Assembly (NCBI GenBank): GCA_903842595.1 | Contig: CAIMMO010000265.1 | Location: forward strand, 1 to 55,151 | Origin: an uncultured Alphaproteobacteria bacterium | GTDB lineage: Bacteria; Pseudomonadota; Alphaproteobacteria; Caulobacterales; Hyphomonadaceae | Length of the DNA stretch: 55,151 nucleotides | Direction of reading: 5' to 3' | In this document: positions 1 through 55,151 of the stretch, in pieces | Numbering within the stretch: position 1 is the first letter of the stretch | How the letters are laid out: every line of letters starts with the position of its first letter | Notes under the pieces: model-generated | Database searches by the model: none | The model's input: only the letters and a program-made list of their open reading frames with translations | Told to the model about the DNA's origin: nothing | Position numbers and translations under genes: made by a program

Positions 1-738
1 ATTGAGATAGACGCAGGTCAGCATGGCGAACACGTAGGCCTGGAGGAACGCCACCAGGAATTCCAGCGCAGTCACACCAACGATCAAGGGCATCACGAGC
101 AGACCCCCCATCAGCATGCCGATGCCGCCAAGGGCGACAGCGAGCGACGGGATGAAGCCGGCGAAGACTTTGAGCGCCACGTGGCCACCAAGCATGTTCG
201 CGAACAAGCGCATGCCGAGGCTGATCGGGCGTGACAGGAACGATATGATTTCGATCGGGGTGACGATCAGGAGCAGCACGAATGGCACGCCTGAGGGCAC
301 GAAAATCTTGAAGAAGCCGAGGCCTTTCTTCATCAGGCCCACGACGATCACGAGGCCGATGGTGAAGATGGCCATGAAGCCGGTGACGGCGATGTGGCTG
401 GTGGTGGTGAAGAAGTAAGGGAACATGCCGATGATGTTCGCGATGAAGATAAACGCGAACAGCGTGAAGACCAGCGGGATGAAGGGCTTGCCCGGCGCGT
501 GGTTCACGTCCTTCACGATTCCGGCGATGAAGCCGTACCAGATCTCGGCCAGCGACTGCACGCGGTTCGGCACCGTCGACATCTTCGATGTGGCGAGCGC
601 CAGGAAACCGATCACGAGCAGAACGCCCACGACCATCCAGAACGCGGAGTTCGTGAACGAAAGGTCATAACCGCCAATGTTCAGATCGAACCACTTGCCG
701 ATCTGGAACTGGTGCATCGGGTCGGTGGCAATTCTCAT
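1..738 (-). CDS. atpB: ATP synthase F0 subunit a (3' end outside window)
   Basis: This is subunit a of the membrane F0 sector, which forms the proton half-channels next to the c-ring. The 246 codons visible read from ATG at 738 (MRIATDPMHQFQIGKWFDL) through several hydrophobic helices. The family's helix-4 region with its essential arginine is visible as SLGMRLFANMLGGH. The C-terminal end lies beyond base 1. The start codon overlaps the stop of the upstream atpI by ATGA, so the two are translationally coupled at the head of an F0 operon. Identification rests on the conserved pore helix and the neighbour. Confidence 0.96.
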   Translation of the reverse strand, partial: MRIATDPMHQFQIGKWFDLNIGGYDLSFTNSAFWMVVGVLLVIGFLALATSKMSTVPNRVQSLAEIWYGFIAGIVKDVNHAPGKPFIPLVFTLFAFIFIANIIGMFPYFFTTTSHIAVTGFMAIFTIGLVIVVGLMKKGLGFFKIFVPSGVPFVLLLIVTPIEIISFLSRPISLGMRLFANMLGGHVALKVFAGFIPSLAVALGGIGMLMGGLLVMPLIVGVTALEFLVAFLQAYVFAMLTCVYLN

Positions 739-1052
739 TCGCCTGCGCCTTCGCCCTTGTTGCTCTCAATGGCCCCGGCCTGATTGGCCTTGCTTGCGGT
801 CGCCACGACATTCCGGACGCCGGCCACGAAACCCAGCATGAGGCATGAAACCAGCCCCCAGGGTGTCCACCCGAAGAGCGCGTCCAGTCCCCATCCCAGG
901 ATGGCTCCCACGATGACAGCGGCCGCAAAGTCCGACGCCATGCGGAAACCGAGACCCATTCCCTTGCTCGTCGCCATATACTTGGGACGTTCCCGCGCAT
1001 CGATCTCTGCCTGGGCCCTGGCGATCCGTTGATTCAGATCGTCCTGGCTCAT
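735..1052 (-). CDS. atpI: AtpI, F0F1 ATP synthase assembly/accessory subunit
   Basis: This is a 105-residue AtpI-family protein (MSQDDLNQRIARAQAEID...). A charged, probably helical N-terminus of about 40 residues is followed by two membrane helices (around residues 43-60 and 68-87) joined by a WGLDALFGWTPWG loop, as in alphaproteobacterial AtpI. AtpI assists c-ring assembly and may aid Mg2+ supply; here the role is taken from the family. The ATG at 1052 was chosen over an upstream in-frame start because the added residues have no family character. It is the first gene of the F0 operon; the 262-base gap upstream (1053-1314) to smc should carry the atp promoter. Confidence 0.9.
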   Translation of the reverse strand: MSQDDLNQRIARAQAEIDARERPKYMATSKGMGLGFRMASDFAAAVIVGAILGWGLDALFGWTPWGLVSCLMLGFVAGVRNVVATASKANQAGAIESNKGEGAGE

Positions 1053-1314
1053 GTCAGAGGTCCGCGTGGGAGGGGAAAAGTCCGGCCCTGCGTGCGTCGA
1101 ACCCCCGCAAATCCAAGTTGAAACCCGGGGTTTCGGCGCGGGCGAAGCTATAGGGGCGACCCTGAGTCCCGTCAAGCAAATGTCACGTGCGAATTGGACC
1201 GCAACCACCTGATTCTTAGAGCTTTTCGCAATGGCGAAAACGCCGCAGCCGGATCAGGCAGAGAGGGTAGCCAAAAACCGCGTTTGGCGTGCCGGCCTCG
1301 GCCCGGTCCAGCCT

Positions 1315-4300
1315 TTACGCCGCTGCGAGACGTTCTGCGGCCTGGAGATCGACCGATACAAGTTTCGAGACACCCCGTTCCTGCATGGTGACGCCGAACA
1401 GTCGATCCATGCGGGACATCGTGACTGCGTTGTGGGTGATGATCACGAAGCGCGTCTGCGTGCGTGCGCGCATTTCCTCCAGCAGGCGACAGAAGCGATC
1501 GACATTTGCGTCATCGAGCGGGGCATCGACTTCATCCAGCACGCAAATGGGGGCGGGGCGGGAGAGGAAGACGGCAAAGATGAGCGCCGTGGCGGTCAGC
1601 GCCTGTTCGCCGCCCGACATCAGGGACAATTGGCCAAGCCGCTTACCCGGCGGCGAGGCGTAGATTTCGAGGCCGGCATCCAGCGGATCGTCGGATTCGG
1701 TCAGGCGCAGTTCGGCGTGGCCGCCGCCGAACAAGGCTGTGAACAGAGAGCCAAAGTGACTGTTCACGAGCTGGAAGGCGTCCAGCAGGCGCTGACGGCC
1801 ATCCATGTTCAACGCATCGATGCCTTCGCGGAGCTTGGCAATGGCGGCAGCGAGGTCATCGCGCTCCTCGATCTGGAAACCCATGCGCTTCGATATCTCG
1901 CTAAGCTGTTCGTCAGCCTCCATATTCACCGCGCCGAGTTGGTCACGCTCGCGGCGCAGCTGGCCGAGGCGCGTGTCCAGAACGTGGGCGTCGGCGCTGG
2001 CTTCTTCCGGCTCCGGCGCATCAGCATCGCCGTGCTCCGCGCGTGCGGCGCGTGAGGCTGCGAGGATTGCAGAGACGCGGCCTTCGAGTTCGTCGAGTTC
2101 CTGGTCGAACGCGGCGCGGACCTGTTCAGCGATCTCGGCCTCGCGGCGGACGGCGGCTTCCAGGCGAGATTCGGCGCGGACGAGCGCTTCGCGTGCTGTC
2201 GAGGCGCCATCGCGCGCGGCGCGGGCGGCGATCTCTGTCTCGCGCAGGCCGGCTCCGGCCTCAGCGAGCGCATCGGCAGCCGTGCGGCGAGCGGCGTCTG
2301 CGGTTTCGGCATTGGTCGCGAGTTCGTCGAGCTTGCGCTGGATCGCGGCCGGTTGCTCGCGCGCATGGTCGAAGGCGACGCGCGCATCGGCCAGCTCGCG
2401 CGCCATGGCGGAGAGGCGTGTTGACGCCTCGGTCCCGCGCACGCGCCATTCGTCGCGGTCATGCGTAAGCGAGACACGCTGGGCCGCGGCGCGTTCGGCA
2501 TCGCGGAGGAAAGCATCGAGCGCTGCGGCGGCCATGCGCTCGGCATCGCGGCCGGTGCGGATCTGATCGGAGAGCCTGACCAGGATCTCGCGGTCATGGT
2601 CGGACGGCGCGGCGGCAAGCGAAGCGCGGGCGAGGCTGAGCGCTTGCGCTGCGCCGTCACGCTCCGCGGCGAGACGCGCAGCAGTTTCGCGCAGGGATGC
2701 GCCGCGCAGCGACAGACGTTCGACATCCTGTTCGGCGCGGATTGCGGCTTCATGTGCCTGTGCTGCGGTCCTCGCAAGGTCAGGCGCTTGGCGGCGTGCG
2801 GCCATCAGCGTCATCTCAGCGTCGGTGAGTTGCTTCGAGGCCTGCGCGCGCGCGTGGGCGGCAGCGTCGCGCGCGGCGTGCGCGGCAGCGATTTCCGGCT
2901 GCAGGGCCTGCCGGCGGGCGCGTTGTTCGAGCTTTTCTGCCGACGTCAGCGGTGCATCGGCCGTGCGCACGAAGCCGTCCCAGCGCCACAGATCGCCCTC
3001 GCGGCTGACGAGGCTCTGGCCGGTCTTGAGGTGCGTGACGAGATCAGCGCCAGTTGCGCGATCGACGAGGCCACACTGGGTAAGGCGCGGGTAGAGTTCG
3101 GCCGGAGCTTCGACCAACTGGGAGAGCGCCCTCGCGCCCGCCGGCAGGGCATTGGCGGCCTCGCCATGGCGGCCCGACCAGTGGACCGGCGATGCGATAT
3201 CCGTTGGCGCGTCGAGATCATCGTCGAGCGCTGCAGCGATGGCGCGCTCGAGCCCAGGCGCCCGCACGCCATCCATGACCGGCGGCGAAGTGGTGGCGCT
3301 CAGCTGGCGCAGCAGGCGGTCGAGGCCTTTCAGTTCGGATTCGAGTTCGCCGACCTTGCGCTCGGCTGCCAGCAGCGGCGGCGTCAGGCGGGCTTCGACT
3401 GCGCGCGCCTCGTCCACCGCGCGTAGCGCCGCGTTGAGCGCCGATTGGGCCGCCTGCGCTTTTTTCTCCACATCGGCGTGGCGTGCGCGTGCATCCTTCA
3501 GCGCAGCCTCCATCTTCGCAGGGTCGCCGATGGAGGCGAGTTCGATCTCGACCTTCTGCAGTTCATTCGCCAGCCGCGCATGGCGCTCGTCCTCGCGGCG
3601 CACAGCGGCTTGTGCGGCGGCGGCTTCTGCGTCCGCCTTGGCAAGCGCGGTGCGGCGCTGGTCGGCTTGCTGCTCGAATGTCTGTAGCGCGCCCATCGCT
3701 GCGTCGACGGCAGCGGCAAGTTCGGCCTCGCGCGCGGCCTTTGCAGCGGCATCATCCGGGGGCAGTGCTGCCAGGAGCTGCGTTGCCCGTTCAGCGCGGG
3801 CAGCGGCGTCGTCGCGTTGCACCGTCTCGCGCGTCGAGTCTTCCAGCAGGCGCGTGATGTCGCGTTCGAGACGCGTCGAGAGATCCTTCGCGGCGTCGCG
3901 CTCGGCCTCGATGCGTGCAAGCTGCAGCTTGATCACGCCGAGCCGGCCGGCAGCGTCGGCCTCAGCTGCGCGCAGCGGCTCTATTGTTGCGCGTGCTTCC
4001 AGTTCTTCCGTTGAAGCGCGGGCAACCGTTGAGATAGTCTTCTGTTCTTCGCTCTTCGCAGCGTCGAGCGCCTTTCGCGCCTGCTGCGTTTCGATAACCG
4101 CGCCGCGCCAGCGGGCAGCGCCGAGGCGTGCTTCGAGCGCGGCGATCTCCTCGGAAAGTGCGCGGTACTTGCGCGCCTTGCTGGCCTGGCGCTTCAACGC
4201 ATTTGCCTGCCGCTCCACTTCGGCCATGATGTCGGCGAGCTTGGCGAGGTTTTCGTCCGCCGCCTTGAGCTTCAGCTCCGCCTCATGGCGGCGGGCGGCA

Positions 4301-4818
4301 AGGCCGCCAATGCCAGCAGCCTCCTCGAGGATGCGGCGGCGGTTCTGCGGCTTTGCGCCGATCAGCTCGCTGATCTGGCCCTGCCTGACGAGTGCCGGCG
4401 AGTTGGCGCCGGTGGACGCGTCGGCAAAGAGTAGCTGCACATCCTTGGCGCGCACGGTGCGGCCATTGATCTTGTAGGAGGAGCCCGCCCCGCGCCGAAG
4501 CATGCGCCTGATTTCGATCAAGTCTTCGTCGTTGAACTCAGCCGGGGCACCGCGATCGCGGTTGTCGAGCTGGAGCACGACCTCCGCCATTTCGCGGGCG
4601 GGCCGCGCGTCTGTGCCCGAGAAGATGAGATCGTCCATCTCCCCGCCGCGCATGGCGCGCGCCGAGGTCGCGCCCATTGCCCAGCGCAGCGCTTCGAGCA
4701 GGTTAGACTTTCCGCAGCCATTCGGGCCGACAATGCCTGTAAGGCCCTCTTCGATCGGCACATCCACCGGATCGACGAAGGACTTGAAGCCAGCAATCTT
4801 GAGGCCGATCAGGTGCAA
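1315..4818 (-). CDS. smc: Chromosome segregation protein SMC
   Basis: This encodes a 1167-residue SMC ATPase that folds into a long antiparallel coiled coil and, with ScpA/ScpB, organises and segregates chromosomes. Visible parts are the N-terminal Walker A (GPNGCGKSN, near residue 33), a long Ala/Glu/Arg-rich coiled coil, a globular hinge at about residues 490-640, a second coiled coil, and the C-terminal head with signature LSLMSGGEQALTA and Walker B ICVLDEVDAPLDD. The start is TTG at 4818, giving the family N-terminus MHLIGLKIAGFKSFVDP. It follows the DsbA-like genes, a common alphaproteobacterial order. A short hairpin (arms 4856-4861 and 4870-4875) precedes the start and has no U-tract. 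Confidence 0.97.
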   Translation of the reverse strand: MHLIGLKIAGFKSFVDPVDVPIEEGLTGIVGPNGCGKSNLLEALRWAMGATSARAMRGGEMDDLIFSGTDARPAREMAEVVLQLDNRDRGAPAEFNDEDLIEIRRMLRRGAGSSYKINGRTVRAKDVQLLFADASTGANSPALVRQGQISELIGAKPQNRRRILEEAAGIGGLAARRHEAELKLKAADENLAKLADIMAEVERQANALKRQASKARKYRALSEEIAALEARLGAARWRGAVIETQQARKALDAAKSEEQKTISTVARASTEELEARATIEPLRAAEADAAGRLGVIKLQLARIEAERDAAKDLSTRLERDITRLLEDSTRETVQRDDAAARAERATQLLAALPPDDAAAKAAREAELAAAVDAAMGALQTFEQQADQRRTALAKADAEAAAAQAAVRREDERHARLANELQKVEIELASIGDPAKMEAALKDARARHADVEKKAQAAQSALNAALRAVDEARAVEARLTPPLLAAERKVGELESELKGLDRLLRQLSATTSPPVMDGVRAPGLERAIAAALDDDLDAPTDIASPVHWSGRHGEAANALPAGARALSQLVEAPAELYPRLTQCGLVDRATGADLVTHLKTGQSLVSREGDLWRWDGFVRTADAPLTSAEKLEQRARRQALQPEIAAAHAARDAAAHARAQASKQLTDAEMTLMAARRQAPDLARTAAQAHEAAIRAEQDVERLSLRGASLRETAARLAAERDGAAQALSLARASLAAAPSDHDREILVRLSDQIRTGRDAERMAAAALDAFLRDAERAAAQRVSLTHDRDEWRVRGTEASTRLSAMARELADARVAFDHAREQPAAIQRKLDELATNAETADAARRTAADALAEAGAGLRETEIAARAARDGASTAREALVRAESRLEAAVRREAEIAEQVRAAFDQELDELEGRVSAILAASRAARAEHGDADAPEPEEASADAHVLDTRLGQLRRERDQLGAVNMEADEQLSEISKRMGFQIEERDDLAAAIAKLREGIDALNMDGRQRLLDAFQLVNSHFGSLFTALFGGGHAELRLTESDDPLDAGLEIYASPPGKRLGQLSLMSGGEQALTATALIFAVFLSRPAPICVLDEVDAPLDDANVDRFCRLLEEMRARTQTRFVIITHNAVTMSRMDRLFGVTMQERGVSKLVSVDLQAAERLAAA

Positions 4819-4917
4819 GCCGGATTCCCGTTTGGCCCCGTCAATATGGGCTTTCAGCCCGCTTAGAGACGGGCTGCACCGGGGTCAATGCCAGTCGCCA
4901 GCGGGGCGATGGCTGCG

Positions 4918-5574
4918 CTATTGCGGTGCCGGCGCAGGGGTGGCGCCCGCTTTGACCAGTTCCGCGTCGATCGCGGCGGAAATCGCTTCCAGCGATTCCG
5001 GCTCGATCTTCACGCCGTTGATGACAAAGCTCGGTGTGCCGGTGATCGTCGCCGGCATGTCGGCAAGCGCCGAGTTCGTGGCCTCGAGGATTGCCGGGTC
5101 GTCGATACAGGTTGAAACGGCATCGGGCGAGAGATCGAATTTCGCGCCGATGGCGTTCAGCTGCTTCTTCATGTCCTCGGGCGAGGCGGCGTTGAACAGC
5201 GCCTCCTGCTCGTCGAACATCACATCGATCGCCTCGAAGAAGCGATCCTCGCCGGCGCAGCGTGCGATCGCCGCGCCGGCAAGTGACAGCGGCGCAGGCG
5301 CAGTCGGCAGCACATACCAGGCGAGCTTCACCTTGCCGGTGTCGATGTATCTCGCCTTCAGCTCGGGGAAGATTTCCTCGTGAAAGGCGCGGCAGTGCCC
5401 GCAGGTCGTCGACGCATATTCAGCCAATTCCACGGGCGCGTCGGGATCGCCCAGCACCGGCTTGCCGAGGAAGGGCGAGATGGGAGCCTTGGTGTAGGCG
5501 TCGATTTCGGCTGCTGGCGTGCAGGCGGCCAGCATCAAGGCTGCCGATGCGAGAGCGAGGTGGGCGTTCTTCAT
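4918..5574 (-). CDS. DsbA-like thioredoxin-fold lipoprotein (CGHC)
   Basis: This is a 218-residue exported thiol-disulfide oxidoreductase of the DsbA/DSBA-like (thioredoxin_4) family. It has a lipoprotein signal peptide ending in a lipobox (LMLAAC, Cys near residue 18), a thioredoxin-fold start (VELAEYASTTCGHCRAFHEE) with active site CGHC, a helical insert, and the family's TGTPSFVINGVKI strand carrying the cis-Pro loop. Ala/Pro repeats close the protein. It probably acts in the periplasm as an oxidase or isomerase on secreted proteins. The ATG at 5574 lies one base after the stop of the paralogue upstream, so the pair is one operon. The in-frame upstream extension is Arg/Pro-rich frame shadow and was rejected. 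Confidence 0.9.
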   Translation of the reverse strand: MKNAHLALASAALMLAACTPAAEIDAYTKAPISPFLGKPVLGDPDAPVELAEYASTTCGHCRAFHEEIFPELKARYIDTGKVKLAWYVLPTAPAPLSLAGAAIARCAGEDRFFEAIDVMFDEQEALFNAASPEDMKKQLNAIGAKFDLSPDAVSTCIDDPAILEATNSALADMPATITGTPSFVINGVKIEPESLEAISAAIDAELVKAGATPAPAPQ

Positions 5575-5575
5575 C

Positions 5576-6370
5576 CTATTGCGCCGGCGGTGTCGAAGCG
5601 GGTGCGGCGGGCGTTGCCGGCGTAGTGGTGGGCGTGGCCTCGGCCGGTGGTGCTTCGATATCCGTCGGGATCGGTTTGCCGGCCAGTTTCGCCTCGATGG
5701 CGGCGACCATGTATTCCCAGCCGCGATTTTCCACCTTCTCGCCATTGAGGAAGAAAGTCGGCGTGCCGCTGATCTTCATTTTGGGGTCGGGGTTCAGAAA
5801 TGCATCGTCATGCGATTTCTTGATCGAGGCGCGCAGTTCCGGCTGGTGGTCGATGCAGGTGCGCATCTCATCCAGCGTAATGCCGTTGGCGGCGGCAACC
5901 TCGGCCAGCACGGGAAGCGCCTTGCCTTCGCGCGCCGCATCGAGAAGGTCGGCCTGCGCGGTGAAGATGGCGTCGATCATGGTGTGGAATTTCTCGGGGC
6001 CCTCGCAGCGTGCGACCGAGGCCAGCACCAGGCCGAAGCCATCGGTTGCCTTGCCGTCCGGCCCGGCTTCTAGAGGATAGTCTCGGTAGATGTAGCGGAC
6101 CTTGCCGGTGTCGATGTAGGTCGCCTTGAGCCGCGGGAAGATCTGTTTCGCAAAGTCCCTGCAGACATGGCAGGTCAACGCCGCGTACTCGACGATTTCG
6201 AGGGGCGCGTCCGCGCTGCCGATCGGCACGTCGCCGATCACGGGCGTCACCGGCACCGGCGTAAAGTTCGAGACGGGCTTTGCTGGCTCGCCGCCGCAGG
6301 CTGCAAGCATGGCCGCTGCGGCGAGGGCGCTTGTGAAGGCTAGCGGGCGAAGGGCGAAAGCGCGGATCAT
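5576..6370 (-). CDS. DsbA-like thioredoxin-fold lipoprotein (CHVC)
   Basis: This is a 264-residue paralogue of the gene that follows it. It has a signal peptide with lipobox (AMLAAC, Cys at residue 25), the active site CHVC in VEYAALTCHVCRDFAKQ, the motif SGTPTFFLNGEKVENRGWEYM with the cis-Pro loop, and a low-complexity Pro/Ala/Thr tail of about 30 residues. The family oxidises thiols in the periplasm. The dipeptide between the cysteines differs from the neighbour (HV against GH), which normally shifts redox potential, so the two may have different clients. It lies between dciA and the second DsbA-like gene in a minus-strand operon running toward smc. Confidence 0.9.
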   Translation of the reverse strand: MIRAFALRPLAFTSALAAAAMLAACGGEPAKPVSNFTPVPVTPVIGDVPIGSADAPLEIVEYAALTCHVCRDFAKQIFPRLKATYIDTGKVRYIYRDYPLEAGPDGKATDGFGLVLASVARCEGPEKFHTMIDAIFTAQADLLDAAREGKALPVLAEVAAANGITLDEMRTCIDHQPELRASIKKSHDDAFLNPDPKMKISGTPTFFLNGEKVENRGWEYMVAAIEAKLAGKPIPTDIEAPPAEATPTTTPATPAAPASTPPAQ

Positions 6371-6461
6371 CGGGCGTTCCTCGATTTATTGCGCGGTTGT
6401 GGCCAAACTGCAGGGGCGGGTCAACTTGGCGTCCGTCACAAACCCATGTTTCGTGAATGCG

Positions 6462-6992
6462 TTATCGCTTGCGAAGGCCGGTCAGAACAGCTTCGGCAAG
6501 GCCCGACAGCGCCATCCGGACATCCTTGTCCTTCACCGGCGCCAGTTCCCGCACCAGCGCCGCACGCTGTTCGGGCGTGAGGGGGCGGGCGATGACAAGA
6601 GACAGTTGCTTGGGCGGCGCGGTCTGGATGATCTTGAGCGACGTGATCTTAGAGCCCGAGGCGATGTTCACCCGCTCCAGGATGTGCTCCTTCGAATGCT
6701 GGATGATGGGTGCCGCCGCAGAGGGCGCGCGCAGGTGAAGCACACTGCCGCCCTTGGTGCGGGACACACGCACCGGCTCGGTGATGGCGGCGAGCCGCAG
6801 CCCCACAATCTCGGGCCAGCGCGATTTCAGGGTTTCCGGCGCTGGTCCCGCATCCTTCAGGATCGGCCGCAGCGCCTTCTGCAGCGCAAAACCCATCGGC
6901 TTTGCAGGGCGATAGACAGGCACGGCATGGGCGGTCGCAAGGCGTTCTTCCGCCGCCCGCTCCCTTTCCAGTTCATCCCAGTCGATGGACAT
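6462..6992 (-). CDS. dciA: DUF721 protein, DciA-type helicase-loading factor
   Basis: This is a 176-residue DUF721 protein. The family includes DciA, which helps load or operate the replicative helicase DnaB in bacteria lacking DnaC. A charged N-terminus (SIDWDELERERAAEERL) leads into the domain core: a helix ending LKSRWPEIVGLRLAAITEPVRV and a strand pair with GGSVLHLRAPSA, then QHSKEHILERVN. The ATG at 6992 is preferred to one at 6998 because an AAGG lies seven bases before it. It is divergent from mutY across about 64 bases and upstream of the DsbA-like pair, the usual alphaproteobacterial order. The symbol follows family membership, not a test. Confidence 0.8.
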   Translation of the reverse strand: MSIDWDELERERAAEERLATAHAVPVYRPAKPMGFALQKALRPILKDAGPAPETLKSRWPEIVGLRLAAITEPVRVSRTKGGSVLHLRAPSAAAPIIQHSKEHILERVNIASGSKITSLKIIQTAPPKQLSLVIARPLTPEQRAALVRELAPVKDKDVRMALSGLAEAVLTGLRKR

Positions 6993-7056
6993 GGCCATAC
7001 CTTGCCAGTTTTCACGTTTCGTCGGAATGCCCCGTTGCACTTTGGTCCGGAGACGA

Positions 7057-8130
7057 ATGACCGCTAACAGCACCAGGAAGTTGCTCACAGCGGTGGATCG
7101 CTGGTACCGGCGCCATGCGCGGGTGCTGCCTTGGCGCGTCGGGCCGGCGGAGCGTGACGCAGGCTTTAGGCCCGATCCGTATCGCGTCTGGCTCAGCGAG
7201 GTGATGCTGCAGCAGACCACAATCCCCCACGCTACGCCGTATTTCGAGCGTTTCGTGGCGCGCTGGCCGGCGGTCGGAGCGCTGGCAGAGGCAAGCTGGG
7301 AGGATGTCTCGGCGGCATGGGCCGGGCTCGGGTATTACAGCCGCGCGCGCAACCTGCATGCCTGTGCAAAAGCCGTCGCCGCGTGTGGAAGCTTTCCACA
7401 GGACGCGACGAGCCTTCGTGAACTGCCGGGCGTCGGCCCGTACACCGCCGCAGCCATCGCTTCGATCGTATTTGACGAGCGCATCGCGCCGGTCGATGGC
7501 AATATCGAGCGTGTCGTCTCACGCCTGTGGGCCATTCCATCCGATCGAACCGAGGCAGGCTGGCGCGCTGCCAAAGTCGTGATCGCAACGCGTGCGCAGG
7601 AGCTGGCCGTCGCGTTGCCGAAGGGCGGACGCGCAGGCGACCTGGCGCAGGCGCTGATGGACCTCGGCGCAACGATCTGCACGCCAAAGAAACCGAACTG
7701 CCTGACATGTCCGCTCAACGTCATGTGCGCCGCGCGCGCCGAAGGCGCTCCCGAGCGCTACCCGATAAAGGCGGAGAAGCGCGCTGTGCCGACGCGATAC
7801 GGCTCGGCCTTTGTCCTGACGCGCGGACGTCAGATCATGCTGGTGCGGCGTCCGCCAGCGGGATTGCTCGGCGGGATGATGATGCCGCCAACGAGCGCTT
7901 GGACGGAACACAAGCTGCCTGACCCGCTGGCGGGCGCTCCCGGCGAGTTCGCCTGGGAGCATGTCGGCGAGATCCGTCATGTCTTCACGCACTTTGCCCT
8001 GAGACTGGATGTCTGGCGCGCCGCTGCGCCTGCGCGCGCGAAAACGGCGGGCGAATGGATGGCGAGCGACAGCGCGCTTGCGGCGATGCCGACAGTCGGT
8101 CGGAAAGCTGTCGCTCTGGCGATCCGATAA
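7057..8130 (+). CDS. mutY: A/G-specific adenine glycosylase MutY
   Basis: MutY removes adenine mispaired with 8-oxoguanine or G, starting base-excision repair. The 357 residues contain the catalytic Glu (E48 in SEVMLQQTTI), the helix-hairpin-helix LPGVGPYT (123-130), the catalytic Asp (D147 in VDGN), and a 4Fe-4S loop with spacing C-x6-C-x2-C-x5-C (C208, C215, C218, C224). The C-terminal half is the NUDIX-like 8-oxoG recognition domain (GSAFVLTRGRQIMLVRRPP, later HVFTHFALRLDVW). ATG 7057 gives the normal MutY N-terminus; an in-frame start 72 bases upstream would overlap dciA. It appears intact. Confidence 0.96.
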   Translation: MTANSTRKLLTAVDRWYRRHARVLPWRVGPAERDAGFRPDPYRVWLSEVMLQQTTIPHATPYFERFVARWPAVGALAEASWEDVSAAWAGLGYYSRARNLHACAKAVAACGSFPQDATSLRELPGVGPYTAAAIASIVFDERIAPVDGNIERVVSRLWAIPSDRTEAGWRAAKVVIATRAQELAVALPKGGRAGDLAQALMDLGATICTPKKPNCLTCPLNVMCAARAEGAPERYPIKAEKRAVPTRYGSAFVLTRGRQIMLVRRPPAGLLGGMMMPPTSAWTEHKLPDPLAGAPGEFAWEHVGEIRHVFTHFALRLDVWRAAAPARAKTAGEWMASDSALAAMPTVGRKAVALAIR

Positions 8131-8133
8131 GGC

Positions 8134-8826
8134 TTAGTGCGGAGCGGGAGCCGGTGTCGCCGGAGCAGCGCCAGGCGCGGGCGCTGTGCCATCTGCAGGC
8201 GCGGGCGTGGCGCCATCGACCGGCGGCGCGGCGCCGTCGACCGGAGCGGCGTCATCCGCGGGTGCGGCCGGAAGCGGGGCAGGGAGCGGAATGCTCTCGC
8301 CACCCAGCGTGCGCAGGTATGCGATGAGGTTCATCCGGTCCTCAAGACCGGTCACGCGGCTATTGATCCCGGCAAAGTTCATGATCGTGGCCGAGGCAAA
8401 GCCCTTCGGACGCTCGAGGAAAAGATTGAGGTTCTCGTAGGTCCAGGCGCCTTCGTGTTCAGAGAGAGAGCCTTCGCCGGCTGAGTATTTGAACCCAGCC
8501 ACCGATGCGATGTCGCGGTCGAGCACGCCATACAGCGGCGGGCCCTGCAGGATTGCGCCACCGGGGTCGAAGTTGTGGCACTGGACGCACTTCTTGTGCT
8601 GCTCTTCGCCTTTGGCAATGTCAGCGGCGGCCAGCAGCAAGCCGTAGTCGACGGGCCCCTCAACCGCTTCTTCTGCGACGGTCTCGGTCGGCACGTCGAC
8701 GGCATAGGCCGCACCTTCGTGCTTGGTCGTATGAAACAGCGAATGCGACGCCTCATTGATCCCGATCAGGGCGAGGCCGGTTCCGAGCACGCAGAACGCG
8801 ATCTTGTTGAAGCCCAGATCACTCAT
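8134..8826 (-). CDS. Membrane-anchored c-type cytochrome
   Basis: This is a 230-residue cytochrome c of the CycM / cytochrome c552 type. An uncleaved N-terminal anchor (residues 7-25) is followed by an acidic linker, the haem site CVQCH (80-84), and GPPLYGVLDRD typical of this family. M149 (ATIMNFAGI) is the likely sixth ligand, before the terminal helix LIAYLRTLGG. The last 45 residues are an Ala/Pro/Asp repeat tail. It likely carries electrons from the bc1 complex to a terminal oxidase at the periplasmic face. It is convergent with mutY (3 bases apart) and divergent from pheA, as in many alphaproteobacteria. Confidence 0.92.
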   Translation of the reverse strand: MSDLGFNKIAFCVLGTGLALIGINEASHSLFHTTKHEGAAYAVDVPTETVAEEAVEGPVDYGLLLAAADIAKGEEQHKKCVQCHNFDPGGAILQGPPLYGVLDRDIASVAGFKYSAGEGSLSEHEGAWTYENLNLFLERPKGFASATIMNFAGINSRVTGLEDRMNLIAYLRTLGGESIPLPAPLPAAPADDAAPVDGAAPPVDGATPAPADGTAPAPGAAPATPAPAPH

Positions 8827-9025
8827 GGGTTGGCCCTGCTCCAGTCCCTAGCGGACGCATGAACGGGCTCGATTCGAGCCCGCGCGCGCGAGGCTTTCTT
8901 GCATTTCAGCGCCAAGGCGGCAACCAGAGAGAGCCCGGCGAAATGACGCATAGTCCAGGCCGCTTTGCGCCAGCTAACCCCCTATTTCCGTTGCCATGTT
9001 CTGGGCGACACAGGCATACAGACCC

Positions 9026-9877
9026 ATGAGCAAGATCGCCTTCCAGGGGGAGCTGGGCGCCAACTCCCATATCGCGTGCCACGAGGTCTATCCGGATCTC
9101 GAGCCGATGCCGTGCCCGACCTTCGAGGATGTGTTCCAGGCGGCGGCCTCAGGCGAGGCGCAACTCGCCATGATCCCTGTGGAGAACTCCATTGCGGGCA
9201 GGGTGGCGGACATCCACCATCTGCTCCCCACCTCGCCACTGCAGATCATTGCCGAGCACTTCATGCCGATCCGCTTCCAGCTGATGGGCCTGAAAGGCTC
9301 ATCGCTCCAGCAGATCAAGGCCGCTCACAGCCACATCATGGGGCTGGGGCAATGCCGGAATTTCCTGCGGGCGCGGGGCATTCTCGCCCGCACCAGCTCC
9401 GACACAGCCGGCGCTGCCCGGGAGGTCCGCGACCTTGGCGACCCGACGCAGGCAGCGATCGCCCCGCGCCTCGCTGCGGAGGTCTACGGCCTCGATATCC
9501 TGGCCGAGAACATCGAGGATGCAGCCCACAACACCACGCGCTTCGTCATCATGAGCCGCGAGGCGAGCATGCCTGACAGGGGCGATGGGAAGGGGTGGGT
9601 CACGGCTTTCGTCTTCCGTGTCCGGAACGTGCCGTCTGCGCTTTACAAGGCGATGGGCGGGTTTGCGACCAACGGCGTCAACATGACCAAGCTCGAAAGC
9701 TACCAGATTGGCGGCTCGTTCTCGGCGACCCAGTTCTATGCGGAGGTCGAGGGCCATCCGGACGATGCCCCGCTGCAACGCGCGCTTGAGGAGTTGGGGT
9801 TCTTCTCGACGCAGGTTCGCCACCTCGGCGTGTTTGCCGCCCACCCCTACCGCACACGCGCAGCATCGTTCGGCTGA
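9026..9877 (+). CDS. pheA: Prephenate dehydratase
   Basis: This is a 283-residue stand-alone prephenate dehydratase, which converts prephenate to phenylpyruvate in phenylalanine synthesis. It starts MSKIAFQGELGANSHIA, the family signature, and contains NSIAGRVADIHHLL and the substrate-site NTTRFVIMSRE. A C-terminal ACT domain (residues about 190-275) has the Phe-binding segment GVNMTKLESYQIGG, implying feedback inhibition by phenylalanine. There is no chorismate mutase domain. No strong ribosome site precedes ATG 9026; an in-frame codon at 8996 is less likely. A 199-base gap separates it from the divergent cytochrome gene. Confidence 0.95.
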   Translation: MSKIAFQGELGANSHIACHEVYPDLEPMPCPTFEDVFQAAASGEAQLAMIPVENSIAGRVADIHHLLPTSPLQIIAEHFMPIRFQLMGLKGSSLQQIKAAHSHIMGLGQCRNFLRARGILARTSSDTAGAAREVRDLGDPTQAAIAPRLAAEVYGLDILAENIEDAAHNTTRFVIMSREASMPDRGDGKGWVTAFVFRVRNVPSALYKAMGGFATNGVNMTKLESYQIGGSFSATQFYAEVEGHPDDAPLQRALEELGFFSTQVRHLGVFAAHPYRTRAASFG

Positions 9878-10333
9878 GCCGGTAGCTAACTTACAAAGCC
9901 CAATCCCGGCCCAACCCGCGTCACATTTGGACGTTGGTGTGCGGCGTTGAAGCAAGGCGCTGCGACACGCCTCCGGGCCGAGACCCCCTGAAATCAGGAC
10001 GAATTCGGGTTGTCAAAGTATTCGATATGTATTCGTTCATGATGCTCAAGACGAAGACACCTTCCGGACACAATTTCTAACATCGACGAAGCCAAGAAGA
10101 CCTGGTGTTGCCAAGTAGTCACCCGGCGGGATTTAATCTCCGACTGCAGCGGAACTGGCTCGCGCCATAACCACTTAAGCTGCATATCGACCCGGCTGGG
10201 TGGATAGATGGCCGGCGACGGACGCCTTCTTCAGGTGGACGGCGCGGCCAGGACTGAAACCAGAGCTGGGTCTTACCGCCGGGATCACGCAATCCCCTCG
10301 GAACCCCGCTCCAGACAAACTGGAGTCTTCCCC
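9878..10333. other. 456-base intergenic segment, locally AT-richer
   Basis: No gene is recognised between pheA and the outer-membrane protein gene. About 10005-10140 is clearly richer in A and T than the surroundings. A 63-codon minus-strand frame (9994-10185) crosses it but shows no family character and no convincing ribosome site. The segment probably contains the promoter and untranslated leader of the outer-membrane protein gene at 10334. A small RNA or a remnant of transferred DNA is possible. Confidence 0.4.
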
Positions 10334-10813
10334 ATGAAACTGAAAATCGCTCTCGCCGCTGCGTCCATGCTTGTCGCGCCGGCCTTCATGACCGCCAACG
10401 CCCAGCAATCGGGCGTCTACGTTTCCGGCGGCTACACCTACTTCGACGGAGATGGCGGCGCTCAACTTGGCGGGATCACTGGCCGCGTCGGCGTTAACTT
10501 CACCCCGAACTTCGCCATCGAAGGCGAGGGCACGTTCGGCGTGACCGACGATTCGGGCACAGAGCTCGACAGCCAGTTCGGCGCCTATGTCGTCGGCAAG
10601 CTGCCGATCAACCCGCAGTTCGACGTGTTCGGCCGCGTGGGCGTCGCCCGTATCGAAACCTCGCCGGGTGGCGATGAAGACGGTCTCGCCTACGGGGCCG
10701 GCGCGCAGTGGAACCTGACATCGCAAGACGGCATCCGCGGCGACTGGACCCGTAACGACTTCGACGCCGGCGATGTGGACGCGTTCTCGCTGTCCTACGT
10801 CCGCAGCTTCTAG
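10334..10813 (+). CDS. Small outer-membrane beta-barrel protein (porin family)
   Basis: This is a 159-residue protein with a Sec signal peptide (MKLKIALAAASMLVAPAFMTANA, cleavage before QQSGVY). Alternating aromatic and Gly strands follow: SGVYVSGGYTYFDGD, GRVGVNFTPNFAIEGEGTFG, FGAYVVGKLPINPQFDVFGRVGVAR, GLAYGAGAQWNL. The end is SLSYVRSF, a terminal Phe that is the outer-membrane assembly signal. The pattern fits an eight-stranded barrel of the OmpA-beta-barrel / OMP_b-brl type. The function is unknown, probably structural or envelope related. It stands alone with its own strong terminator. Confidence 0.85.
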   Translation: MKLKIALAAASMLVAPAFMTANAQQSGVYVSGGYTYFDGDGGAQLGGITGRVGVNFTPNFAIEGEGTFGVTDDSGTELDSQFGAYVVGKLPINPQFDVFGRVGVARIETSPGGDEDGLAYGAGAQWNLTSQDGIRGDWTRNDFDAGDVDAFSLSYVRSF

Positions 10814-10850
10814 TCTGACTGCCCTCAGCAGGGCGCAGGTCTGAAACGAG

Positions 10851-10880
10851 ACACCCCGTGGTCGCCCCACGGGGTGTTTT
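10851..10880 (+). terminator. Rho-independent terminator
   Basis: An 11-base perfect stem (10851-10861 with 10866-10876, arms ACACCCCGTGG / CCACGGGGTGT in the slightly shifted pairing) closes a short loop. It is followed by TTTT, 38 bases after the stop of the outer-membrane protein gene. It should end that transcript. Confidence 0.85.
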
Positions 10881-10920
10881 CGCTTGAGCCGCCGTGCAAG
10901 GATCGGTGCGGGAGGCATGC

Positions 10921-11550
10921 ATGCCCGAGATTCGCATCACCCTGCTCGATCCTGCAGACGCAGTCGGGCTTCAACGCTGCTACGCCATCTATCGCGACGC
11001 GATCCTCAAATCCGAACAGCGCCCCGAAGCAGAATTCAAGGCTCTGTTCTTCAGGCCTGACTATCGCTTCCTCGTCGCTCGGATGGATGAGCAGATTGTC
11101 GGCGTCGCGGTGTCCTGGGCGCCGGAGCAGGCGGACTTCTGGCTATTCGAGTACGCCGCTGTCGCTCCTGAAGTGCGCGGCATGCAGATCGGCTCGCACC
11201 TCCTGCAGGCAAGCGTGGCGATCATTGGTCCGCAGCGCGTAACTCTGGTCGAGGTCGACGCCGACATGGGCTTGGACGAACAGGCGCGCTGCATGCGTTT
11301 CTACCAGCGTCTCGGCGCCCGCCGCCTGCGCGGCCTCAACTACATCCTGCCGCTGGATGCGTTCGGCACACCGCGGCCCTTGATCATGCTTGCGCTCACG
11401 CATCCAAGCGTCGGCGGCGTCTCGGTGATGATCCTGGAAGACTGGCTGCGGCGCATCTACCACGAGGTCTACGGCAAGGGCCTCGACGATCCGCGCCTCG
11501 CGAAGATGATCGATCCGCTGCCGGACCAGATTCAGTTTGACCCGATTTAA
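10921..11550 (+). CDS. GNAT-family N-acetyltransferase
   Basis: This is a 209-residue GNAT protein. The acetyl-CoA pyrophosphate loop is visible in YAAVAPEVRGMQIGSHLLQ (R/Q-x-x-G-x-G/A type), preceded by a beta-4 strand ADFWLFEYAAV and followed by the beta-5 and helix segment VTLVEVDADMG ... CMRFYQRLGARRL. The substrate cannot be read from the sequence; the C-terminal 60 residues are an extension not typical of minimal GNATs. The ATG at 10921 has a GGGAGG ribosome site at good spacing. Its stop overlaps the convergent nudC stop region by four bases. Confidence 0.85.
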   Translation: MPEIRITLLDPADAVGLQRCYAIYRDAILKSEQRPEAEFKALFFRPDYRFLVARMDEQIVGVAVSWAPEQADFWLFEYAAVAPEVRGMQIGSHLLQASVAIIGPQRVTLVEVDADMGLDEQARCMRFYQRLGARRLRGLNYILPLDAFGTPRPLIMLALTHPSVGGVSVMILEDWLRRIYHEVYGKGLDDPRLAKMIDPLPDQIQFDPI

Positions 11551-12530
11551 CCGCGCTCCAGCCATGCCTTGATGACGTGGTGGGCAATCGCAAACGCAGG
11601 TGGGGCGAAGGCGTCCGGATTTGTCCCCGCCATCATCGACCGCGCTTCTTGCCGGGTGAACCACTTCGCGGCTTCGATCTCCGTGGCGTCGATATTTATC
11701 GTGTCCCCGTCTGCCTCAAGGATCAGCCCGATCATCAGCGAGGACGGGAAGGGCCAGGGCTGGCAGAACAGGTAGTCGGCACGTGTCGTGCAGCGCACGC
11801 CAGCCTCTTCGAAGATCTCGCGCGCTGCCGCCTGCTCGATCGTCTCGCCGGGTTCGACGAAGCCGGCAAGGCACGACCAGAAGCCCGGCCGCCAGGCAGC
11901 CTGACGGCCAAGCAGGCACCTGTCATTATGTGTCGCCAGCATGATCGCGACCGGATCGACCCGCGGGAAATGTTCCGCGCCGCAATCCTCGCACTTCCGC
12001 TTCCACCCCGCGTCTTCGACCATGGTGCGCGTCCCGCAATTAGCGCAGAAGCCGTGCCGTCGATGCCATTCAAACAGCGCCCGCGCTGTCGCGGCAGCGC
12101 CTCCCTCGAACGGCGAGAAGGCCGAAGCTGCCGCGCGAAAATCCTCGAACACACCCAGTCCGGCGATCGGCGAACTATCGAGGCTGAACGAGGCGGGCAG
12201 CTCCAGCGCAAACACCGGCGAGCCCTTAACCGTCTCGCCAAGAAACAGACGCTGCGCCTTGGGGCTCAACATCGCCGCCTGCGCGCCAAGCCACAGGATA
12301 GGCCGCCCCGGCGCCAGGCGGGCGCCGATTTGCATCGGCCCCGATGGAGGCGCCGAACCTTCGACCAACGGCATGCCTTCGCGCATCAACAGGATCTGCG
12401 CGCTGTCGGACGCGATCGCGTCATCCAGCCACGTCTTGTCACGCCGGTGATGGGCGGCGCGGTCAAGCCCTGTCGGAACCAGCGGTATGTCGGCGGCGGC
12501 GCGTGACAGGGGCTCTTGCAAGGGGGGCAC
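11547..12530 (-). CDS. nudC: NAD(+)/NADH pyrophosphatase (NudC-type NUDIX hydrolase)
   Basis: This is a 327-residue NUDIX enzyme that hydrolyses NAD(H) to NMN(H) plus AMP and, in E. coli, removes NAD caps from RNA. Domains are an N-terminal NUDIX-like domain, a zinc ribbon (C162, C165, C180, C183), and the NUDIX box from G223 to V245 (GFVEPGET...REIFEEAGV). The family signature is CQPWPFPSS (256-264; the first residue is usually Ser). Translation starts at GTG 12530, which overlaps the stop of the upstream TIR gene as TAGTG, so it depends on translation of the TIR gene. It is convergent with the GNAT gene. Confidence 0.93.
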   Translation of the reverse strand: MPPLQEPLSRAAADIPLVPTGLDRAAHHRRDKTWLDDAIASDSAQILLMREGMPLVEGSAPPSGPMQIGARLAPGRPILWLGAQAAMLSPKAQRLFLGETVKGSPVFALELPASFSLDSSPIAGLGVFEDFRAAASAFSPFEGGAAATARALFEWHRRHGFCANCGTRTMVEDAGWKRKCEDCGAEHFPRVDPVAIMLATHNDRCLLGRQAAWRPGFWSCLAGFVEPGETIEQAAAREIFEEAGVRCTTRADYLFCQPWPFPSSLMIGLILEADGDTINIDATEIEAAKWFTRQEARSMMAGTNPDAFAPPAFAIAHHVIKAWLERG

Positions 12531-13216
12531 TAAAGCTTCCTGATATTGCCTCGGAAGCGCTCTATTGCACGCCGCTGCGCCAGCACGCCATAGGCGCCCA
12601 GCGTCAGCACGGTCAGCAGCTTGCGTCCCGCACCGCTCAGGCGCTGCACCGGCCTGCCATGCCCATCGGTCGGGCCCACATAGGCGCTCGCCTGCATCAG
12701 GGGTGCATGCACGGGATCGACCGTTTCGCGAATCATCGCGCCGATCGCAGCATCGAGCCGGCGCTCTTTCTCCTCGAACGATTCAGCGGGAGGCGGGGGC
12801 GGAGGGGCAGGAACCGCCAGCTTGCCGGCAAGCCGCGCCAGCAGGTCCGCCAACTCCTCGACCCGCGTCATGGGCTCGGGATGCGCCTCGACCCAGTTGC
12901 GGTCGGCCAGCAGATGCAGATAGCCGCCCTTGGGCTGGCCCTGCTCGATCAGGAACGGAACGACAGGCTTGCCGAGCGAATCCGCCAGCGCTGCCTGCCG
13001 CCGCATATGGTCGGTCCGATTGCATTCCTCAGAGAAGAGCACGGCGACAAGTTCGGCTTCCCGAATGGCTGTATCGACCTCGGCCTCGCTGCTGACCTCC
13101 GCCGGCAGCTTGGCGTCATACCAGACTGAAACCCCGCGCTCATCGAGATTGCGCGCCAGATATGCCGCCAGCTCCCGGTCGCCTCGTGCGAAAGAGATGA
13201 AGACGTCATGGCTCAT
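12530..13216 (-). CDS. TIR-domain protein coupled to nudC
   Basis: This is a 228-residue protein with an N-terminal TIR_2-type domain (residues 3-125): strand A DVFISFARGDRELA, BB-loop region VSVWYDAKLPAE, strand C LVAVLFSEE and strand D KPVVPFLIEQ. Bacterial TIR domains often cleave NAD+ using a Glu in the W-C-x-x-E helix; the aligned segment here is DHMRRQAA, with Gln at 74, so NADase activity is doubtful. A Pro-rich linker (137-144) leads to a basic C-terminus with a hydrophobic stretch (198-213) that could contact the membrane. ATG 13216 starts a two-gene operon with nudC. Defence, NAD signalling or a scaffold role are all possible. Confidence 0.82.
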   Translation of the reverse strand: MSHDVFISFARGDRELAAYLARNLDERGVSVWYDAKLPAEVSSEAEVDTAIREAELVAVLFSEECNRTDHMRRQAALADSLGKPVVPFLIEQGQPKGGYLHLLADRNWVEAHPEPMTRVEELADLLARLAGKLAVPAPPPPPPAESFEEKERRLDAAIGAMIRETVDPVHAPLMQASAYVGPTDGHGRPVQRLSGAGRKLLTVLTLGAYGVLAQRRAIERFRGNIRKL

Positions 13217-13332
13217 GCCGGCAGTGCTCCGTGTTCAGCCTGGAGGGCGGACCGCACGGGCGCCCCCGGTCTGACAGGAGATAATTCCATGACCAGCAAA
13301 GGCGTCCCCCGACGACTCATTCACCTCGAACA

Positions 13333-13361
13333 TTGCAGGGTGGCGCCTGACTTCCTATAAG
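13333..13361 (+). promoter_or_regulatory. Sigma70-type promoter of the SRP RNA
   Basis: TTGCAG (13333-13338) and TATAAG (13356-13361) are separated by 17 bases and lie five bases before the predicted 5' end of the SRP RNA. The spacing and position are canonical for a housekeeping promoter. Confidence 0.7.
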
Positions 13362-13365
13362 GAAA

Positions 13366-13461
13366 GTGCAGGCTGGTCGCGGACGGGCGGTTCGCCAACC
13401 CGGTCAGGTCCGGAAGGAAGCAGCCGTAACGAGTTTAGCTCGGGTCGTGGCCAGCCTGCAC
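13366..13461 (+). ncRNA. ffs: Signal recognition particle RNA (bacterial small type)
   Basis: The domain-IV core is present: GGTCAGGTCCGGAAGGAAGC at 13402-13421, containing the GGAA tetraloop, followed by AGCC. The ends pair over a long terminal stem: 13366-13376 (GTGCAGGCTGG) with 13451-13461 (CCAGCCTGCAC), 11 perfect base pairs. This RNA binds Ffh and FtsY for cotranslational membrane targeting. Total size is about 96 bases, as expected for the short bacterial form. It sits between the TIR gene (divergent) and dnaX; this placement near dnaX is common in alphaproteobacteria. Confidence 0.95.
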
Positions 13462-13546
13462 CTCACGCCATCTCATTCCACAGCAGATTCCAGAGGTTGG
13501 CTCCGCTAGGTTGGCGATTCGGCTGCTTGTGGGCCATATAGAACCC

Positions 13547-15442
13547 ATGGCCTCGAAGAAGCCTCCGAAACCGCCCGAAGATGGGCCTGTGGATGATGTT
13601 GCGGAACCCCGCGACACGCTTACCGCGTCCATGTTCGGCGATGATGTTCCGCTCGGCCCGCCCGCCTACCAGGTACTGGCCCGCAAATACCGCCCGACCC
13701 GGTTCGAGGACCTTGTCGGGCAGGAGGCCATGGTCCGCACGCTCACCAATGCGTTCAGGACCGGCCGCATCGCGCACGCCTTCATGCTCACCGGCGTCCG
13801 CGGCGTCGGCAAGACGACCACAGCGCGCCTGCTGGCGAGGGCGCTGAACTACGAAACAGCCGAGGTCCACCAACCGTCGATGCAGCTTGACCCGCCAGGC
13901 GTGCACTGTGCAGCCATCATGGAAGGCCGTCACCCCGACGTGCTCGAACTCGACGCTGCCTCCAACACCGGCATCGACAACATGCGCGACCTGCTGACCG
14001 GCGCGCGCTACGCGCCTGTCAATGCGCGCTACAAGGTCTACATCATCGACGAAGTGCACATGCTCTCGACTGCAGCATTCAACGCGCTGCTGAAGACGCT
14101 GGAAGAGCCGCCGCCACATGTGAAGTTCATCTTTGCGACGACCGAGATCCGGAAAGTCCCCGTCACCGTCCTGTCGCGTTGCCAGCGATTCAACCTGCAG
14201 CGCTTCTCGCCTGAAGCGCTCGCCGATCATCTCGGCAAAATCAGTGCGAAGGAGGGAGCCAACGTCGCGCCCGAGGCTCTCGCGCTGATCGCGCGCGCCG
14301 CCGAAGGCTCGGCGCGCGACGGCCTTTCAATTCTCGATCAGGCCATCGTCCAGGGGGGTGGCGACACCGGGGGTAAGCAGGTAACCGCGGACCAGGTCCG
14401 CGACATGCTCGGCCTCGCCGACCGTTCGCGCGTGCTCGACCTGATGGACCGCATCATTGCTGCCGATCACAAGTCCGCACTCAATGAGGCGACCGCGCTT
14501 CTCGATCAGGGCGCCGATGCGCCGGTGCTGATCAAGGACCTGATGGATGTGGTCGTCGAAGTCTCACGCGCACAGGCCCTGAAGGATGGCTACGTTTTTT
14601 CTGGCCCGTCCGAATGGGGCAAGCGCACCATCGCGATGGCGGGGCAGGTCTCGCCCGCGCAGTCCGCCCGCATGTGGCGGCTGCTCCTGCAAGGCTTCGA
14701 AGATTGCGCTCGCGCGCCCGATCCGCCGTCCGCTGCGCAGATGGTGGTGTTGCGACTTGCCGCGGTCACTGGCCTCCCGTCTCCTGAAGACGCGGCGCGC
14801 ATGCTAGCGGGCGGGGCCGCCGTGCCCGGCCCAAAGTCCCAGCCTGAACCGTCCCGCGCGCCCGAGCGCGCCGACGCCCCCACCGCCACGGCCCTCCCGC
14901 CGCCACCGGCCAGGCCGGTTGCTATGGCCCCACCATCTCACGTCGACGATCATGGCGAGGTTGTCCGTCTCTCATCCCTCCGCGAGATCGTCGCGGAACT
15001 CGACGCCCGCCGCGAGATTGCGCTCAAATACGAGATCGAGCGCTTTGTGCGCCCGGCAGAGATCGATTTCGGTCACTTTCGCTACACAGCAGCGCCGAAC
15101 GCGCCGAATAATCTCTCACAGCGCATCAAGGACTGGCTCGAAGAGGTCACCGGCGTCGAATGGGACGTGCTGCAGTCCACCGACGGCTCGGCCGAAAGCG
15201 TCAAGGAACGCCGCACACGCCGCGGCACCGAAAAGCTGCAGTCCGCCGCGGCCATCCCGCGCATCGCCGAGGCGCTACGGCTTTTTCCTGGCGCCCAGGT
15301 GCTGCGTGTTGACGAGGCAGAGCAGGCCGACGACCTTGATGATCTGGCCCCGCAGCACAACGTCATACATGTCGATTTCGGCCTGCGTGAGCGCGCCGAG
15401 GAAATGATCCCCGATCCCGATGAGCGTGAGGACGACGAATGA
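13547..15442 (+). CDS. dnaX: DNA polymerase III subunits gamma/tau
   Basis: This is the 631-residue clamp-loader ATPase. The N-terminal AAA+ module has KYRPTRFEDLVGQEAMVRTL, Walker A GVRGVGKTTTARLL, Walker B IIDEVHML, sensor 1 FATTE and the arginine-finger SRCQRF. The middle domain III is followed by a Pro/Ala-rich linker (about 425-470) and a tau-type C-terminal domain. The segment that normally holds four zinc-binding cysteines after Walker A (NYETAEVHQP...GVHCAAIMEG) keeps only one Cys. ATG 13547 lacks a strong ribosome site; an in-frame TTG at 13511 is the alternative. The stop overlaps ebfC as ATGA. Confidence 0.96.
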   Translation: MASKKPPKPPEDGPVDDVAEPRDTLTASMFGDDVPLGPPAYQVLARKYRPTRFEDLVGQEAMVRTLTNAFRTGRIAHAFMLTGVRGVGKTTTARLLARALNYETAEVHQPSMQLDPPGVHCAAIMEGRHPDVLELDAASNTGIDNMRDLLTGARYAPVNARYKVYIIDEVHMLSTAAFNALLKTLEEPPPHVKFIFATTEIRKVPVTVLSRCQRFNLQRFSPEALADHLGKISAKEGANVAPEALALIARAAEGSARDGLSILDQAIVQGGGDTGGKQVTADQVRDMLGLADRSRVLDLMDRIIAADHKSALNEATALLDQGADAPVLIKDLMDVVVEVSRAQALKDGYVFSGPSEWGKRTIAMAGQVSPAQSARMWRLLLQGFEDCARAPDPPSAAQMVVLRLAAVTGLPSPEDAARMLAGGAAVPGPKSQPEPSRAPERADAPTATALPPPPARPVAMAPPSHVDDHGEVVRLSSLREIVAELDARREIALKYEIERFVRPAEIDFGHFRYTAAPNAPNNLSQRIKDWLEEVTGVEWDVLQSTDGSAESVKERRTRRGTEKLQSAAAIPRIAEALRLFPGAQVLRVDEAEQADDLDDLAPQHNVIHVDFGLRERAEEMIPDPDEREDDE

Positions 15443-15765
15443 AAGACCTGTCCGACATCATGCGCCAGGCGCAGCAAATGCAGCAGCGCCTGCAGGAAGC
15501 GCAGGAGCGCATGGACCAGATCACGGCCGAGGGCTCCTCGGGCGGCGGCATGGTCAAGGTGACCCTGAAGGGTAAGGGCGAACTGCATGCGCTCGCAATC
15601 GATCCAACCATCATGAACCCGGGCGACAGGGAAATGGTGGAAGACCTCGTCAAGGCCGCGCACTCTGACGCCCGCCGCAAGCTGGATGATGCAATGGCCG
15701 ACGCCATGAAGCAGGCGACCGGCGGCCTCGGCGGTATGCTCCCCGGCTTCAAGCTGCCGTTTTGA
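15439..15765 (+). CDS. ebfC: YbaB/EbfC nucleoid-associated protein
   Basis: This is a 108-residue DNA-binding protein of the YbaB/EbfC family, a homodimer that coats and compacts the nucleoid. The family pattern is clear: an N-terminal helix rich in Gln (IMRQAQQMQQRLQEAQERM), the strand GGGMVKVTLKGKGELHALAID, and the C-terminal helix DLVKAAHSDARRKLDDAMADAM. Its ATG overlaps the dnaX stop (ATGA), a widespread operon. The usual third gene, recR, does not follow. Confidence 0.94.
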   Translation: MKDLSDIMRQAQQMQQRLQEAQERMDQITAEGSSGGGMVKVTLKGKGELHALAIDPTIMNPGDREMVEDLVKAAHSDARRKLDDAMADAMKQATGGLGGMLPGFKLPF

Positions 15766-15785
15766 GCGGCGCTGCGGGACAGCCG

Positions 15786-16103
15786 ATGGGGTGGGCAGGC
15801 TGGATCAAGCAAGGGATCGTGTTCCTCGCAGCGATCGTTACAGTGTGGTTATCCGGCGTCGTGCCTGTGCTCATACTGAAACCGGCCGCCTATGCCGGCC
15901 TGACGCCGATGCAGGTGCTTGCGCAGATGGGCGCTGTCGATGTCTCGGGCCTCGTGCGTGCCTGGCCGATCTTCATTGCGCTCGCAATCTGCCAGGCGCT
16001 TACATTTCACTATGTGAGAAAATGGAGCACGCCGATCTACCTCGCCGGCGTGTTCGCGCTCGGCTTGCTGATGGCGTGGCGTTACTGGACCACCTACGCC
16101 TGA
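15786..16103 (+). CDS. Small integral membrane protein, unknown
   Basis: This is a predicted membrane protein of 105 residues with three hydrophobic helices: WIKQGIVFLAAIVTVWLSGV, LVRAWPIFIALAICQAL and IYLAGVFALGLLMAWRYW. No family is recognised. ATG 15786 is used; a TTG at 15762 overlapping the ebfC stop would add eight residues. It occupies the slot after ebfC where recR often lies and is probably cotranscribed with dnaX-ebfC. It is convergent with the next small membrane-protein gene, nine bases apart. Confidence 0.6.
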   Translation: MGWAGWIKQGIVFLAAIVTVWLSGVVPVLILKPAAYAGLTPMQVLAQMGAVDVSGLVRAWPIFIALAICQALTFHYVRKWSTPIYLAGVFALGLLMAWRYWTTYA

Positions 16104-16112
16104 CCCTGGCTG

Positions 16113-16433
16113 TCAGGCCTGCGGCTTCCGGTTCTTGAGGCGCTCCACGGCTGCGGAGCCCTCCACTTTCGGCATCCGTGTCGGGCTTAGATGCGGGGTC
16201 GGTTTGGGCGCCGCTTTCTTCGGCGCGGGCCGGATACGTCTGAAGATTCGCCACGCCAGCACCCCAAACAGCACTGCCGCGCCGCCGAAGAAGGCTACTG
16301 GCCCCCAGACCGGATGCACGGCGATCTCGAAGACGAAGTTCAGCCCGCCCGGCGTAAAAGCCAGCACCAGCACGACAACCGGAATGGCGACGGCCAGGAC
16401 AGCGAGAATGATTTCGTGCGGCTTCAGATCCAT
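16113..16433 (-). CDS. Small membrane protein with basic Pro-rich tail, unknown
   Basis: This is a 106-residue protein with two membrane helices (EIILAVLAVAIPVVVLVLAF and PVAFFGGAAVLFGVLAWRIF). A cytosolic tail of about 38 residues rich in Lys, Arg and Pro (RRIRPAPKKAAPKPTPHL) ends KNRKPQA. No family is recognised. The coding pattern and clear hydrophobic segments support a real gene; the ATG at 16433 begins MDLKPHEI. It is isolated between convergent genes. Confidence 0.55.
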   Translation of the reverse strand: MDLKPHEIILAVLAVAIPVVVLVLAFTPGGLNFVFEIAVHPVWGPVAFFGGAAVLFGVLAWRIFRRIRPAPKKAAPKPTPHLSPTRMPKVEGSAAVERLKNRKPQA

Positions 16434-16493
16434 GGCTTCACGGTAAGCGCTGGAGGCGGAAGAGGGAAGTTCAGCAATGCGTGAACGACAGCA

Positions 16494-18500
16494 CTACTTC
16501 ACTGCGCTCACGCCCAGGTGTTTCTCCAGGAACTCCGCTTCCTTGCGCGAATAGAACAGCCGGTTCTTCAGCTTGCGCCAGCCATGGCCCTCGTCCGGAA
16601 TGCGGATGAACTCAGCCTCAACGCCGTTCTTGCGAAGCGTGGTCACCATGATCTCGGTCTCCGCTATGTCGATGCGCGGGTCCATCACGCCGTGCGAGTA
16701 GAGCGTCGGCACGCGGATTTTGTCCGCGATGGTGATCGGCGAGATCTCCGTGTAGAATTTCTTCCATTCCGGATCTGCGATGTCCCCATACTCGATCAGG
16801 TCTGACGCCTTCAGCCCTGGCGAGGCGACCTCCAGTCCCGTCACCCAGTTTCCGACGCCGAACAGCGACACGCCCGCCTTGAATGCATCAGGATAGGCGC
16901 TCGTCACCGCATTCACCATGTAGCCGCCATACGACCCGCCAGCCACTGCCGCACGATCCGCATCCACCCTGCCGTCCTGCTTGAGGTAGGCGAGCATGTC
17001 GACGAGATCGCGCACGCTGTCGAGCCGCTTCTTCTGATCGTCGAGCGTGACATAGGTGCGGCCAAAGCCCGTCGATCCGCGCACGTTCGGCGCAAACACA
17101 GCGATGCCGCGGTCGACATAGTATTGCGCATTGGCATCGAAATTCGCCACCGACTGGCCGGTCGGTCCACCATGCACGTCGAACAGCACCGGCGGTTTGC
17201 CGCCGCCCTTCACCGAGCCCGCATCCGGCAAGTAGAGCAGACCCTGCAGCTGCACCCCATCCTGCGCCTTCATCCGCACCGAAACCGGTTTCACGAGACG
17301 CCGCGCGTCGAGGCCGGCAAGGTTGCCCGCGAAGGCCGTCGTCGCCTTGCCCGTGGCAAGGTCCAGCACAACGATGTCGCCCGGCGTGTTGTGTGTGCTC
17401 ACATTGATCGCCATCTTCGCGTTGCCAAGGTCGCAAGAGAGGCCGAACACGCCGTCCGGCAGCGGCGGCAGGGCAAGCGCCTTCTGTGTCGCGCGTTCCT
17501 CCACATGCAGCTTGAAAAACCCGTCCTCATTGGTGGACCATGCCAGCCATTTTCCGCCCGCTCCGCAAAGGCTGACGTTCTGGATGTCGAATGGCGCCTC
17601 CTTCACGACGCTCACCGCGCCCGAGGCTATGTCGAAGTATGAGAGCGCCGCGAACTCGCGCCCTTCATTGCTGGCGAAGTAGAATCCCTTGCTGTCCGGC
17701 GTCCATGCAAAGCCGCCATCGCCGTGGTTGGCGCGCACGTCCGGCGCCGCGATCGTCTTCATCGTCTTGCCGGTGACATCCAGCAACATCAGCTTGTCGG
17801 AGTCCTCGCCGACGCCCTCGGTCACAACTGCGGATTTTCCATCAGGCGAGATCGACCGCACGTATGTGCCGAGCTTGCCCTGCGCCAGCAGGCTCGGCGG
17901 TCCCTCCGGCGAGGCCGTGTAGATGTCGAAGTCCGTCCCGTTCCGCTCAGGCGAGGCATAAAGCAAGGACTGCCCGTCAGGCAGGAAGCCGCCGAAGACG
18001 CGGAAAGCGCCATCCGTTGCCGCAATAAGCTCCTGCTCTGCCGCGCCATCCACGGTGACGAGACCGTAGCTCTCCTGCTCGTTGCCGTTATTGTCCGCGC
18101 CATACAGGATCGACGTTGAATCCGGCGACCATTCGAAGAAGGTGATGCCGTTGCCAAAGGTCAACTGCCGCGGCTGTCCGCCCTCGGCTGGAACAACCCA
18201 TAGCTGCGGCAGGCCGGTGATGCGCCAGCTGAACGCGATATTCACTCCGTTCGGAGAGATTTCTGCACCGCCGGCGCCCATTGCCAGGATATAGCGCGCG
18301 ATATCCGCCGGATCGTCTCCCGCGCGGCCGACAGTCAGCGGCCCGTCCGCTGGCTCTATCGCCTGGATCGACATGTCCGCGCCTTTGGCACCGCCATAGG
18401 TGGCCGCCTTCCCGTCAGTGTTGGCGACCGGCGCCGGCGCTTGGACGCTGCAAGCAGCGAATACCGATACAGATGCAAGCAGAAGCGCAATACGGATCAT
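16494..18500 (-). CDS. S9-family (prolyl oligopeptidase-like) lipoprotein peptidase
   Basis: This is a 668-residue secreted serine peptidase of family S9 (dipeptidyl aminopeptidase / acylaminoacyl peptidase type). It has a signal peptide with a lipobox-like SVFAAC, an N-terminal beta-propeller with WD40-like repeats (FFEWSPDSTSILYGAD, FAWTPDSKGFYFAS), and a C-terminal alpha/beta hydrolase. The triad is readable: Ser 523 in GGSYGG, Asp 607 in GVMDPRID, His 639 in DEGHGW. It should degrade short peptides at the outer or periplasmic face. It is monocistronic; a 152-base gap separates it from the chimeric gene upstream. Confidence 0.93.
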   Translation of the reverse strand: MIRIALLLASVSVFAACSVQAPAPVANTDGKAATYGGAKGADMSIQAIEPADGPLTVGRAGDDPADIARYILAMGAGGAEISPNGVNIAFSWRITGLPQLWVVPAEGGQPRQLTFGNGITFFEWSPDSTSILYGADNNGNEQESYGLVTVDGAAEQELIAATDGAFRVFGGFLPDGQSLLYASPERNGTDFDIYTASPEGPPSLLAQGKLGTYVRSISPDGKSAVVTEGVGEDSDKLMLLDVTGKTMKTIAAPDVRANHGDGGFAWTPDSKGFYFASNEGREFAALSYFDIASGAVSVVKEAPFDIQNVSLCGAGGKWLAWSTNEDGFFKLHVEERATQKALALPPLPDGVFGLSCDLGNAKMAINVSTHNTPGDIVVLDLATGKATTAFAGNLAGLDARRLVKPVSVRMKAQDGVQLQGLLYLPDAGSVKGGGKPPVLFDVHGGPTGQSVANFDANAQYYVDRGIAVFAPNVRGSTGFGRTYVTLDDQKKRLDSVRDLVDMLAYLKQDGRVDADRAAVAGGSYGGYMVNAVTSAYPDAFKAGVSLFGVGNWVTGLEVASPGLKASDLIEYGDIADPEWKKFYTEISPITIADKIRVPTLYSHGVMDPRIDIAETEIMVTTLRKNGVEAEFIRIPDEGHGWRKLKNRLFYSRKEAEFLEKHLGVSAVK

Positions 18501-18652
18501 GACGTATCTCCCAGAACACGCCGCAAGCTATCCGTTCCGCATGCGATTGCCATAGCGGTGGGAGCCAACCCACGCATTTGCCCAAGCCATGCGCGTCGAC
18601 TGCGCATCGCTGCAGATCCCGGGTCACCGCTTTTCGGCGCGGCCCGGCACGC

Positions 18653-18994
18653 TCACCAGCGCAGCGCGCGAGACCCGACGATTGCGCCTGTGATGACGGT
18701 GAACGCAATGCCGAGCGAGTACCACACCGCCACAAAAGAAGCAGTGTTCTCGTCGCAGTGGAGCCCATAGATCGTTGCCGATGCGCCGCCAGCAAGCAGG
18801 CCGGCCGCTGCGCCCGTAAGTGCAGTCCGGGTTGGGGCGAAGCGAAGCATCGTCGAGTAAAGCATTGGGTGGGCGTTGAAGCTCTGCAGGCCTCTAGGCA
18901 GCAGCAGCAGGAAGAACAACGCGTTTATCCAGTGCGCTATGCGCACGATCCTCGTATGGCGATAGACGATCTCGCTCGTGGGCTGCGCGGTCAT
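18653..18994 (-). pseudogene. Chimera: cytochrome b561 N-terminus fused to NrsF (DUF1109) C-terminus
   Basis: The 113-codon frame joins two unrelated proteins. Residues 1-46 match the start of a prokaryotic cytochrome b561 (VYRHTRIVRIAHWINALFF, then GLQSFNAHPMLY) including the haem-ligand His of helix 1. From about residue 51 it becomes the end of an NrsF/DUF1109 anti-sigma factor (GAAAGLLAGG, YGLHCDENTASFVAVWYSLG, ending SRALRW). The junction is at about 18840-18860. A deletion between the two genes is the simplest origin. The result may still make a three-helix membrane protein but cannot be a working cytochrome or a full anti-sigma factor. ATG 18994 was chosen; a TTG lies at 19006. Confidence 0.7.
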
Positions 18995-19073
18995 GGATGT
19001 GCTCAAGGATGGCGTGCGCCGGGACGCTCGGTTGCGTCGGAGGGAGGTCAGCCGGGCGTTCGGACGGACAGCG

Positions 19074-19196
19074 TCAGTTGCCGGCCGGCTTCATCGCATC
19101 AGCTGCCATCGGATCTTCTGATGCAGGAGAGCAGGCGGCGACCGAGAGCGCCAGCGCTGCGGCGGGGATTGAAGCGAAGAGGGTGCGGGAGGTCAT
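19074..19196 (-). CDS. Very small lipoprotein (40 residues)
   Basis: The product is MTSRTLFASIPAAALALSVA followed by ACSPASEDPMAADAMKPAGN. It has a signal peptide with lipobox SVAAC and a mature part of about 20 polar residues. The ATG overlaps the stop of the DUF1223 gene (ATGA), so it is translationally coupled to it. Its size hides it from most gene finders, but the coupling and lipobox support it. The function is unknown. Confidence 0.7.
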   Translation of the reverse strand: MTSRTLFASIPAAALALSVAACSPASEDPMAADAMKPAGN

Positions 19197-19981
19197 AGGA
19201 AGTCCTTTGTGTCTGTGCCGCGGCACGTGGTTGAAGACGAAGTCAGCAGCAGGCCCTTGAACAAAGCGATGCTGGGCCCGCCTGACACACCCTGCACGAG
19301 GATGGCGGTGCGGCAGGCGGGGTCTGTCGCCGCCGGAAGGACGTAGGTTGCAGCCTTGCCGTTCCATCCACCGATGCGGACCAGTTCGTGGACGACATTG
19401 CGGTGGGGAAGGGTAAGGCCGCCATTCTCACCTGCCTGGATCGGCACTTGGGCTGTGCGCGGATCGTAGCGGACGAGCCAGATATCGGCGCCGCCGGCCG
19501 GCGCCGACGCGGCGGCGGCGACAGTCAGCCTGGCGCCGGAGAGGGTCACGGCCGGCGCGTTGGCGGACAGCTTCGCGCCGTCAACCGCCCGCATGAGCTC
19601 CGCGCGTTTATTGCCCAGGATGTCGATCTGGCCGTTGATGACCACCTGCGGAGTGGCAACGAAGTGGCGCTTGAGGCCCCCATTCGTGTAGTCGTACTGA
19701 AGCTGCGTGTTTTCGCGCGAGGCGAACGTGTCCTTCCAGCCGAGGCGGTCCCAGTAGATCACGCCGAAGCTGAGGACGAGGAGCTCGGGGCGATCCGTCA
19801 GCGTCAAGATGTTTTCGTTGGCCGGCGGGCAGGATGAACAGCCCTGGCTCTGATAGAGCGCGACAACTGTCGGCGGCCCAGCCGAGGCGCTGTTCGAAAA
19901 CGCCGCTGCGATCGCAAGGGTGAAGCCGACGGCTGCCACGATTGGCAGGGCAAACAGGCGTCTGGAGCTGAATGCAGGCAT
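19193..19981 (-). CDS. DUF1223 secreted thioredoxin-like protein
   Basis: This is a 262-residue exported protein of the DUF1223 family, which has a thioredoxin-like fold. A signal peptide (residues 1-31, ending SNSASA) is followed by VVALYQSQGCSSCPPANENI with a CSSC motif, VIYWDRLGWKDTFAS, and TPQVVINGQIDILGN. A redox role is suggested by the family and the CxxC but is unproven. ATG 19981 has a GAGAGGG ribosome site. Downstream lie the small lipoprotein and the cytochrome b561 remnant, suggesting a former redox operon. Confidence 0.85.
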   Translation of the reverse strand: MPAFSSRRLFALPIVAAVGFTLAIAAAFSNSASAGPPTVVALYQSQGCSSCPPANENILTLTDRPELLVLSFGVIYWDRLGWKDTFASRENTQLQYDYTNGGLKRHFVATPQVVINGQIDILGNKRAELMRAVDGAKLSANAPAVTLSGARLTVAAAASAPAGGADIWLVRYDPRTAQVPIQAGENGGLTLPHRNVVHELVRIGGWNGKAATYVLPAATDPACRTAILVQGVSGGPSIALFKGLLLTSSSTTCRGTDTKDFL

Positions 19982-20103
19982 TGTACCCTCTCGCGCCACA
20001 GTGGCGCGTTCAAAGGGTCATTCGCGCGGCTCGGCCAAGCGGTTACAGGCACGGCGAAGATTGTTTGCCGTGTGCTGTGCTGGGGCGGCGCCCCCATGAA
20101 CGC

Positions 20104-20131
20104 AAAACGGCCGCTGCTTCCAGCGGCCGTT
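20104..20131 (-). terminator. Rho-independent terminator of the efflux operon
   Basis: A perfect 11-base stem (20106-20116 with 20121-20131) closes a four-base loop. On the minus strand it is followed by a TTTT tract, 23 bases after the stop of the outer-membrane channel gene. It marks the end of the macA-macB-tolC-like transcript. Confidence 0.85.
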
Positions 20132-20153
20132 CCGGTGTCGCTTCTGTTCCAGT

Positions 20154-21611
20154 CTAGCGTGTGCCGTTCGCAGTGTTGGCCGGCGTCGGCAGCGGTTGCG
20201 AGACGGTGGGATTTCCGCCCAGCGCCGCATGCAGGATGATCCATTGTTCCAGGCGGGCGCGGTTGTTGGCGATAAGGTTGGCTTCCGCCACCTCGGCGTT
20301 GTCGCGCACTGTGAACAGGTTGAGCAGGCTTTCCGAGCCTTCCTGGTATTTCAGCTCGCCGAGGCGGAGCACTTCCTGCGCTGCGCCCGAAGCCTTCTGC
20401 AGCGCGACGTTGCGCGATCCCAGCGTGTTGAACTGGTCGATCGAGGCGACGATGTCGCCATAGGCGTTTATGATCGTCTGGCCGTAACGCTCAAGCGCCT
20501 GCCGCTCCTGCGAGGAAGCGATCTTGATGCGGGCGTCTATGGCGCCGCCGTCGAAGATATTTTGCGCCAGCGAGATGCCGATCGAGAGCGCGAGATCATC
20601 GAAGCTGAACAGGTCCGACGCCGTGTTGAGCGTTGTATTCTGCAATCCGGCCGTGAGGTTGGCATCGAGCTGAGGCCAAGGCCCGAGCTCGGCTATGCGC
20701 GTGTTGGCGAAAGTCTGGACCATCGCAAGTTCTGCGGCGACAACATCCGGGCGCGAGCGCACGGTCAGTTCGGGCAGGCCAAGCGGCGGCGTCGCCGGTG
20801 GCTGTGGCAGCGCGCCGCCAAGCGTCAGCTTGTTCTGCGGGAAACGGCCAAGTGCGATTTCGAGCGCGCGGACCGCTGAACGGAGCGAAGCTTCGGATGC
20901 GAGGATGGAGTCCTCGGCCTGGGCAAGGCGTGATTCACCCAGCACCAGTTCGTCGCGTGCGATCGAGCCTGCGTCGAAGCGGGTCTGCGTAATGCGGAAG
21001 GTCTGGCGCTGGCGGTCGAGCGAGCGGCGGTCGAGTTCGAGCTGCTGCTGCTGTTCGATCACGGTGAAGTAGGCGCGCGCTACCTGGGCTGCGATCTGGC
21101 GGCGGGTCTGCTCGTAGGTGGCTTCCGTGGAGCGGAGGCCTGCGGACGAGGCCTGGATGGACGCCGAGAGGTCGCCCATGATGTCGACGTCATAGCGACC
21201 GGTAAGCGCGAACGAGTAGCCGACATCGCTGGCGCTCGCGTTCAGAGCGCCGCCATCGCTGGCACTCGCGCCGATGCTGGCGCCGAGCTGAGGGAACAGG
21301 CGCGAGCGCGTCTGCTGCAAGGAGGCTTCCGACTGGCGGACGGATTCGATCGCCGCGCGCAGCGTGCGGTTGTTCTCGAGCGCCTCCTGTACGAAGGCAA
21401 TCAGTTGAGCGTCCTGGAAGACGCTGTAGTCGGCGACGGCTGCGGCTGGATCGCCCGTCATCGGCGCAACGGTCCAGTCGGCCGGCATGCCAGCGCGCTT
21501 CACGGCCATCGCCTCGAAGGCTGGCTCTGCGATGGGGAGGTGGCCGCAGCCGGAGAGGAGGGCCGCGAGGGCGCCCACGGACACGCCGCGGGTCATCTTG
21601 TTGTCAATCAT
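20154..21611 (-). CDS. TolC/NodT-family outer-membrane efflux lipoprotein
   Basis: This is a 485-residue outer-membrane channel of the OprM/NodT type. It has a lipobox (ALLSGC, Cys at 22) and the two TolC repeats: NNRTLRAAIESVRQSEASLQQTRSRLFPQLGA, and TVRSRPDVVAAELAMVQTFANTRIAELGPWPQLDANL with SIGISLAQNIFDGGAIDARI. Helical hairpins rich in Gln, Ala and Arg follow each. It forms the trimeric exit duct for the MacAB-like pump encoded upstream; its ATG lies 8 bases inside the permease gene. The last of four genes, it is followed by a clear terminator. Confidence 0.93.
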   Translation of the reverse strand: MIDNKMTRGVSVGALAALLSGCGHLPIAEPAFEAMAVKRAGMPADWTVAPMTGDPAAAVADYSVFQDAQLIAFVQEALENNRTLRAAIESVRQSEASLQQTRSRLFPQLGASIGASASDGGALNASASDVGYSFALTGRYDVDIMGDLSASIQASSAGLRSTEATYEQTRRQIAAQVARAYFTVIEQQQQLELDRRSLDRQRQTFRITQTRFDAGSIARDELVLGESRLAQAEDSILASEASLRSAVRALEIALGRFPQNKLTLGGALPQPPATPPLGLPELTVRSRPDVVAAELAMVQTFANTRIAELGPWPQLDANLTAGLQNTTLNTASDLFSFDDLALSIGISLAQNIFDGGAIDARIKIASSQERQALERYGQTIINAYGDIVASIDQFNTLGSRNVALQKASGAAQEVLRLGELKYQEGSESLLNLFTVRDNAEVAEANLIANNRARLEQWIILHAALGGNPTVSQPLPTPANTANGTR

Positions 21612-22842
21612 GTCTCAGCGCCTGGATTGGGTCGAGTTGAGCTGCACGGCGGGCAGGGAAAAAACCGAAGATCACACCAACTGAGGCCGCCGCCCCCAGT
21701 GCAGTCGCGATGATAACGGGGGAGACCATCATCGGCGCGTTGGCAATCTGCGCATACGCGAAGACGCCGCCCCATCCTAGCGCCATCCCGATCAACCCTC
21801 CGAGGGTGCAGAGCGCAATGGCTTCGAAGAGGAACTGGAGAAGAATGTCGCCGCCCCGCGCGCCGATGGCCATGCGCAGGCCGATCTCGCGGGTTCGCTC
21901 TGTAACAGAGACAAGCATGATATTCATGACACCAACGCCGCCGACGATCAGGGACACCGCGGCTGTAAATGCGAGCAGCATGCTCATCGTCTCGGCCGCG
22001 GCGGCCCTCTGCTTTATCATGTCGGCAAAGTTAACAACCGCGAAATTATCGGAGTCCCCCGGCGTGATCTTGCGTCTTTCGCGCATCAGGGCGGTCACTT
22101 CTTCCTGCGCCTGCATGACGTCATAACCGTCCTGAACCAGTAGCTGGATGCGCGAAACATGGCGGGAAACCCAGCGATTACCGCCGGTAATCCGATTACG
22201 GACCATGCTGAGGGGCGCGATCATGGTGTCGTCCCGGTCCATGCCCATGCCCCCACCGCCGGACTGGCCTTTGGACTCGAGGATGCCGATGATCTCGATC
22301 GGGACGCTATTCACGCGGATGCGCTCGCCGATCGCGCGGCCGCCCGGAAACAGGTTGGCAGCCGCTGTCTTGCCCAGAACGGCGACTGCCGCGCCGCCCT
22401 GGACTTCCTGCACCGTGAACTCACGGCCTTCGCTGACGCGCCAGTTGTTGACCTCGAAGAAGCCGGCGTCGCCGCCCTGGATATTCGTCACCCAGTTCGC
22501 CTCTTCGGAGACCGCGTTCGCCTGTTGGGAGAGTACGCCGGTGGCGGCGACGACGAATGGAAGTTCGCCGATTCCGACGACGTCGGATTCTGCGAATGGC
22601 CTGCCGGAGCCGCCGCCCTGGTTACGGCCGCCACGATTCATGTTGCCGGGCTGGAGGTTGAGAACGTTGGCGCCAACACTGGAAATCTGCGCCTCGATCT
22701 GGGCCTTTGCTCCCTCACCAATGGACATCATGACCATGACGGACGCCACGCCAATGATGATGCCGAGCATTGTCAGAAGGCTGCGCATGGGATTGGAAAA
22801 CAGCGCTTCCGTTGCCGAGGATGTAGCGACGCCAACCTTCAT
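21604..22842 (-). CDS. MacB-like ABC transporter permease
   Basis: This is a 412-residue permease of the MacB/FtsX family. Helix 1 (NPMRSLLTMLGIIIGVASVMVMMSIGEG) is followed by a large periplasmic MacB_PCD domain with a Gly/Asn/Arg-rich patch (PGNMNRGGRNQGGGSGRP). The C-terminal FtsX unit follows (AVSLIVGGVGVMNIMLVSVTERTREIGLRMAIGAR) and ends FPARRAAQLDPIQALRHD. It is a mechanotransmission pump with the separate ATPase gene upstream (ATGA overlap). The substrate is probably a drug, peptide or virulence-type metabolite, but this cannot be read from sequence. Confidence 0.93.
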   Translation of the reverse strand: MKVGVATSSATEALFSNPMRSLLTMLGIIIGVASVMVMMSIGEGAKAQIEAQISSVGANVLNLQPGNMNRGGRNQGGGSGRPFAESDVVGIGELPFVVAATGVLSQQANAVSEEANWVTNIQGGDAGFFEVNNWRVSEGREFTVQEVQGGAAVAVLGKTAAANLFPGGRAIGERIRVNSVPIEIIGILESKGQSGGGGMGMDRDDTMIAPLSMVRNRITGGNRWVSRHVSRIQLLVQDGYDVMQAQEEVTALMRERRKITPGDSDNFAVVNFADMIKQRAAAAETMSMLLAFTAAVSLIVGGVGVMNIMLVSVTERTREIGLRMAIGARGGDILLQFLFEAIALCTLGGLIGMALGWGGVFAYAQIANAPMMVSPVIIATALGAAASVGVIFGFFPARRAAQLDPIQALRHD

Positions 22843-23582
22843 GTCCGGCCTCCCGCCGCTTGCCTTGGCTCAGTCGCTCGTTCCAGGTCGGGGTTCGCGC
22901 TGTCGGATTCAATCCTGCCGTCCCTGAAATGAATCTGGCGGCTTGCGTATCCGGCCACTTCGTTCTCGTGGGTGATGACGACGACCGTGATGCCCTGACG
23001 ATTAAGGTCCTGCATCAGGTGCATGATCTCGTCGGTGGTCTTGGTGTCGAGGGCGCCGGTCGGCTCATCAGCCAGCAGGATCCTGGGGCGGTTGGACAGA
23101 GCGCGGGCGATGGCGACGCGCTGCTGCTGGCCGCCCGACAGCTGCATCGGCCGGTGGTCCATCCGTGTGCCGAGGCCGACGAGTTCGAGACATTCCTTCG
23201 CGCGGGCGTCAATATCGCCGACATCCTTGCGCGCATAGCGCAGAGGAAGGCGCACATTCTGGAACGCATCCTGCCTGGCCAGCAGGTTGAACTGCTGAAA
23301 AACGAACCCGAGCGTTTCGTTGCGCAGGTCCGCGAGTTCATCGCGCGACATCTCCGACAGCGCTCGGCCGTTGATCCACATCTCACCGGATGTAGGCCGA
23401 TCCAGAGCGCCGATGAGGTTCATGAGCGACGACTTGCCTGAGCCTGACGGACCCATGATGGCGACGAACTCTCCCGCGTGGATGTCCAGATCGACGCCGT
23501 CGAGAGCGCGCACTTCCTGATCGCCCATCCGGTAGATCTTCGATAGATTCCGGCAGGAGATGATTGGCCTGACTTCCGTCAT
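22839..23582 (-). CDS. MacB-like ABC transporter ATPase
   Basis: This is a 247-residue ATPase of the MacB/LolD clade. It has Walker [11 protein letters not shown]-loop FVFQQFNLL, signature [15 protein letters not shown], Walker [14 protein letters not shown] and H-loop VVVITHE. The N-terminus ([31 protein letters not shown]) is typical. In E. coli MacB this domain is fused to the permease; here they are separate proteins with overlapping genes. It energises the MacA-MacB-TolC type export complex from the cytoplasm. Confidence 0.95.
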
Positions 23583-23587
23583 CGTGT

Positions 23588-25213
23588 TCAGGACCGCGCT
23601 TCTGTCTGGTTGGCGGCCTTGTCGGCCGCACTGGCTCGAACCACGAAGACGTCGCCTTCGGCGGCCCCGCGGATGATCTGTGCGTTCTCGCCATCCGAAA
23701 GTCCGATGACCAGGTTCGCGCGTTCGAGTTCGCCTTCCGCGCTGAGCTTGTAGACGGTGACACGCTTCTGCGACTGCATCTCCGAGCGCAGCTTGGCAAC
23801 TGCGTCATACTCCTCAGCATTCAGGTTCCGGCGAAAGACAGATTCCTGCGTCTGCTGCATCTTGGCGAAGCGTTCGGAGCTGGCCTGCTGTTGCTGGATG
23901 CTGGGGGGCGGGCCGAAGCCGCCGCCACCGACAATGGTGGCGCCGCCCGCTGGACGGCCGCCGGAGGCGCCGCCGATGGAGGCCATGGCCTTCTGCATTT
24001 CGGCGCGCATCTCGTCCATGATCTTCTGGGCGCGCGCATCGTCGATGCCGGCTATTTTCAGAATTTCCTGGAATTGCTGTCCGCCGCCCGGTCCGCCGCG
24101 CCCACCTCCGCCAGCACCGGCTCCTGGAGGACCGCCCGGGCCGGGGGCGCGTTGCCCACCCTGGCCGCTGGCCTCGTCCTCTGCGCGGAATGCGTCGGTG
24201 ATTTCCTTCGGGAGCTGCGGCTTGGTGGCGTCCTGGTCTATGCGCAGGACATCGGAGACACGATCGGCAGTGATCTCCACGTTGGCCGTCATTCCCGGAA
24301 GTAGCCGCCCATTCGGGTTCCGCGCGTTGACCACGACAGTGTACGTCACGACGTTGGCGGACTCCGCGCCGAGCTGGCGTACCTGCACGACCGAACCCTG
24401 GAAACGTTCGCCGGGAAACGCGTCCACGGTGAAGACTACCGGGTCGCCATTGTCGATGCCGCCAATGTCTGACTCGACGACATTGGCCTCTATCTCGATC
24501 TGCGACAGGTCGGCGGCGACGGTAAAGAACTTGGCGACAGTCTGCGAGGACTGCACGGTCTGCCCGACTTCGACTGCGCGACTGAGAATGACCCCGTCGA
24601 TTGGTGAGCGGATCTTGGTGCGCTCGAGCTTGGTGAGGGAGTCCTGCACGGTCGCGCGAGCGGTTTCTAGACCTGCGAGGGCCGACTTCAGCGAGACCTC
24701 TTCCGTTTGCAAGGCAAGCCGCGCGTTCTCGTAAGCCTGCTCCGCCTGTTCCATCGCTTGTGTCGAGGTGGCGCCCTCAGCGTACAGGACCTTGGTGCGC
24801 TCGAACGTCTTGGTCTGGATGTCGAGGTCCAGCTTGGCGCGCGCAATGGAGGCGCGTGAGTTGTCGACGGATGCCTGCGACTGCTGCATGCGCGCACGGT
24901 TCTGGTCGAGCGTGTTCTGGAAGGTTTCGGGATCGACCTGGGCGAGGACCTGGTTCTTCTTAACCGTGTCGTTGAAGTCGACATAGATCGCGGTGATCCT
25001 GCCGGATACTTCGGAACCGACGTCGACCTTTTCGCGGGGTTGCACGGCCCCCGACGCGGTGACGACTCGTGAGACGTCGCCCTTGTCGACCTTCACGGTC
25101 TCGTAGGCGTATGTGCCCGGTGCCGCTGAGGCGCCGCCGCCAAGAAGCAGGGCGCCGCCTCCGATTGCTGCGACGACCCCGCCTGCAATCCCGATCATAA
25201 GTTTCTTGTTCAT
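23588..25213 (-). CDS. MacA-like periplasmic adaptor with long Gly/Pro-rich insertion
   Basis: This is a 541-residue HlyD/MacA-type membrane fusion protein linking the inner-membrane pump to the outer-membrane channel. An N-terminal anchor (residues 3-28), lipoyl half (VTASGAVQPREKVDVGSEVSGRI), coiled-coil hairpin and second lipoyl/barrel half (IRSPIDGVILSRAVEVGQTV, LLPGMTANVEI) are all visible. An insertion of about 150 residues from about residue 345 to 490 contains a run rich in Gly, Pro and Arg (351-378), a helical patch and a second Gly-rich run (413-436). ATG 25213 gives a normal N-terminus. It is the first gene of the operon. Confidence 0.92.
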   Translation of the reverse strand: MNKKLMIGIAGGVVAAIGGGALLLGGGASAAPGTYAYETVKVDKGDVSRVVTASGAVQPREKVDVGSEVSGRITAIYVDFNDTVKKNQVLAQVDPETFQNTLDQNRARMQQSQASVDNSRASIARAKLDLDIQTKTFERTKVLYAEGATSTQAMEQAEQAYENARLALQTEEVSLKSALAGLETARATVQDSLTKLERTKIRSPIDGVILSRAVEVGQTVQSSQTVAKFFTVAADLSQIEIEANVVESDIGGIDNGDPVVFTVDAFPGERFQGSVVQVRQLGAESANVVTYTVVVNARNPNGRLLPGMTANVEITADRVSDVLRIDQDATKPQLPKEITDAFRAEDEASGQGGQRAPGPGGPPGAGAGGGGRGGPGGGQQFQEILKIAGIDDARAQKIMDEMRAEMQKAMASIGGASGGRPAGGATIVGGGGFGPPPSIQQQQASSERFAKMQQTQESVFRRNLNAEEYDAVAKLRSEMQSQKRVTVYKLSAEGELERANLVIGLSDGENAQIIRGAAEGDVFVVRASAADKAANQTEARS

Positions 25214-25510
25214 CTCTGGCTTTCCGGACGTTCGCAACGGGACTTGAGGCGCGATCTTGAGACCAATGTCGACCTTCATACGCGGGTTTAAGTGAACTCG
25301 GACTGCTAATCCGTCGAGGTGTCACGGAAATTTCAGCCTGGTAACAGGGTGTCGCAAGGCCATCTTTCCATGCCTTTTGGCCGCAACGGTCGTTGTTGAC
25401 CTGACCGTGTTTGACGCGCGCCTTCCGTAGGGGATAATGCCCGCCAGGCGCGAGTGTTGGCGACGGACGGGCGTAAGCATGACTGGACTGGACACACGCC
25501 GGAACGCCCC
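25214..25510. other. Divergent intergenic region between two transport gene sets
   Basis: This 297-base region separates the minus-strand mac-like operon from the plus-strand ABC ATPase homologue. No gene is seen. It should hold promoters in both directions; one plus-strand candidate is listed separately. Confidence 0.5.
25411..25438 (+). promoter_or_regulatory. Candidate sigma70 promoter
   Basis: TTGACG (25411-25416) and GATAAT (25433-25438) are separated by 16 bases and lie about 70 bases before ATG 25511. The hexamers are close to consensus. Use in vivo is not known. Confidence 0.5.
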
Positions 25511-26506
25511 ATGCTTGTGCTGAAGGATGTATCGCGCGCCGTCGCCGGCAGGTTGTCGTTCCACGGTGTCTCGCTCGCGATCGCCGCGGGCAGGCCGACG
25601 GCGATTCTGGGGCTTTCGACTGCCGAACGCGCAGCCTTCGGACGTCTCGTTTCGGGCGTGGACCGGCCACAAGCAGGCGATATCCGGCTTGGCGGGGAGG
25701 ATGTCGCGAAGGCGCGAAGCGCCAGAGGCCGCGTGCTGCGCGTGGATCCGCCGGGGTTGGCGGCCTCCGGACGACAGATTGGCAAGTTGGGACGCGAGGT
25801 TCTCGCCCTGGCAGGACTATCCGGGCAGGCCGATGCGAAGCTGGCAAACCTGTCAGGCGCGCAGCGGATGAAGCTGGCGCTGGCGCATGCGGCGCTTGCG
25901 CGACCGCCGCTGCTGATCGTGGATGCACCAACTGCGCAGCTGTCGCCAGAGGCTGGCGATGATCTGCTACTGGCGCTGCCTGGATTGCTCGCGCCGGCAA
26001 CCGGCGTCGTCCTCCTGCTGTCGGCTAGCGCAGGGGAAGCTCTGGCGCTCAATGGCGACACAGCTGTTTTCGCCGGGGGCCGGCTGATCCAGTCTGGCGG
26101 GGTGGGTGAAGTAGCGGCCCATCCCGTGAACCTCGCCAGCGCGATCGCCACCTCATGGCCGCAGCTAAACACGCTCGCGCTGATGGCGCGCGATGGACGC
26201 TGGCTGCTGGCGGACGGTTCGCGCCTGCAATTGCCCGAAAGCGTGGCCCTGCCTGCCGAAGGCGCCTGCACGCTGGCCTTTCATCCCGAGGACGTGACGC
26301 TGGAGCGTGCGAGCCCCGGCTGCCTGCGATTCGTGGTGCGGGTGGCAGGGCCTGTGCGTGGCGGCTACCTGCCTGTAACGTTTGCGGGAGCAACCTGGAT
26401 GTGTCCGCTGGCGGTTGCGGCCCCGCATGAGGGCGCGCTGCTGAATGCGTTCGTCGACCGGTCGCGGGTGATGATGTTCGATGCGGACGGCAAGGCGCTG
26501 ACCTGA
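25511..26506 (+). CDS. MalK/UgpC-like ABC ATPase homologue with lost catalytic motifs
   Basis: This is a 331-residue protein with the layout of a sugar-type importer ATPase: a nucleotide-binding domain (1-235) and a TOBE-like C-terminal domain (about 240-331, CTLAFHPEDVTLERA). The ABC signature LSGAQ (114-118) is kept. Walker A is not: GPSGSGKTT is replaced by GLSTAERAA (34-42). The Walker B catalytic Glu is Ala (LLIVDAP, A139), and the H-loop His is gone (LLLSASAGEAL). It is unlikely to hydrolyse ATP. No permease or binding-protein gene adjoins. It is either a decaying relic or a regulatory pseudo-ATPase; the open frame argues for some selection. Confidence 0.7.
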   Translation: MLVLKDVSRAVAGRLSFHGVSLAIAAGRPTAILGLSTAERAAFGRLVSGVDRPQAGDIRLGGEDVAKARSARGRVLRVDPPGLAASGRQIGKLGREVLALAGLSGQADAKLANLSGAQRMKLALAHAALARPPLLIVDAPTAQLSPEAGDDLLLALPGLLAPATGVVLLLSASAGEALALNGDTAVFAGGRLIQSGGVGEVAAHPVNLASAIATSWPQLNTLALMARDGRWLLADGSRLQLPESVALPAEGACTLAFHPEDVTLERASPGCLRFVVRVAGPVRGGYLPVTFAGATWMCPLAVAAPHEGALLNAFVDRSRVMMFDADGKALT

Positions 26507-26615
26507 CTGCCCTTCCGTTAGGCGCCGCCATGGTTTTACGTTCGCTGCCGCTTCAAAGCGAGACGAACTTGTCCTGAGCAGTATGGAGGAAACGCGACGG
26601 CGGGAACCAACACTG

Positions 26616-28075
26616 ATGAATCTTCTGCCTTTCGCGCTGGTCGCGTATCTCGTCATGCAGTTCGGAATCGCGTTCTTCGCGTCGCGATTCACCAAGGTGG
26701 AAGCCGACTACTTCGTCGCCGGGCACAAGCTTGGCGTCTTTGCCGTGGCGATGTCGGTGTTCGCGACGTGGTTCGGCGCAGAAGCGGTTGTCGGAGCTTC
26801 AGGCTCCATCGCGGAGCAGGGACTATCGGCAAGCAGCGCAGACCCGTTCGGCTATACGCTCTGTCTCCTGGCGATGGCGACCTTCATCGCCGCCAAGATG
26901 CGCGAAGCTGGCGTGATGACATTCGTCGATTTCTTCCGGCAGCGCTTTGGGCCTGCGGCTGACACGCTTCAGCCTTGCTTGGCATTCCAGGCTCGCTGTT
27001 CTGGGCGTCTGCCCAGCTGCTGGCGCTGGGCTATGTCGTGTCCGAGGTGACGACGCTTGACCTCGCAACATGCCTCGCCATCGCGACGGTCGTGATCGTT
27101 GCCTACGCGGCGATAGGCGGGCTCTTCAGGGACGTGATCACCGACATCGTGCAGGGCAGCATCCTGATTTCCGGATTGGTGGTATTGCTGATCGCGGTAC
27201 TGGCGAGCAATGATTTCTCGTTCGCCAACATCGTGCCAGAGCAGCTGTCGTTCGTCGCGCTCGACGACACGGGCGCACCCGTGAGCCTGCTGGCGACGCT
27301 GAACACCTGGATGATCCCCGTTGTTGGCTCTCTGGTGGTGCAGGAGGCGATCTCCCGCTTTCTCGGAGCGACCTCGGTGTCTGTGGCGCGTACGGGATGC
27401 TGCCTGGCGGCAGGATTGTATCTGGTGATCGGTTCGATTCCGGTGGTCATTGGTCTCCTGGGCGCTGCGGCGGGGTTCGTGCCGGACGGCTGGTCCGACC
27501 AGTTCCTGCCGCAACTGGCGCAACAGCATCTCGACCCGGGGCTCTATGTGATCGTGTTGGGCGCGCTGGTGTCTGCCAACCCGTCGACAGTGGATACGAC
27601 ATTGCTGGCGATCTCGGCGATTGCGACGCGTAACCTGGTGGAGCCGATGGCGCCCAACCTGTCGCAGGAGAGCGGCGTGCGGGTGGGCCGGGTGATCACG
27701 GCCCTGACCGGCATCGCAGCGTTCGCCACGGCGGCGTCCGGCGAGAGCATTCAGGGGCTCGTGGTGATCGCCTCTTCCTTCGGCTCGGCCGGCATCGTTG
27801 TGGCCCTCATGTTCGGTTTGCACTCGACGCTGGGCGACGAGCGCGCAGTCGTTGCGGCGCTGCTGACCGGGCTGGCGATGAGCTTCTTCGGCAACGGCGT
27901 CGTGTCGTGGGGCTACAGCCTGTTCGCGGGAGAGGAAGCGGCGGCGGCGCTTCCCTGGTTATTCCAGGCCAATGACGAGAGCAGCTATGTGCTGGCCCTA
28001 CTCGCGGCGCTCGTGGCGTATTTGGGCGTGGCGCTGGTCACGGCGCGGGGCGCGCGGCCGGTGGCGGCGGAGTGA
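26616..28075 (+). pseudogene. Sodium:solute symporter, interrupted by a frameshift
   Basis: The gene encodes an SSS-family (SLC5-type) symporter of about 485 residues in two frames. The first part (ATG 26616 to about 26970) carries YFVAGHKLGVFAVAMSVFATWFGAEAVVGASG and VDFFRQRFGPAADTL. The second, shifted by one base, runs from about 26972 (LLGIPGSLFWASAQLLALGYVVSE) to the stop at 28075 with intact helices. A single-base loss near 26960-26975 explains it. It could be a true mutation or a sequence error; restoring one base gives a full-length protein. Similar SSS proteins import amino acids, sugars or carboxylates; the substrate is not readable here. Confidence 0.75.
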
Positions 28076-28086
28076 TTGCAGGCAGA

Positions 28087-29856
28087 TCAGTCCTCATCTG
28101 CATACGGATCAGGCCCACCGTCCGCGATCCATTCATCGATCCTCGCGGTCAGAACCGGCAGTGGAACCGAGCCGAGTTGCAGCACAGTGTCATGGAAATG
28201 GCGGATGTCGAACTTCGGCCCAAGCGCAGCTTCGGCCTTTGCACGCGCTTCGACGATGGCCATTTCGCCAAGATAGTAGCTCAGTGCCTGGCCGGGCCAG
28301 GAGATGTAACGGTCTACCTCCGTGGTAACTTCGTGTGATGCGAGGGCCGTGTTGTCGAGCATGAACTTGATTGCCTCTTCACGCGTCCAGCCTTTCGCAT
28401 GCACGCCAGTGTCGACGACGAGGCGGGCGGCGCGCCACATCTGGTAGCTTAGCATGCCGAAGACTTCGTAGGGCGTCTCGTAGATGCCCATCTCCTCGCC
28501 AAGCAGTTCCGTGTAGAGCGCCCAGCCCTCGCCATAGGCCGAGATGTAGCTGCGGCGGCGGAAGTCGGGCTGGCCGGTCTGTTCCTCAGCGAGCGGGATC
28601 TGGAAGGAGTGTCCAGGCGCGCTTTCGTGGAGCGTGAGGGCGGGCAGCGAGTAGAGCGCGCGCGAGGGCAGGTTGTAGGTGTTGAGAAGATAGCCGCCTG
28701 AGCCGCCGCGGCCGGCGGTGTAGAAGGGCGCGATGTCGTCCGGCACGGGGCGGATGGCGAAGCGCGCGCGGGGCAGGCGGCCGAAATACAGGTGTGCCTT
28801 GCCGTCGAATGACTTCGCGATCCACGCAGCGCGGTTGAGCAGTTCCTGCGGTGTCTTCGCGTAGAATTGCGCATCGGTACGAAGAAAGGCGAGGAATTCC
28901 GGGAGCGTGCCGGTGAAGCCCGCGAGGGTCTTCTGCTCCTCCATGCGGGCGCGGATGCGGGCAACTTCCCTCATGCCGATCTGATGGATCTCGTCTGCGG
29001 CTAGATCGAGCGTGGTGAACTCGCGGATCTGAGCGCTGTAGTAGGCCTCGCCATCGGGTAGGCTGGTTGCGGCAAGCTTTGTGGTGGTGCGTGGGAAGTA
29101 TTCTGTCGTGTAGTAGGCGTGGACCTTGGCGTAGGCGGGGAAGACTTTTTCCGCGATGACCTTGCTCGCTTCGGCCTGCAGCTCGGCGCGAGTCTCGCCG
29201 GGGATCGATTGGGGCAGGCTCCTGAAGGGCTCATAGAATGCGGACTGCTCAGGCGTCTTCTCGCCATAGGCGGCGGTAATCGAGCGGTCGCGGCCTTCGA
29301 GCGTGACACGGGGCGGGGTGAATCCGCGGGCGAGGCCGAGCTTCATGTTGGCGATCTCGTCATCGAAATAGCGCGGCGTGTCGGCAAGGCGCGCGATGTA
29401 GGCGCGTGCCTGCGCCGCATTAAGGAAAGCGCGCGGGGCTGAGCTGGCGACGCTGGTCCAGAATGTGGTGTCGGCGTTGAGGGGCTTTTCGTGCTCGCGG
29501 AACTGGATGCGCAGGATGTTGATGGCGATCTGCTCGCGATAGATTCCGTAGTTGATCCGCTGCTCCTGAGAGAGTGTGGCGGGATCGATGGCGTCCAGGC
29601 GCTGCATGACATCCTGCCAATAGGTGAGGCGTGTGGCCTGCGTGGCGGGATCAACGCGCGGCCATGTGGTGAGCCCCGGGGCGCCGCTGGTGTCGTCTTC
29701 CTGGCCGTCGGTCGGGTCGATGGTTTTGCGCCAGTCCCATTCGGCTTCATAGATCGCGCGGAATCGCTGGTCGGCAGCGGTTTCAGGGCTCTCGGCAGGA
29801 CGCGTTGCGCAGGCGGCGAGACCGGCTAAGGCGAGGGCCAGGAATACACGTCTCAT
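28087..29856 (-). CDS. DUF885 lipoprotein, gluzincin-like peptidase
   Basis: This is a 589-residue exported protein of the DUF885 family. It has a lipoprotein signal peptide (LALAGLAAC, Cys at 16), a long helical body, and the zinc-site-like motif LTLHESAPGHSFQ (HExxxGH), followed by SYISAYGEGWALYTELLGEE and the C-terminal WPGQALSYYLGEMAI. The family resembles gluzincin metallopeptidases, and the HES-x-PGH and GEGWA elements are its hallmarks. A peptide-cleaving role in the periplasm is inferred. It is monocistronic, 49 bases after the acyl-CoA dehydrogenase gene on the same strand. Confidence 0.9.
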   Translation of the reverse strand: MRRVFLALALAGLAACATRPAESPETAADQRFRAIYEAEWDWRKTIDPTDGQEDDTSGAPGLTTWPRVDPATQATRLTYWQDVMQRLDAIDPATLSQEQRINYGIYREQIAINILRIQFREHEKPLNADTTFWTSVASSAPRAFLNAAQARAYIARLADTPRYFDDEIANMKLGLARGFTPPRVTLEGRDRSITAAYGEKTPEQSAFYEPFRSLPQSIPGETRAELQAEASKVIAEKVFPAYAKVHAYYTTEYFPRTTTKLAATSLPDGEAYYSAQIREFTTLDLAADEIHQIGMREVARIRARMEEQKTLAGFTGTLPEFLAFLRTDAQFYAKTPQELLNRAAWIAKSFDGKAHLYFGRLPRARFAIRPVPDDIAPFYTAGRGGSGGYLLNTYNLPSRALYSLPALTLHESAPGHSFQIPLAEEQTGQPDFRRRSYISAYGEGWALYTELLGEEMGIYETPYEVFGMLSYQMWRAARLVVDTGVHAKGWTREEAIKFMLDNTALASHEVTTEVDRYISWPGQALSYYLGEMAIVEARAKAEAALGPKFDIRHFHDTVLQLGSVPLPVLTARIDEWIADGGPDPYADED

Positions 29857-29905
29857 TTATGTCCCCTTGGGTCAGAGGGAGCGTTCGCTGGCGTTCCGCA
29901 ACTCG

Positions 29906-31663
29906 TCAATCCCACAGACTGCCGGCAGAGGCGTGCACGGCCTCGGCGCCTTCGCTGAGCGCGCGGGCCGTTCCTGCTGCGCGCACGAGGGTGTCGCCGG
30001 CAAAGAAGGAGGCGAGGACGAGCGAGCTGGTGTCGTCTTTGCTGTCGCGCGCGGCGTGAGCGGAGCGGCAGAGGAGGTAGCCGCCGACGACGTCGCCTGC
30101 GAGTTTGAGATAGGTTGTGGCGGCGGCGAGGGCCTTGTCGCGGTTCGTGCTCATCTCGGCGAGCATATAGTCGGTGGCGCTTTCGAGCGCGTCGGCGCCC
30201 TGGTCGAGGACCACGCCGAGATAGCCAAAGCTCGAGTCGTTGATGCGGGCGAGTTCTTCTGCGTGGCCGCGGATTTCGGCAAGCATCGCGCGCATTGCTG
30301 CGCCGCCATCCATGGAGAGCTTGCGGCCGGCGAGGTCGATCGCCTGGATGCCGTTGGTGCCTTCGTAGATCGGCGTGATGCGGGCATCAAGATAGAACTG
30401 CGCGGCATCAGTCTCGTCCATGAAGCCCATGCCGCCGTGTATCTGCACGCCGAGATTGGTGACGTCGATTGCGCGGTCGGTGGACCATGCCTTGGCGAGC
30501 GGGGTGAGCAGGTCTTCGCGCGCCCTGGCCTGCTTGCGCGCGGCTTCGTCCGGGTGGTGTTCGGCGATGTCGGCTGCAGCGCCGCAGGCGTAGCAGATGG
30601 CGCGGGCGGCCTGCACGTTGGCGGCCATCGTCATGAGCATGCGCTGCACGTCAGGATGGCGGATGATGGGGACGGCGCCCCTCTCGCCGGCAACGGAGCC
30701 CTGTTTGCGATCCTTCGCGTAGGCTACGCTGGCCTGCAGCGCTGCTTCGCCGACGGCGACACCCTCGAGTCCGACATTGAGGCGCGCGGAGTTCATCATC
30801 GTGAACATCGCGGCGAGGCCCTTGTTCTCTTCGCCGACCAACCAGCCCTTGGCGCCGCTGTACTCCATCACACAGGTGGGCGAGGCGTGGATGCCCATCT
30901 TGTGCTCGAGGCCGATGCACTTGAACGCGTTGCGGTCGCCCAGCGAGCCATCCGGATTCACGAGGAATTTCGGCGCGACGAAGAGCGAGATTCCCTTTGA
31001 GCCGGCCGGAGCATCAGGCAGGCGCGCGAGCACCAGCTGGATGATGTTCTCCGTCATGTCGTGGTCGCCCCACGTGATGTATATCTTCTGGCCCGAGATA
31101 CCGTACGAACCATCGCCGTTCGGCGTGGCCTTCGTTATCAGCGCGCCGACATCTGAGCCGGCCTGCGGCTCAGTCAGGTTCATCGCGCCGGTCCACGCGC
31201 CGGAGATAAGCTTGGGCAGATACATCTGCTGCAGTTCGGGTGACCCGTGTGCGAGCAGCGCCTCGATGGCGCCGAAGGAGAGAAGCGGGCACAAGCCGAA
31301 TGACATGTTGGCGCCGTGGATCATCTCGAATACGGCGAGCGCGAGTGGCTTGGGCAGGCCCTGTCCGCCGAACGCCTCCGGGAAGGCGAGGCCCATCCAT
31401 CCGCCGTCGACAAACTGGCGATAGGCGTCAGCGAGTCCAGGGGCGGCTATGACGCCGTTGTCGCCAAGCTTCGCGCCAGTCTTGTGACCGATGGGATTGA
31501 GCGGGGCGAGCACGTCGCGTGCGAGCTTGTTCGCCTCGTCCAGGATGGGCGCGACGAGATCGGGATCAAAACTGGGGAAGGCGCCGGTGGCGGCCAATTC
31601 ATCCAGCCGCGCGATGCGGGCGAGGGTGTGGGTGATTTGGGAGATTGGAGCGTTGTAGGGCAT
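29906..31663 (-). CDS. Acyl-CoA dehydrogenase with C-terminal extension
   Basis: This is a 585-residue FAD-dependent acyl-CoA dehydrogenase of the long (about 600-residue) bacterial class, acting in fatty-acid beta-oxidation. Visible are the N-terminal helical domain (GWMGLAFPEAFGGQGLP), the FAD/substrate loop AMNLTEPQAGSDVG, KIYITWGDHDM, and the C-terminal helices with QIHGGMGFMDET and ITPIYEGTNGIQAIDL. The catalytic Glu is expected in IYEGTNG. The last 120 residues match the C-terminal acyl-CoA dehydrogenase extension. ATG 31663 gives MPYNAPISQITHTL. The chain length preferred is unknown. Confidence 0.95.
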   Translation of the reverse strand: MPYNAPISQITHTLARIARLDELAATGAFPSFDPDLVAPILDEANKLARDVLAPLNPIGHKTGAKLGDNGVIAAPGLADAYRQFVDGGWMGLAFPEAFGGQGLPKPLALAVFEMIHGANMSFGLCPLLSFGAIEALLAHGSPELQQMYLPKLISGAWTGAMNLTEPQAGSDVGALITKATPNGDGSYGISGQKIYITWGDHDMTENIIQLVLARLPDAPAGSKGISLFVAPKFLVNPDGSLGDRNAFKCIGLEHKMGIHASPTCVMEYSGAKGWLVGEENKGLAAMFTMMNSARLNVGLEGVAVGEAALQASVAYAKDRKQGSVAGERGAVPIIRHPDVQRMLMTMAANVQAARAICYACGAAADIAEHHPDEAARKQARAREDLLTPLAKAWSTDRAIDVTNLGVQIHGGMGFMDETDAAQFYLDARITPIYEGTNGIQAIDLAGRKLSMDGGAAMRAMLAEIRGHAEELARINDSSFGYLGVVLDQGADALESATDYMLAEMSTNRDKALAAATTYLKLAGDVVGGYLLCRSAHAARDSKDDTSSLVLASFFAGDTLVRAAGTARALSEGAEAVHASAGSLWD

Positions 31664-31729
31664 GGTGACTCTGGTCCGCCGGACGCCTGCCCGGAACCAG
31701 CCCCGTGTGCAGCCGGAGACCAACGCCAG

Positions 31730-32158
31730 TCAACCGTATAGACGGCCAGAGCGACCATCCGCAGAAGAGCGGATAACCTTAATGTCGTTTTCGAAGCCCT
31801 TAAGCGGTGTGAAACACCACGTCCTGGGTTCGCCGTCCCCTTCGAGCCGATCTTCAAAGCCGCTGTTGGAATGGAATCTGGCGTTAACCCCCAGTTCTTT
31901 GATGAGCTCGCGACACTCGCCAGGAACGGAGGCTCGATAGCGTTTTCGTTCATGGGGCAGCGACCCTGAACAAACATGCGCCAATACCTTGGTGGCGAGC
32001 GAAGCCTCGCGTGACAACAGCCTGGCCGGTGGAGGTCCAAGCCCGGCCTGCCTTGCGATCTCGTAGGGCAGGTGCGATTCGCACGACCGCCAAGCATCGC
32101 CATCCCAGCCATACGAGCCGTAACGCTGCGCCTCCGCGACGAGCTGCTCGAGATTCAT
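31730..32158 (-). CDS. Hypothetical 142-residue protein
   Basis: No family is recognised. The gene starts at ATG 32158 behind an AGGAGA ribosome site, which supports it being real. The product is soluble and mixed in charge, with two cysteines in the first 65 residues and two later (VPGECRELIKELG, RTWCFTPLKGFENDI). There is no signal peptide or membrane helix. It lies between the DUF6152 gene and the acyl-CoA dehydrogenase gene on the same strand, but with gaps of about 67-69 bases, so operon membership is uncertain. Confidence 0.6.
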   Translation of the reverse strand: MNLEQLVAEAQRYGSYGWDGDAWRSCESHLPYEIARQAGLGPPPARLLSREASLATKVLAHVCSGSLPHERKRYRASVPGECRELIKELGVNARFHSNSGFEDRLEGDGEPRTWCFTPLKGFENDIKVIRSSADGRSGRLYG

Positions 32159-32227
32159 GATCTCCTGCCTTAGGCCATCGCGACCTTTTCGCCTGCTACC
32201 CGGTCAGGGGCGCGGCGGCCCAGAGAA

Positions 32228-32587
32228 CTACCGCATCAGGTTGAAGTCCTTGCCGTCCACGGTGATGGCGAGGGCTTTCCATTCGTTGGCGCGCTCGCTG
32301 TGCGGCTGGGCGTTGACGGTGACGGTCTTGCCGACTTTCAGCGCTTCCTTCTGCAGGCCGCGGTCGACCATGCGTTGCAGAGGGGAAAGCCAGACTTCCT
32401 GTTTCTTCCCGGCGACGGTGACGAAGAGGACGGCGTGGGGCTGTTCCCATTTCAGCTCGGAAATCGTGCCGGTGACTTTCTGTTGTTTCGCTGAGTCATA
32501 GGCGTCCCACCCATGGTGGGCGAAGGCTGTCCCGGTGATGGCGGCTGTCGAAAGGGCCGCGGCGAGAGCGATCGCAACGATACGCAT
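32228..32587 (-). CDS. DUF6152 small exported protein
   Basis: This is a 119-residue secreted protein with a signal peptide (residues 1-23, ending GTAFA) and the family start HHGWDAYDSAKQQKVTGTI. A beta-rich domain follows (WEQPHAVLFVTVAGKKQEVWLSPLQRM, VGKTVTVNAQPHS, EWKALAITVDGKDF), OB-fold-like in pattern. The conserved His pair after the signal could bind metal. The role is unknown. It is 121 bases downstream of fumC on the same strand and likely has its own promoter. Confidence 0.75.
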   Translation of the reverse strand: MRIVAIALAAALSTAAITGTAFAHHGWDAYDSAKQQKVTGTISELKWEQPHAVLFVTVAGKKQEVWLSPLQRMVDRGLQKEALKVGKTVTVNAQPHSERANEWKALAITVDGKDFNLMR

Positions 32588-32708
32588 GGCGTCATCCTCC
32601 TTGCTGTGCTGGCGGCGTCAACTCCGGCGCCGCGAGCATGGTGCAACAGGGAGATAGGGTGGTCGAGGCGTAACGGATATTTCTGGATCTGGAGCCTGTC
32701 GCGCCGTA

Positions 32709-34103
32709 TTATCGAGGCCCGATCATCTTCTCCGGACGCACCAGCTTGGTGAACTCGGCATCGGTCAGGTAGCCGCCGCCGACCGCTTCCTCGCGCAGCG
32801 TTGTGCCGTTCTTGTGTGCTGTCTTGGCGATCTTGGCGCAGGCGTCGTAGCCGAGGCGTTCGTTGAGCGCGGTGACCAGCATCAGCGAGTTCTCGACGCC
32901 CTTGGCGATGTTGTCGATGCGCGGCTCTATGCCGACGACGCAGTTGTCGGTGAAGGAAACTGCCGCGTCTGCAAGGAGGCGGACGGACTGCAGGAAGTTG
33001 TAGGCCATCATCGGGTTGAAGACGTTGAGTTCGAAGTGGCCCTGACTGCCTGCAAAGCCGATGGCGGCGTTGTTTCCCATGATGTGTGCGCAGACTTGCG
33101 TCATTGCTTCGCACTGGGTGGGGTTTACCTTGCCAGGCATGATCGACGAGCCGGGTTCGTTTTCCGGCAGGGCGAGTTCGCCAAGGCCTGCACGCGGGCC
33201 CGACCCGAGGAAGCGGATGTCGTTGGCAATCTTGAAGCAGGAGGCGGCGACGGTGGTGATGGCGCCGTGTGACATCACCATCGCATCGTGCGCGGCCAGC
33301 GCCTCGAACTTGTTCGGCGCGGTCTTGAAGGCGAGGCCGGTGATTTCGGCGATCTTGGCCGCAACGAGCTTGTCGAAGCCTTTCGGCGCGTTGAGGCCGG
33401 TGCCGACGGCGGTGCCGCCCTGAGCCAGCTCCATCAGCGAGGGAAGCGTCGACCTGATACGTGCGATGCCATTTTCGATCTGCTTGGTGTAGCCACCGAA
33501 TTCCTGGCCGAGGGTGAGCGGGGTTGCATCCTGCGTATGCGTGCGGCCGATCTTGATGATCTTGGCCCAGTCTTTCGACTTGGCCTTGAGCGCAGCGTGC
33601 AGGTGTTCGAGTGCAGGGAGCAGGTCCGTCGAAATCTGCTCGGCGCAGGCGATGTGCATCGCGGTCGGGAAGGTGTCGTTCGACGACTGGCTCATGTTGA
33701 CGTGGTCATTGGGGTGGACGGGTTTCTTCGAGCCCATGATGCCGCCCATCATCTCGATGGCGCGGTTCGAGATCACCTCGTTGGCGTTCATGTTGGACTG
33801 CGTGCCCGAGCCGGTTTGCCAGACGACGAGGGGGAAATGGTCGTTCAGCTTGCCGTCGATGACTTCCTGGGCTGCGGCGACGATGTTCTTCGCCAGCTTT
33901 GCGTCGAGCTTGCCGAGTTCGAGGTTTGCTTCGGCCGCGGCGCGCTTGACGATGCCGAGGGCGCGGACGACCGGGGCCGGCTGCTTTTCCCAGCCGATCT
34001 TGAAGTTGCCGAGCGAGCGTTGCGCCTGTGCGCCCCAGTACCGGTCCGCCGCGACTTCGATCGGGCCAAAGGTGTCGGTTTCGGTGCGCGTCTTGCCGGC
34101 CAT
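32709..34103 (-). CDS. fumC: Fumarate hydratase class II
   Basis: This is the iron-independent, homotetrameric fumarase of the citric-acid cycle, 464 residues. The N-terminus [30 protein letters not shown], the active-site region [31 protein letters not shown] and the signature [15 protein letters not shown] are complete. The catalytic Ser lies in the SSIMP loop and the His in [11 protein letters not shown] 34103 has a GGAG ribosome site nine bases upstream; an in-frame TTG at 34112 is less likely. It appears intact and free-standing. Confidence 0.97.
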
Positions 34104-34253
34104 TGCGTGCAACTCCAGGGTCGTTGTGTCCGCTCGGACTAGACCTGCCCAGCCGCCCGTTCAAGCGTCAAGGCGGTCCAGTTTCAGAGCTTTTCGGTGT
34201 TGTTGTCTGGTGCGCTGTTCCAGAATCGGCCCGGCGGCCTATACGGGGCGGAC

Positions 34254-34649
34254 ATGTCCCGTTGGGAGGCCCGCTTGGACGCCGACGATCAGCCATCCAC
34301 ACCCTGGACGCGCCATGGCAAGGTGCGCGCGCGGCTTGAGCGGGACGGTGCGCTTGAGATCGGCGTCGACGGGCTCACGACGCAGGCGAAGTACTACAAG
34401 CCGCTTCTGAAGGAGTTTTTCAGGCTGCACTTTCGCGTCCGGCCGCGCTGGGGCGACTGGTCGGCGCATATTGCGATGGAGTTCACGGGCGATCCGCCAC
34501 ACATGGACCTCGACAACCTGGCCAAGGCGATGCTGGACAGCGCGGTGGGCGCGGCGTTTCACGACGACAGTCAGGTGGCTCGGCTGCTCGTGGAACGGCG
34601 GGTGGCTGAGCGTGAGGGCGTCTGGATGCGGCTTGCGCCGATGGGCTGA
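34254..34649 (+). CDS. RusA-like Holliday junction resolvase
   Basis: This is a 131-residue protein whose second half carries the RusA active-site pattern: D85 and D87 in PPHMDLDNLAKAMLDSAVG, K91, and D104/D105 in FHDDSQVARLLVERRVAE. RusA cleaves four-way junctions; homologues are usually found in prophages, but no phage gene is near. The N-terminal 45 residues differ from E. coli RusA. Upstream in-frame residues were left out because ATG 34254 lies just before a domain-like start. It lies divergent from fumC. Confidence 0.75.
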   Translation: MSRWEARLDADDQPSTPWTRHGKVRARLERDGALEIGVDGLTTQAKYYKPLLKEFFRLHFRVRPRWGDWSAHIAMEFTGDPPHMDLDNLAKAMLDSAVGAAFHDDSQVARLLVERRVAEREGVWMRLAPMG

Positions 34650-34814
34650 CGTGCTGCGTTACGCGGGCGGCATTTCACCGGGAATTGCGTGCGTGTTTGG
34701 ATCGACAGGTGGGGTCAACGGAACTAGCGTCTTGCAACGTTGATTGAACGGCAACGTGTGTGCACGGGAAAGATCCCGGCATCGCGAACCAGAAAAATGC
34801 CTCGGGAGGGTTTC

Positions 34815-35900
34815 ATGAGACTGCTGACATTCGGCGCATCGCTCGCTGCTATTGCGTTTGGCGCGATTGCGTTGCCGGCATCCGCGCAGCAGGCGGCGCT
34901 GCCGACATTCAGCGAACTCAAACCCTGGGACCCCTCCTACGCGGCGCCGCGTACTGCCTGGGGCGCGCCGAACCTGCAGGGCGTCTGGTCGACCGCGTCG
35001 CTGACCACGCTCACGCGCAACGCACAGAATGGTACGCAAGGGATGGGGTTGGTGATTCCTCAGGAGAAGATCGACGCGATCACCGAGAATTCGTACTACA
35101 ATGTTAGGTTGCGCAACGACAATGAGCGCACGCCCGATACGGCCGGAGCCGGCGACGGCAAGGGCGGCGGCGATGTGAAGGGCTACAACAATTTCTGGAT
35201 CGATCCGGGGTCGGAATACGCCAGGGTCAATGGCGAGTATCGCTCGTCGTGGATCGTCTCGCCGGCCAACGGACAGATCCCGTTCAACCGTGCGGGCAAC
35301 GCCGCTGCCGGCTCGCGGCTCACGAATGCGCGGGCGTCAACAAATACCGGTCCCGAAATCCGTACGCTTGGTGATCGTTGCCTCGTCTCGTTCGCCAACC
35401 AGGGCGGGCCGCCGATCACCAACGCGATGTACAACAATCACGTGCAGATCGTGCAGACGCCGGACCATGTAATGCTGCAGATCGAGATGAATCACGATGC
35501 GCGCATTGTCCGGCTGAAGACGGATGGGGAGACGGAGAGGGAACTGCCGGCCAACATCCAGCCCTGGTTCGGCGACTCGATCGGCTGGTGGGATGGTGAC
35601 ACGCTGGTTGTCGAGACACGCAATCTGCACCGACTGCAGGCCCGCGGCCGCATTCCGCTCTCGCAGGAGGGCAAGGTCATCGAGCGCTTCCGCCGCGTCT
35701 CGGACGTCGAGATCGACTACCAGTTCGAGGTGATCGATCCGGTCAGCTATACCGAGACGTGGAAAGGCCAGATGCCCATGCGTTACAGCCGGGAGCCGAT
35801 CTACGAATACGCATGCCACGAAGGGAACCACGCCCTGCCGGGCATTCTGGTTGGCATGGCGCTGGAACTGGACACGGCGCTGGAAGCGGACGGGGAGTAG
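34815..35900 (+). CDS. Secreted protein of unknown function (YEYACHEGN family)
   Basis: This is a 361-residue exported protein with a Sec signal peptide (MRLLTFGASLAAIAFGAIAL, cleavage after ASA) and a strong GGGAGGG ribosome site. It shows recurring elements known from uncharacterised proteins of sphingomonads and acidobacteria: PNLQGVWSTASLTTL, HDARIVRLKTDGE, WFGDSIGWWDGDTLVVETRNL, and the C-terminal YEYACHEGNHALPGIL. The pattern is beta-rich and may be a lipocalin-like or propeller fragment. The function is unknown. The two-Cys pattern suggests a possible disulfide. Confidence 0.8.
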   Translation: MRLLTFGASLAAIAFGAIALPASAQQAALPTFSELKPWDPSYAAPRTAWGAPNLQGVWSTASLTTLTRNAQNGTQGMGLVIPQEKIDAITENSYYNVRLRNDNERTPDTAGAGDGKGGGDVKGYNNFWIDPGSEYARVNGEYRSSWIVSPANGQIPFNRAGNAAAGSRLTNARASTNTGPEIRTLGDRCLVSFANQGGPPITNAMYNNHVQIVQTPDHVMLQIEMNHDARIVRLKTDGETERELPANIQPWFGDSIGWWDGDTLVVETRNLHRLQARGRIPLSQEGKVIERFRRVSDVEIDYQFEVIDPVSYTETWKGQMPMRYSREPIYEYACHEGNHALPGILVGMALELDTALEADGE

Positions 35901-35904
35901 GGGG

Positions 35905-36516
35905 TCAGCCGCCCGTCCGCACGCCGCGCAGGAATATCTGCACCGCCCGCCGGGCGCGGGTTTCGATCTGGTGGGGCGGCATGGTCGCATTGCTGTCGAC
36001 CATAAGGCGGAAGCCCGAGTCCTGCATCACCATGCCGAACAGCATGGCGGAGGCCTCGTCCGGGTCTTCGATCGCGTACTGGGCGCGTACGGCCGGCGCC
36101 GACAGCCAGTTGGCGAGGATTTCCCTTGGGAAGCCCTTGGGCTTGGACGCATTCATCAGCTCGGGATAGCGTCGGACTTCGGACACGATCAGCCGCATCA
36201 GCGACATCGAGCGGGGGTTGGTGAAGTGGCTGACCATCCGGACCAGCACGCCATAGAGTTCGACCTCGATGTCATCGCCGGGTTCTGGCGCCGGGAAGCG
36301 CCCCATGTCCGCGACGTTCTCGATCAGCAGGGCGCCGAGCAGTTCAACCTGGCTCTTGAATTCGCGGTAAATGGTCTTCTTGGACATGCCGGCCTCGTGG
36401 GCGACGGCGTCCATCGTTGCGTGTTCAGGCATTCCATCCAGGAAGATCTTGCGGGCGGCAGCCAATATCCGTTCCCGAGTGGGGAGGACCTCGGCCGCTT
36501 CCTGTGGAATCTGCAT
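35905..36516 (-). CDS. TetR/AcrR-family regulator of the divergent RND pump
   Basis: This is a 203-residue repressor with a TetR helix-turn-helix at residues 12-58 (TRERILAAARKIFLDGMPEHATMDAVAHEAGMSKKTIYREF). The C-terminal ligand-binding domain carries a TetR_C motif (NPRSMSLMRLIVSEVRRYPEL). ATG 36516 has GAGG seven bases upstream. It is divergent from the RND adaptor-pump operon, the classical AcrR layout, and a 22-base inverted repeat starts 25 bases upstream of its start codon. It probably represses the pump and itself until a toxic ligand binds. Confidence 0.9.
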   Translation of the reverse strand: MQIPQEAAEVLPTRERILAAARKIFLDGMPEHATMDAVAHEAGMSKKTIYREFKSQVELLGALLIENVADMGRFPAPEPGDDIEVELYGVLVRMVSHFTNPRSMSLMRLIVSEVRRYPELMNASKPKGFPREILANWLSAPAVRAQYAIEDPDEASAMLFGMVMQDSGFRLMVDSNATMPPHQIETRARRAVQIFLRGVRTGG

Positions 36517-36889
36517 CAACGCCTCAGAAGTCTTCGAAACGTGATCAGCTTAACACGATCACCATGTTTGCAGTGTATATCAGGATGATGTAGGGAAACG
36601 CCAGAGTTTCCGAGTTTGGGCAAGATGGACCTCCCCGATAAGTCCACGGCCGCCGCTGAGTTTTCGCCTGTTCCGACAGGGGAAAGCCGCGCGCGCCCGA
36701 TTTGTCGGAGAAATCACCCACCAAGTTCGATCCGGAGCTCGGGCGTGACTCCCGAAAAGGGGGCATGCACCCCAGATGCTCGCGGTGGTGTCGTAAAGCC
36801 GTTCTTCCGACCATCCTTGGATCGGGATGCGCTTTTCGGGGCTCGCGGGAAAGCGACACGGCCTCCCTACGGACGCGCAAGGACATAAG
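36517..36889. other. Regulatory gap between tetR and the RND operon
   Basis: This 373-base segment holds no supported gene. It contains a strong inverted repeat (listed separately) near the regulator and a long leader before the adaptor gene. Several short frames cross it, but none shows family character. Confidence 0.5.
36541..36562. promoter_or_regulatory. Inverted repeat, candidate TetR operator
   Basis: GTGATC (36541-36546) and GATCAC (36557-36562) form perfect arms around a 10-base spacer. Flanking AAAC and GTTT extend the symmetry loosely. Size and position between a TetR gene and its divergent pump operon fit an operator. Confidence 0.5.
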
Positions 36890-38056
36890 ATGACGAAACA
36901 GCGCACAACACTCACTTCGCTTGCGGCGATCGCCGGCGCGGGAACGCTCTTTCTGGGCCTTCACGCCTGCGGACAGAAGCCTGCGCCGGCCGAAGAGGCG
37001 GCAGCCACCTCGGCGGCCACTGCCGACGTCTCCGGCCTGCAGGCCATGCGCGTGACGCGCGTGCAGGTGCGCGATCTCGCCGAGGAGTTCGTCGCCACCG
37101 GTCGTCTGGTCGTGCGCGAGGAAGCTGCCGTTGGCTCTGAACTGCCCGGCTACCGCGTGGCCGCAGTCTATGTTGATGAAGGCGATTGGGTGAAGCAGGG
37201 CCAGGCGATGGCCAAGCTGGATGACGCGCTGCTGCAGGCCCAGATCGCCCAGGCCGAAGCAACGCTCGCGACCCAGAAAGCCTCCCTCGACTTCAAGAGA
37301 AGCCAGCTCGCCCGCGCCGAAGCGCTTCAGCAGGAAGGCGCGTTCTCAAAGGAGCTTCTCGAACAGCGTCGCATGGAAACTGCCGGCGCCGAGGCGTCAC
37401 TCGCAGCGTCACAGGCACAGGTTAACGAGATCAAGGTCCGTCAGGCGCGCATGACGCTTCGCGCGCCGGTGGGTGGCATGGTGCTCCAGCGTGCAATCCG
37501 CCCCGGCGACATCTCGGGCGGCGCTGCGACCCCTTACTTCCGCATCTCGCGTGACGGCCTGATCGAACTCGACGCTGAACTGCCTGACGCGAAACTCGCG
37601 TTGATAAAGGAGGGCGGTCCCGCCATGGTCACGCTGACCACCGGTGAGACGATTCAGGGCAGGATCCGCTTCGTGTCGCCGCGCGTGGACGCCAACACAA
37701 GCCTTGGCCGCGCCCGCATCCAGCTGCCGTTCGACAAGTCGCTGCGCCCGGGCAGTTTTGCTGAAGCGCGCTTTGGCTCCCTGTCGTCGGGCCGGGTCAC
37801 CGTGCCTGCCAGCGCCATCCGTTACGAGTCCGGCGGTCCGTCTCTCATGCTGGTCGGCGACGACAACAAGGTAAGGCAGACACCGGTCAAGCTCGGCGAG
37901 CGTTCCGGTGACTTCGTCCAGCTGATCGAAGGTCCACCTGCCGGCGCGCGTGTACTCGCAGTCGGTTCGTCCTTCACGCTCGATGGCGATGTCATCAACC
38001 CTGTGGAATATGACGCAGCGCCTGCGTCGACGCCTGCCGCCGCCAGCCCGAACTAG
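36890..38056 (+). CDS. RND efflux periplasmic adaptor lipoprotein
   Basis: This is a 388-residue membrane fusion protein of an RND pump. It has a lipobox (FLGLHAC, Cys near 27), first lipoyl half (LVVREEAAVGSELPGYRVAAVYVDEGDWVKQGQ), a coiled-coil hairpin of about 90 residues, second lipoyl half (RAPVGGMVLQRAIRPGDISGG) and beta-barrel (LRPGSFAEARFGSL). The start at ATG 36890 follows AAGGA. The protein ends in an Ala/Pro-rich tail. The pump gene follows after 15 bases. No outer-membrane channel gene is in this operon, so it must recruit one from elsewhere. Confidence 0.93.
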   Translation: MTKQRTTLTSLAAIAGAGTLFLGLHACGQKPAPAEEAAATSAATADVSGLQAMRVTRVQVRDLAEEFVATGRLVVREEAAVGSELPGYRVAAVYVDEGDWVKQGQAMAKLDDALLQAQIAQAEATLATQKASLDFKRSQLARAEALQQEGAFSKELLEQRRMETAGAEASLAASQAQVNEIKVRQARMTLRAPVGGMVLQRAIRPGDISGGAATPYFRISRDGLIELDAELPDAKLALIKEGGPAMVTLTTGETIQGRIRFVSPRVDANTSLGRARIQLPFDKSLRPGSFAEARFGSLSSGRVTVPASAIRYESGGPSLMLVGDDNKVRQTPVKLGERSGDFVQLIEGPPAGARVLAVGSSFTLDGDVINPVEYDAAPASTPAAASPN

Positions 38057-38071
38057 ATCGAGGCCTACGCC

Positions 38072-41000
38072 ATGAACCTCCCGATTTCGAGCTGGGCTAT
38101 TCGCAACCCGATCCCGGTTGTGGTCGCTTTCACGCTGCTGCTCATCGCCGGCGCCTATTCCTACTCGCGCCTGCCGATCAAGCAGTATCCCAACATCGCC
38201 TTCCCGATGGTTGTCGCAACCATCGTGCAGGAAGGCGCTGCGCCCACCGAACTCGAGAACCAGGTCACCCGCATCGTCGAGAACTCGATCGCGAGCCTGC
38301 CAAGCATCGAAGTGCTGCAGTCCAGCGTCAAGCTCGGCGTGTCGACGACCATCATCCAGTTCGAGATCGGCACCGACCTCCAGAAGGCGAAGGACGACGT
38401 CGAACAGCGCGTCAACCAGGTGCGCAACCAGTTGCCGGCGTCAATCCAGCCGCCGCTGGTCAACTCGCTCGACTTCACCGGTGGTTCACTGATGACCTTC
38501 GCGGTCTCGCACCCAACGATGACCGAGACCGACCTGTCCTGGTTCATTGACGACACCATCGCGCGCGACCTGCAGTCCGTGAAGGGCGTGGGGCAGGTCA
38601 GCCGCGTTGGCGGGGTCAACCGCGAGATCAACATCACGCTCGACCCGATCCGCATGGACGCGATCGGCGTCACCGCTGCCGACGTCAACAATGCGCTGCA
38701 GCGTTCCTACCGGAACTATGGCGGCGGCGTTACGCAGGTGGGCGGCTCCGAAATCACCACGCGTGTCATTGGCGAGACCGCGACCGTCGAGGAACTGGCC
38801 AACCTCTCCATCCCGCTGCGTGGCGGCCAGAGCTATGTGCGCCTGTCTGACGTCGCCGATGTCGGCGATGGTTCGGCCGAGATCCGATCATTTGCACGCC
38901 TCAACGGCCGGCCGGTCGTGGGCTTCGAGATCGTCAAGGTCGATACGGCGTCCGAAGTGGACGTCGAGAACGGCGCCTATGCCGCGATTGAGCGCCTGCA
39001 GAAATCGAACCCGGGCCTCCAGATCACCAAGATCTTCTCGATCACCGACGACACCAAGGCGAACTTCCACGCGACCCAGGACGTGCTGATCGAGGGCATG
39101 ATCCTCGCCGCCATCGTCGTGTTCCTGTTCCTGCGCGACTGGCGCGCGACCGTGATTTCCGCACTGGCCATGCCGCTGTCGCTGATCCCGACATTCTGGA
39201 TCATCTCGATGCTGGGCTTCTCCCTCAACGTCGTGACGCTGCTCGCCCTGACCCTCGTCATAGGCATTCTCGTCGACGATGCGATCGTGGAGGTGGAGAA
39301 CATCCAGAAACGAACGCTGGCGGGCTACACGCCATTCCGAGCCGCCATGGAGGGTGCAGACGCAATCGGCCTCGCCGTTCTGGCGACAACGGCCTCGATC
39401 GTCGTGGTCTTCCTGCCGACCTCCTTCATGGGCGGCATGCCAGGACAGTTCTTCATCGAGTTCGGCATTACCGTGGCCGTCGCGGTCGTCTTCTCGCTGG
39501 CCGTGGCGCGCTTCGTCTCGCCGCTGATGGCCGCCTACTTCCTCAAGCCCAGCAAGGCGCACCTCGATGCGCGAAAGCTTCCCGGCTACTACGAGAAGAC
39601 GCTCAAGTGGGCTCTGAAGCACAGGCTGGTCGCCTCGTTCTTCGGTTTCCTGGCGTTCGTTGGCGCGATCGCGTCCGCGATGGTGTTGCCGGCCGGATTC
39701 ATCCCGACGGAAGATCCCGGCTACATCATGTTCAACATCTCGGCCCCACCAGGCTCGACGCGTGAACAGATGCAGCGGTCTGCCACCCAGCTCAGCGAAC
39801 TGCTCGAGAGCCAGCCCGACACCAAGGACGTCTTCATCTCCATCGGTACTGGTGGCGCCGGCGGTCAGGCCGCTGCAGCCAATGGCGGCGGCGGCGGCTC
39901 CGGCATGACATCCGGCTCAGCCATTCTGGTGATGGACGACCATCACAAGATGCACACGGAAGCGCTGAAGCAGTACATTCGTCCGCAGCTTGCGCAGATC
40001 CCGGATATTCGCGTAACGGCGCTGATGAGCGGCGGCGGGCCGACCGGCTCTGATGTCAACATCCTGCTCACCAGCGAGGATGGCGCAGCGCTCGAGAACG
40101 CGCAGCTGGCGCTTCTCAACGAGATGAAGGATCTCGACGGCGTCATCCGGAATCCGCGCCTCTCGCCCGATCCGCCCGGACCCGAGCTGATCATCCGTCC
40201 GCGCACAGCGGAGGCTGCTCGCCTCAACGTTTCGACCGACGCGATCGCCCAGGTTGCGCGTATCGCGACCGCCGGCGATATCGAGGCCAACACGCCAAAA
40301 TTCTCCGAGGGTGAACGCAGGCTTGCCATCCGCGTGCGCCTGCCCAACGATGTCCGTCAGGACCTCGCCCTTCTCGGACAGTTGCGCGTGCCGACGCTCA
40401 GCGGCGGTTCGACCACCCTCAACGCGGTGGCCGACATCTCCTACGAGGCCGGACCGGGCGTTATCCAACGCTTGGACCGCCAGCGCATGGCCGCCGTCCA
40501 GGCCGACTTCGCACCTGGCGTCACGTCGGGCGAGGCGACCGAAGCGGTCGATGGCACAAAGACGATGCGAGAAATCTTCGCTGGCGAACGAACCGGCGAG
40601 GGCCTGGTCAAGCGTGCTCGTGTTGGCCAGGAACAGGCAATGAACGAGATGTTCAGCGGGATCATCATCGCGCTGCTGTCGGGAATTGCGCTGATTTACT
40701 CGGTGATGGTGCTGCTGTTCAAATCGGTGTTCAAGCCGATGGTCATCCTGTCCTCTCTGCCGCTGTCGTTCACCGGCGCCTTCGTCGCGCTGCTGATCTT
40801 CGGGAAGGCGATCGACATGCCGGTGATGATCGGTCTTGTGCTGTTGCTGGGCATTGCCGCCAAGAACGCCATCCTGCTGGTGGAGTTCGCCATCGAGTCC
40901 GAGCAGCGCGGCAACACTGTCTATGACGCCCTGTTCGACGCCTGTCGCGAGCGGGCGCGGCCGATCGTGATGACCACCGTGGCCATGTCGGCTGGCATGC

Positions 41001-41263
41001 TGCCGACGGCTCTTGGACTTGGAGAGGGCGCAGGCTTTCGTACCTCGATGGCCATCGCGGTCATCGGCGGCCTGATCTCCTCGACCGCCCTGTCTCTGGT
41101 TCTGGTGCCCGTGGTCTACACGTTTGTAGACTCGATCGAGCGCTGGGTGGGATCGTGGGCGACGAACCTCACGACCAAGCCGACCGAAGACGATCGCAAG
41201 CTGATGAAGCGCCGCAATGGAGGCTCTTCGGCGCCGGCCACGCCGGTCACGCCGGCAGAATAG
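38072..41263 (+). CDS. RND efflux pump, HAE1/AcrB family
   Basis: This is a 1063-residue inner-membrane proton-driven multidrug exporter. Typical parts are PNIAFPMVVATIVQEGAAPTELENQV at the N-terminus, SNPGLQ porter domains, the helix-4 proton-relay pair in GILVDDAIVEVENIQKR, and the second repeat with LVLLLGIAAKNAILLVEFAIE and GMLPTALGLGEGAGFRTSMA. A Gly/Ala-rich loop (GAGGQAAAANGGGGGSG) interrupts the second porter half. Length is normal for the family. With the upstream adaptor and divergent TetR gene it makes a regulated pump; the substrate range is unknown. Confidence 0.96.
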   Translation: MNLPISSWAIRNPIPVVVAFTLLLIAGAYSYSRLPIKQYPNIAFPMVVATIVQEGAAPTELENQVTRIVENSIASLPSIEVLQSSVKLGVSTTIIQFEIGTDLQKAKDDVEQRVNQVRNQLPASIQPPLVNSLDFTGGSLMTFAVSHPTMTETDLSWFIDDTIARDLQSVKGVGQVSRVGGVNREINITLDPIRMDAIGVTAADVNNALQRSYRNYGGGVTQVGGSEITTRVIGETATVEELANLSIPLRGGQSYVRLSDVADVGDGSAEIRSFARLNGRPVVGFEIVKVDTASEVDVENGAYAAIERLQKSNPGLQITKIFSITDDTKANFHATQDVLIEGMILAAIVVFLFLRDWRATVISALAMPLSLIPTFWIISMLGFSLNVVTLLALTLVIGILVDDAIVEVENIQKRTLAGYTPFRAAMEGADAIGLAVLATTASIVVVFLPTSFMGGMPGQFFIEFGITVAVAVVFSLAVARFVSPLMAAYFLKPSKAHLDARKLPGYYEKTLKWALKHRLVASFFGFLAFVGAIASAMVLPAGFIPTEDPGYIMFNISAPPGSTREQMQRSATQLSELLESQPDTKDVFISIGTGGAGGQAAAANGGGGGSGMTSGSAILVMDDHHKMHTEALKQYIRPQLAQIPDIRVTALMSGGGPTGSDVNILLTSEDGAALENAQLALLNEMKDLDGVIRNPRLSPDPPGPELIIRPRTAEAARLNVSTDAIAQVARIATAGDIEANTPKFSEGERRLAIRVRLPNDVRQDLALLGQLRVPTLSGGSTTLNAVADISYEAGPGVIQRLDRQRMAAVQADFAPGVTSGEATEAVDGTKTMREIFAGERTGEGLVKRARVGQEQAMNEMFSGIIIALLSGIALIYSVMVLLFKSVFKPMVILSSLPLSFTGAFVALLIFGKAIDMPVMIGLVLLLGIAAKNAILLVEFAIESEQRGNTVYDALFDACRERARPIVMTTVAMSAGMLPTALGLGEGAGFRTSMAIAVIGGLISSTALSLVLVPVVYTFVDSIERWVGSWATNLTTKPTEDDRKLMKRRNGGSSAPATPVTPAE

Positions 41264-41287
41264 AAAGGTGCAAGCGCGGGGGCGGGC

Positions 41288-41707
41288 CTAGTCTGCCTCC
41301 GTCTTCATCTCTCCCGCGCGCGATCCCCAGATCACGCCCATGAAGAGCCCCTTCATCCGCGGTAGCAGCAAGAAGCTCAGCCCCACCACGAGCGACGCGA
41401 TCAGGACGAACGCCATCAGGCTGGCGTCGGCGTCCTGTGTCGCGAAGAGGAAGAAAGCCGGCGAGACAAGATGGCCGACAAGCAGGATTGTCGCCCAGGC
41501 CGGAGCATCATCCGCGCGGACGTCGCCCGTCGGCTCACCGCATTCCGTGCAGGCGGCCGCAGGCGTGAGATATCCGCGCAGCAGCTTTCCGCGCCCACAG
41601 GCCGGGCAACGCAGCCTCAGGCCGCGGCGAATGGCCAGCCAGATGTCGCGGGGAGGGTGGGGTTTATCCCTGCAATCACTTGGCGCGCAGGCGGACGTTC
41701 CGTCCAT
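41288..41707 (-). CDS. DUF983 membrane protein
   Basis: This is a 139-residue DUF983 protein. An N-terminal zinc-ribbon-like segment with two Cys pairs (RLRCPACGRGKLL and AACTECGEPTGD) is followed by two membrane helices (AWATILLVGHLVSPAFFLF and LMAFVLIASLVVGLSFLLL) and MKGLFMGVIWGSRAG. The role is unknown; members are often near cytochrome oxidase genes, but not here. ATG 41707 was chosen because the longer in-frame start overlaps the PilZ gene and adds Ser/Arg-rich sequence without family character. Confidence 0.85.
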   Translation of the reverse strand: MDGTSACAPSDCRDKPHPPRDIWLAIRRGLRLRCPACGRGKLLRGYLTPAAACTECGEPTGDVRADDAPAWATILLVGHLVSPAFFLFATQDADASLMAFVLIASLVVGLSFLLLPRMKGLFMGVIWGSRAGEMKTEAD

Positions 41708-41729
41708 CCGCCGCGAGGTCGCAGAGCGC

Positions 41730-42074
41730 CTACGTCTTGACGAACTGAAGCCCGGCGGCGCCGCGGGTCTGCCAGATGACATACGCCCAGGTCTTCAGGC
41801 GCAGGGTCGGCTCCGAAACCAGGACGCGGTCGGGAAGCTGGATATCCCGCATGAACTCGACGCGGGCGCCCGTGTCGCTGACATTCTTGACGACGACGTC
41901 AACCCGCTCGCCCGTGATGAAGGCCAGCGTGGCGGCCTTGAAGGTCGGCTTGCGGTCGGAACGCTTTTCGCCCGGCGTGACGGAGGAGTAGGTCACCTCC
42001 TCCACAGGCACGTCCGCGATCTTGCGCATGCGTTGCACAAGTGGGTCGGGCTTATCGGGCGTCTTCCTGAACAT
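41730..42074 (-). CDS. PilZ-domain protein
   Basis: This is a 114-residue protein with a C-terminal PilZ-like domain: RSDRKPTFKAATLAFITGERVDVVVKNVSDTGARVEFMRDIQLPDRVLV. It has the family's N/D-x-S-x-x-G pattern (NVSDTGARV) and a reduced arginine-rich motif. PilZ domains bind cyclic di-GMP and control motility, adhesion or polysaccharide output; binding here is not assured because the R-x-x-x-R motif is not fully canonical. An in-frame GTG at 42095 is an alternative start. Confidence 0.8.
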   Translation of the reverse strand: MFRKTPDKPDPLVQRMRKIADVPVEEVTYSSVTPGEKRSDRKPTFKAATLAFITGERVDVVVKNVSDTGARVEFMRDIQLPDRVLVSEPTLRLKTWAYVIWQTRGAAGLQFVKT

Positions 42075-42231
42075 TGCTTGCGTTCTTGTTCCCACCCCGG
42101 AGAAATAATGGCCGAGATTGTTTAGTATTTTCTTGCTGGCCGTGTGGACACGACCACTGAGACCGGCAAGGCAACATGCTTTGAGCTGACCGCCTTCAAG
42201 GGGGAGGGCATCAGATCGGGGTCATGTTGCA

Positions 42232-43041
42232 TTACCCCACGGTGACGGATGTACCCCCATCCACCGGCAGGATCGCTCCGGTTATGAAGCGCGCTTCGTC
42301 AGAGCAAAGGAAAAGCGCAGCATAGGCGGTATCCCATCCCGACCCCATACGCCCCATGGGAACCCGCGAATTTCGCTCTGCCCGTAGCGTCTCGACTGAC
42401 TTACCGCTGGCTGCGGCGATACCCGTAATCGCCATGGGCGTATCCATTAGGCCGGGCATTATCACATTGCAGCGGACATTGTGCTTTGCGTTGCCGGCCG
42501 CAACCACCGTGGTCAGCCGGTTCACCGCCATCTTCGAGACTTCATACGTCACCATATGGTGCCCAGCGATGGCGGCCAGCGAGGAGATGTTACAGATCGC
42601 GCCGGACTTCTGCTGGCGCATCACGGGCAGGACATGACGAATCGTCATCGCCATCGATTTGAGGTTCAGGTCCATGATTCGGTCCCACGCATCCTCCTCG
42701 ATGGCGTGGGGCGGGGCGTCGCCGCGGCCGGTGCCGACATTGTTGACCAGGATGTCGATCCGGTTCATTCGCGCCGCCGCTTCGCGAGCAATGGCCGCGC
42801 AATCGGCGCTGCGTGTCACGTCAGCGGGGAAGGCGAACGCCTCGCCGGCTCGCGGACCGCCTTCGTCCATGATCATGCGGACGGTTTCCTCTGCGCTGTC
42901 GAGGCGCAGGTCCACGCACATCACCTGCGCGCCTTCGCGCGCGAACATGATTGCCATCGCGCGGCCATTGCCGATGGTGTCGCCCGGCGTCTGGCCGGCG
43001 CCCACGATGATGGCTGTCTTGCCAGCGAGCCGCCCCTCCAT
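42232..43041 (-). CDS. Short-chain dehydrogenase/reductase
   Basis: This is a 269-residue SDR of classical type. The dinucleotide motif is a variant (TAIIVGAGQTPGDTIGNGRAMA), followed by the acidic strand CVDLRL, the NNVGTG motif, the catalytic Ser in CNISSLAA, and the Tyr-x3-Lys pair in VTYEVSKMAV. The C-terminus has FITGAILPVDGGTSVTVG. It probably oxidises an alcohol or reduces a ketone with NAD(P); the substrate is unknown. Its ATG overlaps the stop of the upstream CMD-like gene (TGATG), so the two are coupled. Confidence 0.93.
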   Translation of the reverse strand: MEGRLAGKTAIIVGAGQTPGDTIGNGRAMAIMFAREGAQVMCVDLRLDSAEETVRMIMDEGGPRAGEAFAFPADVTRSADCAAIAREAAARMNRIDILVNNVGTGRGDAPPHAIEEDAWDRIMDLNLKSMAMTIRHVLPVMRQQKSGAICNISSLAAIAGHHMVTYEVSKMAVNRLTTVVAAGNAKHNVRCNVIMPGLMDTPMAITGIAAASGKSVETLRAERNSRVPMGRMGSGWDTAYAALFLCSDEARFITGAILPVDGGTSVTVG

Positions 43042-43610
43042 CAGAGCGTCCTGAGGTCGGTATCCACGGTCTGGCCGTCCTCGACCTGAATCCCGAAGGA
43101 GTTGAGGATCATCGACACCTGAGTGTACTGGCCGACTGTGAAGACAAGGTCCATGCACTGTCGTTCGCTGTAGTGCTTCGACAACTCCGCCCAGGACGGA
43201 TTGGAGACGAAGTGGTCGCGGTTGAGATCGTCCACCGCAGTCAGCAGCGCTCGCTCCGCGTCGGTCCAGCCATCGGCGCCCGCCCCCGTCTTGATTCGCG
43301 CGATCTCTGCTGCATCAAGACCCGACTGCAGCCCGATGCGATGATGCTGCGTCCACTCATAACCGGACTTGCAGAGCCAGCCGACGCGGAGGATGGCGAT
43401 CTCCCTGTCACGCGCCGACAGGGAATTGCGCGACATGATGTATCCGCCCCACCACGAGAAAGCGCGAAAGGCGTCGGGCGAGCGCACCAGGGTGCGGAAG
43501 ATGTTGAGGATCGATCCGTCCTTCTGGCGCGACTTGGATAGCCGCTCCACCTGTTCAGGTGTGAACTCGGCGTCCTGAAGGGGAGCGATGCGAGGCTTGG
43601 CGAGGCGCAT
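43041..43610 (-). CDS. Carboxymuconolactone decarboxylase-family protein
   Basis: This is a 189-residue AhpD/CMD-like protein with the core SARDREIAILRVGWLCKSGYEWTQHHRIGLQSGL and later WAELSKHYSERQCMDLVFTVGQYTQVSMILNSFGI. The AhpD peroxidase CxxC is absent (LCKSGYEW has one Cys), so a decarboxylase-like or isomerase role is more likely than peroxidase. AAGGAG precedes ATG 43610. It is coupled to the SDR gene and follows the degenerate acyl-CoA ligase and TetR genes, suggesting a small catabolic cluster. Confidence 0.88.
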   Translation of the reverse strand: MRLAKPRIAPLQDAEFTPEQVERLSKSRQKDGSILNIFRTLVRSPDAFRAFSWWGGYIMSRNSLSARDREIAILRVGWLCKSGYEWTQHHRIGLQSGLDAAEIARIKTGAGADGWTDAERALLTAVDDLNRDHFVSNPSWAELSKHYSERQCMDLVFTVGQYTQVSMILNSFGIQVEDGQTVDTDLRTL

Positions 43611-43735
43611 GGGGGACTCCTTCAGACTGGCTCACTGCGGACCCGAGCCAATGGAGTCTCATTCAACGAGTAAAATCCAGGCTTGTCATCCCGCACGATG
43701 CCTTTGCAGGCCGTCAATCGAAAGCGCAGGTTCGG

Positions 43736-45034
43736 CTATCCGGCCTTGCGATCCGCAGCATCAGGGGCCAAAGGCGCCCGTCCCGCAAGATACAGGAAGC
43801 CGTCCTGGTCCACATGGCCCGCATCGCATGTCGCCACAAAGCCTTCTGCGTCGCGGCGAACCTGCCGCGCCTCGCCGCCAAGTTCGCACTCCAGCGTGCG
43901 AGGCGTACGCGCCCAGATCTCGCCCACAACGCCTGGGGGCAAGCGCTGGCCCCTGGCGTCACGGATTTCCACTGCGGCGCCAGGGATGGGACGCCCACAG
44001 CTGCCGCGCTTGGTCGCGAAGGCTTCGGCGGGCAGTGTCGCAATATGGCCCGTCTGCGTCGACCCATAGGCCTCGCTGAAGATCGCGCCGAAGATGTCAG
44101 CCAGCCACGCCTTCAGCGCCCACGGCGCAGCGGCGCCACCGATCATGACCTCCTTCAGCGAAGACGTGTCCGCTGCCGCGAGCAGGTTTCCTCGGCGCTT
44201 CAGCTCGAGAAATGTTTCGGGAAAAGCCCACCAGTGGGTGACCTGGCGCGCGCGGATCGCATCGAGCGCTTCGCTTGAGTTGAACGCGCGCATCATGATC
44301 ACTTCTCGGCCGGCTGCCAGCGCGGACCAGAACTGCATGCATCCCCAGGTGTGGTGCATCGGCAGGGTGACAAGCGATGCGCCCTCTTCGCGTACGGCCG
44401 GACGCGACAGCGAAGCCGGAGCCGCGCGTCGCCGGGGCAGCGCCACATATGCCTTTCCCGCGCCGGACGTCCACGCCATCAGCGACGGCTGCACGCGGCC
44501 GAAACGCGGTTGCGCCACTGGTGGGAACAGATCCCAGAAGTTGAAAAAGCCGGGGTAGGTTGCGTCCATGCTGGCGCGCAGTCGCAGGCTAAGCCCTTCC
44601 AGCGCCGCGGCGATCCGCACCGGCGCCATATCGCCAACGATGATGGCTGAGGCCCCGCTGGCGATCAGTTGTTGGCGGATCATGCTGGCTGGCAGATCGG
44701 GGTCGAGCGTCAGCAGGCCCGCGTCGATCTTGGCGCAAGCGATCGCGATCACGGCCCACTCGATGCGATTGCGGCAACGCACGGCAACGACATCGTTCAC
44801 GCCAAGGCCGCGGCTGGCGAAAGCATCCGCCAGCATGTCGGCGTACTCGTTCCATTCGGCATAAGTCAGGGAGGTCCGCCCCTCATGCAGGGCGGGCTGG
44901 TCGCCGCGGGAGGCGGCCCAGTATTCGAGGCTGCGCGCAGCAGGCTCGTTCAGGCCTTGAGCGCGTTCCGCACGTTCATCGCCAGGCTGTCGCGCATACG
45001 CGACAGGGAAACGTGATCGGGATTGATAAGCCAC
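43736..45034 (-). CDS. Degenerate, C-terminally truncated AMP-dependent ligase
   Basis: The 432-codon frame is an acyl-CoA synthetase-like adenylating enzyme lacking its end. Recognisable are the N-terminus (LTYAEWNEYADMLADAFASRGL), LPMHHTWGC, the A5-like EAYGSTQTG and A7-like DQDGFLYLAGRA. The A3 nucleotide loop, normally T-S-G-T-T-G-x-P-K-G, reads TSGAGKAYVALP, so it is lost. The C-terminal lysine domain (about 110 residues) is missing and does not appear in another frame before the next gene. Activity is unlikely. The start is uncertain: GTG 45034 lies within the upstream TetR gene. Confidence 0.6.
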   Translation of the reverse strand: MAYQSRSRFPVAYARQPGDERAERAQGLNEPAARSLEYWAASRGDQPALHEGRTSLTYAEWNEYADMLADAFASRGLGVNDVVAVRCRNRIEWAVIAIACAKIDAGLLTLDPDLPASMIRQQLIASGASAIIVGDMAPVRIAAALEGLSLRLRASMDATYPGFFNFWDLFPPVAQPRFGRVQPSLMAWTSGAGKAYVALPRRRAAPASLSRPAVREEGASLVTLPMHHTWGCMQFWSALAAGREVIMMRAFNSSEALDAIRARQVTHWWAFPETFLELKRRGNLLAAADTSSLKEVMIGGAAAPWALKAWLADIFGAIFSEAYGSTQTGHIATLPAEAFATKRGSCGRPIPGAAVEIRDARGQRLPPGVVGEIWARTPRTLECELGGEARQVRRDAEGFVATCDAGHVDQDGFLYLAGRAPLAPDAADRKAG

Positions 45035-45597
45035 TGGAACAGAACTCCTCGCAGTGCCGCGATGATGAGAGACGCTTCGGTCCTTGAACGCACGTCAGGC
45101 CTGATTTCGCCAAGCTGGCGCGCATCGCGGATCAGAACGGCGATATCTTCCACCGCCTGTTGCGTGATGCGTGCGCTTAGCGGGCGCAGATCGGCCCGTG
45201 TGAGACCGGCGCCGATCAGCGCCTGATAAACCCGCACAGTGGTCGGATCGCGTTCCGCATCCTCCGTGCAGAAAACGATCACATCGATCAGTCGCTGGAG
45301 CCCGTGCGATGCGATCGGTCCTGAGCGCACGCGTTCGGAGTATTCTGCGACGATGTAGTCTGCCAGCGCGCCGAGCATTGCGCTTCGGGTGCCGAAATAA
45401 TGCGCGGGCAGGGCGCGGGAATACCCGGCGGCCTCGCCCGCTTCGTTGAGGGTCAGTTCGTCCAGACCGCGTTCGGAGACAATCTTCTTGGCGGCTTCGA
45501 GAATGGCGCGCTCTGCCGTCTCGCGCCGCGCCGCCTGGGTCTGGCGATCGCTGGCGACGAGGGCATCTGCCCGGGTGAGATTGCTGCGCGAAGCCAT
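44950..45597 (-). CDS. TetR-family regulator of the ligase/SDR cluster
   Basis: This is a 215-residue TetR repressor with a helix-turn-helix at residues 23-70 (TAERAILEAAKKIVSERGLDELTLNEAGEAAGYSRALPAHYF) and a TetR_C ligand domain. The spacing to the downstream ligase overlaps, so they are cotranscribed. A symmetric element with a perfect GTTTGCAAAC centre lies just upstream and is a likely operator. The true start is ATG 45597 because a longer in-frame extension crosses that element. It probably controls the downstream ligase, CMD-like and SDR genes. Confidence 0.88.
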   Translation of the reverse strand: MASRSNLTRADALVASDRQTQAARRETAERAILEAAKKIVSERGLDELTLNEAGEAAGYSRALPAHYFGTRSAMLGALADYIVAEYSERVRSGPIASHGLQRLIDVIVFCTEDAERDPTTVRVYQALIGAGLTRADLRPLSARITQQAVEDIAVLIRDARQLGEIRPDVRSRTEASLIIAALRGVLFQWLINPDHVSLSRMRDSLAMNVRNALKA

Positions 45598-45609
45598 TGC
45601 GCAGTGCAG

Positions 45610-45637
45610 CATACTAGTTTGCAAACAAGCAAGTATG
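45610..45637. promoter_or_regulatory. Symmetric element, candidate TetR operator
   Basis: CATACT (45610-45615) and AGTATG (45632-45637) flank a perfect 10-base palindrome, GTTTGCAAAC (45617-45626). It lies 13 bases upstream of the TetR start codon, and CAAACAAGCAAGT-type half sites are frequent for TetR proteins. It may also serve the divergent gene at 45815. Confidence 0.5.
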
Positions 45638-45814
45638 TTACGCTGGGGCAAGCTGCTGGCCAAGTGTCGCATGCCCCAGTGCCGAGGCGCCGGTCAGTGC
45701 GAAGTCGCGCGCCGCGCAGAAATCACCCGGCGCTGGAACTGTGGTCGCGGCGGCCTGTTGGTAAACGGCGATAACAGGTGACAGCATCAGAAGACCCAGC
45801 CGCCCGCAGGCTTT

Positions 45815-46165
45815 GTGCGGGCGGAATCTCGCTGGGCCAGCCTGCTGGTCTTCGAGAACAGGACGAAGATCGCCAAGGCAGAGAGGCAGTGGATGGAGCG
45901 CCGGGTCAACGCGGCGTTGGACACCCAGGACAGGATCTGTCTCCTGCAGATCATGACCGGTTATGGCGGCGCCAGGTTTGGCGCGGTTCTCGATGGCGAG
46001 GCGGCGGGCGTGACGATGCGATTGCTGAAACACTTGCGGCGCAAGGGGGGGCCGTGTTGGGCCCGCGCCATGATCGAACTCTTCAAGTGGACGACGCCAG
46101 TCGAGGAAAAGACCTTCGCCCTCGAAGAACTGCCAGAAGCCCGGCGCTGGATTGACGCCATCTGA
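45815..46165 (+). CDS. STAS/SEC14 (SpoIIAA-like) domain protein, tentative
   Basis: This is a 116-residue soluble protein. The second half ends in a pattern typical of SpoIIAA-like STAS/SEC14 proteins (RAMIELFKWTTPVEEKTFALEELPEARRWIDAI), and an LDTQDRICLLQIMTGYGG strand-helix fits the same fold. The role is unknown. The start is uncertain: GTG 45815 is weak and no clear ribosome site is seen. A minus-strand frame across the same region looks like a shadow. Confidence 0.5.
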   Translation: MRAESRWASLLVFENRTKIAKAERQWMERRVNAALDTQDRICLLQIMTGYGGARFGAVLDGEAAGVTMRLLKHLRRKGGPCWARAMIELFKWTTPVEEKTFALEELPEARRWIDAI

Positions 46166-46267
46166 GGCTACCGGCCTGGCGGCTGGCGCCTGGACGAATG
46201 CTGTTTCCCGCGACGATGGTTTCGATCTACAAACCCCAGCGCCCGCGTCAGTTATCGAGGACATTCC

Positions 46268-47593
46268 ATGACAGCCACCAGCCTTGCCGCTCCCGCCGCT
46301 CCGGCCGACGAAATTTCCACCTACATCTCGGCCGCGACGAAAGCGGCCTGGGAGGTGAAGGGGCTGCCGGCCGGGACGCCGTTGAAACCGATCAAGAAGG
46401 TCGGCGTGCTCGGCGCCGGCACGATGGGCGGAGGCATCTCGATGAACTTCGCCAATGTCGGCATTCCGGTGACGATCGTCGAAATCCAGCAGGCGGCGCT
46501 CGATCGCGGCCTCGGCGTGATCCGCAAGAATTATCAGACCTCGGCCGACAAGGGCCGCTTCCCGCAGGAAGAGGTCGGTATCCGCATGGGCCTGCTAAAC
46601 GGCTCCCTCAACCGCGCCGATCTGGCCGATTGCGATCTGGTGATCGAAGCCGTGTTCGAGGACATGGCCGTGAAGAAGGACATTTTCGCGGACCTCGACC
46701 GGATTTGCAAACCCGGCGCGATCCTGGCGACAAACACATCTTATCTCGACATCAATGAGATTGCCTCGGTCACGACGCGCCCCGAAGACGTGATCGGCCT
46801 GCACTTCTTCTCGCCGGCCAACGTGATGAAGCTGCTCGAAATCGTTCGTGCAAGGCACACGTCCGACACTGTGGTCGCCACCGCGATGGACCTCGCGAAG
46901 AAGATCAACAAGGTAGCGGCGCTTGCTGGTGTCTGCCCCGGCTTCATCGGCAATCGCATGCTGTCGAAACGCGGCCTGCCGGCGGGCGCGCTGCTGAAGG
47001 CAGGCGCGATGCCGTGGGAGATCGATGCCGCGTTCAACGCGTTCGGTTTCAAGATGGGCCCATACCAGATGTCCGATCTCGCCGGCCTCGACATCGGCTG
47101 GAAGCCGGGCGCCGCCACCGCGAACCCCCTGCGCGACATGATCTGCGAGCGCACGCCGCGCCGCGGACAAAAGTCCGGCGCGGGATACTACGACTATGAC
47201 GAAAACCGCGTCGGCCGTCCGTCTCCGGAAGTGGAGGCGATCGTGAAGGAGTTTGCGGCGAAGTCTGGCGTTGCACCGCGCAAGGTCACGCAGGAAGAAA
47301 TCCTCGAAGAGTGCGTCTTCCCGATGATCAATGAAGGCGCTGCCATCCTCGAAGAAGGCATGGCCCAGCGTCCGGGCGACATCGATGTCACCTGGCTCAA
47401 TGGTTATGGCTGGCCGCAGGACAAGGGCGGACCGATGTTCCTTGGCGACAAGGTCGGGCTGCAGCGCGTGCTCGATGTCACGGAGCGCGTGTCGAAAACC
47501 GTCCCCGAAATCGCGGTCTCGAATCTCCTGCGCTCGATGGCGAAGGACGGCCGCAAGTTCGCCGACCTGCTGCCCCAGCCGCTGAAGGTCTAG
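46268..47593 (+). CDS. 3-hydroxyacyl-CoA dehydrogenase
   Basis: This is a 441-residue NAD-dependent enzyme of beta-oxidation without a hydratase domain. The N-terminal Rossmann motif [29 protein letters not shown] is followed by [19 protein letters not shown], the catalytic His region [18 protein letters not shown], and GFIGNRML. Two C-terminal dimerisation domains follow ([57 protein letters not shown]). The N-terminal 40 residues are an extra extension. It acts with acyl-CoA dehydrogenases such as that at 29906. Its stop overlaps the convergent ABC permease by four bases. Confidence 0.94.
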
Positions 47594-49128
47594 GTCGCGT
47601 TTGCATAGCTGGGCGTTGGCTTGTGAAGCACGCCCAGCACGGAAGCGCCAAGGATCGCCGGGATCAGTGCAAGCCAGGGCAGGCCGTGAGCACCCAGCCC
47701 TGCTGCGCCAGCGATGCTGATTGCGACGAACGACTGGCCAAGACCGGACGTCAGCGACCCCTTGGCGCGCCGTCGTACGAAGTCCCGGCGCGAGCCAGGC
47801 GTCCGCCGCCACAGGCCGATCAGTGCGGCCGAAGTGGCGGCGCACAAAACGCCGGCTGTCGTCCACGCGCCCGCCCATGGCTCGCGCCAGAGCAGGATGG
47901 CGACCGGTATCGTCATCAGGGCCAGCACAGGCAAAACGGCCGACAGCCATTTGGCGCGGTCTATCGCCTTCGGCCGGATCGGCGCTGAGGCAAGAAGATC
48001 AGGTGCATCCTCGGCCGAGACGGTGATCCAGGTCAGGCTACCCGCCAGCGCGCTGGACAGCAGGGTGAGCGCCGGTGCGAAGGCTGCCTCGCTGAGCGTC
48101 AGTCCCCGATCGGGACGGAACAGGATGAAGACGAGCGGAATGAAATAGATCAGCTGCAGGCCAACCTGTGAAAGCAGCAGCGGGTCGCGCAGCAGAAGCC
48201 TGAACTCCTTGCGCATCACGGATCTCATCACGCCGCCGCGCACGTTGGCGACACGGCCATCGGTCACACGCTTGCGCTGGCCCATGGTCGAGGCGGCAGC
48301 TGCGTCCGCCACGAAGCGACGGCTGAAGACGTAGACGCCCAGCGGGAAGACGATGGCCACGGCTGCCAGCCATACGAGTGTCGAGGGAATGTCGCCCGTG
48401 AGCGCGCGCGACGGGAAAAGCCACCACGCCTGTGGGTCGAGATCGAGCCGTCGGATCATCTCCAAGATTTCCTGCTGATCCATCCGGTCGTCGCCGCGCG
48501 TGTTGATGTTGAACAGCTGGAAGCCGAGGAACACCGCTGCGCCCGCCACTGCGCTGATCACCTGCGCCAGCACGCGCGTGCGCCGCGGTCCGATCACGCG
48601 GAACAGTCCGGTCACGATCAGCAGCGCGATGCCTGTCGCCGCAAACGCCAGCGACGCGAGCACGATCAGCGCCGAAAGCCACAGCGGCGAAGAGAACACC
48701 GCCATCCAGAGCAGAGGCGGACCCAGCATTCCGGCGTAGAGCGGTAGCGCACTGACGGCGATGGCGGAGGCGCGCACCACCAGCACGCGCCAGGGCGAGA
48801 TCGGCGAAGAGAGCAGCAGGTCGAGGTCATTGCGCGTGTAGATCGCCTCCACGGCCGCCAGGATGGCGCCTGACATCATCACCGAGCCGATGAAGGCGAC
48901 GACGACGCCCATGATGGAGAGTGTCAGGCCATCTGCTGGGCCATCCAGAAAGGGCGGCGGCGGAATGAGCGGGCCGAGGCTGCGGAACATGAAGAAGCTC
49001 ATCGCGAGCCACGCTGCGAGCACGAGCCCGATGATGATCAGGCCGCTGCGCGAGTTCATCTTGCCGCGCCGCCAGAACAGCCGCAGCTCGTGCGCCATCA
49101 GCCAGCGTATGCTGCCCGGCCTGCTCAT
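47590..49128 (-). CDS. ABC-2-type exporter permease
   Basis: This is a 512-residue inner-membrane permease. Helices are spread over the length, for example LIIIGLVLAAWLAMSFFMF, LSIMGVVVAFIGSVMMSGAIL and LLSSALAGSLTWITVSAE. The segment AVEAIYTRNDLDLLLSSPISPWRVLVVR is a well known cytosolic motif of this group. A second half (RSVMRKEFRLLLRDPLLLSQVG) repeats the theme. It is coupled by ATGA to the ATPase gene upstream. The substrate is not readable. Confidence 0.88.
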   Translation of the reverse strand: MSRPGSIRWLMAHELRLFWRRGKMNSRSGLIIIGLVLAAWLAMSFFMFRSLGPLIPPPPFLDGPADGLTLSIMGVVVAFIGSVMMSGAILAAVEAIYTRNDLDLLLSSPISPWRVLVVRASAIAVSALPLYAGMLGPPLLWMAVFSSPLWLSALIVLASLAFAATGIALLIVTGLFRVIGPRRTRVLAQVISAVAGAAVFLGFQLFNINTRGDDRMDQQEILEMIRRLDLDPQAWWLFPSRALTGDIPSTLVWLAAVAIVFPLGVYVFSRRFVADAAAASTMGQRKRVTDGRVANVRGGVMRSVMRKEFRLLLRDPLLLSQVGLQLIYFIPLVFILFRPDRGLTLSEAAFAPALTLLSSALAGSLTWITVSAEDAPDLLASAPIRPKAIDRAKWLSAVLPVLALMTIPVAILLWREPWAGAWTTAGVLCAATSAALIGLWRRTPGSRRDFVRRRAKGSLTSGLGQSFVAISIAGAAGLGAHGLPWLALIPAILGASVLGVLHKPTPSYANAT

Positions 49129-49889
49129 TGTGCGTCTGCAGTTTCGCGCGTTGCCGCTGGCTGCGCAGTAAGCGAAAGAAACACGTCCTCCAGAGACTGC
49201 CCCTGCGCGCCGGCCTGCGTGCGCAGCTCCTCAAGCGAGCCCTCGATCAGCAGCTTGCCGTCCTTGATGATGCCGATGCGATCCGCCATGCGCTCGGCCA
49301 CTTCGAGAATGTGCGTTGTCAGGATCACGCCTGCGCCCTGGTCCACGCGTTCGCGGATCATGTCCTTCACCAGCCGGCTCGCGGCGGCGTCGAGCCCCGT
49401 CAGCGGCTCGTCCAGCATCAGCAGCTTCGGCTGGTGCAGCAGCGCCCCGGCAAGCACCGCCTTCTGCTTCATGCCGCGCGAGAAAGTCTCGCAGCGGTCA
49501 TTCCGGTTGTCCCAGAGCGTGAGGATCTTGAGCAGCCGTTCAGCCTCCGCCCGCGCACGCGCCGGCGGCACGCCCCAAAGGCCGGCGACGAATTCCAGAT
49601 ACTCCCATGCCGTCAGCTTGTCATAGAGCAGCGGCTCGTCCGGCAGCCAGGCGATCATCTGCTTGGCCGCCAGCGGATCAGCGCGCGCATCGACATCGAA
49701 AACGCTGATCGACCCCGCATCCGCCGCCAGCAGACCCGCTACCATCCGCAGCGTCGTCGTCTTGCCCGCGCCATTTGGGCCGAGCAGGGCATACAGCTCG
49801 CCCGCCCGCACGTCGAAGCTGATGCCGTCGACCGCCCGCTTGCCCCCATAGCTCTTGGCGAGGTCTGTTACGCGAAGGGCGGTGGACAT
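49125..49889 (-). CDS. ABC-2-type exporter ATPase
   Basis: This is a 254-residue ATPase with Walker A GPNGAGKTTTLRMV, Q-loop WLPDEPLLYDKLTAWE, signature FSRGMKQKAVLAGALLHQPKLLMLDEPLTGLDA, and H-loop ILTTHILE. The signature FSRGMKQK is the variant common in Na+/drug-type ABC-2 exporters. It energises the permease encoded 3' of it. ATG 49889 gives a normal N-terminus. Confidence 0.95.
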   Translation of the reverse strand: MSTALRVTDLAKSYGGKRAVDGISFDVRAGELYALLGPNGAGKTTTLRMVAGLLAADAGSISVFDVDARADPLAAKQMIAWLPDEPLLYDKLTAWEYLEFVAGLWGVPPARARAEAERLLKILTLWDNRNDRCETFSRGMKQKAVLAGALLHQPKLLMLDEPLTGLDAAASRLVKDMIRERVDQGAGVILTTHILEVAERMADRIGIIKDGKLLIEGSLEELRTQAGAQGQSLEDVFLSLTAQPAATRETADAQ

Positions 49890-49975
49890 GGGGCGAGACT
49901 ACTCCATTTGGTCAGGGAGGGGCTTTCTAGCCGACCCGGGCTGATCCGTCAGCAATAGAGCCGCGTAGAGGCACC

Positions 49976-50773
49976 GTGAACATGCTCGCACCCTTTCTTG
50001 CAACTCTGATTGGCATGGCCGTCGTCATGCTTCTGGCCTGGCTGTTCCAGCGAATAGTCCGCAATGGCGGCTGGGTCGACGTGTTCTGGACCTTTGGCAC
50101 CGGGGCCGCCTGCCTCACGGCTGCCTTGTGGCCCGAACCGGCTGCCAACGGTAACAGACAGCTGCTGGTCGCAGCGCTGGCGGCTATCTGGGCGCTGAGG
50201 CTGGGCGTTTACATCGGCCATCGCGTGGCGAGCGAGCCCGAAGACACGCGTTATTCCGGCTTCCGGAAGGAGTGGGGCGTCAATTTCCAGCGCAACATGA
50301 TGATCCTCGTCCTGCCGCAGGCGCCCGCGACAGCGATCCTCTCATTGTCCGTTTTCGCCGCCGCGCATGGCGGTGGGCCCGAGCTCGGCCTGCGCGATCT
50401 CCTCGGCATCGCGATCCTCGTTGTGGCCATCATCGGCGAAGGTCTGGCTGACGAGCAGATGCGCCGCTTTCGCGCCCAGGGGCTTCGCGGCGCCATCATG
50501 GACAAGGGCCTCTGGGGCTGGTCGCGCCATCCGAACTACTTCTTCGAATGGCTGGGTTGGCTCGCCTATCCGGCCATCGCCTTCGACCCGTCCCAGCTGT
50601 GGACGTGGGTCACGTGGATAGCGCCTATCGTGATGTTCATCCTGCTGCGCTTCGCGACCGGCGTGCCTGCTACCGAGAAATCCATGCTCGCAAGCCGCGG
50701 CGATAAGTTCCGCGACTATCAGAGGCGGGTAAGCGCCTTCTTCCCGCTTCCTCCGAAAGGCAAGACCTCATGA
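49976..50773 (+). CDS. DUF1295 membrane enzyme (steroid 5-alpha-reductase-like)
   Basis: This is a 265-residue protein with about seven membrane segments. The family motif is ADEQMRRFRAQGLRGAIMDKGLWGWSRHPNYFFEWLGWLAY, similar to the NADPH-binding tail of isoprenylcysteine methyltransferase / 5-alpha-reductase proteins. It may reduce a double bond in a lipid. The start is GTG 49976, with GAGG upstream; ATG 49982 is the alternative. The stop overlaps the start of the methyltransferase gene (ATGA), so the two probably act on the same membrane lipid. Confidence 0.9.
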   Translation: MNMLAPFLATLIGMAVVMLLAWLFQRIVRNGGWVDVFWTFGTGAACLTAALWPEPAANGNRQLLVAALAAIWALRLGVYIGHRVASEPEDTRYSGFRKEWGVNFQRNMMILVLPQAPATAILSLSVFAAAHGGGPELGLRDLLGIAILVVAIIGEGLADEQMRRFRAQGLRGAIMDKGLWGWSRHPNYFFEWLGWLAYPAIAFDPSQLWTWVTWIAPIVMFILLRFATGVPATEKSMLASRGDKFRDYQRRVSAFFPLPPKGKTS

Positions 50774-51792
50774 GCTTCGTCGCCCGCGCGATCATAGCCT
50801 TCGAATCCGCGCCGCTGCCCGACAGCGTACGCAAGGGCGCCGTGTCCTTCCTCGTCGGTCGCGTCAAGCACCAGATGAAATCCGTGCCGGAGAATGCAGC
50901 GGCGGACTTCGCCGAGGAAATGCGCAACCATCCGATCGCCGAACACACGCTCGATGCCAACAAGCAGCACTACGAAATCCCCGCCGAGTTCTTTGCGCTC
51001 TGTCTCGGGCCGAAATTCAAGTATTCGAGCTGCCTCTATGAGCCGGGCGAGACGTTGGCGGAGGCTGAAGTCCGCGCGCTGACGCAGACCTGCGAGCACG
51101 CCCAACTCGCCGACGGGCAGGACATCCTCGAGCTCGGCTGCGGTTGGGGCTCGATGACGCTGTTCATGGCGGCGCGTTATCCCGGCGCGCGCATCACAGC
51201 GGTGTCGAACTCAGCAAGCCAGCGCGCCTTCATCGAAGGCCGCGCGCGCGAGCAGGGGCTCACCAACGTTCGCATCATCACCGCCGACATGAACGTGTTC
51301 GACACGGATCAGCGCTTTGATCGCATCGTGTCGGTCGAGATGTTCGAGCATATGTCGAACTGGCGAGCCTTGCTGGAGCGCTGCCGCAATTGGCTGCACC
51401 CGGACGGACGCCTGCTGACGCACGTCTTCGCGCATCGCACAGCGCCCTATCGCTTCGATGTGAACGACCCAGCCGACTGGATCGCGCACCACTTCTTCGC
51501 CGGCGGCGTGATGCCCAGCCGCGACCTGATCGCCAATTTTCCTGACCTGTTTGAAGTCGAGCAGGACTGGTGGTGGAGCGGCAAGCACTACGAGCGCACC
51601 GCGCTCGACTGGCTCAAGAACTTTGACGCCAACCGCGACCGCATCCGCACCATTCTCGCCGACGTCTACGGCAAGGACGCCCGGCTCTGGGAGAACCGCT
51701 GGCGGCTGTTCTTCATCTCGACCGCCGGGCTGTTCGGTCATGCGGGCGGGAATGAGTGGGGCGTTGTGCATCACCGGCTGAAGCCAGTCTGA
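50770..51792 (+). CDS. Cyclopropane-fatty-acid-synthase-family methyltransferase
   Basis: This is a 340-residue SAM-dependent enzyme of the CFA-synthase family acting on unsaturated phospholipid chains. It starts with a helical N-domain, then HYEIPAEFFALCLGPKFKYSSCLY, SAM motif I ILELGCGWGSMTLFMAARYPGARITAVSNS, and VSVEMFEHMSNW with the catalytic region. A C-terminal RLFFISTAGLF completes it. Pairing with DUF1295 makes methylene transfer and reduction (methyl-branched or cyclopropane chains) possible; the product is not known. It is followed by a strong terminator. Confidence 0.92.
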   Translation: MSFVARAIIAFESAPLPDSVRKGAVSFLVGRVKHQMKSVPENAAADFAEEMRNHPIAEHTLDANKQHYEIPAEFFALCLGPKFKYSSCLYEPGETLAEAEVRALTQTCEHAQLADGQDILELGCGWGSMTLFMAARYPGARITAVSNSASQRAFIEGRAREQGLTNVRIITADMNVFDTDQRFDRIVSVEMFEHMSNWRALLERCRNWLHPDGRLLTHVFAHRTAPYRFDVNDPADWIAHHFFAGGVMPSRDLIANFPDLFEVEQDWWWSGKHYERTALDWLKNFDANRDRIRTILADVYGKDARLWENRWRLFFISTAGLFGHAGGNEWGVVHHRLKPV

Positions 51793-51830
51793 TCACGCTC
51801 TCGACGCTCAGCAGCGAAAACCAGAAAGAA

Positions 51831-51858
51831 AACAGGCGGGCCTCTCGGCCCGCCTGTT
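51831..51858. terminator. Bidirectional Rho-independent terminator
   Basis: A perfect 12-base stem (51831-51842 with 51847-51858; arms AACAGGCGGGCC / GGCCCGCCTGTT) closes a four-base loop. It has T on one side and A on the other. It lies between the convergent methyltransferase and redoxin-cytochrome genes and should end both transcripts. Confidence 0.85.
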
Positions 51859-51880
51859 TCGCTTCAAACTCAGATCAATC

Positions 51881-53830
51881 CTACTGCCCTATCGACTGTT
51901 GTGCCTGCGCTTCGCGGATGCGGCCGTTGATGATGCCGTTGATCTGCGCCATCTCGCTCGTCACCAGATAGCCGTCCTTGTCGGTGTCGACCTTGTCCCA
52001 GTTGGCCAGCAGCATCTGCGCCATCCGGCCGCGCACTTCGGACTTCGCAACCTTGTCGTCGATATTCTTGTCCATGATGCCCATGGAGCGCGATTCCTCG
52101 AGGCGCTTCTGGTAGTCGTCCTTGCGGTTGGCGACGGTTTCCTCATCCCAGCGGAAGCCCAGCGCGGTGTACTGCATCTCTTCATGGCTCTGCTCGCCCC
52201 ATGTGACCTTGATCGTCGGGTCGGGGTTGGCTGGGTTGTTCTTCGAGTTGTCGTAGGTGTAGCGTGTCACGAGTTTCGTGCCCGGCTCCAGCTTCACAGG
52301 CGTCGCGAAGTCATAGCCACGCTGCCAGTTGAAGTCGTACTTCGGCAGGCTGATGATCAGCTCTTCCTTGGTCGAGCCCGGCTTGATGATCGAGACAGCC
52401 ATGCTCTCGCCGCGATAGTGGGCGTGCGGGAAGACGGTGAACAGCGTCGCCTTCTCGGGGAAGGTGATGTAGGCGACCTCCTCATGGCGCGCCGTGTTCG
52501 GCGGGATCTCGATACCGGCGTTGGCGATCACGGCCGAGCGGCGCAGGATCTCCGGCGGCGCGTCCTTCGGATAGAAGTAGAGACCGACGCGGGTCTTCTC
52601 GACCGTTGCCTTGCCATAGGGTGTGTAGTGCATCTGGAAGCGGAAGGTCTGGCCCGGGGCGACCCAGGTGCCAGTGCCTTGCGGATAAACCGTCGTCTCA
52701 GCGCCGACGGCATAACCGCCCGCTCCATTGGACAGCAGGTGGTGCACGGCCTGGCGGTCAGACGGCTTCACCGTCGCGGCGCGCAGCCAGCGCCCCTCTG
52801 TCAGCGGGTTCTTCACTTCCGGGTTCTGGTAGTCGACCACGCCCGAGGCGGGGATCGCATACTCCGGCAGCTCGATTATCAGGTCAGGCGTCCCAAGCTC
52901 CCACTCGGGCGCGGCCTTGGCGTTGATTTTCAGCGGGTCCGAGCCCTCGCCGCGCGGCGCGCCGGCTTCGATCCAGTGGATCAGCGTCGTCGCATCCTTG
53001 GCCTTGAGGTTCATGTCCGCCGCGAACGCATTCACATGCGGGTCGGCGTTGTAGGGCGGCATACGGTCCGTGCGGATCGCCTCGCGGATCATGCCGGACC
53101 ACTGCTTGACCTTCTCATAGCTGTCCATTGCGAAGGGGCCGATGGCGCCTTCCGAGTGGCAGGCAACGCAGTTCTTGGCGAGGATCGGCGCGATCTCCTT
53201 CTCATACGAAATCTTCGCATGGGCCGCCTTGTCGCGGTTCGGGAAGGCGAGGGCAGCCGTCGTCATGTCGACATGCGAGGCTTTCACCGCCTGTCCGGAC
53301 TTCAGCGCGTCGACCGCAGCGTTCAGTTTTGTGCCCGTCGGACCGGAATAGACGACCTTCCAGGTCTTCGGGTTGATCACCAGCGCCTGCGCCACACGGC
53401 TCACGCCGAGGCTCTCGCCGACGAGTTGCGTGTCATCGATCAGGACGGGCAGGTCGAGGTTCAGCGCCTTCATGTCGGCGGAAATCGCTTCGCGCGTCAC
53501 GCCCGGCGTCGAGTTCATCAGGAAGAGCTGCGCGTCCGTGCCTTTCAGTGATGTGGCAAGGTTCCGGATGCTCAGTGCAGCATCGTTCATGTCGGACGAG
53601 CCAACGGCGTGGCTCACGAGCACGATCGCCGGGGCGAACTTGTAGTAGCTCAGCAGGTGAGCCTTGGAGTTCTGGTCAACCAGACGGAAGTCGTCCGCCC
53701 GATCGGCTGGCTTTACCGCGCTTGCGACCATGTTCGAGCCGGCGATCTGCGCGTAGGCGGTGACGCCGGCGGCGGCGATCGCTGCGGCGCAGACAGACGC
53801 CAGGGCGAGTTTGAGTGTCCGGGCTTGCAT
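51881..53830 (-). CDS. Redoxin / cytochrome c / copper monooxygenase-like / EF-hand protein
   Basis: This is a 649-residue exported multidomain protein with a signal peptide (1-27, ending AYA). A thioredoxin/AhpC-like domain (about 45-180) lacks any Cys, so it is not a peroxidase. A c-type haem site CVACH (221-225) is followed by the likely ligand Met 257 in RMPPY. A beta-rich region resembles the copper type II ascorbate-dependent monooxygenases (HHLLSNGAGG, FQMHYTPYG, FPHAHYRGESM). A canonical EF-hand loop DTDKDGYLVTSE (615-626) is near the end. A GGAGG site precedes ATG 53830. The substrate is unknown. Confidence 0.85.
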   Translation of the reverse strand: MQARTLKLALASVCAAAIAAAGVTAYAQIAGSNMVASAVKPADRADDFRLVDQNSKAHLLSYYKFAPAIVLVSHAVGSSDMNDAALSIRNLATSLKGTDAQLFLMNSTPGVTREAISADMKALNLDLPVLIDDTQLVGESLGVSRVAQALVINPKTWKVVYSGPTGTKLNAAVDALKSGQAVKASHVDMTTAALAFPNRDKAAHAKISYEKEIAPILAKNCVACHSEGAIGPFAMDSYEKVKQWSGMIREAIRTDRMPPYNADPHVNAFAADMNLKAKDATTLIHWIEAGAPRGEGSDPLKINAKAAPEWELGTPDLIIELPEYAIPASGVVDYQNPEVKNPLTEGRWLRAATVKPSDRQAVHHLLSNGAGGYAVGAETTVYPQGTGTWVAPGQTFRFQMHYTPYGKATVEKTRVGLYFYPKDAPPEILRRSAVIANAGIEIPPNTARHEEVAYITFPEKATLFTVFPHAHYRGESMAVSIIKPGSTKEELIISLPKYDFNWQRGYDFATPVKLEPGTKLVTRYTYDNSKNNPANPDPTIKVTWGEQSHEEMQYTALGFRWDEETVANRKDDYQKRLEESRSMGIMDKNIDDKVAKSEVRGRMAQMLLANWDKVDTDKDGYLVTSEMAQINGIINGRIREAQAQQSIGQ

Positions 53831-53994
53831 GCTTGTTCCTCCCAAAGCCGATATGCGGTCCGCCAGACAGCGGCCGCCTTTAGGTTTTTCATAGCGGAAT
53901 CGGGGGCAAGCGGCAACGACGCGCCCGGAAACGACCATCAACAAGCCGTCACTCTCTGGCTAAGGTCACAAGCGGAATGCCGCAAGCCGCTGCG

Positions 53995-54942
53995 TCACCC
54001 GCAGATCGGGCCTGCATAGACCGGCGCATACGCCATGCACGACACGTCCAGCCGCCACGGCGATTTGCCGAGATCGAGCTGGCCCACCCAGGAGCCGAGC
54101 TGTTCGCTCGCCCACAGGTTCAGGATCAATTGCTGCGGCCGCACAAGGCGCTGCGCCGCCTCTCCCGTCTCCGCGTGCACCAGCTGACCGTCGATTTACC
54201 AGCGCACATGCCCCGGCTGCCAGTCGAAGCCATAGACGTGGAATCCATCCGCTGCGTCGAAGGGCAGGGTCACCTTCTTCGATGTCGCCTTGCCGTTCTC
54301 ATGAATGGTGAGTTCCGCGACGCGGGTGTTGCGCCCAAGGATCTCGATGTCGATCTCATGGGGCCGCGTCCCGCCCTCCCGTCCGACGTTTGAGAAGAAC
54401 CCAGTCACCAGCCCGGCGCCGCGCGGAACCTTCATCCGCACCTCGAAATAGCCGTAGCGATGCCGCTCGTGGCTTTGCAGCTCGCCGCTCGCCAGCCTGT
54501 GCGCCGAGCCCTCGGGTCCCGGCTGCAGCTTGAGCGCCACCAAGCCGGGCGCCGCCTCCACCGAGGAACGCCGCTAGTCATTCGTCATCCAGTCGCCGTT
54601 CGACCAGCCGTCAGAGACGCTCCAGCGCGCGTCCATGCCGCCGTCAAATCGCTCCACGAAAGCCTCACCCATCCGCGGCAGGCTCTCGGCAGGCGCAGGC
54701 GCGGCTTCGGACCCGGGAGCCGGCAGCGGCTCGAGCGGCAAGGTCGGCTGCTGCGAGGGCAACTCGCCTGACGCCATGGCGCGGTCGTCGCGCGTCTGCC
54801 GGTCTGTCCAGGCCGAGTGTCCGAACCACCCCGCCACGCCTCCCGCCATGGCGCACAGCGCACCCAGCGCGGCAGGTTTCCACAAACGGGCTCGCGCACC
54901 CGTGGAATTGCGCACCGGCTCTGGACGGGGTGGTTCGGCCAT
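53995..54942 (-). pseudogene. GH16 glycoside hydrolase with two in-frame stops
   Basis: A 316-codon frame encodes a membrane-anchored family 16 beta-glucanase (ExoK/licheninase-like). Parts are a cytosolic N-terminus, an anchor (ALGALCAMAGGVAGWFG), a Pro-rich linker, SDGWSNGDWMTND, then the catalytic core with SGELQSHERHRYGYFEVRMKVPRG and the E-I-D-I-E motif HEIDIEILG. Two stops interrupt one constant reading frame: TAG at 54574-54576 where a Trp is expected, and TAA at 54196-54198 where the Tyr of the RWYxDG motif is expected. The catalytic residues are kept. Probably recently inactivated; stop readthrough is unlikely. Confidence 0.8.
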
Positions 54943-55098
54943 TCCCTTTGCCCGCAATGCCTGTGCCAGAGCGGGTCGGCCAAATTCCCCTGGATTTGCC
55001 CGGAAAACCGAGGGGTCGGGCTATCCTGCAGGTGCGCCCCCGCGGCTGCTTGGCCCTTTAATCCCTGTCTGCTAGACGCGGCGCCCAAGGAACAAAGA

Positions 55099-55151
55099 AT
55101 GACTCCCCGCGACAAGATCAGAAACTTCTCCATCATCGCCCACATCGACCA
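55099..55151 (+). CDS. lepA: Elongation factor 4 (5' end only)
   Basis: The window ends 53 bases into the gene. The product begins MTPRDKIRNFSIIAHID, matching the start of LepA/EF4, a ribosome-associated GTPase that acts on stalled elongation. CAAGGAA lies just upstream as a ribosome site. The rest lies outside the window. Confidence 0.9.
   Translation, partial: MTPRDKIRNFSIIAHID

Follow-up and report, generated by a model that had tools for sequence, protein, structure and literature searches.

The TIR–nudC locus

The window is the whole stretch of DNA analysed here, 55,151 nucleotides from an uncultured member of the Hyphomonadaceae, and it carries a TIR-domain gene immediately in front of nudC, both on the (-) strand. 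The TIR gene (12530..13216) is an open reading frame with an ATG start that encodes 228 amino acids, the short form of two that occur among the relatives. It belongs to Pfam family TIR_2 (PF13676), with an E value of 2.1e-16 and 60.9 bits against a gathering score of 28, and a TIR protein 98% identical to it is present in a public genome labelled Hyphomonadaceae. The nudC gene (11547..12530) has a GTG start and encodes an NAD(+) diphosphatase of 327 amino acids. It is a member of NCBIfam NF001299 (NAD(+) diphosphatase) at 192.5 bits, the cut-off being 158, and all three NudC domains are matched: NUDIX, the NADH pyrophosphatase zinc ribbon and NUDIX-like. We regard NudC as a housekeeping enzyme of the usual kind, a pyrophosphatase for NAD(H) and NAD-RNA, and its gene in the window is ordinary but for the Shine-Dalgarno-like sequence that it borrows from the TIR gene. 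At its far end, nudC is convergent with a GNAT gene (10894-11550). The two tails overlap by four bases, TTAA (11547-11550), and both genes stop at TAA.

The TIR stop codon TAG (12530-12532) and the nudC start GTG (12528-12530) have one base in common within TAGTG (12528..12532, (-) strand), just as an earlier sequence-only reading of this DNA had described. The Shine-Dalgarno-like sequence for nudC, AGGAAG (12536..12541, (-) strand), lies within the final TIR codons, in the Arg-Lys of NIRKL. Flanking the TIR gene at its other end are the older neighbours. The ffs gene for the bacterial small SRP RNA (13367..13463, (+) strand) is 150 bases upstream of TIR on the opposite strand, and beyond it come dnaX (13511..15442, (+) strand) and then ybaB. 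The end of dnaX at 15442 and the start of ybaB at 15439 produce an overlap of 4 bases.

The TIR defence profiles of PADLOC (PDC-S66, SAVED-TIR, Argonaute-associated TIR and Thoeris ThsB) are matched weakly, and in the TIR part only. For PDC-S66, the window TIR gives an E value of 5.9e-8, and all 11 long forms match as well, the best at 1.2e-11. The locus differs from the PADLOC systems in that no SIR2, SLOG or macro-domain partner is found among the eight neighbours scanned, mutY to ybaB. Thoeris is defined by a ThsA-type effector beside the TIR gene (also in PMC11204291), and no such effector is found among the eight Pfam-scanned proteins of positions 6985-15765 (the ORF at 10208-10813 is not one of them).

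Long and short forms of the TIR protein

Each of the 11 long forms, 323-400 residues as aligned, has a TIR domain followed by a linker and then by three or four hydrophobic segments. Past residue 130, four such segments are found in 8 of them and three in the other 3, and Pfam has no family for this membrane part at an E value of 0.001. The seven short forms, the window copy included, align with both ends of the long forms and are without three of the membrane segments. Five have no hydrophobic segment past residue 130, and two have one weak segment. The best 19-residue Kyte-Doolittle mean is 1.12 in the window TIR versus 1.96-2.75 in the 11 long forms. What is left in the window at 12533..12634 ((-) strand) is a residual last hydrophobic segment and the conserved F-x-x-N-I-R-K-L end of the protein, and this segment, as aligned, is the remnant of a membrane domain with three or four segments.

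All 11 long forms match TIR_2, as the window TIR does, but the window copy has neither the Glu nor the Asp-Trp-Arg found in every one of these relatives. Asp47-Trp48-Arg49 (G011 numbering) is gone from all seven short forms. At the Glu column, every one of the 11 long forms has Glu, as do three of the seven short ones (G004, G005 and G009). The other four differ: G007 has Leu, G013 has Met, and Gln stands in G001 and in the window (codon 74, CAG, 12995..12997, (-) strand). This distribution of residues on the tree points to at least two losses. Glu is also found in all 10 of the other TIRs that we chose for the alignment; the alignment is without the row G021b, which has Glu, and without the chosen TIRs L004 and L033. 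We take this column to be that of the catalytic Glu of the TIR motif, as the alignment places it. Its position rests on multiple alignments because the four structure alignments shown end before the Glu, although the long forms, searched against the sequences of solved structures, do match known TIR structures, for example AbTIR at an E value of 3.8e-6. AlphaFold2 with the single window TIR sequence and no alignment as input gave a mean pLDDT of 43.6, which is too poor for placing the active site.

The Glu is required for TIR NADase and NAD-cap activity, according to PMC10937652. The conserved catalytic Glu expected of NAD-cleaving TIR enzymes is Gln74 in the window. We infer that the window TIR lacks NADase activity, and the gene is predicted to be a non-catalytic pseudo-TIR.

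The TIR–nudC junction

TIR stands directly before nudC at 14 of the loci read, and at 12 of these the junction is tight, by which we mean an overlap or a gap of at most 6 nt. Six of the 14 have TAGTG (the window, G001, G005, G007, G009 and G013), and in five others nudC starts 1-6 nt past the TIR stop. The partial locus of G012 is a sixth gapped case, its 4-nt gap being deduced from the reading frames. The exceptions are G023, with about 25 nt between the genes, and G004, with at least about 80 nt; the start codons of the relatives are our assignments. TAGTG occurs in six of the seven short forms and in none of the long ones. We rejected the overlap by itself as proof of function; dnaX and ybaB have a similar one. 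The overlap in the window is more than chance because the junction is kept beside TIR genes that have diverged.

AGGAAG is found within the last TIR codons in all 11 complete TIR ends of the window's genus. The codons are ATC AGG AAG in 10 of them and CTC AGG AAG in G004; the partial twelfth end, that of G012, has Lys at the Arg position. AGG is a rare Arg codon: it accounts for 45 of 947 (4.8%) in the available parts of the housekeeping genes dnaX, nudC, pheA and ybaB from 12 genomes of this genus, and for 16 of 237 (6.8%) in the remainder of the TIR ORFs, counts that are not independent because the genomes are related. The GTG follows the end of AGGA at a distance of 7 bases where the two genes overlap and of 9-12 bases in the genus's four complete long forms. 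The ffs–TIR and ffs–nudC gaps were aligned for a promoter comparison, of which the distances alone were used. Coupling of TIR and nudC is thus supported by the sequence and conserved, and ribosomes finishing the TIR ORF most likely restart at nudC. The proposal that both proteins are made together has in this way gained a conserved junction and an embedded Shine-Dalgarno-like sequence, from which actual translational coupling is what we infer.

Gene order among the relatives

A search for nudC in 101 relatives found it in 100 of them. We read the regions round 58 of the resulting places, in the family and the order, besides the window, for a total of 59 nudC loci. TIR was scored as absent when tblastn with the window and G011 TIRs as queries gave no match at an E value of 1e-5. 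The 14 adjacent pairs are those of G020, of G023 and of 12 genomes out of 15 in the window's genus (including partial G012, with ffs out of view). At three further loci, in three genomes of the sister genus g6, TIR lies beyond ffs from nudC. The g6 TIR sits between dnaX and ffs, so that ffs, which is on the other strand, stands between it and nudC. At one more locus, that of G006, the contig stops at the start of nudC. At 41 of the 59 loci, there is no TIR in the stretch read at the above threshold; these include G002 and G014 of the window's own genus, which have kept nudC. The ffs gene is upstream of nudC at 30 of the 41, with dnaX further out at 20, and neither gene is in the stretch read at 11. 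We take dnaX–ffs–nudC without TIR to be the older order. TIR and nudC thus do not stay together across the relatives, and in most of them nudC has other neighbours, an outcome that the sequence-only reading had itself named as refuting its proposal. The other outcome that it named, a pair confined to this strain or to close relatives without conserved coupling, is not what the loci show, with 12 tight junctions out of 14.

Descent and rate of change

In a combined species tree made from NudC, DnaX, PheA and YbaB, all genomes with TIR at the locus fall in one clade with 100% support, which also holds G002 and G014, without TIR, and G006, whose contig ends too early. The short forms and G006 make up one clade at 74%, and in the TIR tree the short forms are grouped at 97%. 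The log likelihood of the TIR tree is -2424.2 when free versus -2426.6 on the species topology, compared without a formal test. The TIR tree is barely better than the species topology and therefore fits vertical inheritance.

The rate comparison covers the 16 genomes with TIR at or near the locus, leaving out partial G012 and the copies of g8 and G487. With the species topology fixed, the TIR-domain branches of the short clade add up to 2.73 substitutions per site and all the others to 1.81; for NudC, the two sums are 0.74 and 4.09, respectively. The relative rate of TIR versus NudC thus shifts 8.9-fold in the short clade, with a 95% range of 6.6-12.1 from 50 bootstraps. Recombination or tree error could distort these rates because the NudC tree itself conflicts with the combined tree (log likelihood -5132.0 free versus -5198.9 constrained), for example by grouping G013 with G003 at 95%.

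Ratios of dN/dS were obtained for 11 pairs of our choosing, three long-form and eight short-form, several of them with dS above 1. For the TIR domain, they are 0.04-0.13 in the long-form pairs versus 0.14-0.47 in the short-form pairs. For the whole gene, 0.06-0.40 in the long pairs and 0.19-0.57 in the short pairs give no clean separation, because the linkers vary in the long forms too.

Role of the TIR gene

The window TIR is probably a non-catalytic protein, inherited vertically with decay in its subclade and kept under weaker purifying selection. An accessory membrane TIR gene, presumably of defence-type origin, would have entered the dnaX–ffs–nudC neighbourhood in the ancestor of one Hyphomonadaceae clade and would have been passed on vertically ever since. 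The common ancestor of genera g1, g7 and g10 would have had it between ffs and nudC, where it replaced the leader of nudC. Because TIR sat in place of that leader, translation of nudC would have passed to ribosomes that complete the TIR ORF, with the Shine-Dalgarno sequence embedded in the C-terminal TIR codons aiding that translation. In the window's subclade, three membrane segments and Asp-Trp-Arg would have been lost, and the junction would have tightened from a 1-4 nt gap to the 1-nt overlap, G004 excepted. The catalytic Glu would have disappeared in two lineages, the window's among them. What selection now keeps would be a binding or assembly role of the protein, and the gene would have a cis role in nudC expression besides. 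For the TIR-DrHyd-SLOG domain class, PMC9503650 describes inactive members that act as sensors of nucleotides.

Alternatively, the TIR ORF could be nothing but a translated leader for nudC, its frame kept for coupling and its protein without function. The degenerate clade does have the tightest junction along with the embedded Shine-Dalgarno-like sequence, and its TIR diverges very fast. Moreover, between the window and G001, both with Gln, constraint is not clearly visible when the TIR domain is taken by itself; its 3 synonymous and 3 nonsynonymous differences (dN/dS 0.33) are too few to show it. However, keeping the frame alone would not preserve amino acids, and the window protein still matches TIR_2. 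Over the whole gene, the window and G001 differ by 9 synonymous and 5 nonsynonymous changes, 14 in all, for a dN/dS of 0.19 (Fisher p 0.003). The pair G007 and G013, both without the Glu, has 0.21 (Fisher p 1.3e-19) and also 0.21 in the TIR domain alone. Both p values are approximate, with site numbers back-calculated from rounded proportions. Constraint has fallen but has not vanished, since the pairs without the Glu are still at a whole-gene dN/dS of about 0.2, and we think a pure leader unlikely.

The sequence-only reading had instead proposed a self-contained NAD-based switch, in which TIR would break down NAD+ or NAD caps or produce an ADPR signal, while NudC, translated along with it, would remove or process what TIR makes. 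In its favour are the adjacency of the genes in three genera, the tight junctions and the Glu retained by the complete long-form TIRs adjoining nudC. There is some chemical support in PMC10937652, which describes in vitro NAD-RNA decapping by AbTir and NudC, the same two protein types. AbTir makes cyclic-ADPR-capped RNA, and this product is a substrate that NudC decaps further. However, the activity depends on the catalytic Glu, which the window TIR has lost, and the passages covered do not use the word operon. Against the switch are also the g6 TIR across ffs, the nudC genes retained without TIR in G002 and G014, the TIR-membrane genes of g8 and G487 without nudC in the 9-12 kb read, and the absence of a matching acceleration in NudC. 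The window itself does not support it, with Gln74 in place of the Glu and Asp-Trp-Arg gone. With most of the membrane part and the catalytic residue missing from the window TIR, an NAD-burning switch is an unlikely role for the pair in this genome, and as a general account we regard the switch as improbable. In the long-form relatives, a chemical pathway through TIR and NudC is possible. The fuller version is very improbable: a membrane NAD-cap pathway in the long forms, where TIR takes nicotinamide off NAD or NAD-RNA and NudC cleaves the ADPR-type product, with the window TIR as a non-catalytic sensor of the product that controls NudC through the protein and through coupling. No account of a TIR–nudC gene pair came up in the literature searched, which leaves most subscription journals outside, in line with the earlier statement that no standard description of it was known.

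Finally, the acceleration in the short clade could be partly adaptive. A short TIR that is a new sensor or decoy under diversifying selection, as in a phage arms race, has the 8.9-fold shift and the repeatedly changed active-site positions in its favour. We give it very little credence, as none of the 11 pairs reaches a TIR-domain dN/dS of 0.5, though values go up to 0.73 in the remainder of the protein (pairwise values, not site-level ones).

On the reading we prefer, the TIR gene is most likely of immune type, settled long ago, within a single bacterial family, ahead of a housekeeping gene for NAD processing. One chromosomal place then offers a stepwise series from a full membrane TIR to a truncated one to one without the catalytic Glu, with the adjoining housekeeping nudC as a yardstick for the decay. 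The series allows a test of whether a decaying immune-type gene is kept for its neighbour's translation or the pseudo-TIR is functional. It is also a warning that finding TIR and an NAD enzyme in one operon is, taken alone, no evidence for an NAD-based switch.

TIR genes elsewhere

A profile of the TIR-membrane protein matches 21 of 105 family genomes at an E value of 1e-25, a count that includes matches to the TIR part in other proteins. In wider TIR searches, 5 of 385 genomes of the class match at 1e-20 and 12 of 299 genomes of the order at 1e-25. The TIR-membrane genes of g8 (G021 and G029) and of G487 have no nudC within the 9-12 kb read around them. A mobile origin of TIR was tried and set aside after a search of a plasmid collection, in which the window TIR had no match and one long form had two weak matches in the TIR part. 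A partner paralogue in the window's own genome was likewise rejected, the window copy alone matching at 1e-25 in an assembly that is 91% complete. That genome has four further TIR-like places, all weak (7.5e-11 or worse), and a second TIR-like place (L002, G000:C138:68314-68733) has two in-frame stops inside the match.

G029 has a tandem pair of long-form TIR-membrane genes (L095:3335-5562) on a different contig from nudC. Three TIR genes on the same strand, 2-3 bases apart, occur in G222 and G325 of another family of the class (L164:3900-6593 and L165:3073-5768). Within their first 70 residues, the IEGGADWR region is apparently intact in the middle gene and degenerate in both flanking ones. 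Several genomes of the window's genus have another TIR family away from the nudC locus (L023, L024, L028, L029 and L030), with the Glu kept and C-terminal parts several hundred residues long.
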